Source: a virus. Taken from it: a DNA stretch of 40,824 bases. Below are positions 1 through 40,824 of this stretch, one piece after another. Location of the stretch: IMG/VR virus record IMGVR_UViG_3300005578_000008, positions 1-40,824 of that record. One strand, given 5' to 3'. Under the pieces are notes generated by a model. The model did no database searches and was not told the DNA's origin. It saw only the letters and a list, made by a program, of their open reading frames with translations. Every line of letters begins with the position of its first letter. The first letter of the stretch is position 1. The position numbers and the translations under genes were made by a program.

Positions 1-8
1 AAAGAAGG

Positions 9-44
9 GCCTGGACGCGTCGAAGCGCATCCGGGCGTTTTTTT
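9..44 (+). terminator. Intrinsic terminator, probably of a truncated promoter-attenuator element
   Basis: A GC-rich stem (9-19 with 26-36, one G-U pair and one mismatch) is followed by seven T at 38-44. The upstream AAAGAAGGGCC resembles the WAAGAGGCC that precedes the terminators at 5641, 7810 and 31181. This is probably the 3' end of a fourth such element whose promoter lies left of the window. Confidence 0.7.
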
Positions 45-51
45 GTCTAAA

Positions 52-75
52 GGGCGCAGCATGCTGCGCCCCTAC
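52..75 (+). repeat. GGGCG...CGCCCCTAC palindromic repeat
   Basis: Perfect palindrome GGGCGCAGCATGCTGCGCCC followed by CTAC. It is the commonest form of a REP-like family with about fourteen members in the window, and lies in the leader just ahead of the first gene. Confidence 0.85.
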
Positions 76-96
76 GTTCAATCAAAGGGGGAAAAT

Positions 97-324
97 TTGA
101 ACTGCGAGATCTGTCAGGAAAAGGAAATCGTTTTTCGCGTGCGCACCGCCGAGACCGACCAGCTCGCGTGCACCGGCCAAATCTCCCAGGAAAAGGAAAT
201 CGCTTTTCATGTGCGCACCAACGAAACCGAACAGCTCGCGTGCACCGACTGCGCGCTCAAAGCGATGCGCGACGGGGCGTTCATCGTCGAGATCACCGAC
301 GCCGAGCGGCAAAGCATGGGATGA
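97..324 (+). CDS. Small zinc-knuckle protein with an internal tandem duplication
   Basis: I start it at TTG 97, seven bases after an AAGGGGG ribosome site; an upstream TTG at 43 would translate the palindromic repeat. The 75-residue product begins CEIC and has CTDC near residue 50, the two halves of a four-cysteine zinc site. Between them a unit of about 24 residues (QEKEI-F-VRT-ET-QLACT) occurs twice with substitutions, so the ancestral protein was probably one short CxxC...CxxC ribbon that duplicated its middle, losing the inner cysteine pairs. The stop overlaps the next start as ATGA, implying translational coupling to the glycosyltransferase. Function unknown. Confidence 0.6.
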   Translation: MNCEICQEKEIVFRVRTAETDQLACTGQISQEKEIAFHVRTNETEQLACTDCALKAMRDGAFIVEITDAERQSMG

Positions 325-1142
325 TCTCTTTCGTTTGCTGGAAATGGCGCACGCCCGGCAGCGCGCGGGTTTTTCTCGCCGATCACGTCAACGTGCTCCG
401 CGCCATGATCAAGCGCTGCTATTCAGCGCCGTTTCGTTTCATCTGCATCACAGATAATCCTTGCGGCCTCGACAAGAAGATCGAGGCCATCGCGATGCCG
501 GTGCGCTTCGATCTACAAAGCCCGCAGGGCGTGCGCTTTCCGAGCTGTTATGCGCGTCTGTGGAATTTCTCGCGCGAAGCGGCGGGCGTTTTAGGCGAGC
601 GGATCTTCCAGGTCGATATCGACGTCGTGATCACCGCCGATCTGGCGCCGCTGGTCGATCGCTTCCAGAGCTTCGATTTCGTCGGCTGGTCCGACAAGCG
701 CTTCCAACGAAACAAGATCGCCGGCGGCGCCTATCTGCTGCGCACCGGCTCCATGGCGCACGTCTGGGAAGAGTTCGACCCGACCCTGTCGCCGGCGGCG
801 GCGCTCGCGGCCGGGCATCTGGGATCCGATCAGGCATGGATGTCTTACCGCCTCGCCTCTCACGCCTCACCAAGTGCTGAGTCGAAAGTGCTGAGTGCTG
901 AGGCTCGGAACTCAGAACTCAGGACTCAGGACTCAGGACTCAGGACTCAGGACTCACCCACTCAGCACTCGGTGGGATTGTGGACGGGTGGCGATGGCCT
1001 GATGAAGATCAACTGGACGCAGGCGCGCGCGCGAACGGCGCCGCGCGGCGCGCGCATGGTCTTTACCAGCGGCGCAAAGCCGCCGTGGAGCTTCGAGCAG
1101 CGGCGGCGCTATCCGTGGATCAAGGATCACTGGAAGTGCTGA
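321..1142 (+). CDS. GT-A glycosyltransferase-like protein (copy 1)
   Basis: The start ATG 321 overlaps the previous stop and gives the family-like N-terminus MISFVCWKWRTPGSARVF. A metal-binding DxD is visible as DID at residues 99-101, followed by a G-GSDQAW motif near 168-173; both features recur in the paralogue at 10559-11452. Proteins of this type transfer sugars from nucleotide-sugars; the acceptor is unknown (virion protein or host surface). Residues of about 183-219 come from an in-frame heptad-repeat array (873-971), a low-complexity loop missing from the paralogue. The stop TGA (1140-1142) is itself part of the next array, so the native C-terminus may have been altered. Confidence 0.7.
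   Translation: MISFVCWKWRTPGSARVFLADHVNVLRAMIKRCYSAPFRFICITDNPCGLDKKIEAIAMPVRFDLQSPQGVRFPSCYARLWNFSREAAGVLGERIFQVDIDVVITADLAPLVDRFQSFDFVGWSDKRFQRNKIAGGAYLLRTGSMAHVWEEFDPTLSPAAALAAGHLGSDQAWMSYRLASHASPSAESKVLSAEARNSELRTQDSGLRTQDSPTQHSVGLWTGGDGLMKINWTQARARTAPRGARMVFTSGAKPPWSFEQRRRYPWIKDHWKC
873..971. repeat. Heptad array inside glycosyltransferase gene
   Basis: Two GTGCTGA-type units, a GGCTCGGA turn, then a long CTCAGGA/CTCAGAA run. It stays in frame because only short GTGCTGA stretches occur in the sense direction. It shares a near-identical core with the arrays at 25474, 32406, 32904 and 34131. Confidence 0.9.
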
Positions 1143-1360
1143 GGACTGAGGACTGAGTGCTGTGGATGCAGTGCTGAGTGCTGAGTGCTGAGTGCTGAGG
1201 ACTGAGTGCTGTGGATGCAGTGCTGAGTGCTGAGTGCTGAGTGCTGAGTGGGGATGGGACTCAGGACTCGGAACTCGGAACTCGGAACTCAGGACTTTTC
1301 AAAATTCAGGACTCAGGACTCTCAACTCAGGACTTTCTTTCGACTCAGGACTCAGGACTG
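1135..1360. repeat. Long heptad array between genes (with internal duplication)
   Basis: The longest array in the window. A block with GTGCTGTGGATGCA occurs twice, followed by runs of GTGCTGA and then the complementary CTCAGGA arm. It shares this block and the TCAACTCAGGACTTTCTTTC segment with 13451-13596, so the two are copies of one long element. Confidence 0.9.
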
Positions 1361-1366
1361 AAAAAA

Positions 1367-1969
1367 ATGCAGCGCATTTTTCTGGACGTCGGCGCCAACA
1401 CCGGGCAAACCCTGGCCGCCGTGCTCGATGCCGGCTTCGACCAGATCGTTTGCTTCGAACCCGTGCGATCGTGTGTCCCGAAACTAATGAACGTCGCGCG
1501 GCAGGAGCATCAAGGCCAGATCGTCATCGCCCCATTCGGGCTATGGAATCAGGCCTGCGACCGGCAGATTTACGGGCCGGGAAATGCCGGCGCGAGTCTG
1601 TGGAAAAAAAACGATCACCGGAAATGGAACGCGACGGCGATCTGTAAGTTTGTGCGCGCGACCGACTGGTTCAAGGAAAACATCGAGGCCGGCGATATCG
1701 TTTTCATGAAGCTCAACTGCGAGGGCGCCGAGTGCGACATCCTCGACGATCTGTTGGATTCCGGAGAGTTCGGAAAGGTGTCCTTCGCAATGATCGACTT
1801 CGACGTGCGCAAGATCAGCTCGCAAAAGCATCGCGAGGCGGAGATCCGAGCGCGCCTAGAATCGATCCCCTTTCCGCGCGTGGCGTTCTCGAAACAAGTG
1901 ATGATCGGAGCGACGCACCAGGAGCGGATCAGGAGCTGGCTCAAATTAGTGCTGAGTGCTGAGTCCTGA
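1367..1969 (+). CDS. FkbM-family SAM-dependent methyltransferase
   Basis: The start ATG 1367 follows the repeat array directly. The SAM-binding motif FLDVGANTGQT is at residues 5-15, an acidic motif-II residue is seen in CFEPV, and LNCEGAECDIL matches the K/N-x-D/E-EGxE motif typical of FkbM enzymes. The family O-methylates sugars and other small acceptors; beside glycosyltransferases it probably methylates the same glycan. The last residues (VLSAES) and the TGA stop are supplied by a heptad array, so the original C-terminus has been replaced or extended. Without a recognisable ribosome site, translation may rely on coupling or on the array. Confidence 0.8.
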   Translation: MQRIFLDVGANTGQTLAAVLDAGFDQIVCFEPVRSCVPKLMNVARQEHQGQIVIAPFGLWNQACDRQIYGPGNAGASLWKKNDHRKWNATAICKFVRATDWFKENIEAGDIVFMKLNCEGAECDILDDLLDSGEFGKVSFAMIDFDVRKISSQKHREAEIRARLESIPFPRVAFSKQVMIGATHQERIRSWLKLVLSAES

Positions 1970-1977
1970 GTGCTGAG
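1948..1977. repeat. Short heptad array spanning a stop and the next start
   Basis: Four units of GTGCTGA/GTCCTGA encode the C-terminus and stop of the methyltransferase and run up to the ATG of the next gene. Confidence 0.85.
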
Positions 1978-2913
1978 ATGCGCGAATTCACGCTGATTGT
2001 GCCCTTCTATCGCAACGTCGCAATGCTAAAGCGTCAAGTACAGGAGTGGAACAAGTATCCCGAAGGCGTGACGGTCATCTGCGTCGATGACGGATCGCCG
2101 GAACCGGCGCTGCCGATCATCGAGGGCGCAGCATGCTGCGCCCCTACAAAGACGGGCGAACGCCGTCCGCCCCTACACGCCATCGAACTGTATCGGATAA
2201 ACGTGGACATCCCGTGGAATCGTGAAGGGGCGCGCAATCTTGGCGCGCACGTGGCGACGACCGACTGGATTGTGCAGCTCGACATCGATCACATTCTCCC
2301 CGCTGATGCGGCCGCCGCATTGCTGGATTTCTTGAACCCGGCCAAGAGGGCGCAGCATGCTGCGCCCCTACACGACTGCTCAGCACTGACATGGTATCGC
2401 TTTCCGCGCTGGCGCCGGGGGAGGGCGGACGAGACGCGCAAGAAGGACCGGATCCCCGACGACTGCGAATATGGCGAGATCCACCCGCATGTCGATTCGT
2501 ATCTGGTGCGGCGCGAGATCTACTGGAAGACGGGCGGCTATGACGAGGACTATGCCGGAGCACTGGGCGGGGGAAATATGTTTCTCCGCCGGCTCGAAAA
2601 AATAGCCGGCCCGCCGCTTCTGCTGGGGCGACCGCCGGTCGCCCCTACGACGGGCGGACACACAGGTCCGCCCCTACAATTGCAAATCCCGGGCGCAGCA
2701 TGCTGCGCCCCTACGCTCAGCACTCAGGACTCAGCACTCAGCACTCCAGGCATTCGTCTCGAAGTCTACACGCGCAGCGAGATCGAGGATGCCAGCGACT
2801 GGTCGCTCTCGCGCGACAAGACCCAGAACAGTCAGCGGCGCCGCATCAAAGAGGCGAGCGGGGACGTCAAACCGAAAAACCCGCTGCGCTTTCCATGGGA
2901 GCGACAATTATGA
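1978..2913 (+). CDS. Family 2-like (GT-A) glycosyltransferase interrupted by in-frame repeats
   Basis: The N-terminus MREFTLIVPFYRN with VDDGSPE is typical of GT2 enzymes. LDIDHILP near residue 103 carries the DxD metal site and GGYDEDYAGALGGG matches the acceptor-site region. Three segments are in-frame repeat insertions: residues 49-66 (two palindromic repeats), 123-132 (one) and about 214-259 (three palindromic repeats plus a heptad array). They encode Cys/Ala/Pro-rich peptides such as GAACCAPT. The conserved motifs lie between the insertions, so the enzyme may still work, but three insertions in one gene also fit decay. It probably acts with the neighbouring transferases and methyltransferase. 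Confidence 0.75.
   Translation: MREFTLIVPFYRNVAMLKRQVQEWNKYPEGVTVICVDDGSPEPALPIIEGAACCAPTKTGERRPPLHAIELYRINVDIPWNREGARNLGAHVATTDWIVQLDIDHILPADAAAALLDFLNPAKRAQHAAPLHDCSALTWYRFPRWRRGRADETRKKDRIPDDCEYGEIHPHVDSYLVRREIYWKTGGYDEDYAGALGGGNMFLRRLEKIAGPPLLLGRPPVAPTTGGHTGPPLQLQIPGAACCAPTLSTQDSALSTPGIRLEVYTRSEIEDASDWSLSRDKTQNSQRRRIKEASGDVKPKNPLRFPWERQL
2124..2176 (+). repeat. Two palindromic repeats in tandem inside GT2 gene
   Basis: One standard copy (2124-2147) and one with a different stem (2154-2176, GGGCGAACGCCGTCCGCCC), each ending CTAC. Both stay in frame. Confidence 0.85.
2348..2371 (+). repeat. Palindromic repeat inside GT2 gene
   Basis: Standard GGGCGCAGCATGCTGCGCCC core plus CTAC, read in frame as part of the glycosyltransferase. 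Confidence 0.85.
2626..2749 (+). repeat. Cluster of three palindromic repeats and a heptad array in GT2 gene
   Basis: Palindromes at 2626-2648, 2652-2677 and 2691-2714 have three different stems but the same GGGCG start and CGCCCCTAC end. A CTCAGCA heptad array follows at 2715-2749. All of it is open in the glycosyltransferase frame. Confidence 0.85.
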
Positions 2914-2916
2914 AAT

Positions 2917-3025
2917 TTTCACCACAGAGACACGAAGCGCACGAAGGGGGGCTGGATTCCCGCTTTCGCGGGAATGACAAAATCTTCTCCTAACTTTGAC
3001 CGATCTTCGTGCCTCTGTGGTGAAT
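2917..3025. repeat. TTCACCAC...GTGGTGAA inverted repeat enclosing an ATTCCCGC palindrome
   Basis: The left arm (2917-2946) starts TTTTCACCACAGAGACACGA, the right arm (about 3003-3025) ends TCTGTGGTGAA, and an ATTCCCGC palindrome sits between them. The right arm ends three bases before the next start codon. Confidence 0.85.
2952..2978. repeat. ATTCCCGC...GCGGGAAT palindrome (dRS3-like)
   Basis: CTGGATTCCCGC-TTTC-GCGGGAATGAC. It resembles the widespread ATTCCC-N8-GGGAAT repeats called dRS3 in Neisseria; similarity is by eye only. Other copies lie at 6038 and 17438. Confidence 0.8.
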
Positions 3026-3742
3026 ATGATCTATCCGCAAGTCATCGGCGAATTCGAGACGCTCGACGCGGTGCTTTCCGGCAAGTCGCTCGCGCGCTTC
3101 GGCGACGGCGAGCTGAAACTGATGGACGGCAAGGGCTATCTGCGCGAACCGGGCTCGGCGCAGCTCGCGCGCGAGCTCCTCGATATTCTGCAGCGGCCGG
3201 CGGCAAATTGCCTCGTCGGGATCCCAACGATGGATCCGCGCGGACCGAAATATGAAAACTGGCTGCGCCATCGCGATAGATTCGCGAAATTGATCGTCTC
3301 GGGTATCGAGTCTCAGGTCTCGGGTTTTTCGGAAACAAACGGGAGACGCGAGACGCCAGACACGAGACTGTTTTACTCCGCCTTTATCACCCGACCCGAT
3401 TCGGCCCCCTGGATCAACATGGTTGAGTTTGCACGACAGATGGAAAAACTCTGGAAGGGCAAGCGCGCGGCGGTTTTGTGCGAACGGGAGAATAGTATTC
3501 TCAAAGCGGTCCGGCTTTCGGCGCACCGCCTGAAGCATATCGCCTGCCCGCATCGCGAGGCCTACGCCGGGATCGACGAGCTCGAGCGCGCGATCGTGAA
3601 GGCCCGGCCCGATATCGCGCTTTTGTCCTGCGGCCCGACGGCGACGTGTCTGGCGAATCGCCTGGCGGCGCGCGGCGTGCACGCGGTCGATATCGGCAGC
3701 GCCGGCGGCTATCTGCTGAAATTGCTGATCAAAAAATCGTGA
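3026..3742 (+). CDS. GT-D fold (DUF1792-type) glycosyltransferase
   Basis: I choose ATG 3026, directly after the inverted repeat; an in-frame start at 2996 would translate repeat sequence. The N-terminal half has SLARFGDGELKLMDGKGY and LLDILQ-LVGIP, and the C-terminal half has LLSCGPTATCLANRLAARG-DIGS. These match the two halves of the GT-D fold known from streptococcal dGT1, which extends O-glycans on surface adhesins. Residues of about 92-116 come from an in-frame array of the GTCTCAG/GAGACGC variant. The gene closes the glycosylation block, and its stop overlaps the next GTG start. Confidence 0.75.
   Translation: MIYPQVIGEFETLDAVLSGKSLARFGDGELKLMDGKGYLREPGSAQLARELLDILQRPAANCLVGIPTMDPRGPKYENWLRHRDRFAKLIVSGIESQVSGFSETNGRRETPDTRLFYSAFITRPDSAPWINMVEFARQMEKLWKGKRAAVLCERENSILKAVRLSAHRLKHIACPHREAYAGIDELERAIVKARPDIALLSCGPTATCLANRLAARGVHAVDIGSAGGYLLKLLIKKS
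3306..3370. repeat. Heptad array, GTCTC variant, inside GT-D gene
   Basis: Units GTCTCAG/GTCTCGG on the left and GAGACGC/GAGACGC/CAGACAC/GAGACTG on the right form inverted arms around TTTTCGGAAACAAAC. Same 7-bp period as the main family but a different base composition. Confidence 0.8.
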
Positions 3743-4014
3743 ACGATTGGCGAATAGTTAAAGAGCGTATTCTGACGGTCCTTTTCGGCGCGGTGGATGC
3801 TTCCGGGACTGGTCATTGGACCTGTCCGAACTGTAAGCAAATCGGCGGCTTTCAGTATTTGCCGCCGTTCTCTTATCGACGATGGAGATGCGAAGTCCGC
3901 TGGCGATGTAATTTTTGCGGCTTCGAAGACGGCCAGAGTGTTGACAGAGAATCAGCCCGCGAATATAGAAAGCAAATGAATGTGGTAGCGTTCAATCTCG
4001 ATAAAAAATTTTAA
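3739..4014 (+). CDS. Small zinc-ribbon protein
   Basis: The GTG start at 3739 overlaps the previous TGA. The product has 91 residues, with CPNC and CNFC pairs about 34 residues apart, the pattern of a treble-clef or zinc-ribbon finger. Composition turns AT-richer from here to about 5530, suggesting an acquired segment. The last twelve codons contain a possible internal ATG (3976) just downstream of promoter-like boxes, and this 3' end is duplicated in degenerate form at about 4838-4933. Function unknown; nucleic-acid binding is a guess from the finger. Confidence 0.6.
   Translation: MNDWRIVKERILTVLFGAVDASGTGHWTCPNCKQIGGFQYLPPFSYRRWRCEVRWRCNFCGFEDGQSVDRESAREYRKQMNVVAFNLDKKF
3941..3969 (+). 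promoter_or_regulatory. Putative sigma-70 promoter, cassette copy 1
   Basis: TTGACA (3941-3946), 17 bases, TATAGA (3964-3969). It lies inside the zinc-ribbon gene. The duplicate at 4856-4884 keeps both boxes and the 17-base spacing. The predicted transcript would start close to ATG 3976. Confidence 0.5.
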
Positions 4015-4019
4015 CAGTT

Positions 4020-4069
4020 GGGCGGGCAGCCGACCGCCAGGCCGGTGGTGCTACCACACCAGCCCGCCC
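4020..4069 (+). ncRNA. Putative structured RNA element, copy 1
   Basis: The outer stem GGGCGGGC (4020-4027) pairs with GCCCGCCC (4062-4069). Inside are a CCG...CGG hairpin and a GGT-g-GTG/CAC-ACC hairpin with a bulged G. Copy 2 at 4940 keeps all stems while the loops differ. This copy has no U-tract, so it is not a standard terminator. The type assignment is inferred. Confidence 0.45.
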
Positions 4070-4099
4070 GTTTCATCCGATGTCGAGGAGGGGACAAAA

Positions 4100-4600
4100 A
4101 TGGCAAAGGATGTTTTCGAACTTCAATCCGAACAGGCGATAATTGGTCTGGAGGACGTTAACCAGGGAAGGGGAACATGGCGTGCCCGTTTCTTTGTTCA
4201 ATTCCCATCGGTACGAGCAATATGCTTGCTTTTGCAGCCGTCTGAGTTGATCGCTTTAATGATTCCACTTGCATACCATCTACAGAATTCCGACACGCAA
4301 TGGTGGCTTCGGTCATCCGGATATTTGCGCATTGATACATTAGACATGTGGCCCGTCGGGGGTATTAGGTTTCTTAAATACGGCCGACTGCTAAGACCGT
4401 GGGTCATGGAAATGGGTATCTCTCAAAATGAGATGAGCTCTGGGTTCGTTTCGCTAACCGAGCGCGACCTTGAAACATTCAGAAAAATAATTCAGCAGCG
4501 AGTCATCAAGTTGGGAATGGTGGCTGAATCTGATGGCATCGCCAATTCGTGCCCGGTGGCACCGGCGCGAGTCCGATTTCCGAAACCACTTGGCCTATGA
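4100..4600 (+). CDS. Hypothetical accessory protein
   Basis: ATG 4100 has a strong GAGGAGGGG ribosome site six bases upstream. The 166-residue product is mixed alpha/beta in appearance, with hydrophobic stretches (RAICLLLQPSELIALMIPLAYHL) too polar to be clear membrane helices. I recognise no domain. It is AT-richer than the structural genes and lies between two structured RNA copies; its stop overlaps the next start (ATGA), so the two genes form a coupled pair. Confidence 0.6.
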   Translation: MAKDVFELQSEQAIIGLEDVNQGRGTWRARFFVQFPSVRAICLLLQPSELIALMIPLAYHLQNSDTQWWLRSSGYLRIDTLDMWPVGGIRFLKYGRLLRPWVMEMGISQNEMSSGFVSLTERDLETFRKIIQQRVIKLGMVAESDGIANSCPVAPARVRFPKPLGL

Positions 4601-4839
4601 CGATGCAAGATTTCGTCTGGGCGGTAAATGAGTTCTTGAAGCTCAACATCGACAAAAGTCAGTTGACCCTCAACATTAGCGAGAAAGAACTATACGAACT
4701 GATAATGCAAGATTTTCTCGGGGCCGCAAAAGGATTCGACGTCGACAAATCTCGCGCCACCTTCGCCGGCATACCGATCAGAATCATCGATGCCGGATGG
4801 TTCATCGAGGACCCATCCGGAAATCAAATAAGGCGCTAA
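4597..4839 (+). CDS. Hypothetical small protein coupled to the preceding gene
   Basis: ATG 4597 overlaps the TGA of the upstream gene; ATG 4603 is an alternative. The 80-residue product, MTMQDFVWAVNEFLKLN..., has two helix-like segments and ends in a charged tail. No family recognised. The tight coupling suggests it partners the 166-residue protein. Confidence 0.55.
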   Translation: MTMQDFVWAVNEFLKLNIDKSQLTLNISEKELYELIMQDFLGAAKGFDVDKSRATFAGIPIRIIDAGWFIEDPSGNQIRR

Positions 4840-4855
4840 AACGGCGCCAGACGGA

Positions 4856-4884
4856 TTGACAGAAAATCAGCCCACGAATATAAA
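4856..4884 (+). promoter_or_regulatory. Putative sigma-70 promoter, cassette copy 2
   Basis: TTGACA (4856-4861), 17 bases, TATAAA (4879-4884): a near-consensus promoter. It is homologous to 3941-3969 although the surrounding coding frame is lost here, which argues that the promoter itself has been kept. A 13-codon ORF (MNVLAF..., 4892-4933) starts eight bases after the -10 box. Confidence 0.6.
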
Positions 4885-4939
4885 GCATCTCATGAACGTG
4901 CTGGCGTTCAGAAACCAACTTCTTTCATTGTGAACGACA

Positions 4940-4996
4940 GGGCGGGCAGCCGGCTCCCAAGTCCGGTGGTGCCAGCACACCAGCCCGCCCTTTTTT
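4940..4996 (+). ncRNA. Putative structured RNA element / terminator, copy 2
   Basis: The GGGCGGGC/GCCCGCCC outer stem (4940-4947 with 4983-4990) has the same two inner hairpins as copy 1, followed by six T (4991-4996). As drawn it would act as an intrinsic terminator for the promoter at 4856, giving a transcript of about 100 nt. Confidence 0.5.
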
Positions 4997-5019
4997 GGCC
5001 CAGAGGATATCGCCAAGAA

Positions 5020-5529
5020 ATGACCCCCAAAGACTTTGAGCAGCATCTTAGGAAGTCGCGCCCACCGGTGACTTACTTTGTCTATTCAAAAGGAATGAGC
5101 GCCGTGAAAATCGGCAAATCCGTCAATGTCAGCGGGCGATTGAAAGGGATACTTAACGCTTGTCCCGACGCAAAGTTGATCGGCTGCATAACGGGAGATT
5201 ATGAACTCTACTTCCACCGAAAATTTCGTCATTTAAGAATAACTTCGACTGCTCGAGAATGGTTCAGATTTACGGCCGGACTTCGGGATTTCTGTAGAAC
5301 TGAATTTAAATTTTCCAGAAATTTCGGCAGTGCACAACTCGCCGGCATTAAGATGCTCGCTCTTAAACGCCGAGCATGCTCTCTCTGGAAAATTGACCAA
5401 ATCCAAATCGACGCGATGATCCGAGAGGGAATCCTACCGGATTACGGGAGCGCTATAGTGGACGGCTTTGAGACACTCGATAGCGCATTTGCGAAGTGGG
5501 AGTCAGTCAATCCCAACGCGTCTCGTTAG
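5020..5529 (+). CDS. T5orf172 / GIY-YIG-like domain protein
   Basis: Start ATG 5020 after AAGAA; an upstream in-frame start at 4930 would translate the structured element. Residues of about 17-90 show the pattern of the T5orf172 (MUG113) domain of the GIY-YIG superfamily: YFVYSKG, then KIGKSVNVSGRLKGI, a central ELYFHRKFRH and EWFRF. These domains occur in phage nucleases and DNA-binding proteins. The C-terminal 80 residues are unassigned. It is AT-rich like its upstream neighbours, consistent with an acquired accessory gene. Nuclease activity is possible but not shown. Confidence 0.65.
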   Translation: MTPKDFEQHLRKSRPPVTYFVYSKGMSAVKIGKSVNVSGRLKGILNACPDAKLIGCITGDYELYFHRKFRHLRITSTAREWFRFTAGLRDFCRTEFKFSRNFGSAQLAGIKMLALKRRACSLWKIDQIQIDAMIREGILPDYGSAIVDGFETLDSAFAKWESVNPNASR

Positions 5530-5566
5530 CATGCTTTTTGCTGCCCCCGCTTACACCGCTTTCCAT

Positions 5567-5595
5567 TTGCGCGGAAGAGTCCAGTAGCAGATAAT
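5567..5595 (+). promoter_or_regulatory. Putative late promoter P1
   Basis: TTGCGC (5567-5572), 17 bases, GATAAT (5590-5595). The same GATAATC box and 17-base spacing occur at 7741-7769 and 31099-31127, each followed by the same type of leader. Confidence 0.6.
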
Positions 5596-5621
5596 CCAGC
5601 GCTGAAAGCGAACAGATTTTG

Positions 5622-5689
5622 CCCCGTTGGCCGGGGATAAGAGGCCGCAATCGAGTCTTTTTTGGAAGATTCGGTTGCGGCTTTTTTTT
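5622..5689 (+). promoter_or_regulatory. Attenuator-like leader with intrinsic terminator (element 1)
   Basis: Hairpin 1 is CCCC (5622-5625)/GGGG (5633-5636). GGCC (5629-5632) could instead pair with GGCC (5643-5646) across ten bases, which would block the terminator stem GCCGCAA (5644-5650)/TTGCGGC (5675-5681). The terminator has an inner CGAGTCT/AGATTCG extension and eight T (5682-5689). The antiterminator reading is inferred. Confidence 0.6.
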
Positions 5690-5697
5690 GAAGAAGA

Positions 5698-5721
5698 GGG
5701 CGCAGCATGCTGCGCCCCTAC
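5698..5721 (+). repeat. Palindromic repeat ahead of joiner gene
   Basis: Standard GGGCGCAGCATGCTGCGCCC core plus CTAC, between the terminator and the gpW-like gene. Confidence 0.85.
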
Positions 5722-5732
5722 AAGCGAAGCGT

Positions 5733-5948
5733 ATGCCCTGGACTGAAGCCGACCGAGAAGCCGTGCTCGATGCGATGCGCCAGATCATCGCCGGCGAGCG
5801 CGTCGTCGTGCTCACGACTGCCGATCGGTCCGAGACGCGCCAGATCGCAAACCTCGAGGAACTCAGAAAGATTCTCGGCGAGATCGACGCCACCGGCGTC
5901 ACGCCGCGGCCGCGCTTGCTGCGCGGGCGATTCAGCAAAGGCCTATGA
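5733..5948 (+). CDS. gpW-like head-tail joining protein
   Basis: ATG 5733 (MPWTEADREAVLDAMRQ) gives 71 residues, the usual gpW size. The pattern of an N-terminal helix, GERVVVLTTADRSETRQIANLEELRKIL and a basic tail fits the family, as does the position immediately before the portal gene, as in lambda. The protein plugs the filled capsid at the portal so that the tail can bind. ATGA overlap couples it to the portal. It is the first gene after the promoter-attenuator element at 5567-5689. Confidence 0.75.
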   Translation: MPWTEADREAVLDAMRQIIAGERVVVLTTADRSETRQIANLEELRKILGEIDATGVTPRPRLLRGRFSKGL

Positions 5949-7636
5949 AAGCAGCAAAAAAACGTGCTCGCGATCGGCGCAAAAGCGACGTGATCGCGAC
6001 GCCGAAAAGGCGCAGCGCACGAGGAAAAAAAACCAGCCTGGATTCCCGCCTGCGCGGGAATGACAAGCCCCGCTCAGCACTCAGCACTCAGCACTCAGCA
6101 CTAAAAAAACGCTCAGTCCTCAGCACTCAGTCCTCAGCATTTAAAGTGCGCGCCAGCTACGAAGCGGCATCGTCCGGGCGGCGGCTGCGCCTGTGGCAGC
6201 CGGGCATGATCGGCCCCAACGACGCGGTCCTGCGCGATCTCACGCAGCTCCGTGATCGGAGCCGCGACCTGGTCCGAAACAATCCCTGGATATCGCGCGG
6301 CATTTCGTCATGGGTGGCAAACGAGATCGGCTGCGGCATCACGTTCAAGGCACAGACGCCGGATCAAGAATTCAACAAGCGCGCCGATGATCTCTGGGAT
6401 CGACAGACGGAATATTTCGACGCCGACGGCATGATGGATTTTCAGGGCATGCTCGCGCAGATCGTGCGCACGCGGCGCGCGGCCGGGGAGATCTTCATTC
6501 GCCGGCGCGTCCGCACGCCCGACGGCACCTTGCCCGTGCCGCTGCAATATCAGCTCCTCGAGCCCGAGTTTTGCCCGCACGATCAATCGAACTTCTCGAC
6601 CTTCCCCGGCCGCCAGGTAAGAGCGGGAATCGAGTTCGACGGCATCGGCCGGCGCCGCGCTTATTTCATGTACCGGACACACCCCGGCGATTCGTTCGTC
6701 AATCAGATCAATGACCTCGAAATCGTTGCGGTCCCGGCCTCGGAGATACTGCACCACTATGCGATCCTGCGGCCGGGGCAGATCCGCGGCATTCCCGCGA
6801 TCGTGCAGGCGCTCGTCAAGGCGAAAGAATTCGACGAGTACGACGACGCGGAACTGCAGAGAAAGCGCAATCGCGCCGCCTATACGGGCGTGCTGCGCCG
6901 CGCGACGTTCGGCGAGGACGATTACAAATACGATCCCTTCACCGGCGAGCTCCTCGAGACCGACAACGCCGGCGTCGGCATTCAAAACATCGAGGGCGGC
7001 TCGATGATCCAATTATTGCCGGGCGAGGACGTCACGATGTTCGAGGGCGACACGACCGGGGCGGGCTATAGCGATTTCATCCGTCAGCAGCTCCTCGGCA
7101 TCGGCGCCGGCCTCGACGTCCCGGCGGAGTTCGTGAGCGGCGATTTCTCCAAGCTCAACGATCGCACCCTGCGCGTGGTGCTGGCCGAGTATCACCGCGT
7201 AATCGAGCAGGATCGCTGGCAATTGACCATCCCCCAGGTGTGTTATCCGATCTGGCGCGACTTCATCGACATCGCGATTCTTTCCGGGGCGCTGCCGACG
7301 CCGGCGGCCTATGTGACCAGCCGCGATCAGTATTTAAAGGTCGCATGCCATCCGGAGGGCTGGCCGTATATCCACGAGCTGCAGGACGCCAACGCCGACG
7401 TCATCAACTGGAAAAACGGGCTGACTTCGCGCAAGCGGATCGCCGCCGAACGCGGTGAAGATATCCGCGAGATCGACCAGGAAAACCAAGAAGATCAAAA
7501 TCGCGCCGAGGATTTAGGGCTGAAATACGGCGAGGATAAGCCCGCCAACGCGAACGACGGGAATGCCCAACCAGCGGACCAGAACGCGGCGGCGCGGCTG
7601 AAAAACTTTCGCGCCGTGAATGCATCGTATTATTAA
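5945..7636 (+). CDS. Portal protein (lambda gpB family)
   Basis: 563 residues. The portal family signature begins at VRASYEAASSGRRLRLW (about residue 68), with later family-like stretches such as RDLVRNNPWISRGI, RRRAAGEIFIRRR-type sequence and QYQLLEPEFCP. It forms the dodecameric DNA channel at one capsid vertex. The first 66 residues are unusual: 31-41 derive from an ATTCCCGC palindrome and 42-66 from a heptad array (SALSTQHSALK...), preceded by a very basic stretch. The ATG at 5945 overlaps the upstream stop, so this repeat-derived N-terminus is probably translated unless an internal start is used. Confidence 0.9.
   Translation: MKAAKKRARDRRKSDVIATPKRRSARGKKTSLDSRLRGNDKPRSALSTQHSALKKRSVLSTQSSAFKVRASYEAASSGRRLRLWQPGMIGPNDAVLRDLTQLRDRSRDLVRNNPWISRGISSWVANEIGCGITFKAQTPDQEFNKRADDLWDRQTEYFDADGMMDFQGMLAQIVRTRRAAGEIFIRRRVRTPDGTLPVPLQYQLLEPEFCPHDQSNFSTFPGRQVRAGIEFDGIGRRRAYFMYRTHPGDSFVNQINDLEIVAVPASEILHHYAILRPGQIRGIPAIVQALVKAKEFDEYDDAELQRKRNRAAYTGVLRRATFGEDDYKYDPFTGELLETDNAGVGIQNIEGGSMIQLLPGEDVTMFEGDTTGAGYSDFIRQQLLGIGAGLDVPAEFVSGDFSKLNDRTLRVVLAEYHRVIEQDRWQLTIPQVCYPIWRDFIDIAILSGALPTPAAYVTSRDQYLKVACHPEGWPYIHELQDANADVINWKNGLTSRKRIAAERGEDIREIDQENQEDQNRAEDLGLKYGEDKPANANDGNAQPADQNAAARLKNFRAVNASYY
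6038..6064. repeat. ATTCCCGC...GCGGGAAT palindrome inside portal gene
   Basis: CTGGATTCCCGC-CTGC-GCGGGAATGAC-type copy, translated in frame as part of the portal N-terminus. Confidence 0.8.
6071..6139. repeat. Heptad array inside portal gene
   Basis: Units of TCAGCAC/TCAGTCC only, the orientation that is open in every frame, with a short AAAAAAAC interruption. Encodes LSTQHSA-type peptide. Confidence 0.9.
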
Positions 7637-7640
7637 GGAT

Positions 7641-7663
7641 GGGCGACCGCCGGTCGCCCCTAC
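7641..7663 (+). repeat. Palindromic repeat, GGGCGACC variant
   Basis: GGGCGACCGCCGGTCGCCC plus CTAC, ending directly at the ATG of a 26-codon ORF. Confidence 0.85.
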
Positions 7664-7744
7664 ATGGAACCGTTGGGTTATATCGGCGTTGCAGTCGTGG
7701 TGATCCTGATTTTCTGGATCGCTGCCCACAGCGGCAACAATTGA
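7664..7744 (+). CDS. Putative 26-residue membrane peptide
   Basis: ATG 7664 encodes MEPLGYIGVAVVVILIFWIA followed by AHSGNN, one clear transmembrane helix with a short polar tail. There is no strong ribosome site; AAGGA lies about 25 bases upstream. The segment fills the space between portal and protease genes and overlaps the -35 box of the next promoter. It could be a real small phage protein or a chance ORF. Confidence 0.35.
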   Translation: MEPLGYIGVAVVVILIFWIAAHSGNN

Positions 7745-7769
7745 CGCGCCACGGGCGATCGCCGATAAT
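7741..7769 (+). promoter_or_regulatory. Putative late promoter P2
   Basis: TTGACG (7741-7746), 17 bases, GATAAT (7764-7769). It would drive the protease-capsid-tail module. Homologous in layout to 5567 and 31099. Confidence 0.65.
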
Positions 7770-7789
7770 CGTCGGCTAAATCGATTTTT

Positions 7790-7861
7790 CCCCTCGCGGC
7801 CGAGGGTAAGAGGCCTCTTCCGGGGTGTTTCAAAACACCACTGGAAGGGGCCTTTTTTTTT
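7790..7861 (+). promoter_or_regulatory. Attenuator-like leader with intrinsic terminator (element 2)
   Basis: Hairpin 1 is CCCTCG (7791-7796)/CGAGGG (7801-7806). GGCC (7798-7801) could pair with GGCC (7812-7815) across ten bases. The terminator stem AGGCC-CTTCC pairs with GGAAG-GGCCT (7811-7852), with an inner GGTGTTT/AAACACC stem, then nine T (7853-7861). The leader ends 17 bases before the protease ATG. Confidence 0.65.
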
Positions 7862-7878
7862 GATCCGAAAGGACGTGC

Positions 7879-8928
7879 ATGAAGAACAGCTGGTATCGAA
7901 TCCAAGCAAAAGACAACGAAGCCGAGGTGCTCATCTACGACGAGATCGGTTTTTTCGGTGTCAGTGCCAAAGACTTCATCAACGATTTTCAAAAAATTTC
8001 CCCCGACGCAACCATCAATCTGCGCATCAATTCTCCCGGCGGCGAGGTCTTCGACGGGCTCGCGATCTTCAATTTGATCCGCGCGCATAAGGGCGAGGTC
8101 ATCACCACCATCGACGGCCTGGCCGCTTCGATGGCGAGCGCGATCGCGCTCGCCGGGAACAAGGTCATCATGCCCGAGAACGCTTACATGATGATCCACA
8201 ATCCCTGGGGAATCGCGATCGGCGACGCGCAGGACATGGCCGACATGGCGGACTTTCTCGAAAAGCTCAACGGCACGCTCGCCAATATCTACGTGAAAAA
8301 AAGCGGCAAGGAACAGGACGAGATTCGAAATCTGATGGATCAAGAGACCTGGCTCACCGCCGCCGAGGCGAAAGATCTCGGCCTTGCCGACGAAGTGAGC
8401 GAAGCAAAAAAGCTCGCCGCGCGCGCCAACTGGAAAAGTAAATTTCAAAAACTACCGATCCCGGTGGAAGAAATAAGTCCTGAGTCCCAAGTCCTGAGTC
8501 CTGAGTCAGCGCTCAGCACTCAGCGCTCAGCACTCAGCACTGAAGAGATCCGAGCGCAAGCGGAGGCGCAAGCGGAAGCTCGCGCGAAGGAGATCGTTAC
8601 GCTGTGCACCGCCGCGGGGATCCCGGACGGCGCCGCCAGTTTTCTCGAAAGAGGCTTCAAGGTCGAAGACGTCAAGGCCCGGCTCGCCGATGCGGACCAG
8701 ATCCGCGCGCGCTGCCTCGCGGCCAAACTGCCGGAGCGCGCCAACGCCTATATCAAGGCGGGCATGACGGTCAGCGAAGTTGCGAACGAACTGTTCGACA
8801 CCTTGATCGCGCGCCAGGGCGAGGAGATCGACAACAAGCTCCATCCGTCGAACGAGCGGCGCCGCGCAGTATCGGCGCCGGTGGTCGATATCGCCGAGAT
8901 CTATCGAAAACGAAATCTCAGAAAATAG
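7879..8928 (+). CDS. Head maturation protease, ClpP-like, with scaffold-like C-terminus
   Basis: ATG 7879 has AAAGGA seven bases upstream. Residues 1-180 are a ClpP-type (S14) serine protease: INSPGGEVFDGLAI, catalytic Ser84 in GLAASMAS, His107 in MMIHNP, and a likely catalytic Asp154. Such proteases trim the scaffold during procapsid maturation. Residues of about 220-349 are helical and charged (QAEAQAEARAKEI and on), resembling the scaffold half of lambda protease-scaffold fusions. Between the halves, residues of about 198-221 are an in-frame heptad array, placed exactly in the interdomain linker where an insertion is best tolerated. First gene after promoter-attenuator element 2. Confidence 0.85.
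   Translation: MKNSWYRIQAKDNEAEVLIYDEIGFFGVSAKDFINDFQKISPDATINLRINSPGGEVFDGLAIFNLIRAHKGEVITTIDGLAASMASAIALAGNKVIMPENAYMMIHNPWGIAIGDAQDMADMADFLEKLNGTLANIYVKKSGKEQDEIRNLMDQETWLTAAEAKDLGLADEVSEAKKLAARANWKSKFQKLPIPVEEISPESQVLSPESALSTQRSALSTEEIRAQAEAQAEARAKEIVTLCTAAGIPDGAASFLERGFKVEDVKARLADADQIRARCLAAKLPERANAYIKAGMTVSEVANELFDTLIARQGEEIDNKLHPSNERRRAVSAPVVDIAEIYRKRNLRK
8475..8541. repeat. Heptad array in protease-scaffold linker
   Basis: GTCCTGA units, a short turn, then CTCAGCA/CTCAGCG units; all in frame. Confidence 0.9.
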
Positions 8929-8960
8929 GGCGCAGCGGGTCGAGCATGCTCGACCCCTAC
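8928..8960 (+). repeat. Palindromic repeat with nested second palindrome
   Basis: Starts GGGCGCAGC but continues as GGGTCGAGCATGCTCGACCC plus CTAC, a hybrid of two stem types. It starts at the stop codon of the protease gene. Confidence 0.8.
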
Positions 8961-8994
8961 AGTCCCCGACAATTTATTTTAGGAGGAAAAAATC

Positions 8995-9369
8995 ATGAGC
9001 GTAACCGAATCGAACCACGACGGCGAGTTTATTCTATCCGAGTCCGCCGGACACCGATCGCGCAAGAACGTCACCATCGTTTCCGGCCAGGATCTCGCCG
9101 CGGGAACGGTGGTCGGAAAAATTACCGCGACGGGCAAATACAAAGCCTATGACGACGACAACGGCGACGGCAGCGAAGCGGCCGCGGGAATTCTCGTCTG
9201 CGCCGTCGACGCGACCGACGGCGATTTACCAGGCGTGATCATCGATCGCGACGCGGAAGTGAAGGACGATCTCCTCACTTGGGCAACCAGCAACGACTCG
9301 ACCGATATCACCAACGGCACGGCCGATCTCGAATTGCTCGGGATCCGCGTGCGCGTCAACTACACCTAA
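8995..9369 (+). CDS. Capsid decoration protein (lambda gpD family)
   Basis: ATG 8995 follows a strong AGGAGG site. The 124-residue product shows the gpD-family pattern: an N-terminal arm, SRKNVTIVSGQDLAAGTVVGKIT, then YDDDNGDGSEAAAGILVCAVDATDG in parts, and a closing RVNYT strand. Trimers of this fold cap the expanded capsid and stabilise it. It lies between protease and major capsid protein, as in lambda. Confidence 0.85.
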   Translation: MSVTESNHDGEFILSESAGHRSRKNVTIVSGQDLAAGTVVGKITATGKYKAYDDDNGDGSEAAAGILVCAVDATDGDLPGVIIDRDAEVKDDLLTWATSNDSTDITNGTADLELLGIRVRVNYT

Positions 9370-9374
9370 AATTT

Positions 9375-9405
9375 TAGTGCTGAGTGCTGAGGACTGAGTG
9401 CTGAG
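9375..9405. repeat. Heptad array between decoration and capsid genes
   Basis: Four GTGCTGA/GGACTGA units in one orientation, without an inverted arm. Confidence 0.9.
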
Positions 9406-9437
9406 CACAGGACAAATTCACTAAACAGGAGAAACAG

Positions 9438-10481
9438 ATGGCAGACATTTTAGATTTTTTTGGCGGCGATCTTTTCAAGATGGCCTCGCTTACGACCACG
9501 ATCAATCATGACGACTACAAGCCCGACCTGATCGGGGGCATGGGGCTGTTCGAGGAAGAGGGCGTCGCGACGCGCAATGTCGTCGTCGAAGAGGACGGCA
9601 ATAGCCTCAAGCTGGTGGCGACCGCGCCATGGGGCGGCGTGCCGGCCTCGCGCGAGAACGGCAAGCGCGTCGGGCGACCGTTCATCGTGCCGCATCTGCC
9701 GACGCGCGACAGCATCACCGCGGAGGAGCTGCAGGGCGTGCGCGCCTATGCCGCCGGCATGACGCCGGCGCAAACCTTGATGACGATCCAGGCGCTGCGC
9801 GATCGCAAGCTCAACAACATGCGCGCCGATCTCGAAGCCACGCTCGAATATCATCGCGTCGGCGCGATCAAGGGCCTGGTGCTCGACGCTGACGGCAGCT
9901 CGACGATTTACGATCTGTTCAGCGAATTCAACGTCTCGCAGCAAACCCACGGCATGAACCTCGACGATTCAGCCACCGACGTGATCACGCAGATCCGCGA
10001 GGCGATCCGCAAAAGTCTGAACGCGCTCAAGAACCAAGGCGTGAGCGGATTCGCGGCGCTCTGCGGCGATCAATTTTTTGATCTTTTGACCGGCCACCCG
10101 TTCGTCAGAAACACCTATCTCAACTGGACCGCAGCGGCCGAGCTCCGCAACGAGCATCGCGCCTATGGCGTGTTCGACTTTAACGGTGTGCGCTGGATCA
10201 ACTATCGCGGCAGCGTGGGCGGAGTCGACTTTGTTGAAACCGGCAAAGCGAGCCTTTTCCCGCTCGGCGCGCGCGGTCTCTTCAAGGGCTATTTCGGCCC
10301 GTCGGATTATATCGATCGCGTCAATCAGATCCCCGATCCGAACGGCGCGCCGATCGAAGTGCGCTCGGAAATGAAACCCATGGGCAAGGGCGTCGACCTG
10401 GAAGCACAGTCGAACCCGCTCTATCTCTGCACCAAGCCGGCGGCAGTCGTTCTGCTCGACGCAACCGAGAGCGCCAGCTAA
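9438..10481 (+). CDS. Major capsid protein (lambda gpE family)
   Basis: ATG 9438 follows AGGAGAAACAG. The 347-residue protein has family features: an N-terminal LTTTIN-type start of the mature region, APWGGVPASRENGKRVGRPFIVPHLP and ITAEELQGVRAYA, NMRADLEATLEYHRVGAIKG, and RNTYLNW in the C-terminal half. It adopts the HK97-type fold and builds the icosahedral shell. No repeat insertion is present, in keeping with strong structural constraint. Confidence 0.92.
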   Translation: MADILDFFGGDLFKMASLTTTINHDDYKPDLIGGMGLFEEEGVATRNVVVEEDGNSLKLVATAPWGGVPASRENGKRVGRPFIVPHLPTRDSITAEELQGVRAYAAGMTPAQTLMTIQALRDRKLNNMRADLEATLEYHRVGAIKGLVLDADGSSTIYDLFSEFNVSQQTHGMNLDDSATDVITQIREAIRKSLNALKNQGVSGFAALCGDQFFDLLTGHPFVRNTYLNWTAAAELRNEHRAYGVFDFNGVRWINYRGSVGGVDFVETGKASLFPLGARGLFKGYFGPSDYIDRVNQIPDPNGAPIEVRSEMKPMGKGVDLEAQSNPLYLCTKPAAVVLLDATESAS

Positions 10482-10491
10482 GGAAAATGCA

Positions 10492-10554
10492 CAGTCCTGA
10501 GTTGCAAGTCCTGAGTCCTGAGCCTCAGCACTCAGAACTCAGCACTCAGGACTC
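10492..10554. repeat. Heptad array between capsid and glycosyltransferase genes
   Basis: GTCCTGA-type left arm and CTCAGCA/CTCAGAA right arm form a hairpin ending just before the glycosyltransferase start. It is also open in frame from an upstream ATG (10487). Confidence 0.9.
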
Positions 10555-10558
10555 TATT

Positions 10559-11452
10559 TTGACCGTCGTCGGTTGGCTCTGGAAAAGCGCAACCTGCAGC
10601 GTTCACTATAAGCCCGAGCACGCCAATATCTGGGCGCGGATGATCCATCGGCATCTCACGATCCCGCACCGCTTCGTGCTCATCACCGACTACGTCGGCG
10701 ATCAGGTCCCGAGTCCCGAGTCCCGAGTCTTGAGTTCCCAACACAAAACCCGAGACGCGAGACTTGAGACTCGTTTTGATCCGTTGATCACGCCGATCCC
10801 GCTCTGGTCCGACTGGCGGAATTTGAAACGTCTGGCCTGGGGCCGGTTCAAACCCTATTGCTATGTGCGACTTAAAGCCTTCAGCGAGGAATTCGGGAAA
10901 ATTCTTAAAGCGTCTCAAGTCTCACGTTCCGAGTCTCAGGTTCGCGAGACCCCAGACCCGAGACCCGAAACCCGAGACGCGGCCGTTCGCTTTGTTTCGA
11001 TTGATCTCGATTGCGTTGTACTGGCTAACCTCGATTGCTTATTCGATCGCGCGGAAGATTTCCTGATCATCCGCCGGCCCGCGCCGCGTGTAGGGGCGCA
11101 GCATGCTGCGTCCGAATACGAGCGGCTCGGCAACTATCAGGCGTCCATGTGGATGATGAACGCCGGCGCGCGGAAAAAAGTCTGGGAAGATTTCAAAGGC
11201 AGCGAATCGATCGCGGCCGCGGCGCGCTATCTCGGCAGCGATCAGGCCTGGCTCAATCACATTTTGCCCGATGAAAGAGGATGGAACGCCGACGACGGCG
11301 TGCACGGCTTTTTAAATCTGCATCGGGAAAACCGCTGGAACGACACGCCGCCGCCGGGCGCGCGCATTGTCTTTTTCAACGGCACGATCAAACCGTGGGA
11401 ATTTTTCCACGGGCGGACGGGCTATCCATGGATCGTGAAGAATTACCAGTAA
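10559..11452 (+). CDS. GT-A glycosyltransferase-like protein (copy 2, beside capsid gene)
   Basis: TTG 10559 gives MTVVGWLWKSATCSVHYKP, aligned with the start of the copy at 321. An ATG at 10487 is in frame but would add 24 repeat-encoded residues. DLD (in ISIDLDCVV-type context) is the DxD site, followed by the shared GSDQAW and a C-terminal GYPWI. Two GTCTC-type heptad arrays and one palindromic repeat are inserted in frame, at positions different from those in copy 1, so each paralogue took its insertions after they diverged. Its place between capsid and tail genes suggests glycosylation of virion proteins (inference). Confidence 0.7.
   Translation: MTVVGWLWKSATCSVHYKPEHANIWARMIHRHLTIPHRFVLITDYVGDQVPSPESRVLSSQHKTRDARLETRFDPLITPIPLWSDWRNLKRLAWGRFKPYCYVRLKAFSEEFGKILKASQVSRSESQVRETPDPRPETRDAAVRFVSIDLDCVVLANLDCLFDRAEDFLIIRRPAPRVGAQHAASEYERLGNYQASMWMMNAGARKKVWEDFKGSESIAAAARYLGSDQAWLNHILPDERGWNADDGVHGFLNLHRENRWNDTPPPGARIVFFNGTIKPWEFFHGRTGYPWIVKNYQ
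10705..10774. repeat. Heptad array, CCCGAGT variant, in glycosyltransferase gene
   Basis: Units GTCCCGA/GTCTTGA on the left and GAGACGC/GAGACTT on the right, in frame. Confidence 0.8.
10911..10980. repeat. Heptad array, GTCTC variant, in glycosyltransferase gene
   Basis: GTCTCAA/GTCTCAG units then CAGACCC/GAGACCC/GAGACGC units, in frame, related to 3306-3370. Confidence 0.8.
11089..11114 (-). repeat. Palindromic repeat, reversed, in glycosyltransferase gene
   Basis: GTAGGGGCGCAGCATGCTGC, with one stem mismatch in the closing arm; read in frame as VGAQHAAS. Confidence 0.8.
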
Positions 11453-11453
11453 A

Positions 11454-11526
11454 CAGGACTGAGGACTCAGGACTGAGGACTGAGTCCGGCATTCAGCGCA
11501 GTCCTCAGCACTCAGCCCTCAGCACT
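11454..11526. repeat. Heptad hairpin after glycosyltransferase gene
   Basis: GGACTGA units, a CCGGCATTCAGCG turn, then CTCAGCA units: two inverted arms. Confidence 0.9.
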
Positions 11527-11535
11527 AGGGATTCG

Positions 11536-11610
11536 ATGATCGATCTCACGCCGTCCGAGAGCGGCTATTACCAATATTGGAAACGGGTCGAGAAGGATCG
11601 ATTTTCCTGA
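11536..11610 (+). CDS. Putative 24-residue leader or gene remnant coupled to minor tail gene
   Basis: ATG 11536 encodes MIDLTPSESGYYQYWKRVEK plus DRFS; the TGA overlaps the next ATG. The sequence has ordinary protein composition rather than repeat character, so it may be the C-terminus of a small phage protein truncated by the upstream array, or a coupling peptide. Function unknown. Confidence 0.35.
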   Translation: MIDLTPSESGYYQYWKRVEKDRFS

Positions 11611-12167
11611 TGGCCGAATTCATCAAAGTCAGCACCGATCATGCCGCGTTCGCGCGCAAGCTCGAACAGAGCCTCAAGCGCTATCCGCGCGCGGCGGCCG
11701 CCGGCATCAACAAAGCCGCGCAGGGCGCCTTTACGTTATCGGTGCGCGAGATCCAGGCCGATATTGGCGCCGGCGCGCAGAAAACCATCCGGCGAAATCT
11801 CTCGCTCCAGAAGGCCACGGCGGCAAAACCCGAGGCCCGGCTGATCGCCTTTTCGTCGAAGCAGGATCGAATCCCGATTTACGAGATGAACCCGCGGCCG
11901 CGCAGCATCACGAAACGCCGGCCGGCCGGCGGCGTGCGCTACGGCAAGGGAATTCTGATTCCGGGATCGTTTATCGCCGCGCTGAAAAGCGGTCACGTCG
12001 GCGTGTTCAAGCGCCTGGCGCAAAAGCGGACCCCGATCGTCGAGCTCAAAGGCCCGTCGGTGGCGTTGGTGTTCACGCGGAAAAAGATTCAGGAGCGGAT
12101 CGCGGAATATTTAAAGACAAGAGTTCCCGAGGAGATCGCGCGCGCTTTTAGATTCGTCACGGGCTAG
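11610..12167 (+). CDS. Minor tail protein, gpZ-like
   Basis: ATG 11610. The 185-residue basic protein begins MAEFIKVSTDHAAFARKLEQ and contains a GINKAAQGAFTLSVREIQADIG-like helix with KTIRRNLSL, the pattern of the lambda gpZ minor tail family. Location between head genes and tail terminator or tube genes agrees. gpZ acts at the head-proximal end of the tail and is needed for infective joining. Confidence 0.7.
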   Translation: MAEFIKVSTDHAAFARKLEQSLKRYPRAAAAGINKAAQGAFTLSVREIQADIGAGAQKTIRRNLSLQKATAAKPEARLIAFSSKQDRIPIYEMNPRPRSITKRRPAGGVRYGKGILIPGSFIAALKSGHVGVFKRLAQKRTPIVELKGPSVALVFTRKKIQERIAEYLKTRVPEEIARAFRFVTG

Positions 12168-12170
12168 GGA

Positions 12171-12305
12171 TTTCACCACGAAGACACGAAGGACACGAAG
12201 GTCGGAAAATAGATTGTAGGGGCCGAGCGGCGCTCGCCCGATTTCACCACGGAGGCACGAAGAGCGCGGAGAAAAAAATCTGTGAACTCTGCGTCTCTGT
12301 GGTGA
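12171..12305. repeat. TTCACCAC repeats with nested palindromic repeat
   Basis: Two direct left arms (12171-12201 and 12240-12268) and one right arm ending GTCTCTGTGGTGA. Between the left arms is a reversed GGGCG palindrome (12216-12239) with a GGGCGAGCGCC stem. The right arm abuts the ATG at 12305. Confidence 0.85.
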
Positions 12306-12532
12306 TGAAAAAAAGCAGGCTTATGCAGATTAACGACGTGCACAAATATCTCGGCAAGAGAGTCCGCATCGGGATACAGGATCCAGACCGGCCATGGATG
12401 TCGATCCAGTCGACCGACGAGATCGTCGAATTGGAAAAAATCGACCGATGGCAGGCGGTCCTGGCGAGCGGCGTAAAAATCGACCTGAATTTAATTTCCT
12501 GGATCGCGGGCGAGGGCGAGTTTCCGTTTTAG
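12305..12532 (+). CDS. Hypothetical small protein in head-tail region
   Basis: ATG 12305 directly follows the GTGGTG end of the repeat; no other ribosome site is seen. The 75-residue product has a KRVRIGIQDPDR strand region and ends WIAGEGEFPF. It looks like a small beta-rich protein, but I recognise no family. Position suggests a head-tail connector or tail accessory component. Confidence 0.55.
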   Translation: MKKSRLMQINDVHKYLGKRVRIGIQDPDRPWMSIQSTDEIVELEKIDRWQAVLASGVKIDLNLISWIAGEGEFPF

Positions 12533-12533
12533 C

Positions 12534-12562
12534 TCACGACTCAGCGCTCAGCGCTCAGGACT
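12534..12562. repeat. Short heptad array
   Basis: Units CTCACGA/CTCAGCG/CTCAGCG/CTCAGGA, ending six bases before the next ATG. Confidence 0.85.
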
Positions 12563-12568
12563 AACAAG

Positions 12569-13009
12569 ATGCCCGACAGCATTCGCAAACAGATCCTGAT
12601 GGACGTCGAAGCGGCGCTCAACACCGTCGCTGCGCTTGCGACGGCGGTTCGCGGGCGGCCGGAACATTTAAATTTTCCGCGGCCGATCGCCGGTTTTTTC
12701 CCAGCGACTGAAGAGACCGAGCAGCATCCCGACACGACCGAACTTAATGAGTTGAATTTCATCGTGCGCTGCCTTGTGGACGAGAGCGACGAGCAGCACG
12801 CGCTTTATGAGCTCGAGGACGTTTTGCTCGAGGTCGAAAAGGCGGTCAAAGCCGATCCCACGCGCGGCGGCCTCGCCGAATATACGAACAAGACCGGGAT
12901 CAAATATCTCTACGTCGACGCCGAACTGCCGCGCGCCGGCGCCGATCTGCTTTTTCGCGCGCGCTACGCCACCGAAGAATCCGATCCGACTCATCAGAAC
13001 ATGGATTAA
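12569..13009 (+). CDS. Putative tail terminator or completion protein
   Basis: ATG 12569. The 146-residue protein has helix-rich ends and a central FIVRCLVDESDEQHALYELED segment, with repeated acidic helices. Its size and place immediately before the tail tube gene match lambda gpU-type terminators, which cap the growing tube. The assignment rests mainly on position. An AAGGAGA site for the next gene follows its stop. Confidence 0.55.
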   Translation: MPDSIRKQILMDVEAALNTVAALATAVRGRPEHLNFPRPIAGFFPATEETEQHPDTTELNELNFIVRCLVDESDEQHALYELEDVLLEVEKAVKADPTRGGLAEYTNKTGIKYLYVDAELPRAGADLLFRARYATEESDPTHQNMD

Positions 13010-13023
13010 AAAGGAGAAAAAAA

Positions 13024-13452
13024 ATGTCCAGTCAAATCCTCAAGGGAAAAGGTTCGCAGCTTTACCGGCAAGATCCGGACTCGAGTATTTTTGTCGCGGT
13101 GCCGCAGATGCGCGTGATCCCGGCGCCATCGGCAACACAGCAATACGCCGACGCCACGAACCACGACAGTCCTGGTTCATTCGAAGAGAATATCGACACC
13201 TTGAAACAAGGCGACGATCTGGCGCTCGTGCTCGTGTACCATCCCGACATCGCACTGCACAAACAGCTCTATCTCGATTTCATCGCGCAGACCAAGCTCA
13301 TATGGCGCACGCTGCTCAGCAACACGATCGACGGATGGGAGTTCGAAGGGCGCGTCAGCAAGTTCGATCTTCCGCTTTCGTTCGATGCGCCGGTCTTTCT
13401 CAACTGGTCGATCAAAGTGACCGGGCTGCCGGAACCCGTCGAGATCTCTTAG
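13024..13452 (+). CDS. Tail tube protein
   Basis: ATG 13024 has AAAGGAGA upstream. The 142-residue protein starts with a GKGSQLYRQ-type tube N-terminus, has QYADATNHDSPGSFEENIDT in the middle and a final WSIKVTGLPEPVEIS, resembling lambda-type tail tube proteins. Hexamer rings of this protein stack along the tape measure. The stop TAG sits at the edge of the following heptad array. Confidence 0.75.
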   Translation: MSSQILKGKGSQLYRQDPDSSIFVAVPQMRVIPAPSATQQYADATNHDSPGSFEENIDTLKQGDDLALVLVYHPDIALHKQLYLDFIAQTKLIWRTLLSNTIDGWEFEGRVSKFDLPLSFDAPVFLNWSIKVTGLPEPVEIS

Positions 13453-13596
13453 TGCTGAGTCCTGAGTGCTGTGGATGCAGTGCTGAGTGCTGAGTGCTGA
13501 GTGCTGAGGGGGGAGCGAACGCTGACTCAGGACTCAGGACTCTCAACTCAGGACTTTCTTTCGACTCAGGACTCAGGACTTTGGAACTCAGGACTC
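13451..13596. repeat. Long heptad array, sister of 1135-1360
   Basis: Carries the same GTGCTGTGGATGCA block, GTGCTGA run and TCAACTCAGGACTTTCTTTC segment as the long array at 1135. It ends shortly before the ribosome site of the chaperone gene. Confidence 0.9.
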
Positions 13597-13614
13597 TTCT
13601 CCGAAGGAGAAACG

Positions 13615-14070
13615 ATGTTATTCGAACCGATCGAACTGGAACTCGACAAACCGCGCAAGTACAAACTCAATCTCCGCGGATTGATGCGCGCCGAGAGCGA
13701 AATCAATCGCGTCCGCGGCGCGCAAGTCAACGAGCGGATGGCGATCGATCATCTGATCATTTCCGGGGCGCGAAATTCGCTGATGCAAAACGGCGGCTTT
13801 CCCCTCGATCTTTTTTTCACGCTGGTCTGGGCGGGCCTCGTCGAATGCGATCCGGTACTAAAGCAGGACGATATCCCGGAGCTGGTCGAGGCTTCGCCGC
13901 AAACTCGCAGCAATCTGATGACCGAGATCTGGGAATATTATCTGCGGGTCACGACCAAACCCGACAATAGCGTAGGGGCGCAGCCTGCTGCGCCCGGTGA
14001 GGACGGGAAGGGCGGGGATAGCGACCCTTTGGCGAAACGCCCTGGCTCGACTGGTGGTCTTTTGCAGTAG
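13615..14070 (+). CDS. Tail assembly chaperone, short form (gpG-like)
   Basis: ATG 13615 has GAAGGAGAAACG upstream. The 151-residue product begins MLFEPIELELDKPRKYKLNL, contains a DHLIISGARNSLMQNGG helix region, and lies between tail tube and tape measure genes, the usual chaperone position. Residues of about 120-128 are encoded by an in-frame palindromic repeat (VGAQPAAPG). It is also the N-terminal part of the frameshifted product. The family binds tape measure protein and helps the tube assemble. Confidence 0.75.
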   Translation: MLFEPIELELDKPRKYKLNLRGLMRAESEINRVRGAQVNERMAIDHLIISGARNSLMQNGGFPLDLFFTLVWAGLVECDPVLKQDDIPELVEASPQTRSNLMTEIWEYYLRVTTKPDNSVGAQPAAPGEDGKGGDSDPLAKRPGSTGGLLQ

Positions 14071-14390
14071 TCGAGCTCGGGCTGAGCGACGAGCGATTCT
14101 GGAATCTGACCGTCACGGAATATCTGGCGCTGGTGCGACGCCACGATCAAAAAGAAACACGCGATTACATGCGCGCCGGCGAGATCGCTGCAGCCATTTA
14201 TAACGTCAATCGCGATCCCAAAAGACACGCCGCGCCTTTCCGCTACACAGATATTTTCCCGAGCACCAAGCAGGACGCGGCGCCGGCCGCGGCGAGCGAT
14301 GCACAGGTCGACACGTTTTTCGTCGCCCTGGCCGGCAGCCGGCGAAAGGCGCCGCGAAAGATTAGCCGAGCCGAAATGAGGGCGGCATGA
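13615..14390 (+). CDS. Tail assembly chaperone, -1 frameshift fusion (gpGT-like)
   Basis: The frame one base back is open from 14022 to the TGA at 14388-14390. It encodes GETPWLDWWSFAVVELGLSD and more, a sequence with no start codon of its own near its beginning, so it must be read as an extension. A CCC-TTT-G heptamer at 14025-14031 is in the right phase for -1 slippage. The fusion would have about 258 residues. Lambda gpG/gpGT and many siphophages make both forms in a fixed ratio, the long form recruiting tube subunits. Confidence 0.8.
13972..13995 (-). repeat. Palindromic repeat, reversed, in chaperone gene
   Basis: GTAGGGGCGCAGCCTGCTGC form with a changed centre, in frame upstream of the slippery site. 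Confidence 0.8.
14025..14076 (+). promoter_or_regulatory. Programmed -1 frameshift signal
   Basis: Slippery heptamer CCCTTTG (14025-14031, codons CCT TTG in the zero frame) is followed 13 bases later by an 8-bp stem GCTCGACT (14045-14052)/AGTCGAGC (14069-14076) with a 16-base loop. A small GGCG-AAA-CGCC hairpin overlaps the end of the heptamer. The zero-frame TAG stop is at 14068-14070, inside the stem-loop. Confidence 0.75.
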
Positions 14391-14436
14391 AAGTGCTGAG
14401 TGCTGAGTGCTGAGTGCTGAGGACTGAGGACTGAGT
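14391..14436. repeat. Heptad array ahead of tape measure gene
   Basis: Six GTGCTGA/GGACTGA units in one orientation, then TTAGGAAA and the tape measure ATG. Confidence 0.9.
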
Positions 14437-14443
14437 TAGGAAA

Positions 14444-17392
14444 ATGGCCAACGAGATTAAACAGACCGTCGTCATCGAAGCGCAGCTTTCCAAGATCCAG
14501 CAGGATCTGAAGACCCTGGAAGGCAATTTTCAGTCGAGCTTTTCGAAGATCGAAGGAATTGCCAAATCAGCATTCGGCGCTTTCGGCATTGGGCTTGGCG
14601 TCGGCAGCCTCATCGCCTTCGCCAAAGAAGTCGCCCACGTCGCCGGTACTCTGGAAGATCTCTCGCAGAAGACCGGCGTGTCCTCGCAAACGTTGTCCGC
14701 ACTAAAGCCGATCGCAGAACAGAATAGTTCCTCGATCGAAGATTTCGCCAATGGCATTACCCGTCTGATTCGGAGCCTCGTCGATTCCGGCTCGGCGGGC
14801 GACAAGGCGCGGCAAAAACTCGGCGAGCTGGGCTTTTCCTTTCAGCAGCTGAAGCAATTCACCGCCGATCCGGAAAAGTTCATCGGCCAATTTGCTGAGA
14901 AACTCGCCGCGATCGATAACCCGGCGAAGCGCGCTTCGGTCGCGTTCGATGTCATGGGGAAGCAGGGCGCCAATCTTATTCCCACGTTCCTGCGCATCGC
15001 TGAGCTGACAAAGGAACTCGGCGGTTTTGACAAGATCAAGATTCAGGGCATCGACGATGCGACGATCCGAAGCCTCAAGCAGTTTGACGATTCGCTCAAT
15101 TCGATCAAGAACACGCTGATTCGCTTTGCCGCGCTACCACTGTCGGAGATCGCCAAGTTTTTCCGCGCGATTACCGGCACGACCAGCAGTGAAGACCGCG
15201 TCGGTCAGCTCAATGCCCAGCTCGAGGCGCTGCAAAAAAGTGCGCAAAACCAGATCGCGCGCTTGCCGCGCGCGCAGCAGGAAACCTTCAATACCGCAAA
15301 GCCCAATCTCGCCGAAGCGCCGGTAGGCCTCAAAAACACTTTCGATCAGATCGCCGCGCTCACCAAACAGCGCGACGCCATCCAGGGCGTCATCGACGCT
15401 CTCAACAAAAAACCCGGCGAGGCCGACATTGTCAGCGATAAGGCGGTCGCCAAAGCGACCGAAGCGGCGGAAAATTTCAGTGAGTCGATTGAAAAAGAAA
15501 TCGTCAAGCTCAGGGAACAAAACATCACGTTTTTCCAGGGGGCCGATGCTGCGAAGGCGTTCGCGATTGGCCAGGACCTTGCGCTCGCCAAGCAAAAGCT
15601 CTTGCACCAGCTTCTCGCCGAAGGCGTTGGGGAAGAACCGGCCAATAAAGCGATCGCGCAGGCGTTCTCCGGCATCGACGTTGCCGAACTCGCGGCCAAG
15701 ATCAAACTCGCGCGCGAGCAGTTTACCGGGCTGGCGGAGGTTGCGGCACAAGACCCCGACTTTTTACAGCGCATATTCGATACCAAGCAGGCGGACGAAC
15801 TCAACGATAAGCTCAAGGCGGTCATCACTCGATTAGGCGAAGCGCAGGCTGCGGCGCCGACCGGCGTTCTTCTGGATTTCAACACCAGAGCCATCGAGGG
15901 CGAGCTTAAAAAGGCCCAGGACGAGAGCAAAGCCTTCGGCGAAATATTCGGCGGCGCGTTTGACCAGGCAGGGAAGGATGCGGCGGATTTAAAAACAGAG
16001 ATCGAAAAGCTCGTCCGCGAACTGAAGCTCGCGCCCACAGACGCAAAGATTATAGCCGTCAAAGCTAAGCTCGATCAGAGAACCGTCGATCAAGTCAGCG
16101 ACGATCTGAAAAAACAGATCGCGGACATTCAACAGCGCGGCGCTTTGTTCGGACCCTCTGAGGTCAACGTCTCGGCGGAGATCGCCCAGGCCGAGCGCGC
16201 CGCTTTCGCGAAGCTCCAGGCGCTGCGCACCCAGGCAGGCAACAACGCGGCGGGCGCGCTGGTGCCGCGCATTAAAGGCAACGACATTCGGGGCATAGTC
16301 GACGAGCTGGACAACGCGCAGGAAGAATCGCGCAAGCTCGCCGACCTGCTCGGCGGCGCGTTCGACGCCCCGGCCGCGGCCGTCGATAATCTCACCGCAG
16401 CAATCAAGCGGCTGTCAAAGGGCACCGACGAAGCCGATCCGGCGCTCCAGCGATTAAAGGCTCAGCTCGAGGACGCCAAAGCCGCGCAGCGTTTCAGCGA
16501 GGCTTTCGAAGGCGCGGCGCAGTCGTTCAGCAGTTTTCTCGATGATCTCGGCGGCGGGACCAAGCTCAAAGACGCGCTCAAGAATCTTGGAAATAATATC
16601 CGGCGCGCGCTCAACGACGCCTTTATCACCAAGCCGCTCAACGACTTGATCAAAGCGCAGTCGAATAAAATCTTCGGCGATATATTTCCCGGATCCAAGA
16701 TCGCCAAGAATCTCCCCGGCGCCGGCTCGCCGGTCGATCAGGCCGCGATCGCGGGCATTCAGTCACAGATCACGGCGGGCACGACTGCCATCGAGGCGGC
16801 GGGCACGGCGGCCGACACGGCGATCACCACGACGGGAACGACCGCGCAGACGTCCATCGAAACCATTCAGGCAGTCGCCATCGAAGCCATTCAGGCGGCG
16901 GCCGCCGCTGCTCAGGCCGACGGAGTCGCACGCAGCGGCAGTTCTCTCTTCGGGCTTTTTGGATCGACCGCGACCGGCAGCTCTCTCGGCACCGCGCAGG
17001 CATCACTCGGCTCTGATCCATACGCCGGATTGAGCGCAGGACTGGCGGGCGGATTTCATCGCGGCGGGCTGATCACAGGGGGCCTCGAGCACGCGACCTT
17101 CAAACGCGCGCTGGTCATGCACAGCGGCGGCGAAGTTCCGATCATCGGGCAGTCGGGCGAATTCATGATGAATCGCTGGTCGAGCACGCAGATCGGCAAG
17201 CCGGCGCTCGACTACATGAACGAGACCGGCAAGATTCCGCCGGTCGCGACGATCAGCCGGCCGTCGAACGAACGCAGCGGCTCGATCATCGTCAATCTCA
17301 ACGGCGGGCAGAATTTCGCCGAACGCCGATCGGTCGGACAGATCACTGAACGGCTCGGGCGCACGGTGAAAAACGCCAGCCGAAATATGTGA
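14444..17392 (+). CDS. Tail tape measure protein
   Basis: 982 residues, the longest gene here. The N-terminus has QTVVIEAQLSKIQQDLKTLE and a hydrophobic stretch AFGAFGIGLGVGSLIAFAKE. Long helical, Lys/Glu/Ala-rich stretches follow; one unit (EGELKKAQDESKAFGEIFGG and IVDELDNAQEESRKLADLLG) occurs twice about 140 residues apart. The C-terminus GGFHRGGLITGG-HSGGEVPIIGQSGEF is typical of tape measure ends. It sets tail length and is ejected at infection. At about 1.5 angstrom per residue it predicts a tail near 147 nm. No repeat-array insertion is present. Confidence 0.9.
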   Translation: MANEIKQTVVIEAQLSKIQQDLKTLEGNFQSSFSKIEGIAKSAFGAFGIGLGVGSLIAFAKEVAHVAGTLEDLSQKTGVSSQTLSALKPIAEQNSSSIEDFANGITRLIRSLVDSGSAGDKARQKLGELGFSFQQLKQFTADPEKFIGQFAEKLAAIDNPAKRASVAFDVMGKQGANLIPTFLRIAELTKELGGFDKIKIQGIDDATIRSLKQFDDSLNSIKNTLIRFAALPLSEIAKFFRAITGTTSSEDRVGQLNAQLEALQKSAQNQIARLPRAQQETFNTAKPNLAEAPVGLKNTFDQIAALTKQRDAIQGVIDALNKKPGEADIVSDKAVAKATEAAENFSESIEKEIVKLREQNITFFQGADAAKAFAIGQDLALAKQKLLHQLLAEGVGEEPANKAIAQAFSGIDVAELAAKIKLAREQFTGLAEVAAQDPDFLQRIFDTKQADELNDKLKAVITRLGEAQAAAPTGVLLDFNTRAIEGELKKAQDESKAFGEIFGGAFDQAGKDAADLKTEIEKLVRELKLAPTDAKIIAVKAKLDQRTVDQVSDDLKKQIADIQQRGALFGPSEVNVSAEIAQAERAAFAKLQALRTQAGNNAAGALVPRIKGNDIRGIVDELDNAQEESRKLADLLGGAFDAPAAAVDNLTAAIKRLSKGTDEADPALQRLKAQLEDAKAAQRFSEAFEGAAQSFSSFLDDLGGGTKLKDALKNLGNNIRRALNDAFITKPLNDLIKAQSNKIFGDIFPGSKIAKNLPGAGSPVDQAAIAGIQSQITAGTTAIEAAGTAADTAITTTGTTAQTSIETIQAVAIEAIQAAAAAAQADGVARSGSSLFGLFGSTATGSSLGTAQASLGSDPYAGLSAGLAGGFHRGGLITGGLEHATFKRALVMHSGGEVPIIGQSGEFMMNRWSSTQIGKPALDYMNETGKIPPVATISRPSNERSGSIIVNLNGGQNFAERRSVGQITERLGRTVKNASRNM

Positions 17393-17400
17393 AAGATGTT

Positions 17401-17500
17401 GAACCACAGAGACACGGAGGGCACAGAGGAAAAGAATCTGGATTCCCGCTTTCGCGGGAATGACGAAACCCTCTGTGATCTCAGCGCCTCCGTGGTGATT
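17401..17500. repeat. TTCACCAC-type inverted repeat enclosing an ATTCCCGC palindrome
   Basis: Left arm GAACCACAGAGACACGGAGG, palindrome 17438-17464, right arm ending GCCTCCGTGGTGATT. Same nesting as at 2917-3025. Confidence 0.85.
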
Positions 17501-17517
17501 TAGATTTTTGGATTTCA

Positions 17518-18681
17518 ATGTTTTTAGAATCACCGAGATTTCCTACCGACTTGAGCTTTCAGAAACCCGGTGGCCCGGGCTTTAACGTCGACGTGCAGGT
17601 GCTCGAAAGCGGTCATGAACAACGCAATCAGTTCTGGCCGGAATCGCGCCGCGAATTCGAGATCGGTTATGGTATGCGCACCGTAGACCAGGTGACAGCC
17701 GTCCTGGATTTTTTCGAAAGCGTCGGCGGCATGGAGCACGGCTTTCGTCTGCGCGACTGGCGCGCGTACAAAAGCCGTCGGATCAGCTTCGCCGGGCCCG
17801 AGGGCGAGACCCAGGACCCGATCGCGGCGACCGATCAGGTGATCAGCGTCGACGCGACGACCGAGGATGCCTTTCAACTCATTTACACCGCGCGCAAAGG
17901 GCTCCTCGCGCGCCGCCACACGATCACCAAGCCCGTCGACGGCACCGTCGCGATCGCGATCGGGGGCATCACGATCCCGACCAATCGCTATGATCTGCTG
18001 TACGTCCCGGAACGCCTCGCGCGCGAGGGACACGAAACCACCGGCCGGGTCACGCTCGCCGCCAATATTCAGAAAACCATTGCCGCGATCACGCAGGCCT
18101 CGAGCGCGGTCGTGACGACCAGCACTAGTCACGGTCTCTCGCTGAACGATTCGGTTCACTTCGGGAGCGATGTCGGCGGCATGACGCAGATCCGCGGCCT
18201 GCGCGGCCTGATCACGAACGTCGGCAGCTCGACGACGTTTACCGTCGCGATCAATTCGAGCGCCTTCAGCGCGTTCACTTCGGGCGGGACGATCAACACG
18301 CGCCGGCAGAGCTACGCGAAGGCGCTTTCGATCGCGGCGCTCGCGAAGAGTCCATTCGCCACGGTGACCACGGGAGCCGCGCATGGCCTTAGCGAGGGCG
18401 ACGTCGGCGTGTTCTCCGGTGTGTCGGGCATGACCGAGATCAACACACTCAGCGCGAGCGTGCGCCAGGTCTTGAGCGCGACCACGTTTCGGATCGATCT
18501 CACGACCTATGACTTTTCCACCTATAGCGGCGGCGGGACGTTCACGGTCGCCGAGCGCGTGAGCGCCGGTTACGTTTACGATCTGCCGGTGCGCTTCAAT
18601 TCGAATTCTTTCCCCATGAGCTTTGCGGCCTGGGAAGCGGGCGAGGTATCGCTGCCGGTCGTGGAATTAAGGTTGGTATGA
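17518..18681 (+). CDS. DUF2460 baseplate protein with two inserted FCCH-like domains
   Basis: The ends match DUF2460 (TIGR02217, GTA gp12 type): N-terminal FPTDLSFQKPGGPGF, REFEIGYGMRTVDQVTAVLDFF and GFRLRDW, and C-terminal VRFNSNSFPMSF-WEAGEVSLPVVELRL. Residues of about 185-255 and 265-345 are two copies of a small beta domain (VVTTSTSHGLSLNDSVHF..GMTQIRGL and VTTGAAHGLSEGDVGVF..GMTEINTL), the pattern databases call ubiquitin-activating E1 FCCH-like in phage proteins. The protein lies at the distal tail end; the inserted domains may decorate the baseplate or bind glycans (inference). Confidence 0.8.
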   Translation: MFLESPRFPTDLSFQKPGGPGFNVDVQVLESGHEQRNQFWPESRREFEIGYGMRTVDQVTAVLDFFESVGGMEHGFRLRDWRAYKSRRISFAGPEGETQDPIAATDQVISVDATTEDAFQLIYTARKGLLARRHTITKPVDGTVAIAIGGITIPTNRYDLLYVPERLAREGHETTGRVTLAANIQKTIAAITQASSAVVTTSTSHGLSLNDSVHFGSDVGGMTQIRGLRGLITNVGSSTTFTVAINSSAFSAFTSGGTINTRRQSYAKALSIAALAKSPFATVTTGAAHGLSEGDVGVFSGVSGMTEINTLSASVRQVLSATTFRIDLTTYDFSTYSGGGTFTVAERVSAGYVYDLPVRFNSNSFPMSFAAWEAGEVSLPVVELRLV

Positions 18682-18691
18682 AGATGATGAT

Positions 18692-18753
18692 CAGTCCTGA
18701 GTTCCGAGTCCTGAGTCCTGACTCTCAGCACTCAGCACTCAGCACTCAGGACT
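18692..18753. repeat. Heptad hairpin between baseplate genes
   Basis: GTCCTGA/GTTCCGA left arm and CTCAGCA right arm; followed directly by a TTCACCAC arm. Confidence 0.9.
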
Positions 18754-18756
18754 ATT

Positions 18757-18786
18757 TTCACCACGAAGACACGAAGGACACGAAGA
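18757..18786. repeat. Solitary TTCACCAC arm
   Basis: TTCACCACGAAGACACGAAG followed by GACACGAAGAT, without the inverted partner. Ends four bases before the next ATG. Confidence 0.8.
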
Positions 18787-18790
18787 TCCG

Positions 18791-19153
18791 ATGAAAACCA
18801 CGAGCGCGCCGCTGGCCCGGCATATCGATCAGGAGACGACGACGCTCGTCATGTGCGCGAAGCTCATCTTGACGAAATATCAACCGCAGATCCTGCGCAT
18901 TACGCAGAGCAATCCCGTGCTAATCGAAACCGTCTGGGCGCACGGCTACGTCGACGGCGATACCGTGCAGATCTTCGGCGTGCGCGGCATGACGGCGCTC
19001 AATCGGCAATTTTTCACGATCCTGCGCGTCAATGATTTTCTCTTTCAGATCGACGTCGACGGCACCGTGCTGCCGGTTTACGAGGGCAAGGGCGAGGCGC
19101 GCAAGGTGCTCGCGTTCACCGAATTCGTGCGCGATCTCACTTTGGATTTTTGA
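18791..19153 (+). CDS. N-terminal part of a split DUF2163 baseplate protein
   Basis: The start MKTTSAPLARHIDQETTTLVMC-type sequence and the end VLAFTEFVRDLTLDF match the first 60 or so residues of DUF2163 (TIGR02218, GTA gp13 type), where the sequence normally continues directly into the next strand. Between them is one FCCH-like domain (VWAHGYVDGDTVQIFGVRGM). The stop TGA follows a T5 run and overlaps the next ATG (TGATG), and the rest of DUF2163 is found in the next gene. The two chains presumably associate, or are joined by frameshifting. Confidence 0.7.
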   Translation: MKTTSAPLARHIDQETTTLVMCAKLILTKYQPQILRITQSNPVLIETVWAHGYVDGDTVQIFGVRGMTALNRQFFTILRVNDFLFQIDVDGTVLPVYEGKGEARKVLAFTEFVRDLTLDF

Positions 19154-22065
19154 TGACGACCTACTATCTCGCCAAAACGGGCAGCGACTCGAACAACGGG
19201 CTTTCGCTCGCGGCGCCGTTTTTGACCTTGGCGCACGCGGCAGCGGCGATGTCTTCCGGCGATCAACTGCTGATCCGCGCCGGCACGTGGACCGAGGATG
19301 ACATTATCTTACCGAGCGGATCATCCTGGGCCGCCGCGACGACGGTGCAAAACTATAACGGCGAAACCGTGATCTTCCGGCCGGGCTCCAACAGCACGTT
19401 CGATCTCGGCCGATCGGCGCCGCACAGCTACATCATTTTCGACGGCACGGACGTCGACAATCGTGGTCTGATTTTCGACGGCAGCGACATACACGTGGAC
19501 GCCCTGATCGGCATGAATCAGGGAAGTCATCACATCCGCCATATTCGCTGCGAAATCCGCAATGCCCCGCTGAACGGATTTCAATTTGCCTGGGGAAATA
19601 ACAACGGACTCAGCTCCGATTTTAACGAGATCCTTTACTGCGAGATCCATCACTGCGGATCGTATCGCTATGTGACCCTGGCGAGCGGCGCCGCCGGCGT
19701 CGATTACGATCAATTCATCGGCTTCGGCGAGGGAACCGGACACGCGATTTATTGCACGACGTCGTTCAATACGATCGACCACAACGTCATCCATCACAAC
19801 GGCGAATACGCGGTGCATCAATACAGCTTCGATCATCCGATGAGCGCCAATCTGGTGAGCTTCAATGTTTGCTATGAGAACAATCAGGACACGTCTCGCT
19901 ATGGGCACCGAAACGGCGGCGCGATCATCGTCACCGGAGTTGGCAGCGTCGCTCTCAGAAACGTCTGCTATTTGAACGACAACGGCATCGACGTCGGCGC
20001 GGGATACGGCGGCGCGGTCAACTGCAAGGTTTTGTTCAACACGCTGTACTCGAACAACGGCGACGGCGACGGTCACGCGCTCCAGGTCAATCCAAGCGCC
20101 TCGGGCACGCTGGTGATCGGCAATCTGATCCGCGGCACGCACGACGGCGGCGATATCGTCAATCTTGGATCCTCTTCGCTGATCCAAAACAATTGGCTAT
20201 CGAGCGATGCCGATCCGAAATTCGTCGATGCCGGCGGCGGCGATTTTCATCTCGAGTCCGACAGCCCGTGCATCAACGCCGCGCCGATCACAAATTCGGT
20301 CGCCTATACCGGCGCGGCGCCCGATTTCGGCGCGTATGAATTCGGCGGCGAGGATCTGCCCATCGTCGACGTCACGATCACGCCGAACCCGATCCCGCCG
20401 GGCGGCTCCGGAACCGTCGACTATGACAGCGACGGCGACAGCGTCGACATTCCGGGCGTCGGCACGGGGCTGCCGCCGTCGGGATCCTTCGTGATCACGC
20501 CGAGCATTGCGCAGACGCTGACGATCATCGCTTACAACGTGAACGGTTCGGTCCAGGTCGAGCACGCGGTCGGCGTTTTTTCTTCGGGCCTGCTCTACAA
20601 AGCGGCGATCGGCTACATGCCGCGCTCGATCAAAGCCGGCGCCGATCTCTCCGTCGACAACATGGAAATCGTCGGCCTGATGCCGAACAAAGTGAAAGCG
20701 CTGGCGCAGGGGCTTTTGCTCGAAGGATTGAGCGACGAGGACCTCGATGTCGGCCGCTTCGATCACGCGCGCATCGAGCTGTTCTATGTCAATCACCAGG
20801 ACCCGGCCGCTGGGCGAATCATTCTTCCCGGCAGCGGCAACATCGGCGAGATCAAGCTGCGCCGCGGCACGCATGAAACCGAATTCCGCGGGCTGACGAT
20901 TTTTCTGCAGCAGACCTTTGGCGATGTTTACTCCAAGATCTGCCGCGCGCGCCTGGGCGACGATATCAACGACTATCGGATCGCCGGCTTCGGCTGCCAC
21001 GTGCGGCTCGATCCGCCGTTCTGGCGGCCGGAAACAAGCTACACCGTGCGCCAGCCCTACGACGCCGCGACCGGCTCGGTGATCAAGCCCAACATTTACA
21101 ACGGCCGGCATTTTGTCTGCGTGACCGCGGGAATTTCGTTATCCATCGAGCCCACGTGGAATTTTCAGATCGACGGCCTCACCAATGACGGCGTCGTGGT
21201 TTGGAAAACCGTTCAGGCGCTGACGGTTTTCGGCGCGGTGACGGCGGTGAAAGACACGCGCTTTTTCAGCGACGCATCGCGCAGCGAACCGCCGACCAGC
21301 GGCACGGGCGTCAACAGCGGCACCGCGCAGTATGCGATCCGCGACGCCAACGTCGCCGGCGGTTATTTCGAGCTCGACGGCGATCTGGTGAGCTATTTTC
21401 TGATCGGCAACACTTTCACGGTGACGGGATCGATCGCCAATGACGCGAGCTACACCGTGACCAATGCGCTTCTCTCCAGCGGCAACACGCGGATTTTTGT
21501 CGGCAGCATTCCGGACACGCGCGCGGGCGGCTTTATCACCGCGCCGTTCGCGGTGGCGACGGGATTTTTCACCTTCGGCAAATTGACTTTTTTGACCGGC
21601 GCGAACATCGGCATCAGCAAGGAAGTGAAGGACTTCCGCTTGAGCGTCTATGCGCTGATCGACGTCGACAGCGGGACGAATCTCTTTGTGCTCGACGGCG
21701 ATCAGAGCGATTTTTTTTCGGTCGGGCAGCGCTTCGCCGTGGCGGGATCCACGGGCAACGACGGCGCATACGATATCAGCGCGGTCTCGTACAATTCCGG
21801 CGCCGATCAGACCGAGATCACCGTTTCTCAGACGATCGCCGATGACACGGTCGACGGTTCGGTCCTGGCCGGGCCGGGCGAGTTCGAGATGTTCGAGCGT
21901 TTCCCGTTCACGATCGAGGTCGGCGACGAATACATGGTGCAGGCGGGCTGCGATCTCTCGAAAGAAATCTGCAAAGCGAAGTTCGATAACATTTATAATC
22001 GGCGCGCCGAGGACGAGATCCCCGGGACCGACGTCGCGCTGCTATTCCCGGATCGACAAGTATAG
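19153..22065 (+). CDS. Beta-helix domain fused to the C-terminal part of DUF2163
   Basis: 970 residues from ATG 19153. Residues 1-400 are a right-handed parallel beta-helix: YYLAKTGSDSNNGLSLAAPF at the start, GDQLLIRAGTW, then turns such as HNVIHHNGEYAVHQY and NDNGIDVGAGYGG, the plan of phage depolymerases and pectate-lyase-like proteins. DUF2163 resumes near 475 (LLYKAAIGYMPRSIKAGADLSVDN) and ends with FPFTIEVGDEYMVQAGCDLS-type sequence and DNIYNRRAEDEIPG. A W-rich module and two FCCH-like domains interrupt it. It probably sits at the tail tip and may recognise or cleave surface polysaccharide; catalytic residues cannot be assigned. Confidence 0.75.
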   Translation: MTTYYLAKTGSDSNNGLSLAAPFLTLAHAAAAMSSGDQLLIRAGTWTEDDIILPSGSSWAAATTVQNYNGETVIFRPGSNSTFDLGRSAPHSYIIFDGTDVDNRGLIFDGSDIHVDALIGMNQGSHHIRHIRCEIRNAPLNGFQFAWGNNNGLSSDFNEILYCEIHHCGSYRYVTLASGAAGVDYDQFIGFGEGTGHAIYCTTSFNTIDHNVIHHNGEYAVHQYSFDHPMSANLVSFNVCYENNQDTSRYGHRNGGAIIVTGVGSVALRNVCYLNDNGIDVGAGYGGAVNCKVLFNTLYSNNGDGDGHALQVNPSASGTLVIGNLIRGTHDGGDIVNLGSSSLIQNNWLSSDADPKFVDAGGGDFHLESDSPCINAAPITNSVAYTGAAPDFGAYEFGGEDLPIVDVTITPNPIPPGGSGTVDYDSDGDSVDIPGVGTGLPPSGSFVITPSIAQTLTIIAYNVNGSVQVEHAVGVFSSGLLYKAAIGYMPRSIKAGADLSVDNMEIVGLMPNKVKALAQGLLLEGLSDEDLDVGRFDHARIELFYVNHQDPAAGRIILPGSGNIGEIKLRRGTHETEFRGLTIFLQQTFGDVYSKICRARLGDDINDYRIAGFGCHVRLDPPFWRPETSYTVRQPYDAATGSVIKPNIYNGRHFVCVTAGISLSIEPTWNFQIDGLTNDGVVVWKTVQALTVFGAVTAVKDTRFFSDASRSEPPTSGTGVNSGTAQYAIRDANVAGGYFELDGDLVSYFLIGNTFTVTGSIANDASYTVTNALLSSGNTRIFVGSIPDTRAGGFITAPFAVATGFFTFGKLTFLTGANIGISKEVKDFRLSVYALIDVDSGTNLFVLDGDQSDFFSVGQRFAVAGSTGNDGAYDISAVSYNSGADQTEITVSQTIADDTVDGSVLAGPGEFEMFERFPFTIEVGDEYMVQAGCDLSKEICKAKFDNIYNRRAEDEIPGTDVALLFPDRQV

Positions 22066-22069
22066 CCGG

Positions 22070-22100
22070 AGTGCTGAGTGCTGAGGACTGAGTGCTGAGA
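22070..22100. repeat. Heptad array
   Basis: Four GTGCTGA/GGACTGA units in one orientation. Confidence 0.9.
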
Positions 22101-22123
22101 AAGATTAGAGCCGATTGCTGTTT

Positions 22124-22642
22124 ATGAACTACGAATTTTTTCGCTTCGTGCTTTGGTTTCTCGGCACCGATTTTCGCTACCTCGCGAGGAGCAACACGAT
22201 CGGCGAGTTCTACGACTACGGTTCGGTGCTCTCGCAAATCATCTATCGCGAGAAGGCGTGGCAGGCCGAGCTGTTCATGCTGCGCCCGAACACAGGTTTC
22301 CCGCGCGCTCATCGCCATCCCGACGTCGACAGCTATGAATACGTGCTCTCCGAGCACGTACCGCTGATCGTGGACGGCGCCGATCTCTCGGAAGGAAAAC
22401 CGAATCACGCCGCGCTCTATCCCGTCGGCGCCGCCGACTGGCACAGCGTCGGCGATATTCCGCGCGGCGGCATGTTCATCTCGTTTCAGGAATGGAAAAA
22501 CGGCCGAACGCCGACGAGCGTCGGCCTTAACTGGGAAGGGACGCCGGTGAGCGAGCAGCATCGCGCGCTATTGCGCAGCCCGGATGCGAAATGGATCAAG
22601 ACGATCCGGAAAGAAAAAAAAGTGCTGAGTCCTGAGTCCTGA
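22124..22642 (+). CDS. Cupin-like protein within the baseplate operon
   Basis: ATG 22124; TTG 22115 is an alternative. Residues of about 50-130 read as a cupin barrel: PRAHRHPDVDSYEYVLSEHV fits cupin motif 1 (HxH, then an acidic residue) and LYPVGAADWHSVGD fits motif 2 with its histidine, so a metal site is likely. The last residues (VLSPES) and the stop come from a heptad array, so the native C-terminus is altered. GTA-type baseplates have no cupin at this position. It could be a virion component, a sugar-nucleotide enzyme or a sensor. Confidence 0.6.
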   Translation: MNYEFFRFVLWFLGTDFRYLARSNTIGEFYDYGSVLSQIIYREKAWQAELFMLRPNTGFPRAHRHPDVDSYEYVLSEHVPLIVDGADLSEGKPNHAALYPVGAADWHSVGDIPRGGMFISFQEWKNGRTPTSVGLNWEGTPVSEQHRALLRSPDAKWIKTIRKEKKVLSPES

Positions 22643-22692
22643 GTCCTGAGTCAGATCCGGGCTCAGCACTCAGCACTCAGCACTCAGGACTT
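22621..22692. repeat. Heptad hairpin supplying a stop codon
   Basis: Four GTGCTGA/GTCCTGA units (with the stop of the cupin gene), turn TCAGATCCGGG, then four CTCAGCA/CTCAGGA units. One of the clearest two-armed examples. Confidence 0.92.
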
Positions 22693-22702
22693 TTGAAGCG
22701 AG

Positions 22703-23140
22703 ATGGCTACACGGCAACAAATAATTGAAGAGGCGCGATCGTGGAAGGGCACGCCCTGGCAGCATCAGGGAAGGCTCAAGGGTGTTGCCGCCGATTGCGC
22801 CGGCCTGGTGATCGGCACCGGGCAGGCCTGCGGCGTGGTCGTCGGGAATAGCTGGGCGCTCTCGACCGGCTACGGCATGCAGCCCGACACGATCAAGATG
22901 AAAGCCGCGCTCGACGAGCTGTTCATCCGGATACGCAAAGACGAAATGAAAGCCGGCGATATTCCCTGGCTTCGCGCCGGCGCGAAGGCGCAGCATCTCG
23001 GCATCGTCGCCGAAGACGGCGCCGGCCGGCGCACCTTGATCCATGCGACGAACTTCAAGCGGATCGAGGAGCTGCCGATGGAAGCGGCCGTGAACGATCG
23101 CATCGTCGCCGTTTATCGCTTCAAGGGGCTCGAGGACTAA
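22703..23140 (+). CDS. NlpC/P60 tail peptidase (GTA gp14 type)
   Basis: ATG 22703. The 145-residue protein starts with RQQIIEEARSWKGTPWQHQG, followed by the catalytic Cys32 in ADCAGLVIG, His98 in AQHLGIV and a third polar residue at His114 (IHA). This is the pattern of phage NlpC/P60 proteins (TIGR02219), which cleave peptidoglycan cross-links for tail entry. It lies directly before the hub gene as in GTA clusters. Confidence 0.85.
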   Translation: MATRQQIIEEARSWKGTPWQHQGRLKGVAADCAGLVIGTGQACGVVVGNSWALSTGYGMQPDTIKMKAALDELFIRIRKDEMKAGDIPWLRAGAKAQHLGIVAEDGAGRRTLIHATNFKRIEELPMEAAVNDRIVAVYRFKGLED

Positions 23141-23141
23141 A

Positions 23142-25472
23142 ATGTCAGAGCTGGCACTGATCGCCGCACCCCTGGGCGCTGCCGAAGCATCGGCCGGGGC
23201 CGTCGCCGTGGCGGGCGGTATCGCAGCGACCACGCCGATCGCGGCGGGCACCGCGGCCGCGATCACGGCGGCCTCGAGCTTTTCTCTCTCGACCCTGTTC
23301 AGCGGATTTTCGCTCGCGTGGCAAATCGGCTCGACCCTGTTCTCGCTGTTCCACGGCGCCGGGCAGAGCATGACGGGACCGCGCTTGAAGGACGTGCACG
23401 TCCAGAGCGCCGCCTTCGGCACCCCGATCAAAAGATTCTGGGGCATCGATCGCATGTCCGGCGAGCTCGTCTGGATCGGATCGGACGGCAAAGGCGGGCG
23501 CGGCATCCGCGAGCACAAGCACAAGGTCAGCGCGGGCAAGGGCAAGGGCGGCGCGACGTCGATCTTTTATGCCTACGACGCCGACTTTGCGATCTCTATC
23601 CACGGCGCTTCCATCCCGCCCGGCGCATCTGCGGGCGTGATCCGCATCTGGGCGGGACCGAAACTCATTTACGACGTGAGTGCCGACGCGAGCCTGCAGG
23701 GGCTGATCGGCACCGGGCAGAATCTAAACGAGCAGGACGGCAGCGTCACGTTTTACGACGGCAACGAGAGCCAGCAGCCGCCGGCGCTGATCGAAGCGCT
23801 CGCCGGGGCCGGCAACAGCTCGGCTTATAGAAATCAATTTCTCGCGGTGTTTCAGAATTTCGACGTCACGCAATACGGCTCAATCCCGCAATTTTCCTTC
23901 GAGTGCTACACCGACGGCGACGACGAATTTCGAGCGCTCTTGACCTACGACACGCAGCACAAAGCAGCGGACGACGCCGGCGCGCGCATTTCCTGGAGCT
24001 ACGTGAGCCCGAGCGGCGAGATCGACGTCCTGATCGGCCACAACAACACCGACTTCAGGAGCATCCAGGGTCCGACCCAGCGCGATCCCGGCCAGCCCGT
24101 GTGGCGCATGTTTCATCTGACGCCCGACGGCGCGATCACGCGCGAGGATCTCGCGAACAGTTGGCCGGCGACTCCGCCGGGCAACGGCGAGGCGGTCGGC
24201 GTCTCGGATGAACCGATTATGGTTTGCGGTTGGCTCAACGACACCGTTTCGATCATCCGTCCGGGGAAACCGATCGTGCAAATTGTCGGGACGCCGCCGG
24301 GCAGCGTCTACATTCCCTACATGATGTTCACGAAAAAGGGCGACGATATCTGGATCGGCAACGACGGCAACTGGGTGCGCGGCCTCGAGCGCGTGAACGT
24401 CGAGACCGGGAATGTCCTCAACTGGCAGACCGACGCCTACAGCGCGACGATGTTCGACACCTACGGTCTCAGTCTCGGCTATCAGATCGGCGACGATTTT
24501 CTCTGGTATCTCACCTGGCCCAACAGTCCGCTCACCGGCGATTCGCAGCTCCTCGTGAAGCTCGATCCCATAACGCTCGAGGTCGCCGGTTACGTCGATC
24601 TCAAACCCGCCGGCCTTTTGCGCCCGCCCGACGGCGACCTCTACGTCTTCAGTTTTTTCGTCGAGAACGATTCGAGCGTTTTTTTCATCGGGACAGGCTC
24701 GTTCGGTCACATCGGGTTTTATCACTGGGACGGAACCACGATCAGCAAGCTCGGCGAGGCCGAAAGCGCCGGGACGCCGGGCGGATCGACTCTCTTCGTG
24801 CGCAACGGCATCTGGTATGTGGGGTCGAGCGGCGCCTGGGGCAGCTTCGACATCGATATCCGCGTCTATGGGCCGGGCGTCGAGGCGCGCTGCTGCCCGC
24901 TCTGGAAGATCGTGCGCGATATCTCGATCGCCTGCGGCCTCGACGAATCCGAGATCGACGTGAGCGAGCTCACCGACTGCGTGCAAGGTTACACGATCGA
25001 CCAGCAAATGACCGGTCGCGACGCGATCCTGCCGCTGCAGCGCTACGGATTTTTTGACGGGCGCGAGAGCGATATGGTCCTGCAATTTCCCAAACGCGGG
25101 CACGCCCCGAGCGTGACGATACCCGAAGACGATCTTGCCGCGCGGCCGTCGCTCGACGCGCCGCTTCCCGATGCGCTGGCGATCACGCGCGGCCAAGAGA
25201 CCGAGCTGCCGTTTCTCGTCCACGTGCGCTTCAAGGATCAACACGCGAGCTATCAAACCGGACATGCCTACTCGGCGCGTCTCACCAGCGAATCGCAAAA
25301 TCAGCTGATCGTTGACGTGCCGATCGTCATGAGCGCCGACAAAGCCAAACAGATCTCCTATGTGCTCGCGGCGAACTATTGGCTCGAACGCGCGCCGAAA
25401 GAGATCGTCGTGTCGCGGCGCTATCTGCTCGTGGACGCGGCCGATCCGCTCAATGTCGAGGTGGCAGCATGA
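23142..25472 (+). CDS. Tail hub / host-specificity protein, N-terminal part (GTA gp15 type)
   Basis: 776 residues. The N-terminus is Ala/Gly-rich and hydrophobic, followed by the hub signature GPRLKDVHVQSAAFGTPIKR with a WGIDRMSGELVW continuation. Near residues 340-570 is a run of repeats (DDIWIGNDGNWVRG, DDFLWYLTW, GDLYVFSFF, NGIWYVGSSG) that looks like a beta-propeller inserted in the hub. The hub resumes with CCPLWKIVRDISIACGL-type sequence and RDAILPLQRYGFFDGRESDM, and stops at DPLNVEVAA. The remaining C-terminal part is in the next gene, separated by a heptad array. The hub closes the tail and contacts the receptor. Confidence 0.8.
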   Translation: MSELALIAAPLGAAEASAGAVAVAGGIAATTPIAAGTAAAITAASSFSLSTLFSGFSLAWQIGSTLFSLFHGAGQSMTGPRLKDVHVQSAAFGTPIKRFWGIDRMSGELVWIGSDGKGGRGIREHKHKVSAGKGKGGATSIFYAYDADFAISIHGASIPPGASAGVIRIWAGPKLIYDVSADASLQGLIGTGQNLNEQDGSVTFYDGNESQQPPALIEALAGAGNSSAYRNQFLAVFQNFDVTQYGSIPQFSFECYTDGDDEFRALLTYDTQHKAADDAGARISWSYVSPSGEIDVLIGHNNTDFRSIQGPTQRDPGQPVWRMFHLTPDGAITREDLANSWPATPPGNGEAVGVSDEPIMVCGWLNDTVSIIRPGKPIVQIVGTPPGSVYIPYMMFTKKGDDIWIGNDGNWVRGLERVNVETGNVLNWQTDAYSATMFDTYGLSLGYQIGDDFLWYLTWPNSPLTGDSQLLVKLDPITLEVAGYVDLKPAGLLRPPDGDLYVFSFFVENDSSVFFIGTGSFGHIGFYHWDGTTISKLGEAESAGTPGGSTLFVRNGIWYVGSSGAWGSFDIDIRVYGPGVEARCCPLWKIVRDISIACGLDESEIDVSELTDCVQGYTIDQQMTGRDAILPLQRYGFFDGRESDMVLQFPKRGHAPSVTIPEDDLAARPSLDAPLPDALAITRGQETELPFLVHVRFKDQHASYQTGHAYSARLTSESQNQLIVDVPIVMSADKAKQISYVLAANYWLERAPKEIVVSRRYLLVDAADPLNVEVAA

Positions 25473-25473
25473 G

Positions 25474-25541
25474 AAGTCCTGAGTGGCGAGTGCTGAGTGC
25501 TGAGGCTCGGAACTCAGAACTCAGGACTCAGGACTCAGCAC
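25474..25541. repeat. Heptad array separating the two hub genes
   Basis: Composite form GTCCTGAGTGGCGAGTGCTG with GGCTCGGAACTCAGAACTCA and a further CTCAGGA/CTCAGCA run. Nearly identical cores lie at 32406 and 32904. It stands between hub halves that are one chain in related phages. Confidence 0.9.
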
Positions 25542-25545
25542 CGGG

Positions 25546-26745
25546 GTGGGCGGAATGACGACTCGTCGTATTCCGCTGCGCATTAGCGAGGTGGGGATTG
25601 GCGCCGAAGGCATCATCACCTTGCGCGGCTTCGACGAAGATCCCGCGCTCTACAATTCGAACGCGATCGGCGATCGGGTATCGCGCCCCGGCTATCCGAA
25701 CGAGAACGTGCGCGCGAACGGCTCGACGATCCTGCGGTTAATGGACATCACGACCTTGCGCGACGAAGACGACGGCCCCGGGTTTTATGTCGCGGTGCGC
25801 GGCGCGCTCGACACCTGGTCGGCGGCGATCCTGTTCGAAAGCCCGGACACGACGGTCGACTATCTGCCGATCACGTCGCTCGATCAGCAGGCGGCGATAG
25901 GCTTCACGCGCACGGTGCTGCCCGACGGATCGTCGACGACCTGGGATTACAACACGGTCGACGTCGAGTTGATCGGCGGGACCCTCGAGAGTCTCAACGC
26001 CGACGACGCGCTGCGCGGCGAAGTCGCTTATCTGATCGGGAACGAAGTGGTGCTGTGTCAGGAAGTGACGCAACTGAGCGCCAACGTGTGGCGCTTGACC
26101 GGCCCGCTGGTGCGCGGTTGGAAGGGCACGGAATGCAAGATGGCAAGTCACGTCCTGGGCGAGCGCTTCATCGCTCTGGGATCGACCATCACCCGGCGCA
26201 TTAACGACGAGCTCAGCGATCTCGACGTCGCGCGCAATTTCAAGGCGGTCACGTCCGGCCAAGCGATCGACGCCGCGCAGGCGGTCCCGTTTACCGACAC
26301 CGGGGAATCACTGCGGCCGTACTCGCCGGTCGATATCGACGGCATTTTCGACGGATCGAACAACGTCGTGATCACCTGGCGGCGCCGCTCGCGCCTGTGG
26401 GGCCGCAACGGGCGCGACTTTTTCGATCCGCCGCTCGCGGAGGCCTCGGAAGCATACGAGATCGACATTCTTTCCGACGACGAGATTGAGGTGCTGCGCA
26501 CCCTGAGCGCTTCCACAGCGACGGCGACCTATGCGATCGCCGACCAGACCACCGACTTCGGCGGCGCGAAGGGATCGAATCTGCACGTCAACATTTATCA
26601 AATCTCGGAAACCGTCGGCCGCGGCTGCTGCGGTCATGCGATCCTTTATCCGGACGGTATTCGTCCCGGGCCGTTCGATCTGCAGTTCGAAGACGACAAC
26701 GTAATCCAGTTCGAGGACGATGAACCTTTGGAGGTTGAGCATTAA
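25546..26745 (+). CDS. Tail hub protein, C-terminal part
   Basis: GTG 25546 (ATG 25555 is an alternative) after GGGGTGGGCGGA. The start TTRRIPLRISEVGIGAEGII followed by TLRGFDEDPALY is the internal continuation of GTA gp15-type hub proteins, not a usual N-terminus, and fits directly onto the end of the previous gene. Later parts (GFYVAVRGALDTWSAAILFE, VRGWKGTECKMASH, YSPVDIDGIFDGSNNVVITW) match the distal hub domains. It must assemble with the N-terminal chain if the baseplate is to form; the frames differ, so simple readthrough cannot join them. Confidence 0.75.
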   Translation: MGGMTTRRIPLRISEVGIGAEGIITLRGFDEDPALYNSNAIGDRVSRPGYPNENVRANGSTILRLMDITTLRDEDDGPGFYVAVRGALDTWSAAILFESPDTTVDYLPITSLDQQAAIGFTRTVLPDGSSTTWDYNTVDVELIGGTLESLNADDALRGEVAYLIGNEVVLCQEVTQLSANVWRLTGPLVRGWKGTECKMASHVLGERFIALGSTITRRINDELSDLDVARNFKAVTSGQAIDAAQAVPFTDTGESLRPYSPVDIDGIFDGSNNVVITWRRRSRLWGRNGRDFFDPPLAEASEAYEIDILSDDEIEVLRTLSASTATATYAIADQTTDFGGAKGSNLHVNIYQISETVGRGCCGHAILYPDGIRPGPFDLQFEDDNVIQFEDDEPLEVEH

Positions 26746-27228
26746 ATGAGACTCACCAGCCGCAGTTTTGAAACCGATCTCGAGCTCGACGATATCGTTT
26801 ATGTCGCGCGACCGAGTCTCGGCGCCGCAGGATCGTTCAAGTTCAAGGTCCAGGATTTCATCCAGTCGGCCGGCGAGCTGATCGATCAATGGATCTACGT
26901 CATGGGCGGCATGATGCTCGAGGTCCAGCCCGGCAGCGCGGTCATCGCGATCGGCATCCCGCCGGTGCCGGTGACCATTCCGGCGTCGGGAAACCTGAGC
27001 ACCGCCAAGGCGCTGGTCGCCGCGACTAACGTCGCGACGTTTTCGCTTCGAAAAAACGGCGTCGAGTTCGGCACCATGGGATTTCTCGCCGCCGGCACCG
27101 CCGGCGCGTTCACGATCGGATCGGACACGGCGTTCAACGGCAGCAGCGATTATTTGACCGTGCACAACCCGGCGTCGCCCGATCCGACGCTCGCGCTGAT
27201 GGGTTTTTCGATCTGGGGGAGGCGATAA
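26746..27228 (+). CDS. Putative tail fibre adaptor protein
   Basis: The ATG follows the hub stop without a gap. The N-terminal LTSRSFETDLELDDIVYVAR with a VQDFI segment resembles the short adaptor that opens many fibre proteins; the middle has VTIPASGNLSTAKALVAATN and the end is Gly/Ser-rich beta sequence. 160 residues. Likely links hub and fibres; no named family. Confidence 0.55.
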   Translation: MRLTSRSFETDLELDDIVYVARPSLGAAGSFKFKVQDFIQSAGELIDQWIYVMGGMMLEVQPGSAVIAIGIPPVPVTIPASGNLSTAKALVAATNVATFSLRKNGVEFGTMGFLAAGTAGAFTIGSDTAFNGSSDYLTVHNPASPDPTLALMGFSIWGRR

Positions 27229-27232
27229 AAAA

Positions 27233-28279
27233 ATGTCGATCATCGATGCGCTCGGCTTTCGCGCTTATACGGCGCCGGCGAAAAGATTCACTTCGGTCCT
27301 CGTGACCAGCGGCGGGACATTTACAATCGGATCGTTCGGGCCGGGCAGCACGGCAGGTTTGCGCTTTGCGTCAAACGAAGGTTCGGCCAATCGCGACGAT
27401 TACGTGCGGCGCGCTCTGCCGAGCAATCAAGCGACGCTGTTTCTCGAATTCGGGTTCAAGCCCTCGAAAATTCCGAGCGCCACGAATGAATACAAGATCG
27501 CCGTCTTCGGCGATAGCGGAACGCATCAGGTCCGGCTGCATCTGGACTCGCTCGGCCGTTTGAAAGTCGTTCGCGGCGACGCGACGGTACTGGCGACGAC
27601 CAGCGCGACCCTATCGGCGGGCGTGCGTTACTGGATCGGGTGGCAAGTCACCTTTCACAATTCAGCCGGCGTGACGAAGATCCAGATCAACGGCGTCGAG
27701 CAATTGAACTCGACCGGCCTCGACACGACCAACACAGCGAATGCTTACGCAAACGAGTATTGGTTCGGCTCGGGGAATCCAGGGCCGACTCAGAATCTCG
27801 ATAACCAAACTCAGGACTATGACAACGTCCTCGTCTCGACGGACGCGTTCAAGGGCGAGGTGGTCGTGCTCGAGGATCTCCCGACCGGCACCGGCGACGC
27901 CGACGACGGGGTCGCCACCGGCGCCGCGGACACGCGCCAGGCACTCGACGATTCAAATCCGGACGACGATTCGACTTACACGGCGCTCGAGAACAACGGC
28001 GACAAATTTCTGCTGACCTTTGCGAATCTCCCGGCCGGCGTCGAGGTGCTCGCGTGCGGAACGCTGACCTATGCGAAAAAGAGCTCCAGCGGCACCGCCA
28101 AGTTCAAACAGAATCTGAAGATCGGATCGACGGAATATCTGAGCTCGGTCGAGGTGGCGCCGAGCAACGGCAGTTATGACTATTTCGTCGATCTTCAGGA
28201 AACCAGCCCCGACACGTCCTCGGCGTTCACGGAATCGGAAGTGAACGGCATGCAGGTCGGCGCTGAACGGAGCGCCTGA
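27233..28279 (+). CDS. LamG-like tail fibre protein
   Basis: 348 residues. Residues of about 25-210 look like a concanavalin/LamG jelly roll: a FTIGSFGPGSTAGLRFAS strand, LFLEFGFKPSKIP, VRYWIGWQVTFHNSAGVTKI and IQINGVEQLNSTG. This is followed by a C-terminal beta domain (KSSSGTAKFKQNLKIGSTEY). The fold binds carbohydrate or protein ligands, suggesting a receptor-binding or virion-decorating role. The stop overlaps the next ATG. Confidence 0.6.
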   Translation: MSIIDALGFRAYTAPAKRFTSVLVTSGGTFTIGSFGPGSTAGLRFASNEGSANRDDYVRRALPSNQATLFLEFGFKPSKIPSATNEYKIAVFGDSGTHQVRLHLDSLGRLKVVRGDATVLATTSATLSAGVRYWIGWQVTFHNSAGVTKIQINGVEQLNSTGLDTTNTANAYANEYWFGSGNPGPTQNLDNQTQDYDNVLVSTDAFKGEVVVLEDLPTGTGDADDGVATGAADTRQALDDSNPDDDSTYTALENNGDKFLLTFANLPAGVEVLACGTLTYAKKSSSGTAKFKQNLKIGSTEYLSSVEVAPSNGSYDYFVDLQETSPDTSSAFTESEVNGMQVGAERSA

Positions 28280-28539
28280 TGCCCGACAACGTAATCATCA
28301 GTCAGATCGCGCGCGACGCGCTGGTGCGCTCCGATGCGGAGCTCGACGTCTCACAGCAGGCGCGCGTGGCGATCGTGCAGCAAACCGACGGCGAGATCGA
28401 CGTCTCGCAAATCGCCAGGGTCACGATTTATCTCACGCGGTCGCAGTTCATCGATTACTCGCAGATCGCGCGCGTGACCGTGGTCCGGGGATTTAGCGCC
28501 GGCAGCTCGGCCGCCTGCCGCGGCTATGTGGTGGTGTAA
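28279..28539 (+). CDS. Small protein of four SQIAR repeats
   Basis: 86 residues made almost wholly of four units: ISQIARDALVRSDAELD, VSQQARVAIVQQTDGEID, VSQIARVTIYLTRSQFID, YSQIARVTVVRG. Each is a beta-strand pair in appearance with a conserved SQxAR start. The ATG overlaps the upstream stop. Probably a small structural component of the distal tail; function unknown. Confidence 0.6.
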   Translation: MPDNVIISQIARDALVRSDAELDVSQQARVAIVQQTDGEIDVSQIARVTIYLTRSQFIDYSQIARVTVVRGFSAGSSAACRGYVVV

Positions 28540-28541
28540 AA

Positions 28542-29726
28542 ATGTCGAACAACCTAAATGCGAAAGAGATCACCGCCAACACGGCGGGCAACTACGTCCA
28601 GGCGAACAGCGGGATTCAGCAGATCGTCGGCGCGATCACCGAGCAGCAGGCGGTGACGCTCACGACGGCGGATCTCGATTACACCACCGGATCGGATCAG
28701 GACGCGACCTCGAACAAATACAAGGCGCTGCGCTCGCTCTATTTCCAATTCACCGGGACTATGGACGCCGACCACGACGTCGTCCTGCCGACGAATAAAA
28801 AACTCTATGTCGTCGACCATGAATGCGACGGCGGCTTCGATATCACGTTCAAATGCAGCGGCGGCACCGGCGTCGCGATCTCGAACGGCGACGTCGCGCT
28901 GCTGCTTTGCGACGGGACCGATATTTTCTTGCTCGATATGTTTTCGGCGACGCCGCCGGTCGCGTACACCGACGAAGAGGCGCAGGACGCGGTCGGCGGC
29001 ATTCTCGATGACGGCGGCGATATTGATTTCACTTACGATGACGCCACGCCGAAGATCACCGGCGCCGTCAAATCGGGAGCGATCACCGAGGCGAAACAAA
29101 CCCTGGCCGATAACACGACGAACAACGCGAGCACCTCGGCGCACGGTTATCTCGTCAAAGCCACCGCGCCCGCTTCGGGTCTGCGCAACGTCGTCGCGAT
29201 CGACAACGGCGAAACGGTTTATAAAAACGCGGCGCTTTTCGATGCGACAAATCCGGCAGATATCGGAACGGCTGCTCCCGGCAGTGCAATGCCGGCGGCG
29301 CGGCGCGATCATGTTCATGCGCTGCCCGACGGCGCCGTCACGGTCGCCAAGCTCGCCACCGCAGCAAAAACGGGAGCTATTGAAATTGTCATCGATGGCG
29401 GCGGCGCCGCGATCGCCACGGGCGTCAAGGGCGACGTCGAAATCCCGTTCGGGCTGACCATCACCCAGGCAACCTTGCTGGCGGACCAAAGCGGATCGAT
29501 CGTCGTGGATATCTGGAAAGACACCTATGCGAACTTTCCACCCACCGTTGCGGACACGATCACCGCCTCGGCGAAGCCGACCCTCAGCTCCGCAGCCAAA
29601 TCGCAAGATGCGACACTCACCGGCTGGACGACCTCAGTGAGCGCGGGCGATATCTTGCGGTTCAACGTGGATAGCGCGTCGACAGTCACGCGCGTTGTGC
29701 TTTCACTCAAATACACCAAAGCCTAA
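28542..29726 (+). CDS. Tail fibre protein
   Basis: 394 residues. The N-terminal part has ITEQQAVTLTTADLDYTTGS and a beta module around LYVVDHECDGGFDITFKCSG. In the middle PAARRDHVHALPDGAV is a motif often met in phage fibre and receptor-binding proteins (RRDHVH). The C-terminal 110 residues form a separate beta domain (EIPFGLTITQATLLADQSGS). Likely one of the tail-tip fibres. Confidence 0.65.
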   Translation: MSNNLNAKEITANTAGNYVQANSGIQQIVGAITEQQAVTLTTADLDYTTGSDQDATSNKYKALRSLYFQFTGTMDADHDVVLPTNKKLYVVDHECDGGFDITFKCSGGTGVAISNGDVALLLCDGTDIFLLDMFSATPPVAYTDEEAQDAVGGILDDGGDIDFTYDDATPKITGAVKSGAITEAKQTLADNTTNNASTSAHGYLVKATAPASGLRNVVAIDNGETVYKNAALFDATNPADIGTAAPGSAMPAARRDHVHALPDGAVTVAKLATAAKTGAIEIVIDGGGAAIATGVKGDVEIPFGLTITQATLLADQSGSIVVDIWKDTYANFPPTVADTITASAKPTLSSAAKSQDATLTGWTTSVSAGDILRFNVDSASTVTRVVLSLKYTKA

Positions 29727-29738
29727 CAGGAGAGATTC

Positions 29739-30242
29739 ATGGCGACAGTCAATATTGCTTACGCGAGTTCGGCAACTATCACCATTGCACCGGAAAACGT
29801 CGCTACTAGCTCAACCTTTGTGGCAGGCGTGGAAAGTGCGGTCATCGACAACACCTCGAACAAGTACGTCGATGTGATTGTCGGCGGCAAGTGGCGTTGC
29901 GGTACGACCCCGACGATCAACACACAGGTTTTGATCTATGTGTTCTCAGTGCTTAACGACACACCGGACTATCCCGACGTCATGGATGGCACTAGCAGCG
30001 CGGAGACTCTCACGAGCGTCGGTGTTGGTCGGGGATTTTTGAAGCTCGCTGCGGTAATCGACGTGGACAGCACGACCTCTGATCGGGATTATTTTGTGAC
30101 GTTCTCGGTGGCGCAGCTCTTCGGCGGCGTGATGCCGGCAAAATGGGGACTGTTCATCACGCACAACACAGGGGTTAACTCAAACTCTACTTCTGGCAAT
30201 CACGTCTGGAAGTACACTGGTATTACCTACACGGTTGCTTAA
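29739..30242 (+). CDS. Hypothetical virion protein
   Basis: ATG 29739 has AGGAGA seven bases upstream. The 167-residue product is rich in Thr, Ser and Val, with alternating hydrophobic strands and no charged helices, as expected for a fibre-associated beta protein. No family recognised. Codon use becomes more AT-rich here than in the hub genes. Confidence 0.55.
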   Translation: MATVNIAYASSATITIAPENVATSSTFVAGVESAVIDNTSNKYVDVIVGGKWRCGTTPTINTQVLIYVFSVLNDTPDYPDVMDGTSSAETLTSVGVGRGFLKLAAVIDVDSTTSDRDYFVTFSVAQLFGGVMPAKWGLFITHNTGVNSNSTSGNHVWKYTGITYTVA

Positions 30243-31070
30243 ATGATCAATGCTCGCCCCGGCTGGAGGTATCGCCAGCCAAGCAGGGAAGTGCTCTTAA
30301 ACCCAGGCCATCCACTTACTCGTGGGTTGATGGGCGTATGGGTGCTGAATGATATGCGGGGTATCGACACTTCGAACTCGACTCTAACAGTCCCGCGCAA
30401 TCGCTTAAACCATAAATTCACATCCAACTTTGGCACAAATACTAAAAAGACAACCTACGATCCTATAGGTGGCGCTGGTATTGAGATTTTAACTGGAGGG
30501 GCAGCAAATTACTTTGCTTCAGACATTTCGACACCTACGAATTCTTGTACCGTATTTCTTATTCGTAAGTTGGCTGCAACTGTAGCGGCTGGTGCTGGTA
30601 GATCCACTCCATTTGGAACCGCAACCACGAGTGGCTTAGGGGCCTTTGTTCCCTTCGATGATAATGTTGTTTATTGGGATTTCGGCGGTACTACTGGGTC
30701 TAATCGAATTACTTGGTCTGGATACACCCGCGCTTTACAAACGGAATTTTGGACATTCGTTGCAGGTACTAAAGGGACTTCGATTTACTTTAACGGGGTA
30801 CAACGAGCTACCTCATCAACTTTAATCACATCCTCTTCAGCTACATTTCGCATTTGCGGTGGCTACAATGGCGATTCTGATAACTCGACCACATTTGCTA
30901 TCGGAATCTCGAACTACGAATGGACTCCACCGGAAGTTGCCGCATGGTATCGTGACCCTTACGGGATGTTCGTGCCGGAAGCCTCTCCCTTGGCACGGGC
31001 CATTCAGGTTGTTGCTGGTGGAGGTGGAGGCGGTGGGGCGCGCTTCACGACGATCTGGCTAGATTCCTAA
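30243..31070 (+). CDS. LamG-like protein at end of fibre module
   Basis: 275 residues, ATG directly after the upstream stop. NPGHPLTRGLMGVWVLNDMR opens a concanavalin-like domain; EFWTFVAGTKGTSIYFNGVQ and NYEWTPPEVAAWYRDPYGMF are typical of phage LamG proteins. A Gly-rich linker and ARFTTIWLDS end the protein. Third positions are clearly more AT-rich than in neighbouring structural genes, which suggests recent exchange, common for receptor-facing genes. Confidence 0.65.
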   Translation: MINARPGWRYRQPSREVLLNPGHPLTRGLMGVWVLNDMRGIDTSNSTLTVPRNRLNHKFTSNFGTNTKKTTYDPIGGAGIEILTGGAANYFASDISTPTNSCTVFLIRKLAATVAAGAGRSTPFGTATTSGLGAFVPFDDNVVYWDFGGTTGSNRITWSGYTRALQTEFWTFVAGTKGTSIYFNGVQRATSSTLITSSSATFRICGGYNGDSDNSTTFAIGISNYEWTPPEVAAWYRDPYGMFVPEASPLARAIQVVAGGGGGGGARFTTIWLDS

Positions 31071-31098
31071 AGCAAATTTCCGCGGGGGTTTTTCCCGC

Positions 31099-31127
31099 TT
31101 GCACGCGGAAAACAGTTCGAAGATAAT
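31099..31127 (+). promoter_or_regulatory. Putative late promoter P3
   Basis: TTGCAC (31099-31104), 17 bases, GATAAT (31122-31127), then CGCGG. Same layout as 5567 and 7741. It would drive the regulator and lysis genes. Confidence 0.6.
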
Positions 31128-31160
31128 CGCGGTCGCTCACACAATTTAAATTTTTTTTAA

Positions 31161-31218
31161 CGTCTTACGGCTGACGGAAAGAGGCCGCGCTCCTGAGGAG
31201 TTGCGGTCTTTTTTTTTT
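31161..31218 (+). promoter_or_regulatory. Attenuator-like leader with intrinsic terminator (element 3)
   Basis: Hairpin 1 is CGTC (31161-31164)/GACG (31173-31176). GGCT (31169-31172) could pair with GGCC (31183-31186), again across ten bases. The terminator stem GGCCGCG-CTCC pairs with GGAG-TGCGGTC (31183-31208), then ten T (31209-31218). Confidence 0.6.
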
Positions 31219-31248
31219 ATTTGAAGGGACAAACGGCGAAAGAACCGT

Positions 31249-31860
31249 ATGAATCTGGTCAAGACTTACGGCGGCAAAGCCGGGAACAGTTGGAAAGTCG
31301 TTTATGTTCCGCTCTCCAACGACGACAAGCAATTGAGCACCGTCGAGCTCGCCAGAAAATACCGCATCGATCACGCCAAAGCCTACGAAGCCAAAGGTCG
31401 CGGCGCCTGGGTGAACGCGGCGCCGGCGCTGGCGCAATTAAATCCCTTTTGTTTCCCTTTTGTGTCAACTAAGGGGGGAAGCGAGATTGCGATGACCGAA
31501 CACGACGATCGCCCTGGCTATCGGCTGATCGCCGTGATCGGACGGCTCGCCGCGCTCGAAGAGATCGTCGAGCGCCGCTGGGAAGCGATCGCCCCGAATT
31601 CCGAACCCGCCGCCGCGGCGGAGGAGATTCCGACAAATTTCGAACATATTGTGGAACGCTTCGAGCGCGCGCATATCGTCGCCGCGCTCGAGCGCACCGG
31701 CGGCAACAAGAGCAAGGCCGCGCGCCTGCTCGGCATCACGCCGCGCATTCTTTTCTGGAAAATCAAAACTTTGGGCATCGGCAGCGAGAGCACTCAGTCC
31801 TCAGCACTCAGCCCTCAGTCCTCCGAAGGGCCGGCGATATCGCTGGAGCGCGAGGAGTAG
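31249..31860 (+). CDS. Fis-type helix-turn-helix regulator
   Basis: 203 residues from ATG 31249. The C-terminal region FERAHIVAALERTGGNKSKA with ARLLGITPRILFWKIKTLGI is the Fis/NtrC DNA-binding helix-turn-helix. A second in-frame ATG at 31492, eight bases after AAGGGGGG, may be the true start of a shorter (122-residue) regulator, with the upstream part translated as well or instead. The tail after the HTH (STQSSALSPQSS) is heptad-array sequence. Placed first behind late promoter P3, it may regulate late or lysis genes. Confidence 0.65.
   Translation: MNLVKTYGGKAGNSWKVVYVPLSNDDKQLSTVELARKYRIDHAKAYEAKGRGAWVNAAPALAQLNPFCFPFVSTKGGSEIAMTEHDDRPGYRLIAVIGRLAALEEIVERRWEAIAPNSEPAAAAEEIPTNFEHIVERFERAHIVAALERTGGNKSKAARLLGITPRILFWKIKTLGIGSESTQSSALSPQSSEGPAISLEREE
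31789..31822. repeat. Heptad array at end of regulator gene
   Basis: Five CTCAGTC/CTCAGCA/CTCAGCC units in the open orientation, in frame. Confidence 0.88.
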
Positions 31861-32111
31861 TGGTGGAATTTGTCGTGCAGATCCTGATCGTGATCTTCAC
31901 CGCGATCCTCGGCGCGATCGGATGGCTCGTGAAAATGGCGATCACGCGGCTGATCGCGCGCGGCGATGCGATCAACGGCCAACTCGCCACGCTCAACGGC
32001 AACGTGCAGGCGATCAACATCTGGCAGACGCAGCACGAGGGACACGACAACGAACGCCATCAGGAAAATCTGGGGAAATTCGACGCCATTTTCGAAGCGA
32101 TGACGGACTGA
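31860..32111 (+). CDS. Small membrane-anchored protein of lysis region
   Basis: GTG 31860 overlaps the upstream TAG; GTG 31863 is an alternative. Residues 3-27 (FVVQILIVIFTAILGAIGWL) form one N-terminal transmembrane helix, followed by a hydrophilic, probably coiled, tail (HEGHDNERHQENLGKFDAIF). The plan resembles i-spanin or holin-accessory proteins, but the homology is not clear. 83 residues. Confidence 0.55.
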   Translation: MVEFVVQILIVIFTAILGAIGWLVKMAITRLIARGDAINGQLATLNGNVQAINIWQTQHEGHDNERHQENLGKFDAIFEAMTD

Positions 32112-32126
32112 TGATTGTCGGAGGGA

Positions 32127-32202
32127 TTTCACCACAGAGAATACAGAGGGCACAGAGAGAAAAACCTGGAATCCTCTGTGATCTCAGCGCCTCCGTGGTG
32201 AT
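32127..32202. repeat. TTCACCAC...GTGGTGA inverted repeat
   Basis: Left arm TTTCACCACAGAGAATACAG, right arm TCAGCGCCTCCGTGGTGATC, spacer without a nested palindrome. Right arm ends four bases before ATG 32206. Confidence 0.85.
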
Positions 32203-32205
32203 CCA

Positions 32206-32559
32206 ATGAATCATTTTCAAAAATACGCCAAAGCCTACACGGGGGGGATCAGCGCCGGCAGCGTCGGCCCGGCGGCCGCGACGATCGTGCTCTGGCTTTT
32301 GAGTCTGACCGGGCTCGAGATCCCCGAACAGGTTCGGAGCGCGATCGAATACCTGACCACGGCGGTGGTCACCACAGGGATCGTCGCGCTGGTCGGCAAC
32401 AACATTAGTCCTGAGTGGCGAGTGCTGAGTGCTGAGGCTCGGAACTCAGGACTGATAACTCAGGACTCAGGACTCAGCACTCAGGACTCACCCACTGGGC
32501 GGGCGGTGGATCGGCTGTTGAGAGAACGCATCGACTGGACGAAGCGATTAAGACGATGA
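32206..32559 (+). CDS. Putative holin with repeat-derived segment
   Basis: Two hydrophobic segments (about residues 24-37, AAATIVLWLLSLTG, and 46-66, IEYLTTAVVTTGIVALVGNN), then a basic C-terminus (RLLRERIDWTKRLRR), the usual plan of two-helix phage holins. Residues of about 67-98 are an in-frame heptad array placed just after the second helix, so the membrane part is intact. It lies before the lipoprotein and endolysin genes. Holins form the lysis hole that releases endolysin. Confidence 0.6.
   Translation: MNHFQKYAKAYTGGISAGSVGPAAATIVLWLLSLTGLEIPEQVRSAIEYLTTAVVTTGIVALVGNNISPEWRVLSAEARNSGLITQDSGLSTQDSPTGRAVDRLLRERIDWTKRLRR
32406..32490. repeat. Heptad array inside holin-like gene
   Basis: Composite form with GTCCTGAGTGGCGAGTGCTG and GGCTCGGAACTCAGGACTGA, ending CTCACCCACTGGG, the same end as at 955-964. 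Confidence 0.9.
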
Positions 32560-32590
32560 ATGGGTCTCGGGTTTGTTAGGGGATCCGGAG

Positions 32591-32617
32591 AACTCGAGAC
32601 GCGAGACTTGAGACTCA
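32591..32617. repeat. Short heptad array, GAGAC variant
   Basis: ACTCGAGACGCGAGACTTGA and GACTC: three to four units directly ahead of ATG 32623. Confidence 0.7.
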
Positions 32618-32622
32618 AAACA

Positions 32623-32895
32623 ATGAGCGAAGCACTGGATCAGATCAAACTGGCGATCTTCGTGGCGGGCATCGTGATGATTCTTGGCCTGATGGGCTGC
32701 GGCAGTGAACCCGGCCCCTATCCCAACCTCTGGACGCAGAAGGTCGCCGTCAGCGGTTGGGGCTTTACCATGGCCACAGCGTATGGCCCTTTTAACATTG
32801 GCTATTTGTCGTGGCAGCGAAATCTCGATCAGCCGATGGCGCCGGCAAAACCCGGCGACCTGATCGGCGTTGTTTCAAGGGCAACCATCCCGTGA
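32623..32895 (+). CDS. Lipoprotein of the lysis cassette
   Basis: ATG 32623 gives MSEALDQIKLAIFVAGIVMI followed by LGLMGCGSEPG: a hydrophobic signal segment and a lipobox LMGC, cleaved before the Cys. The mature part of about 60 residues has PGPYPNLWTQKVAVSGWGFT. A lipoprotein between holin-like and endolysin genes could be an outer-membrane spanin subunit, although o-spanins are usually proline-rich; it could also be a superinfection-exclusion protein. It supports a Gram-negative host. Confidence 0.6.
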   Translation: MSEALDQIKLAIFVAGIVMILGLMGCGSEPGPYPNLWTQKVAVSGWGFTMATAYGPFNIGYLSWQRNLDQPMAPAKPGDLIGVVSRATIP

Positions 32896-32903
32896 GGGGA
32901 TGA

Positions 32904-33004
32904 TAGTCCTGAGTGGCGAGTGCTGAGTGCTGAGGCTCGGAACTCGGAACTCGGAACTCGGAACTCGGAACTCAGGACTCAGGACTTCAGCAGACTCAGG
33001 ACTC
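32904..33004. repeat. Heptad array with five CTCGGAA units
   Basis: Composite GTCCTGAGTGGCGAGTGCTG form followed by a homogeneous run of CTCGGAA, evidence of recent unit expansion, then CTCAGGA units. Confidence 0.9.
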
Positions 33005-33010
33005 AAATAG

Positions 33011-33403
33011 ATGATTGCGCGCTTCAGTCATTTCGAGGGCATCCGCCATTTTCAGCCGAGCGAATTCAAGCGGCCGGAATGCCTGCGCAAAGAGATGATC
33101 GTGAAGCTCGATCGGCTGCGCGAGGCCTGCGGCTTTGCGCTGATCGTCACCTCGTCCTTTCGCGACGCCGATCACAACCGCGCCGTCGGCGGCGTCGATG
33201 GCAGCGCGCATTGTCTTTCGCCGGATGGGTTTTATAGCGGCATCGATCTCTCGATTGCGAATCTCGGCGCCGCGGGGCTTTTCCGCGTGGTGAGAAACGC
33301 GCTGATGCTCGGCTTTAACCGGATCGGCGTCTATGGCGATCACGTCCACCTGGACGTCGAGGACCGGCTGCCGCAGCAAGTCTTGTGGGTGGGCAAAGAT
33401 TAG
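33011..33403 (+). CDS. M15-type peptidase, probable endolysin
   Basis: 130 residues. The N-terminal HFQPSEFKRPECLRKEMIVK is followed by SSFRDADHN, with zinc ligands in the right order: His67 (GSAH), Asp79 (SGIDLS) and His113 (GDHVHLD). This is the M15 (D-Ala-D-Ala carboxypeptidase / L-Ala-D-Glu peptidase-like) fold used by many phage endolysins to cleave peptidoglycan peptides. It has no signal peptide, so export would depend on a holin. Located third in the lysis cassette. Confidence 0.82.
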   Translation: MIARFSHFEGIRHFQPSEFKRPECLRKEMIVKLDRLREACGFALIVTSSFRDADHNRAVGGVDGSAHCLSPDGFYSGIDLSIANLGAAGLFRVVRNALMLGFNRIGVYGDHVHLDVEDRLPQQVLWVGKD

Positions 33404-33404
33404 A

Positions 33405-33474
33405 AGGACTGAGTGCTGAGGACTAAGGACTGAGTTTCCGGAGGCTCAGCACTCAGCACTCAGTCCTCAGCACT
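33405..33474. repeat. Heptad hairpin after endolysin gene
   Basis: GGACTGA/GTGCTGA left arm, TTTCCGGAGG turn, CTCAGCA/CTCAGTC right arm. Confidence 0.9.
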
Positions 33475-33481
33475 AAAGAAG

Positions 33482-33691
33482 ATGACGGCCAAGGAAATTG
33501 AGCAGCGTTTCGGCGCCGGCGATCGCCCGCTCGACGGAAACATCGGCCGGCTCGCCTCGGGCCTGGTGCGCACGCGCGTCTGTCAGCTCGCGCTTTTGAT
33601 CAACGATCTCAGCAAGGATGAACAGGAAACGATCCGCGCGCTCAATTGCCTGGAGATGGTGCTCGCGCACGCCGAGCGCGCGATCAAGTAA
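33482..33691 (+). CDS. Hypothetical small helical protein
   Basis: ATG 33482 after AAGAAG. The 69-residue product MTAKEIEQRFGAGDRPLDGN... is predicted largely helical, with a C-terminal ALNCLEMVLAHAERAIK helix. No family recognised. The stop TAA touches the following array. Confidence 0.5.
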   Translation: MTAKEIEQRFGAGDRPLDGNIGRLASGLVRTRVCQLALLINDLSKDEQETIRALNCLEMVLAHAERAIK

Positions 33692-33782
33692 GTGCTGAGT
33701 GCTGAGGACTGAGTGCTGAGTTTTCGATTTCGGATTTTGGATTGGCTGAACTCAGTCCTCAGTCCTGAGTCCTCAGTCCTGA
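33691..33782. repeat. Heptad hairpin with long loop
   Basis: GTGCTGA left arm, an AT-rich loop (TTTTCGATTTCGGATTTTGG and on), and a right arm mixing CTCAGTC and GTCCTGA units. Confidence 0.88.
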
Positions 33783-33799
33783 ACTTTAAGGAGGAAACC

Positions 33800-34129
33800 A
33801 TGATGACTGAACAACAACAGATCGAGCTCAACGGCCGGATCGCCGACGCGCTTTTCGGTTGGGATCATAAAGAAAGCGGCGCCTGGGCGGATCCCACGGG
33901 CGACGAATACAAGCTGCCGCCGAATTACTCCGACAACAGCGGGCTCGTGATCGGGCTCGAATACAAACTGCGCAAGCGTGGTTTCTCGATGACGTTTACC
34001 TGGGGTCCGGATCTGGCGGTCAGCTATACGATCAGCAAAGACGGTCAATCCTGGCAGGGCGTGGCCGAGACCAAGAGCGAGGCGATCTGTCTCGCAATCA
34101 AAGGCGTGCTCGATGCCGGACAACTATAA
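33800..34129 (+). CDS. Phage ABA-sandwich domain protein
   Basis: ATG 33800 has a strong AAGGAGG site. The 109-residue protein starts MMTEQQQIELNGRIADALFG and has WADPTGDEYKLPPNYSDNSG, then a FSMTFTW strand and EAICLAIKGVLDA at the end. This order matches the Phage_ABA_S domain of small phage proteins of unknown function. Well-formed ribosome site and ordinary composition indicate a real, expressed gene. Confidence 0.65.
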   Translation: MMTEQQQIELNGRIADALFGWDHKESGAWADPTGDEYKLPPNYSDNSGLVIGLEYKLRKRGFSMTFTWGPDLAVSYTISKDGQSWQGVAETKSEAICLAIKGVLDAGQL

Positions 34130-34130
34130 A

Positions 34131-34222
34131 AAGTGCTGAGTGCTGAGGACTGAGTGCTGAGGCTCGGAACTCGGAACTCAGGACTCAGAAACTCAGAACT
34201 CAGGACTCAGAACTCAGGACTA
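34131..34222. repeat. Heptad array ahead of glycosyltransferase
   Basis: GTGCTGA units, GGCTCGGAACTCGGAACTCA, then many CTCAGGA/CTCAGAA units, ending seven bases before the ATG. Confidence 0.9.
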
Positions 34223-34229
34223 AAAAAGA

Positions 34230-35261
34230 ATGCTCGAAAAACATCCATCCCGCGAACTAACGCCGCAGATTGCGGAGCGAAAATTTATGTTTTCGCGCCC
34301 CGACCGTCTGCACGATCCGCTCTATGTGATCACGCCGATCTTCAACGCGACGCGCTATCGCTCGCGCTGGCGGCTCTATGAAGACTTCGCCAAGCACGTG
34401 CACGAAGCCGGCGCGGTGCTGATCACGGTCGAAGCCGCCTTCGGCGAGCGCGATTTCGTTGTGACGCAAGCCGATGACCCCTTCGACGTGCAGCTCCGAA
34501 CCCAGTCCGAGCTCTGGCTCAAGGAAAAAATGATCAACGTCGGCTTTATGCGCGCCGCGGCGTTCGGCGCGAAGTATCTCGCCTGGGTCGATGGCGACAC
34601 GCATTTCTCGCGCACCGACTGGGCGGACGAAACCCTGCATCAACTGCAGCACTATAACTTCGTGCAAATGTGGTCGCAGTACCAGGACCTGACGCCGGAC
34701 CATGAGCTCGTCGGCACGGCGAACAGCTTCGCGGACAATTATCTGCGCTACGGATACCAGAAGCCGGCCTGCGGTCTGGGTCACTACCCCTACGGGAAAC
34801 GGGGCTATCCCGGCGCGCCCGGCCTCGCCTGGGCGGCGCGGCGCGAGGCGCTCGATGAAGTCGGCGGCCTGATCGACGTCTGCATACTGGGCGCCTGCGA
34901 CTGGTATATGGCGCACGCCCTGATCGGCAAGCTCGACGAAGTGCTGCGGCCCGAATATCACACGCGCTATTGCGAGATCATGCGCGAATGGGAAGACCGG
35001 GCGATGCGGCTATGCAATAAATCCAAGCTGGGGATGCTCGGCGTCGTCAAAGGGCTGGCGCTCCATTACTGGCACGGGAAAAAGCTCCATCGAAAATACG
35101 GCACGCGCGACCAGATTTTGATCAATCATGATTTCAATCCCGATCTCGACCTGAAACCGGACGTGCAGGGGCTTTATCAGCTCACCACGCGCGATCCGGA
35201 AATGGCCGAAGAAATCCGGCGCTATTTCCGCGAACGAAACGAAGACGGGATCGATCTCTAA
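34230..35261 (+). CDS. Glycosyltransferase with DGD motif
   Basis: 343 residues. LYVITPIFNATRYRSR opens a GT-A fold; NVGFMRAAAFGAKYLAWVDG precedes DGD at 121-123, the metal-binding DxD. Then SRTDWADE and APGLAWAARREALDEVGGLI with GACDWYM, the acceptor-side region. Related proteins occur as accessory genes in phages. The target may be virion protein or host surface glycan. A heptad array, not a ribosome site, precedes the ATG. Confidence 0.68.
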   Translation: MLEKHPSRELTPQIAERKFMFSRPDRLHDPLYVITPIFNATRYRSRWRLYEDFAKHVHEAGAVLITVEAAFGERDFVVTQADDPFDVQLRTQSELWLKEKMINVGFMRAAAFGAKYLAWVDGDTHFSRTDWADETLHQLQHYNFVQMWSQYQDLTPDHELVGTANSFADNYLRYGYQKPACGLGHYPYGKRGYPGAPGLAWAARREALDEVGGLIDVCILGACDWYMAHALIGKLDEVLRPEYHTRYCEIMREWEDRAMRLCNKSKLGMLGVVKGLALHYWHGKKLHRKYGTRDQILINHDFNPDLDLKPDVQGLYQLTTRDPEMAEEIRRYFRERNEDGIDL

Positions 35262-35263
35262 AG

Positions 35264-35308
35264 AAGTGCTGAGTGCTGAGTGCTGAGTGCTGAGTGCTGA
35301 GGACTGAG
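35264..35308. repeat. Heptad array
   Basis: Six GTGCTGA/GGACTGA units in one orientation: a homogeneous run, so recently expanded. Confidence 0.9.
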
Positions 35309-35324
35309 TAGGACAGCTATGAAA

Positions 35325-35393
35325 TTCACCACAGAGACACCGAGCAAATATTTATTTTTCCGAACTCAGCGTGCTCCGCGCCTCCGTGGTGAA
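35325..35393. repeat. TTCACCAC...GTGGTGAA inverted repeat
   Basis: Left arm ATTCACCACAGAGACACCGA, right arm GCGCCTCCGTGGTGAA, AT-rich spacer. The right arm ends three bases before GTG 35396. Confidence 0.85.
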
Positions 35394-35395
35394 AC

Positions 35396-36028
35396 GTGAA
35401 CCTTAAATCACTGATTAGCCCTTCCTTCATTTCGGTTCTCCTCCTCCTCGGAGCCGGCCCGCTTCACGCGCAGGCGCAGCTCGACGTTAGAAACGGCGCC
35501 CTCGAATGGTACTGGTACGCGGATCCCGCCGCGGCGCCGGCCGATCGATTCCATGTCAAATGCGGCCCCGAGTCCGGCATTTTTTCCGTGATCACGGAGG
35601 TCCTGATCGCCGATGCGCCTTACAATCCGCGCATGATGGCGCTCAAAAACGCCGCACAAGATCCGGGCCTGTGGTTTTGCGTGGTGACCGCATTGTCGAG
35701 CACGAGCGAAAGTCCGCCGAGCAACGAGGTCGGCTTCATGCTGCTGCCGGCGGCGCCGTCGGGGCTATCCGCGCTGGCGCTCTCGAGCTCGACGATCCTC
35801 CTCACCTGGTCGAACAACGACACGACCGCCGGGCAGGCGATCAACGTCGACCGCAAATATCAGGTGAGCGGGGGATGGCTGGCGTTGACGGTTTTCGGCC
35901 TGAAAAACTTCTTTAATAACAGCAATCTGAAGCCGAGCACGGTCTATTGCTACCGCATGAAAACGATCGTCGCCGGGATCGCCTCGCTCTATTCGAACGA
36001 GGCCTGCGCGCGCACGCCTGCGGGTTGA
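35396..36028 (+). CDS. Secreted protein with fibronectin type III-like domain
   Basis: GTG 35396. Residues 1-26 are a signal peptide (hydrophobic SFISVLLLLGAGPLHAQA with an AQA cleavage site). The mature protein has a first beta region and, from about 118, APSGLSALALSSSTILLTWS with TVYCYRMKTI, the strand order of an Fn3 domain. Not typical of virion parts; more likely a lysogenic-conversion gene or an exported accessory protein. Four cysteines could form disulfides outside the cytoplasm. Confidence 0.6.
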   Translation: MNLKSLISPSFISVLLLLGAGPLHAQAQLDVRNGALEWYWYADPAAAPADRFHVKCGPESGIFSVITEVLIADAPYNPRMMALKNAAQDPGLWFCVVTALSSTSESPPSNEVGFMLLPAAPSGLSALALSSSTILLTWSNNDTTAGQAINVDRKYQVSGGWLALTVFGLKNFFNNSNLKPSTVYCYRMKTIVAGIASLYSNEACARTPAG

Positions 36029-36066
36029 AATGGCCCTATCGGAATCTAACGTAGTGGTTTAAAATT

Positions 36067-36393
36067 ATGTATAGAATGAAGCTCCTAAAGATCGACGACG
36101 ATGACTTGACCCAGGCCTGCCGCGATCTGCAAGCGGCCAACGACGCGGCCGCCGAAGCGGACAAAAAGCAGAAGGCGGCCAAGGAAATCATCAAGCGCCG
36201 GCTCTGGGAGCTCCGCGAGCTCAACCTTTCCCTCCTGCCCGTCGGCGAAAAGGTCTATGTCGACAAGATCCTCCTGATCGAGATCGCCAAACAAAACCGC
36301 TTCGACTCCTCCCAGTTCAAGCTCGATAGCCCGGCACAATACGACCGCTACTGCAAGGAATTTTCCGTGGTTAAGATGAAGCCCGAAGTGTGA
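36067..36393 (+). CDS. Hypothetical protein, similar in layout to the tail end of YqaJ-type nucleases
   Basis: 108 residues; start MYRMKLLKIDDDDL. A long charged coiled helix (DLQAANDAAAEADKKQKAAK) is followed by EKVYVDKILLIEIAKQNRFD and KLDSPAQYDRYCKEFSVVKM. This arrangement resembles the region after the YqaJ exonuclease domain in phage recombination proteins, but the match is by eye only. No catalytic motif is present. Function unknown. Confidence 0.45.
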   Translation: MYRMKLLKIDDDDLTQACRDLQAANDAAAEADKKQKAAKEIIKRRLWELRELNLSLLPVGEKVYVDKILLIEIAKQNRFDSSQFKLDSPAQYDRYCKEFSVVKMKPEV

Positions 36394-36395
36394 CT

Positions 36396-36463
36396 AAGTC
36401 CTGAGTTGAAAGTCCTGAGTCCTGAGTCCGGGCTCAGCACTCAGCACTCGCCACTCAGGACTA
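36396..36463. repeat. Heptad hairpin at end of the plus-strand block
   Basis: GTCCTGA left arm, CCGGG turn, CTCAGCA right arm. Part of the 356-base stretch 36394-36750 with no confident gene. Confidence 0.9.
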
Positions 36464-36473
36464 TCAAATCCGC

Positions 36474-36494
36474 GGGCGCCGGATGCGCCCTTTT
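36474..36494 (+). terminator. Possible intrinsic terminator
   Basis: GGGCGC (36474-36479)/GCGCCC (36485-36490) with a five-base loop and TTTT. Short U-tract, so weak; placed where plus-strand transcription should end. Confidence 0.4.
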
Positions 36495-36516
36495 CACCCC
36501 GGTGATGCATCGCCCC

Positions 36517-36568
36517 TCTCAGCACTCAGGACTCAGCACTCAGCACTGAGCGCGCGCCGCGCGCGCTC
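36517..36568. repeat. Heptad array joined to a perfect GC palindrome
   Basis: CTCAGCA units (36517-36548) run into GAGCGCGCGC-C-GCGCGCGCTC (36548-36568), a 10-bp-arm palindrome of a type seen nowhere else in the window. Confidence 0.8.
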
Positions 36569-36733
36569 GTCATTTGGCCGTGCGGCCTCAATTATCCCGC
36601 TGAAATCTTTCCCATGGGTGGATCCGATGAAGTCGACGCGGCGATCTGCGCGAAATTGTCAGTCATCAACCGTGTAGGGGCGCAGCATGCTGCGCCCGTG
36701 AAGAAAAAACGCAGGATGAAAAAAGCGGCTTAG
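36566..36733 (+). pseudogene. Possible 3' remnant of a gene cut by repeats
   Basis: The frame from 36566 reads LVIWPCGLNYPAEIFPMGGS and then DEVDAAICAKLSVINR before entering a reversed palindromic repeat and ending KKKRRMKKAA. It has ordinary protein character but no start codon before the array; an internal ATG at 36614 would give 39 residues. It could be the end of a gene whose 5' part was lost, or a small gene with an unusual start. Confidence 0.3.
36673..36697 (-). repeat. Palindromic repeat, reversed
   Basis: GTAG followed by GGGCGCAGCATGCTGCGCCC, near the junction between plus-strand and minus-strand genes. Confidence 0.85.
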
Positions 36734-36750
36734 GTGTGACCATCGACTTA

Positions 36751-37029
36751 TCATCTTTGCATATGGTTTTTACTCATCACGCCCAATAGCTCTATACCCA
36801 GCAAGTCGCCGTTATCATCGAAATCCACAATGACGCTCGCACTCTCGAGCGGCACTGTTTGAGCTGCTTTTTTGCCTTTGTCTGACTGCACGTAAATATA
36901 GACGCTGCCGTGCTCATCCGGCCCGGTCATTTTTACGTTGCGAGCGGCGCGGCGCTCAATCTTTTTTCGTCGCTGAGAGCCGGGCTGCGCGAGTTTATCG
37001 TTGATCTTTATGGACATTGCTTTCTTCAA
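36751..37029 (-). CDS. DUF2283-like small protein
   Basis: Read on the minus strand. Start ATG 37029, or 37017 for MSIKINDKLAQ. The C-terminal half, VPLESASVIVDFDDNGDLLG followed by IELLGV, is the DUF2283 pattern of a strand followed by DxDGxxxGIE. The N-terminal 40 residues are basic. DUF2283 proteins are small, often beside toxin-antitoxin or defence genes, and of unknown function. It lies just downstream of the antitoxin-like gene and is probably co-transcribed. Confidence 0.6.
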   Translation of the reverse strand: MKKAMSIKINDKLAQPGSQRRKKIERRAARNVKMTGPDEHGSVYIYVQSDKGKKAAQTVPLESASVIVDFDDNGDLLGIELLGVMSKNHMQR

Positions 37030-37041
37030 GCCTCCATGGCT

Positions 37042-37386
37042 TCAGGCGACTTTGTGCAAGGTGAAATCCACATGCACCGCGCCATAAGGAAACACAATCC
37101 GGCCATCATCGGTGCGATCGAGGACGCCGGCATCGAGCAGCGCATGGACATCTCCATGAACTCCCTTCACGTCGCGATCCAAGCGTCTGGCGATCTCGCG
37201 AATGGTCATCGCGCTCTCTCCGGTCATCGCCTTCAAGAGATCCCAACGCTTTTTCGTAAGCGTCTGCCAGAGAAGTTCCACCGACGCGAAGGAAATATGA
37301 TTGCCTTGGCGCTTTCCCGTGAAAGCGGCCCGGGCGCGCCGGCTGACATCCTCGCGGGTGGCCACCGACAAAGTTACGGTTTTCAT
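37042..37386 (-). CDS. TumA-like antitoxin (HVO_A0114-type HTH)
   Basis: ATG 37386 overlaps the stop of the upstream toxin-like gene as ATGA; an upstream in-frame start is less likely. MKTVTLSVATREDVSRRARA opens the protein, then SFASVELLWQTLTKKRWDLL and a winged-helix AMTIREIARRLDRDVKGVHG with ALLDAGVLDR. This matches HVO_A0114-type DNA-binding proteins that pair with TumE toxins. It should neutralise the toxin and repress the operon, consistent with the palindrome at 37666-37689. Confidence 0.78.
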   Translation of the reverse strand: MKTVTLSVATREDVSRRARAAFTGKRQGNHISFASVELLWQTLTKKRWDLLKAMTGESAMTIREIARRLDRDVKGVHGDVHALLDAGVLDRTDDGRIVFPYGAVHVDFTLHKVA

Positions 37387-37667
37387 TTGTGCCTCCATCG
37401 ATCGATTTCGCGCCAAAAATCATCGAGCAGTTTCTCCGGCGTCCGAAACTGATAGGGGCGATCACCCTCGGGTCCATGGAAGTGATCGCCCTTGCCTGCT
37501 TCGTTGTCGAAGCGCAAAACGCAAACCCCGTGCTCGATATAGGCCAGCGAGTATTTGTAGGTGTGTTTGCTCCCGCGCACGGCCTCGGCCAATCGCCAAA
37601 TCTTTAGCTCCGCAAAGGCACCGCCGTCGATCTGGTGTCGTTCGTGGAGCAATAACTCAGCGGCCAT
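37383..37667 (-). CDS. TumE-like toxin (DUF6516)
   Basis: 94 residues, ATG 37667. AELLLHERHQIDGGAFAELK-IWRL, YKYSLAYIEHGVCVLRFDNE and GKGDHFHGPEGDRPYQF with a final FWREIDRWRHK match the TumE family (formerly DUF6516). These are small toxins that halt growth and are neutralised by the adjacent HTH protein. Order toxin-antitoxin with ATGA overlap is as described for the family. Possible roles are prophage maintenance or exclusion of other phages. Confidence 0.8.
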   Translation of the reverse strand: MAAELLLHERHQIDGGAFAELKIWRLAEAVRGSKHTYKYSLAYIEHGVCVLRFDNEAGKGDHFHGPEGDRPYQFRTPEKLLDDFWREIDRWRHK

Positions 37668-37702
37668 TGTTGGAGTTTATACCAACAATCGCGTGTTGTC
37701 AA
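37666..37702 (-). promoter_or_regulatory. Toxin-antitoxin promoter with palindromic operator
   Basis: On the minus strand TTGACA (37702-37697), 15 bases, TATAAA (37681-37676). An 8-bp perfect inverted repeat ATTGTTGG/CCAACAAT (37666-37689) encloses the -10 box and reaches into the start codon. The predicted transcript begins within two or three bases of ATG 37667, so the message may be leaderless. Confidence 0.65.
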
Positions 37703-37873
37703 TTACTCCAACAGTCTCATTTCCGGCGCAGGTGGGGGAGCCACGGCGCCGCTCGCATAGACCGCCTCGCCCTCGGAAAGAATCTCTTTCTCCGTCGTCG
37801 TCGACGGATCCCAGGCGAGCGCGATCGAGCAATGGCGCCGCGAACAAAGCCACTGGGTGATCCGGATCATCAT
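37703..37873 (-). CDS. Small phage protein of QWLC type
   Basis: ATG 37873 overlaps the upstream TGA (ATGA). The 56 residues, MMIRITQWLCSRRHCSIALA followed by WDPSTTTEKEILSEGEAVYA and APPPAPEMRLLE, resemble small phage proteins that begin IRIEQWLCPxRH. A longer frame over the same bases (37677-37919) gives an improbable Arg/Gly-rich product and is rejected. Function unknown; the CSRRHC part could bind metal. Confidence 0.6.
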   Translation of the reverse strand: MMIRITQWLCSRRHCSIALAWDPSTTTEKEILSEGEAVYASGAVAPPPAPEMRLLE

Positions 37874-38052
37874 CCATCTCTCTGTAAACGGCGCCAGTGC
37901 TCAATTCCGGCGCCGACAATCATGGCGATGAAGCAACCGAACACGATCCACTTCGCCAGGCCGTAGTGTTCCGGGCAAACTCCCAACCCAAAGGCGAAAG
38001 TCAGAGCTGAAACAAGAAACGCGCGCCAGATCGGAATCATCATCATCATCAT
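37870..38052 (-). CDS. Small two-helix membrane protein
   Basis: ATG 38052 has AGGAG eight bases upstream. The 60-residue product begins with five methionines (several possible starts) and has two hydrophobic segments, AFLVSALTFAFGLGV and WIVFGCFIAMIVGAG, ending in a basic tail. It could be a holin-like or exclusion-type protein; the operon context on the minus strand (lysogeny side) favours a prophage function. Its stop overlaps the next start. Confidence 0.6.
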   Translation of the reverse strand: MMMMMIPIWRAFLVSALTFAFGLGVCPEHYGLAKWIVFGCFIAMIVGAGIEHWRRLQRDG

Positions 38053-38065
38053 AAAAAAACCGCTC

Positions 38066-39133
38066 CTATTGGCTTTGATAAAACTGCCCGGTTTCTCTCA
38101 TTTCCGCGCCAATGCTTCGAAGGATAGTTGCCAGGGTCGTTCCTGCATAACCGTGATTCGTCCAACCGTAAGGGTCATACAAGTCGCCGACTTCGTATTG
38201 CACCACGTTTGCGAGCGTGTCGAAGCCGTTGTTGACCATGCTCGACCCGGCGTTGATGAGCGCCCAAATAGCTCTATCTCTCTGCCAATCGCCACACCCC
38301 GAACTGTATCGGTTGGCCGAGTGATAGGCGGTTTCCAACCACCCCAATGTCCACGCCACGTTATCCAGCGCGCTGTCAATTCGCCCGTCGCCGGTAGGAT
38401 TGAGAGCGGCTTTCTGTGTCTGCCACGCCGAACAGTCGCCCTCGAACGGGTCATTGGCAATTCTCTCTTGCCAATCGGCGTAAAAACTTTCGGCTTGTGC
38501 ACCGGAAAGCATGATCGCCGATCGGATGAAATCCAACTTCGCACCGTAGAGACCGGCAAAATAATTCAAACCCTGACTATAGCCTCGCGCACGAGCGGCG
38601 CTGTTACGTGCGGCGTTTTTAATCTCCTCTTTGAAAGCGGCTTGCGGCGACTGACCTTCTTGAATGACGTTCGCAAATACCGGGCAATTCCAACCGCCGC
38701 CCAAGCTGCCCGTGTAACTCATCCAAAAGATCACGCCCGGCACGTTTGCCGTGGTTCGATAAGTCAGCCAGTGGCAGGGCGGATTTAATTCTCCGCTCCC
38801 GCTGCACGATTGACCGAATGTGTTTTGCAAAACTTCACCGCTGCCGGTTTGCGCAAAATGACGCGAGCCGCCGCTTTCTCCGCCGATGTTGTAAATCCAG
38901 ACTTCAAATTCAACGATGGCGCCGGGAAACTGATTGGCTGCTTGCGCCGGCCCGCAAGAGATCCCGGAGTTTGAAGTGACCGCCTCCCAGTTTTCACCGC
39001 TCCACTGCCACGAATAACCGCCATCGCCATTGTTTGTCGTGCCGTCGTCGTAAGCCGTATTTTGCGCGTGAACGAACTCTTCAGACAATAAAAAGAGAAT
39101 TGTCGCTAAGAAAATTTTGCATCCGATTTTCAT
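38066..39133 (-). CDS. Secreted protein of unknown function
   Basis: 355 residues. Residues 1-23 are a signal peptide ending VHAQ. The mature N-terminal half is Trp/Gly/Ser-rich beta sequence (WQWSGENWEAVTSNSGISCG, WIYNIGGESGGSRHF) with several cysteines; the C-terminal half is helical (SAIMLSGAQAESFYADWQER, DSALDNVAWTLGWLETAYHS). No family recognised. An exported protein in the lysogeny block suggests lysogenic conversion. A GGGAGA site lies 14 bases or so upstream of the ATG. Confidence 0.55.
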   Translation of the reverse strand: MKIGCKIFLATILFLLSEEFVHAQNTAYDDGTTNNGDGGYSWQWSGENWEAVTSNSGISCGPAQAANQFPGAIVEFEVWIYNIGGESGGSRHFAQTGSGEVLQNTFGQSCSGSGELNPPCHWLTYRTTANVPGVIFWMSYTGSLGGGWNCPVFANVIQEGQSPQAAFKEEIKNAARNSAARARGYSQGLNYFAGLYGAKLDFIRSAIMLSGAQAESFYADWQERIANDPFEGDCSAWQTQKAALNPTGDGRIDSALDNVAWTLGWLETAYHSANRYSSGCGDWQRDRAIWALINAGSSMVNNGFDTLANVVQYEVGDLYDPYGWTNHGYAGTTLATILRSIGAEMRETGQFYQSQ

Positions 39134-39177
39134 GTTGCATGGTCGTTTCTCCCGTCCGTCCTTAGCCTAGCCCATTA

Positions 39178-39214
39178 TGCTGAGTCCTGAGTGCTGAGTG
39201 CTGAGGACTGAGTG
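39178..39214. repeat. Heptad array upstream of secreted-protein gene
   Basis: Five GTCCTGA/GTGCTGA/GGACTGA units in one orientation. Confidence 0.9.
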
Positions 39215-39268
39215 CCGCGGCGGTCCGCGCGCGCGTCTGGAAAATTCGCTCGACACATGCAGATGATA

Positions 39269-39320
39269 AATTGAGCTTCAATTGAATATCAACCGGGATT
39301 TTTCTACATAGGGTGTAGAA
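39269..39320. promoter_or_regulatory. Two operator-like palindromes in an AT-rich region
   Basis: AATTGA-GCT-TCAATT (39269-39283) and TTCTACA-TAGGG-TGTAGAA (39302-39320). They lie in the 258-base gap 39134-39391, upstream of the minus-strand secreted-protein gene, and could be binding sites for a regulator. No clear promoter boxes seen. Confidence 0.4.
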
Positions 39321-39391
39321 GAAGATAAACGTGTGGGTGAGGTAATCAGCGCGACGCCTGCGATTTAATTTGCATCGAGCGTTTGGTTTTT

Positions 39392-39823
39392 TTATCGCGA
39401 CATGGCGGGGTTGTAGCGCAATTGACCTTGCATCTCCGAAGTTAAATCTCTGCCCGACTTATTTGCGCAGTCGCGGTTCCACGCCCGGGTGAAACCGTCT
39501 TCGTGATCGTTCAGAGCATATTTGAGATCGCGCGCGACCACGGATTGTCCGCGATTCATCCCGCCAAAGCCGTTTTGTCCGCGCCAGGTGAGGCAGATCG
39601 CCTTCTGCATGACATAGGCTTCTTCCAGCACAAAGCTGTCTGGATTGCGCTGCGACTTTTTGACGGCGTAGACAGCGAGGAGGGCGGCATTGTACGCCGG
39701 ATCGGTCGGCTCCTGCGGCGGTGTCTGCACCGACGCCGACGGTGTCGGTTCCTTTCGATTGAATAGCGCGATCGCCAGCAGACCGACACAAACGAGCAGC
39801 CAAATCTTTTTTTTGGTACTCAT
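39392..39823 (-). CDS. Membrane-anchored or exported hypothetical protein
   Basis: ATG 39823 has a good GAGGAGG site nine bases or so upstream. KKKIWLLVCVGLLAIALF is an N-terminal membrane anchor or uncleaved signal, followed by a Pro/Thr/Ser linker. The folded part has AVYAVKKSQRNPDSFVLEEA and LTWRGQNGFGGMNRGQSVVA, a pattern seen in small exported proteins of environmental bacteria. Function unknown. Confidence 0.6.
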   Translation of the reverse strand: MSTKKKIWLLVCVGLLAIALFNRKEPTPSASVQTPPQEPTDPAYNAALLAVYAVKKSQRNPDSFVLEEAYVMQKAICLTWRGQNGFGGMNRGQSVVARDLKYALNDHEDGFTRAWNRDCANKSGRDLTSEMQGQLRYNPAMSR

Positions 39824-39851
39824 CGCGATTTACCTCCTCGAACGCCGCGCG

Positions 39852-39880
39852 CTTGTACCTCAATTCGGTTTCTTGATCAA
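39852..39880 (-). promoter_or_regulatory. Possible promoter for the membrane-anchored protein gene
   Basis: Minus strand TTGATC (39880-39875), 17 bases, TACAAG (39857-39852). Four of six matches in each box; modest support. Confidence 0.35.
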
Positions 39881-39983
39881 GTTCCCGCTTTCCGCGCCGC
39901 GATTCTCCGCCAAATGCGCTTTAGTCGCCGCCAATAGTAGCCACTGTACACGCGGCCTACGAAAACGTTGGCCTTATAAATAT

Positions 39984-40415
39984 TCACTTCTCACGTTTCT
40001 TGCTCCCTCCCTCGAGCGCGATTACTCGCTGGAACTCTTCGACCTGACGTTTCAGTAACTCAATTTGTCGATCATCCAGGTCGTCCAATATAGCTTTTAG
40101 TTGTCGCATAACATTCTGCTTATCTTCAGAGGGCATGGGTTTAATCTCATGGATCTTTCGGAAAAATAATTGTTCGCCCTCCTCGGGAAACCGCCGAATC
40201 ACATTTAGAATTACAGACGCAGGTATCTTCCGTTCACTTACTTGCTCTCTCTTATCGCGGCCGAGGTAGTAGCGGAGTTTTGGTACATTGATGCGCAACT
40301 CTGCTGCTATAGCCGGTTCGCTCCATTCGGGAAATTTTCTCCTGATGAATTCGTCAAGTTTTTCAGCCACTTCATGATCGGTGTAGTATTTTTCTGAGTT
40401 TTTATTGACAGCCAC
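39984..40415 (-). CDS. Probable phage repressor
   Basis: GTG 40415, AGGA nine bases upstream. MAVNKNSEKYYTDHEVAEKL and FPEWSEPAIAAELRINVPKL followed by RYYLGRDKRE suggest an N-terminal helix-turn-helix, but not one I can place in a named family; the C-terminal 60 residues (MRQLKAILDDLDDRQIELLK) are a likely dimerising coiled coil. It is divergent from the Cro-like gene across 41 bases containing a palindromic operator, the classic layout of a lysogeny switch. There is no LexA/CI-type protease domain, so induction would differ from lambda. Confidence 0.6.
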   Translation of the reverse strand: MAVNKNSEKYYTDHEVAEKLDEFIRRKFPEWSEPAIAAELRINVPKLRYYLGRDKREQVSERKIPASVILNVIRRFPEEGEQLFFRKIHEIKPMPSEDKQNVMRQLKAILDDLDDRQIELLKRQVEEFQRVIALEGGSKKREK

Positions 40416-40433
40416 TGAGAAATTTCCTATAAG
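40405..40433 (+). promoter_or_regulatory. Near-consensus early promoter (PR-like)
   Basis: TTGACA (40405-40410), exactly 17 bases, TATAAG (40428-40433). The start point would be near 40440, next to the operator. The -35 box lies over the first codons of the divergent repressor gene. Confidence 0.8.
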
Positions 40434-40441
40434 GCTGATTC

Positions 40442-40452
40442 GTTAGGCTAAC
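40442..40452. promoter_or_regulatory. Palindromic operator GTTAGGCTAAC
   Basis: Perfect 5+1+5 palindrome at the predicted start point, five bases ahead of ATG 40457. Related boxes recur at 40753-40775. Confidence 0.65.
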
Positions 40453-40456
40453 TCGT

Positions 40457-40690
40457 ATGCCAAGACTCAGAACCAAAACCGTTTCGCCGGCGCGCCGCAG
40501 ACCCAACCGCATCACCGTGATGCTTTACCAGGTCGGTTCTTCGCCGTCGGAGGTCGCACAGCTTGAAGGGGTAAGTAAGGCCCACGTGAGCAGAGTCATG
40601 CGGGGCTTAACGACATCGGCCCGGATCCGGAAGCGGATCGAGTCGATCCTCAAAAAGCCGTGGGACAAGCTGGTCGCCGCGCAGTCCTAA
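40457..40690 (+). CDS. Cro-like helix-turn-helix protein
   Basis: 77 residues, ATG 40457. After a basic N-terminus the helix-turn-helix reads VGSSPSEVAQLEGVSKAHVS followed by RVMRGLTTSARIRKRIESIL, as in Cro/CI-type and phage-encoded XRE-like regulators. It is driven by the near-consensus promoter at 40405 and probably represses both itself and the divergent repressor through the GGCTAA boxes. The ribosome site is poor and the leader only about 16 bases. Confidence 0.7.
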   Translation: MPRLRTKTVSPARRRPNRITVMLYQVGSSPSEVAQLEGVSKAHVSRVMRGLTTSARIRKRIESILKKPWDKLVAAQS

Positions 40691-40752
40691 AAGGGGATTC
40701 CCGTCCGTCCGTTTGGGAAACTGCCGGCGGCCTCGTTTTTTCAAAAAGGGAG

Positions 40753-40775
40753 TTTAGGCTAAATGATTAGCCTTG
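40753..40775. promoter_or_regulatory. Second operator region (TTTAGGCTAAA and GATTAGCCTTG)
   Basis: TTTAGGCTAAA (40753-40763) and an inverted AAGGCTAATC box (40765-40774) share the GGCTAA core with 40442. AGGCTAA-ATGA-TTAGCCT is a perfect inverted repeat enclosing the ATG of the next gene. Confidence 0.55.
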
Positions 40776-40824
40776 AAAAGGAAAAAAACGAGTATTCCAC
40801 GGCGGACAGGTTTCACGGCTTAAC
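40763..40824 (+). CDS. Partial early gene running off the window
   Basis: ATG 40763 lies about 12 bases after AAGGGA and is embedded in the second operator. It encodes MISLEKEKNEYSTADRFHGL before the end of the sequence. Too short to name; expected to be the next early gene after the Cro-like regulator and under the same control. Confidence 0.45.
   Translation, partial: MISLEKEKNEYSTADRFHGL

Follow-up and report, generated by a model that had tools for sequence, protein, structure and literature searches.

The megatron, an RcGTA gp15-type tail protein, is to judge from homology encoded end to end in two pieces (23142-25472 and 25555-26745) in the virus record IMGVR_UViG_3300005578_000008, a layout that very probably goes back to a single, older gene fission, with two cistrons giving rise to one baseplate protein and a heptad array being added between them later. 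In RcGTA-like tails, the megatron serves as the gate and as the attachment site of the fibres; it is a single chain in the solved structures, the RcGTA-type protein being present in the baseplate in three copies per virion. The window analyzed here comprises all 40,824 nucleotides of the record, and the features at the junction are as follows:

23142..25472, + strand: megatron chain 1, 776 aa, frame 3 (product P0001)
25470..25472, + strand: chain 1 stop codon TGA, C-terminal end ...DPLNVEVAA-TGA
25475..25541, + strand: heptad array, 67 bases, AGTNCTG followed by CTCAGNA units
25555..26745, + strand: megatron chain 2, 396 aa, frame 1, conserved ATG start (product P0002)

Two adjacent genes tile one megatron

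The two-gene layout, with a change of frame and the array in between, had been described in a first-pass annotation of the window and was confirmed from the open reading frames and the sequence. Both products match phrog_4271 (1309 positions) consecutively, P0001 from position 19 and P0002 over positions 943 to 1305, and no family profile came closer to either half than PHROG 4271 (E 1e-74 and 5e-68). Alignment to RcGTA gp15 gave the same picture, with a chain 1 profile (A7) matching residues 1-210 (i-Evalue 7.7e-42) and 760-945 (1.9e-23) of 6tba and ending at RcGTA gp15 residue 945, and a chain 2 profile matching residues 951-1302, its position 6 corresponding to residue 951. The chains cover consecutive parts of both references, with no missing stretch, as expected from the first-pass annotation.

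Chain 1 contains the iris/penetration and adhesin-like parts, the N-terminal region being homologous to RcGTA 1-210, followed by a peripheral region that has diverged and by the bulk of the central domain, which it covers as far as the position matching RcGTA residue ~948; homology to the central domain is also evident from PF13550 (Phage-tail_3) at aa 620-770 (75.8 bits, cut-off 23). The remaining ~40 residues of the central domain lie on chain 2, together with the C-terminal fibre-binding domain, which is recognized by PF23666 (Rcc01698_C) at aa 113-206 (61.9 bits, cut-off 27). A departure from a canonical megatron is that the domains do not all reside on one polypeptide but are distributed over two genes, in four genomes. 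The split protein is probably a two-chain variant of the megatron that works like one.

The peripheral region (23919-24881; P0001 aa 260-580) does not match its RcGTA counterpart, shows only weak similarity to beta-propellers, and is poorly conserved, with 12% of positions identical across the four split genomes. At the other end of the protein, an acidic, FED-rich C-terminal tail (chain 2 aa 361-396; 26635-26742) is shared by the members of the split clade, whereas the aligned fused homologues lack it.

Upstream of chain 1, two further tail genes were recognized:

19150..22065, + strand: true hub, gp13-type, with Phage_phiJL001_Gp84_N and Phage_BR0599
22703..23140, + strand: NlpC/P60-like tail peptidase in the gp14 position, a weak match below the Pfam cut-off that is supported by phrog_329

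The order hub, peptidase, megatron (19150-22065, 22703-23140, 23142-26745) is that of RcGTA-type tails, with one extra gene, 22115-22642, between the hub and the peptidase. The term hub properly denotes the gp13 type and megatron denotes gp15 (PMC7296036). Thus, where the first-pass annotation spoke of a split hub, a large tail-tip gene is indeed split, but its name is megatron, and the gp13-type hub is the neighbouring gene 19150-22065.

Two codons are candidate starts of chain 2, GTG 25546 and ATG 25555. Conservation identifies the ATG as the better one, because an M(T/A)TR start at that residue is shared by three relatives; it lies 82 noncoding bases, array included, from the chain 1 stop. 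Neither a second intact megatron nor a further Rcc01698_C domain beyond chain 2 was found within the 40,824-nt record. Because the genes are separate, tile one chain, and have no second copy in the record, a working baseplate would be put together from two chains.

The same split in relatives without the array

Three other genomes with a split megatron, IMGVR 3300044769_000034 (L009), 3300044472_000066 (L042), and 3300046690_000339 (L061), share 45-61% identity with the window, and the gene neighbourhood is conserved in the first two. In all four genomes, chain 1 stops at the same residue position (...DAADPxNxxVAA-stop) and the restart residue is identical as well, the relatives beginning with M(A/T)TR. 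The junctions themselves differ. In L009 (53/61% identity), the halves overlap by one base, TAATG (gap -1); in L042 (45/58% identity), they overlap by 4 bases, ATGA (gap -4); and in L061/L048 (49/58% identity), a 2349-base gap is filled exactly by a complete 782-aa N6/N4 DNA methylase gene. No intron or other Rfam RNA was detected at the gathering threshold at the junction of the window, L061, L042, or L009.

The methylase gene (L061:8164-10512) is bounded by the direct repeat GGCTTAAATG and holds two out-of-frame ORFs (8775-9368 and 9810-10238), of which the former shows weak HNH/zinc-ribbon matches. Separately, the genes for the peptidase and megatron chain 1, which are one base apart in the window, have an extra 187-aa ORF (L009:5165-5728) between them in L009.

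These junctions bear directly on the first-pass proposal that a megatron gene still undivided in the lineage of this phage was broken by the array. The array does sit between the halves, the frame changes there, and arrays of the same type have been inserted elsewhere in the genome, even within genes; however, no heptad array occurs anywhere in the L009 (33.7 kb), L042 (48.5 kb), or L061 (79.9 kb) contigs, all three of which are split at the same residue. Given also that the split clade has one origin, breakage by the array would call for three array losses leaving no trace, and we consider it barely credible; as the cause of the split, the array is rejected by L009, L042, and L061. Relatives that lack the array and nonetheless have two genes here, which the first-pass annotation had itself named as counterevidence, thus exist, and they overturn its account of the cause only. 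Its two-chain outcome holds: the genes are separate, they tile a protein that is a single chain in other phages, and the same split recurs in three relatives. A sequencing error that conceals a single frame is excluded, as four independent contigs are split.

The halves could alternatively be joined by translational frameshifting or ribosome bypassing, such that the virion holds one chain. A -1 shift could fuse the frames in L009 and L042, where they overlap by 1 or 4 bases, but the halves are parted by 82 bases with the array in the window and by a complete gene in L061, where neither frameshifting nor bypassing is a plausible way of joining them, and chain 2 possesses a conserved ATG of its own. 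Such joining therefore seems very unlikely, and production of two chains is the favored reading.

A probable single fission nested among single-chain megatrons

The megatron is one chain in 18 of the 18 public phage records inspected, which represent about 14 host genera, are mostly of cultured phages, and were judged by their annotated gene tables. The same is true of 16 further, more distant IMG/VR relatives, some of them near-duplicates, which were judged from open reading frames. Among the 26 megatrons in a midpoint-rooted tree, the four split members form one clade with a support of 100/100, nested among the single-chain forms, and none of 500 label shuffles yielded as few changes between the split and single states as the tree. 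This nesting points to fission rather than fusion as the direction of change, and the presence of the same split in array-free relatives, with all four genomes in one clade, argues for one older fission; the split clade is a small sample of four genomes, all metagenomic. No close relatives of chain 2 were found among the bacterial genomes searched.

We propose that the megatron gene, until then undivided, was split on one occasion in the ancestor shared by this phage and its three uncultured relatives, when it acquired a stop codon overlapped by a restart codon; this state would still be visible in L042 (ATGA) and L009 (TAATG). Both halves would have been kept in place and used as separate chains, both of them presumably in the virion. 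In the line of this phage, the array would be a later arrival between stop and start, probably through an insertion that duplicated the ATGA overlap to either side of it, and in L061 a DNA methylase gene would have been inserted at the same megatron junction.

Heptad arrays as later additions

About 25 heptad arrays of AGTNCTG/CTCAGNA units are scattered over this phage genome between positions 872 and 39215, mostly at gene junctions, and none is present in the three closest related contigs. Three of them (18693-18755, 22069-22100, and 22621-22691) occupy gene junctions at which the genes of a relative overlap by 4 bases. Because arrays elsewhere thus sit at overlaps of relatives, and because no array is present at the megatron junction in the three relatives, comparison of the contigs identifies the array at 25475-25541 as a secondary insertion into a junction where the stop and the start were already present. 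It is flanked by a copy of ATGA on each side, although the copy is only four bases long and is in part to be expected where one gene must end and the next begin. By parting the overlapping stop and start, the array should weaken translational coupling. Its RNA could form an imperfect hairpin (-39.6 kcal/mol, z -2.4), and a 30-base stretch of it was absent from the bacterial genomes searched.

Other arrays lie in frame inside protein genes (872-971, 2716-2747, 8476-8541, and about 6073-6139), with orthologues in the L009 or L042 contig that have no such array. In ORF 168-1142, the array amounts to a 36-residue in-frame insert.

Place of the break and proposed docking of chain 2

The central domain spans residues 745-984 in RcGTA (PMC7296036) and 904-1130 in R4C (PMC10276861). 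The break maps to ~946-948 in RcGTA and ~1088 in R4C, which leaves about 37-43 residues of this domain beyond it, and chain 2 residue 11 aligns to R4C 1098, which places the boundary as in RcGTA. Two strands (8-15 and 21-27) are predicted with low confidence at the start of chain 2, so that the break precedes a predicted beta-hairpin; in the structural models, the first 40 residues of chain 2 have a pLDDT of 37-47, and the chain 1 model (pLDDT 32) was too poor and was left out. Residues 1-44 of chain 2 are 43% identical in all four split genomes, compared with 45% in the rest of the chain. Being conserved like the rest, although by RcGTA numbering they belong to the domain of the other chain, these residues appear to be still under selection.

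Because sequence mapping puts the break within the central domain and ahead of the predicted beta-hairpin, chain 2 probably docks by completing the fold of the chain 1 central domain in trans, with its first ~40 residues supplying the hairpin and the fibre-binding module thereby being held without a peptide bond. A broader reading, to which we give somewhat less than even weight, is that this phage clade carries a megatron naturally split inside a folded domain, with the hairpin of the second chain completing the first, and that a module held in this manner could be exchanged or released as a unit. Were chain 2 instead an independent protein or a relic, no longer part of the baseplate, its short acidic tail (aa ~361-396) might be a sign of this; yet fibre-binding homology persists over its full extent, with conservation that is even between it and the central-domain hairpin, and no other Rcc01698_C domain is present in the record. 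We regard that alternative as improbable and retain chain 2 as a baseplate component.

Comparison with known systems

As a phage gene split, this case is ordinary; as a natural two-piece baseplate protein, it is moderately interesting. Without the array as the cause, the original claim loses its most striking part, and the two-chain outcome remains. A stable two-gene megatron would show that a covalent link to the fibre-binding part is unnecessary, and the four different junctions show that the new gene boundary became an insertion site, for the array as well as for the methylase. Within the search wording used, neither the heptads nor a split megatron were found to be described in the literature.

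RcGTA gp15 (Rcc01698; PDB 6TBA/6TEH; PMC7296036) has the same domain order, and the two chains align to its residues 1-~948 and ~946-1304; it differs in being one chain and in having a peripheral domain without a sequence match in chain 1. The megatron of vB_DshS-R4C (PDB 8GTC; PMC10276861) is the structure that the chain 2 model resembles most closely (Foldseek E 1.2e-14) and also matches chain 2 in sequence (E 1.2e-17), but is one chain of 1447 residues. In Microcystis phage Mwe-JY26, the gene order after NlpC/P60 is the same as here, whereas the corresponding gp86 (PHROG 4271) is a single gene of 1163 residues.
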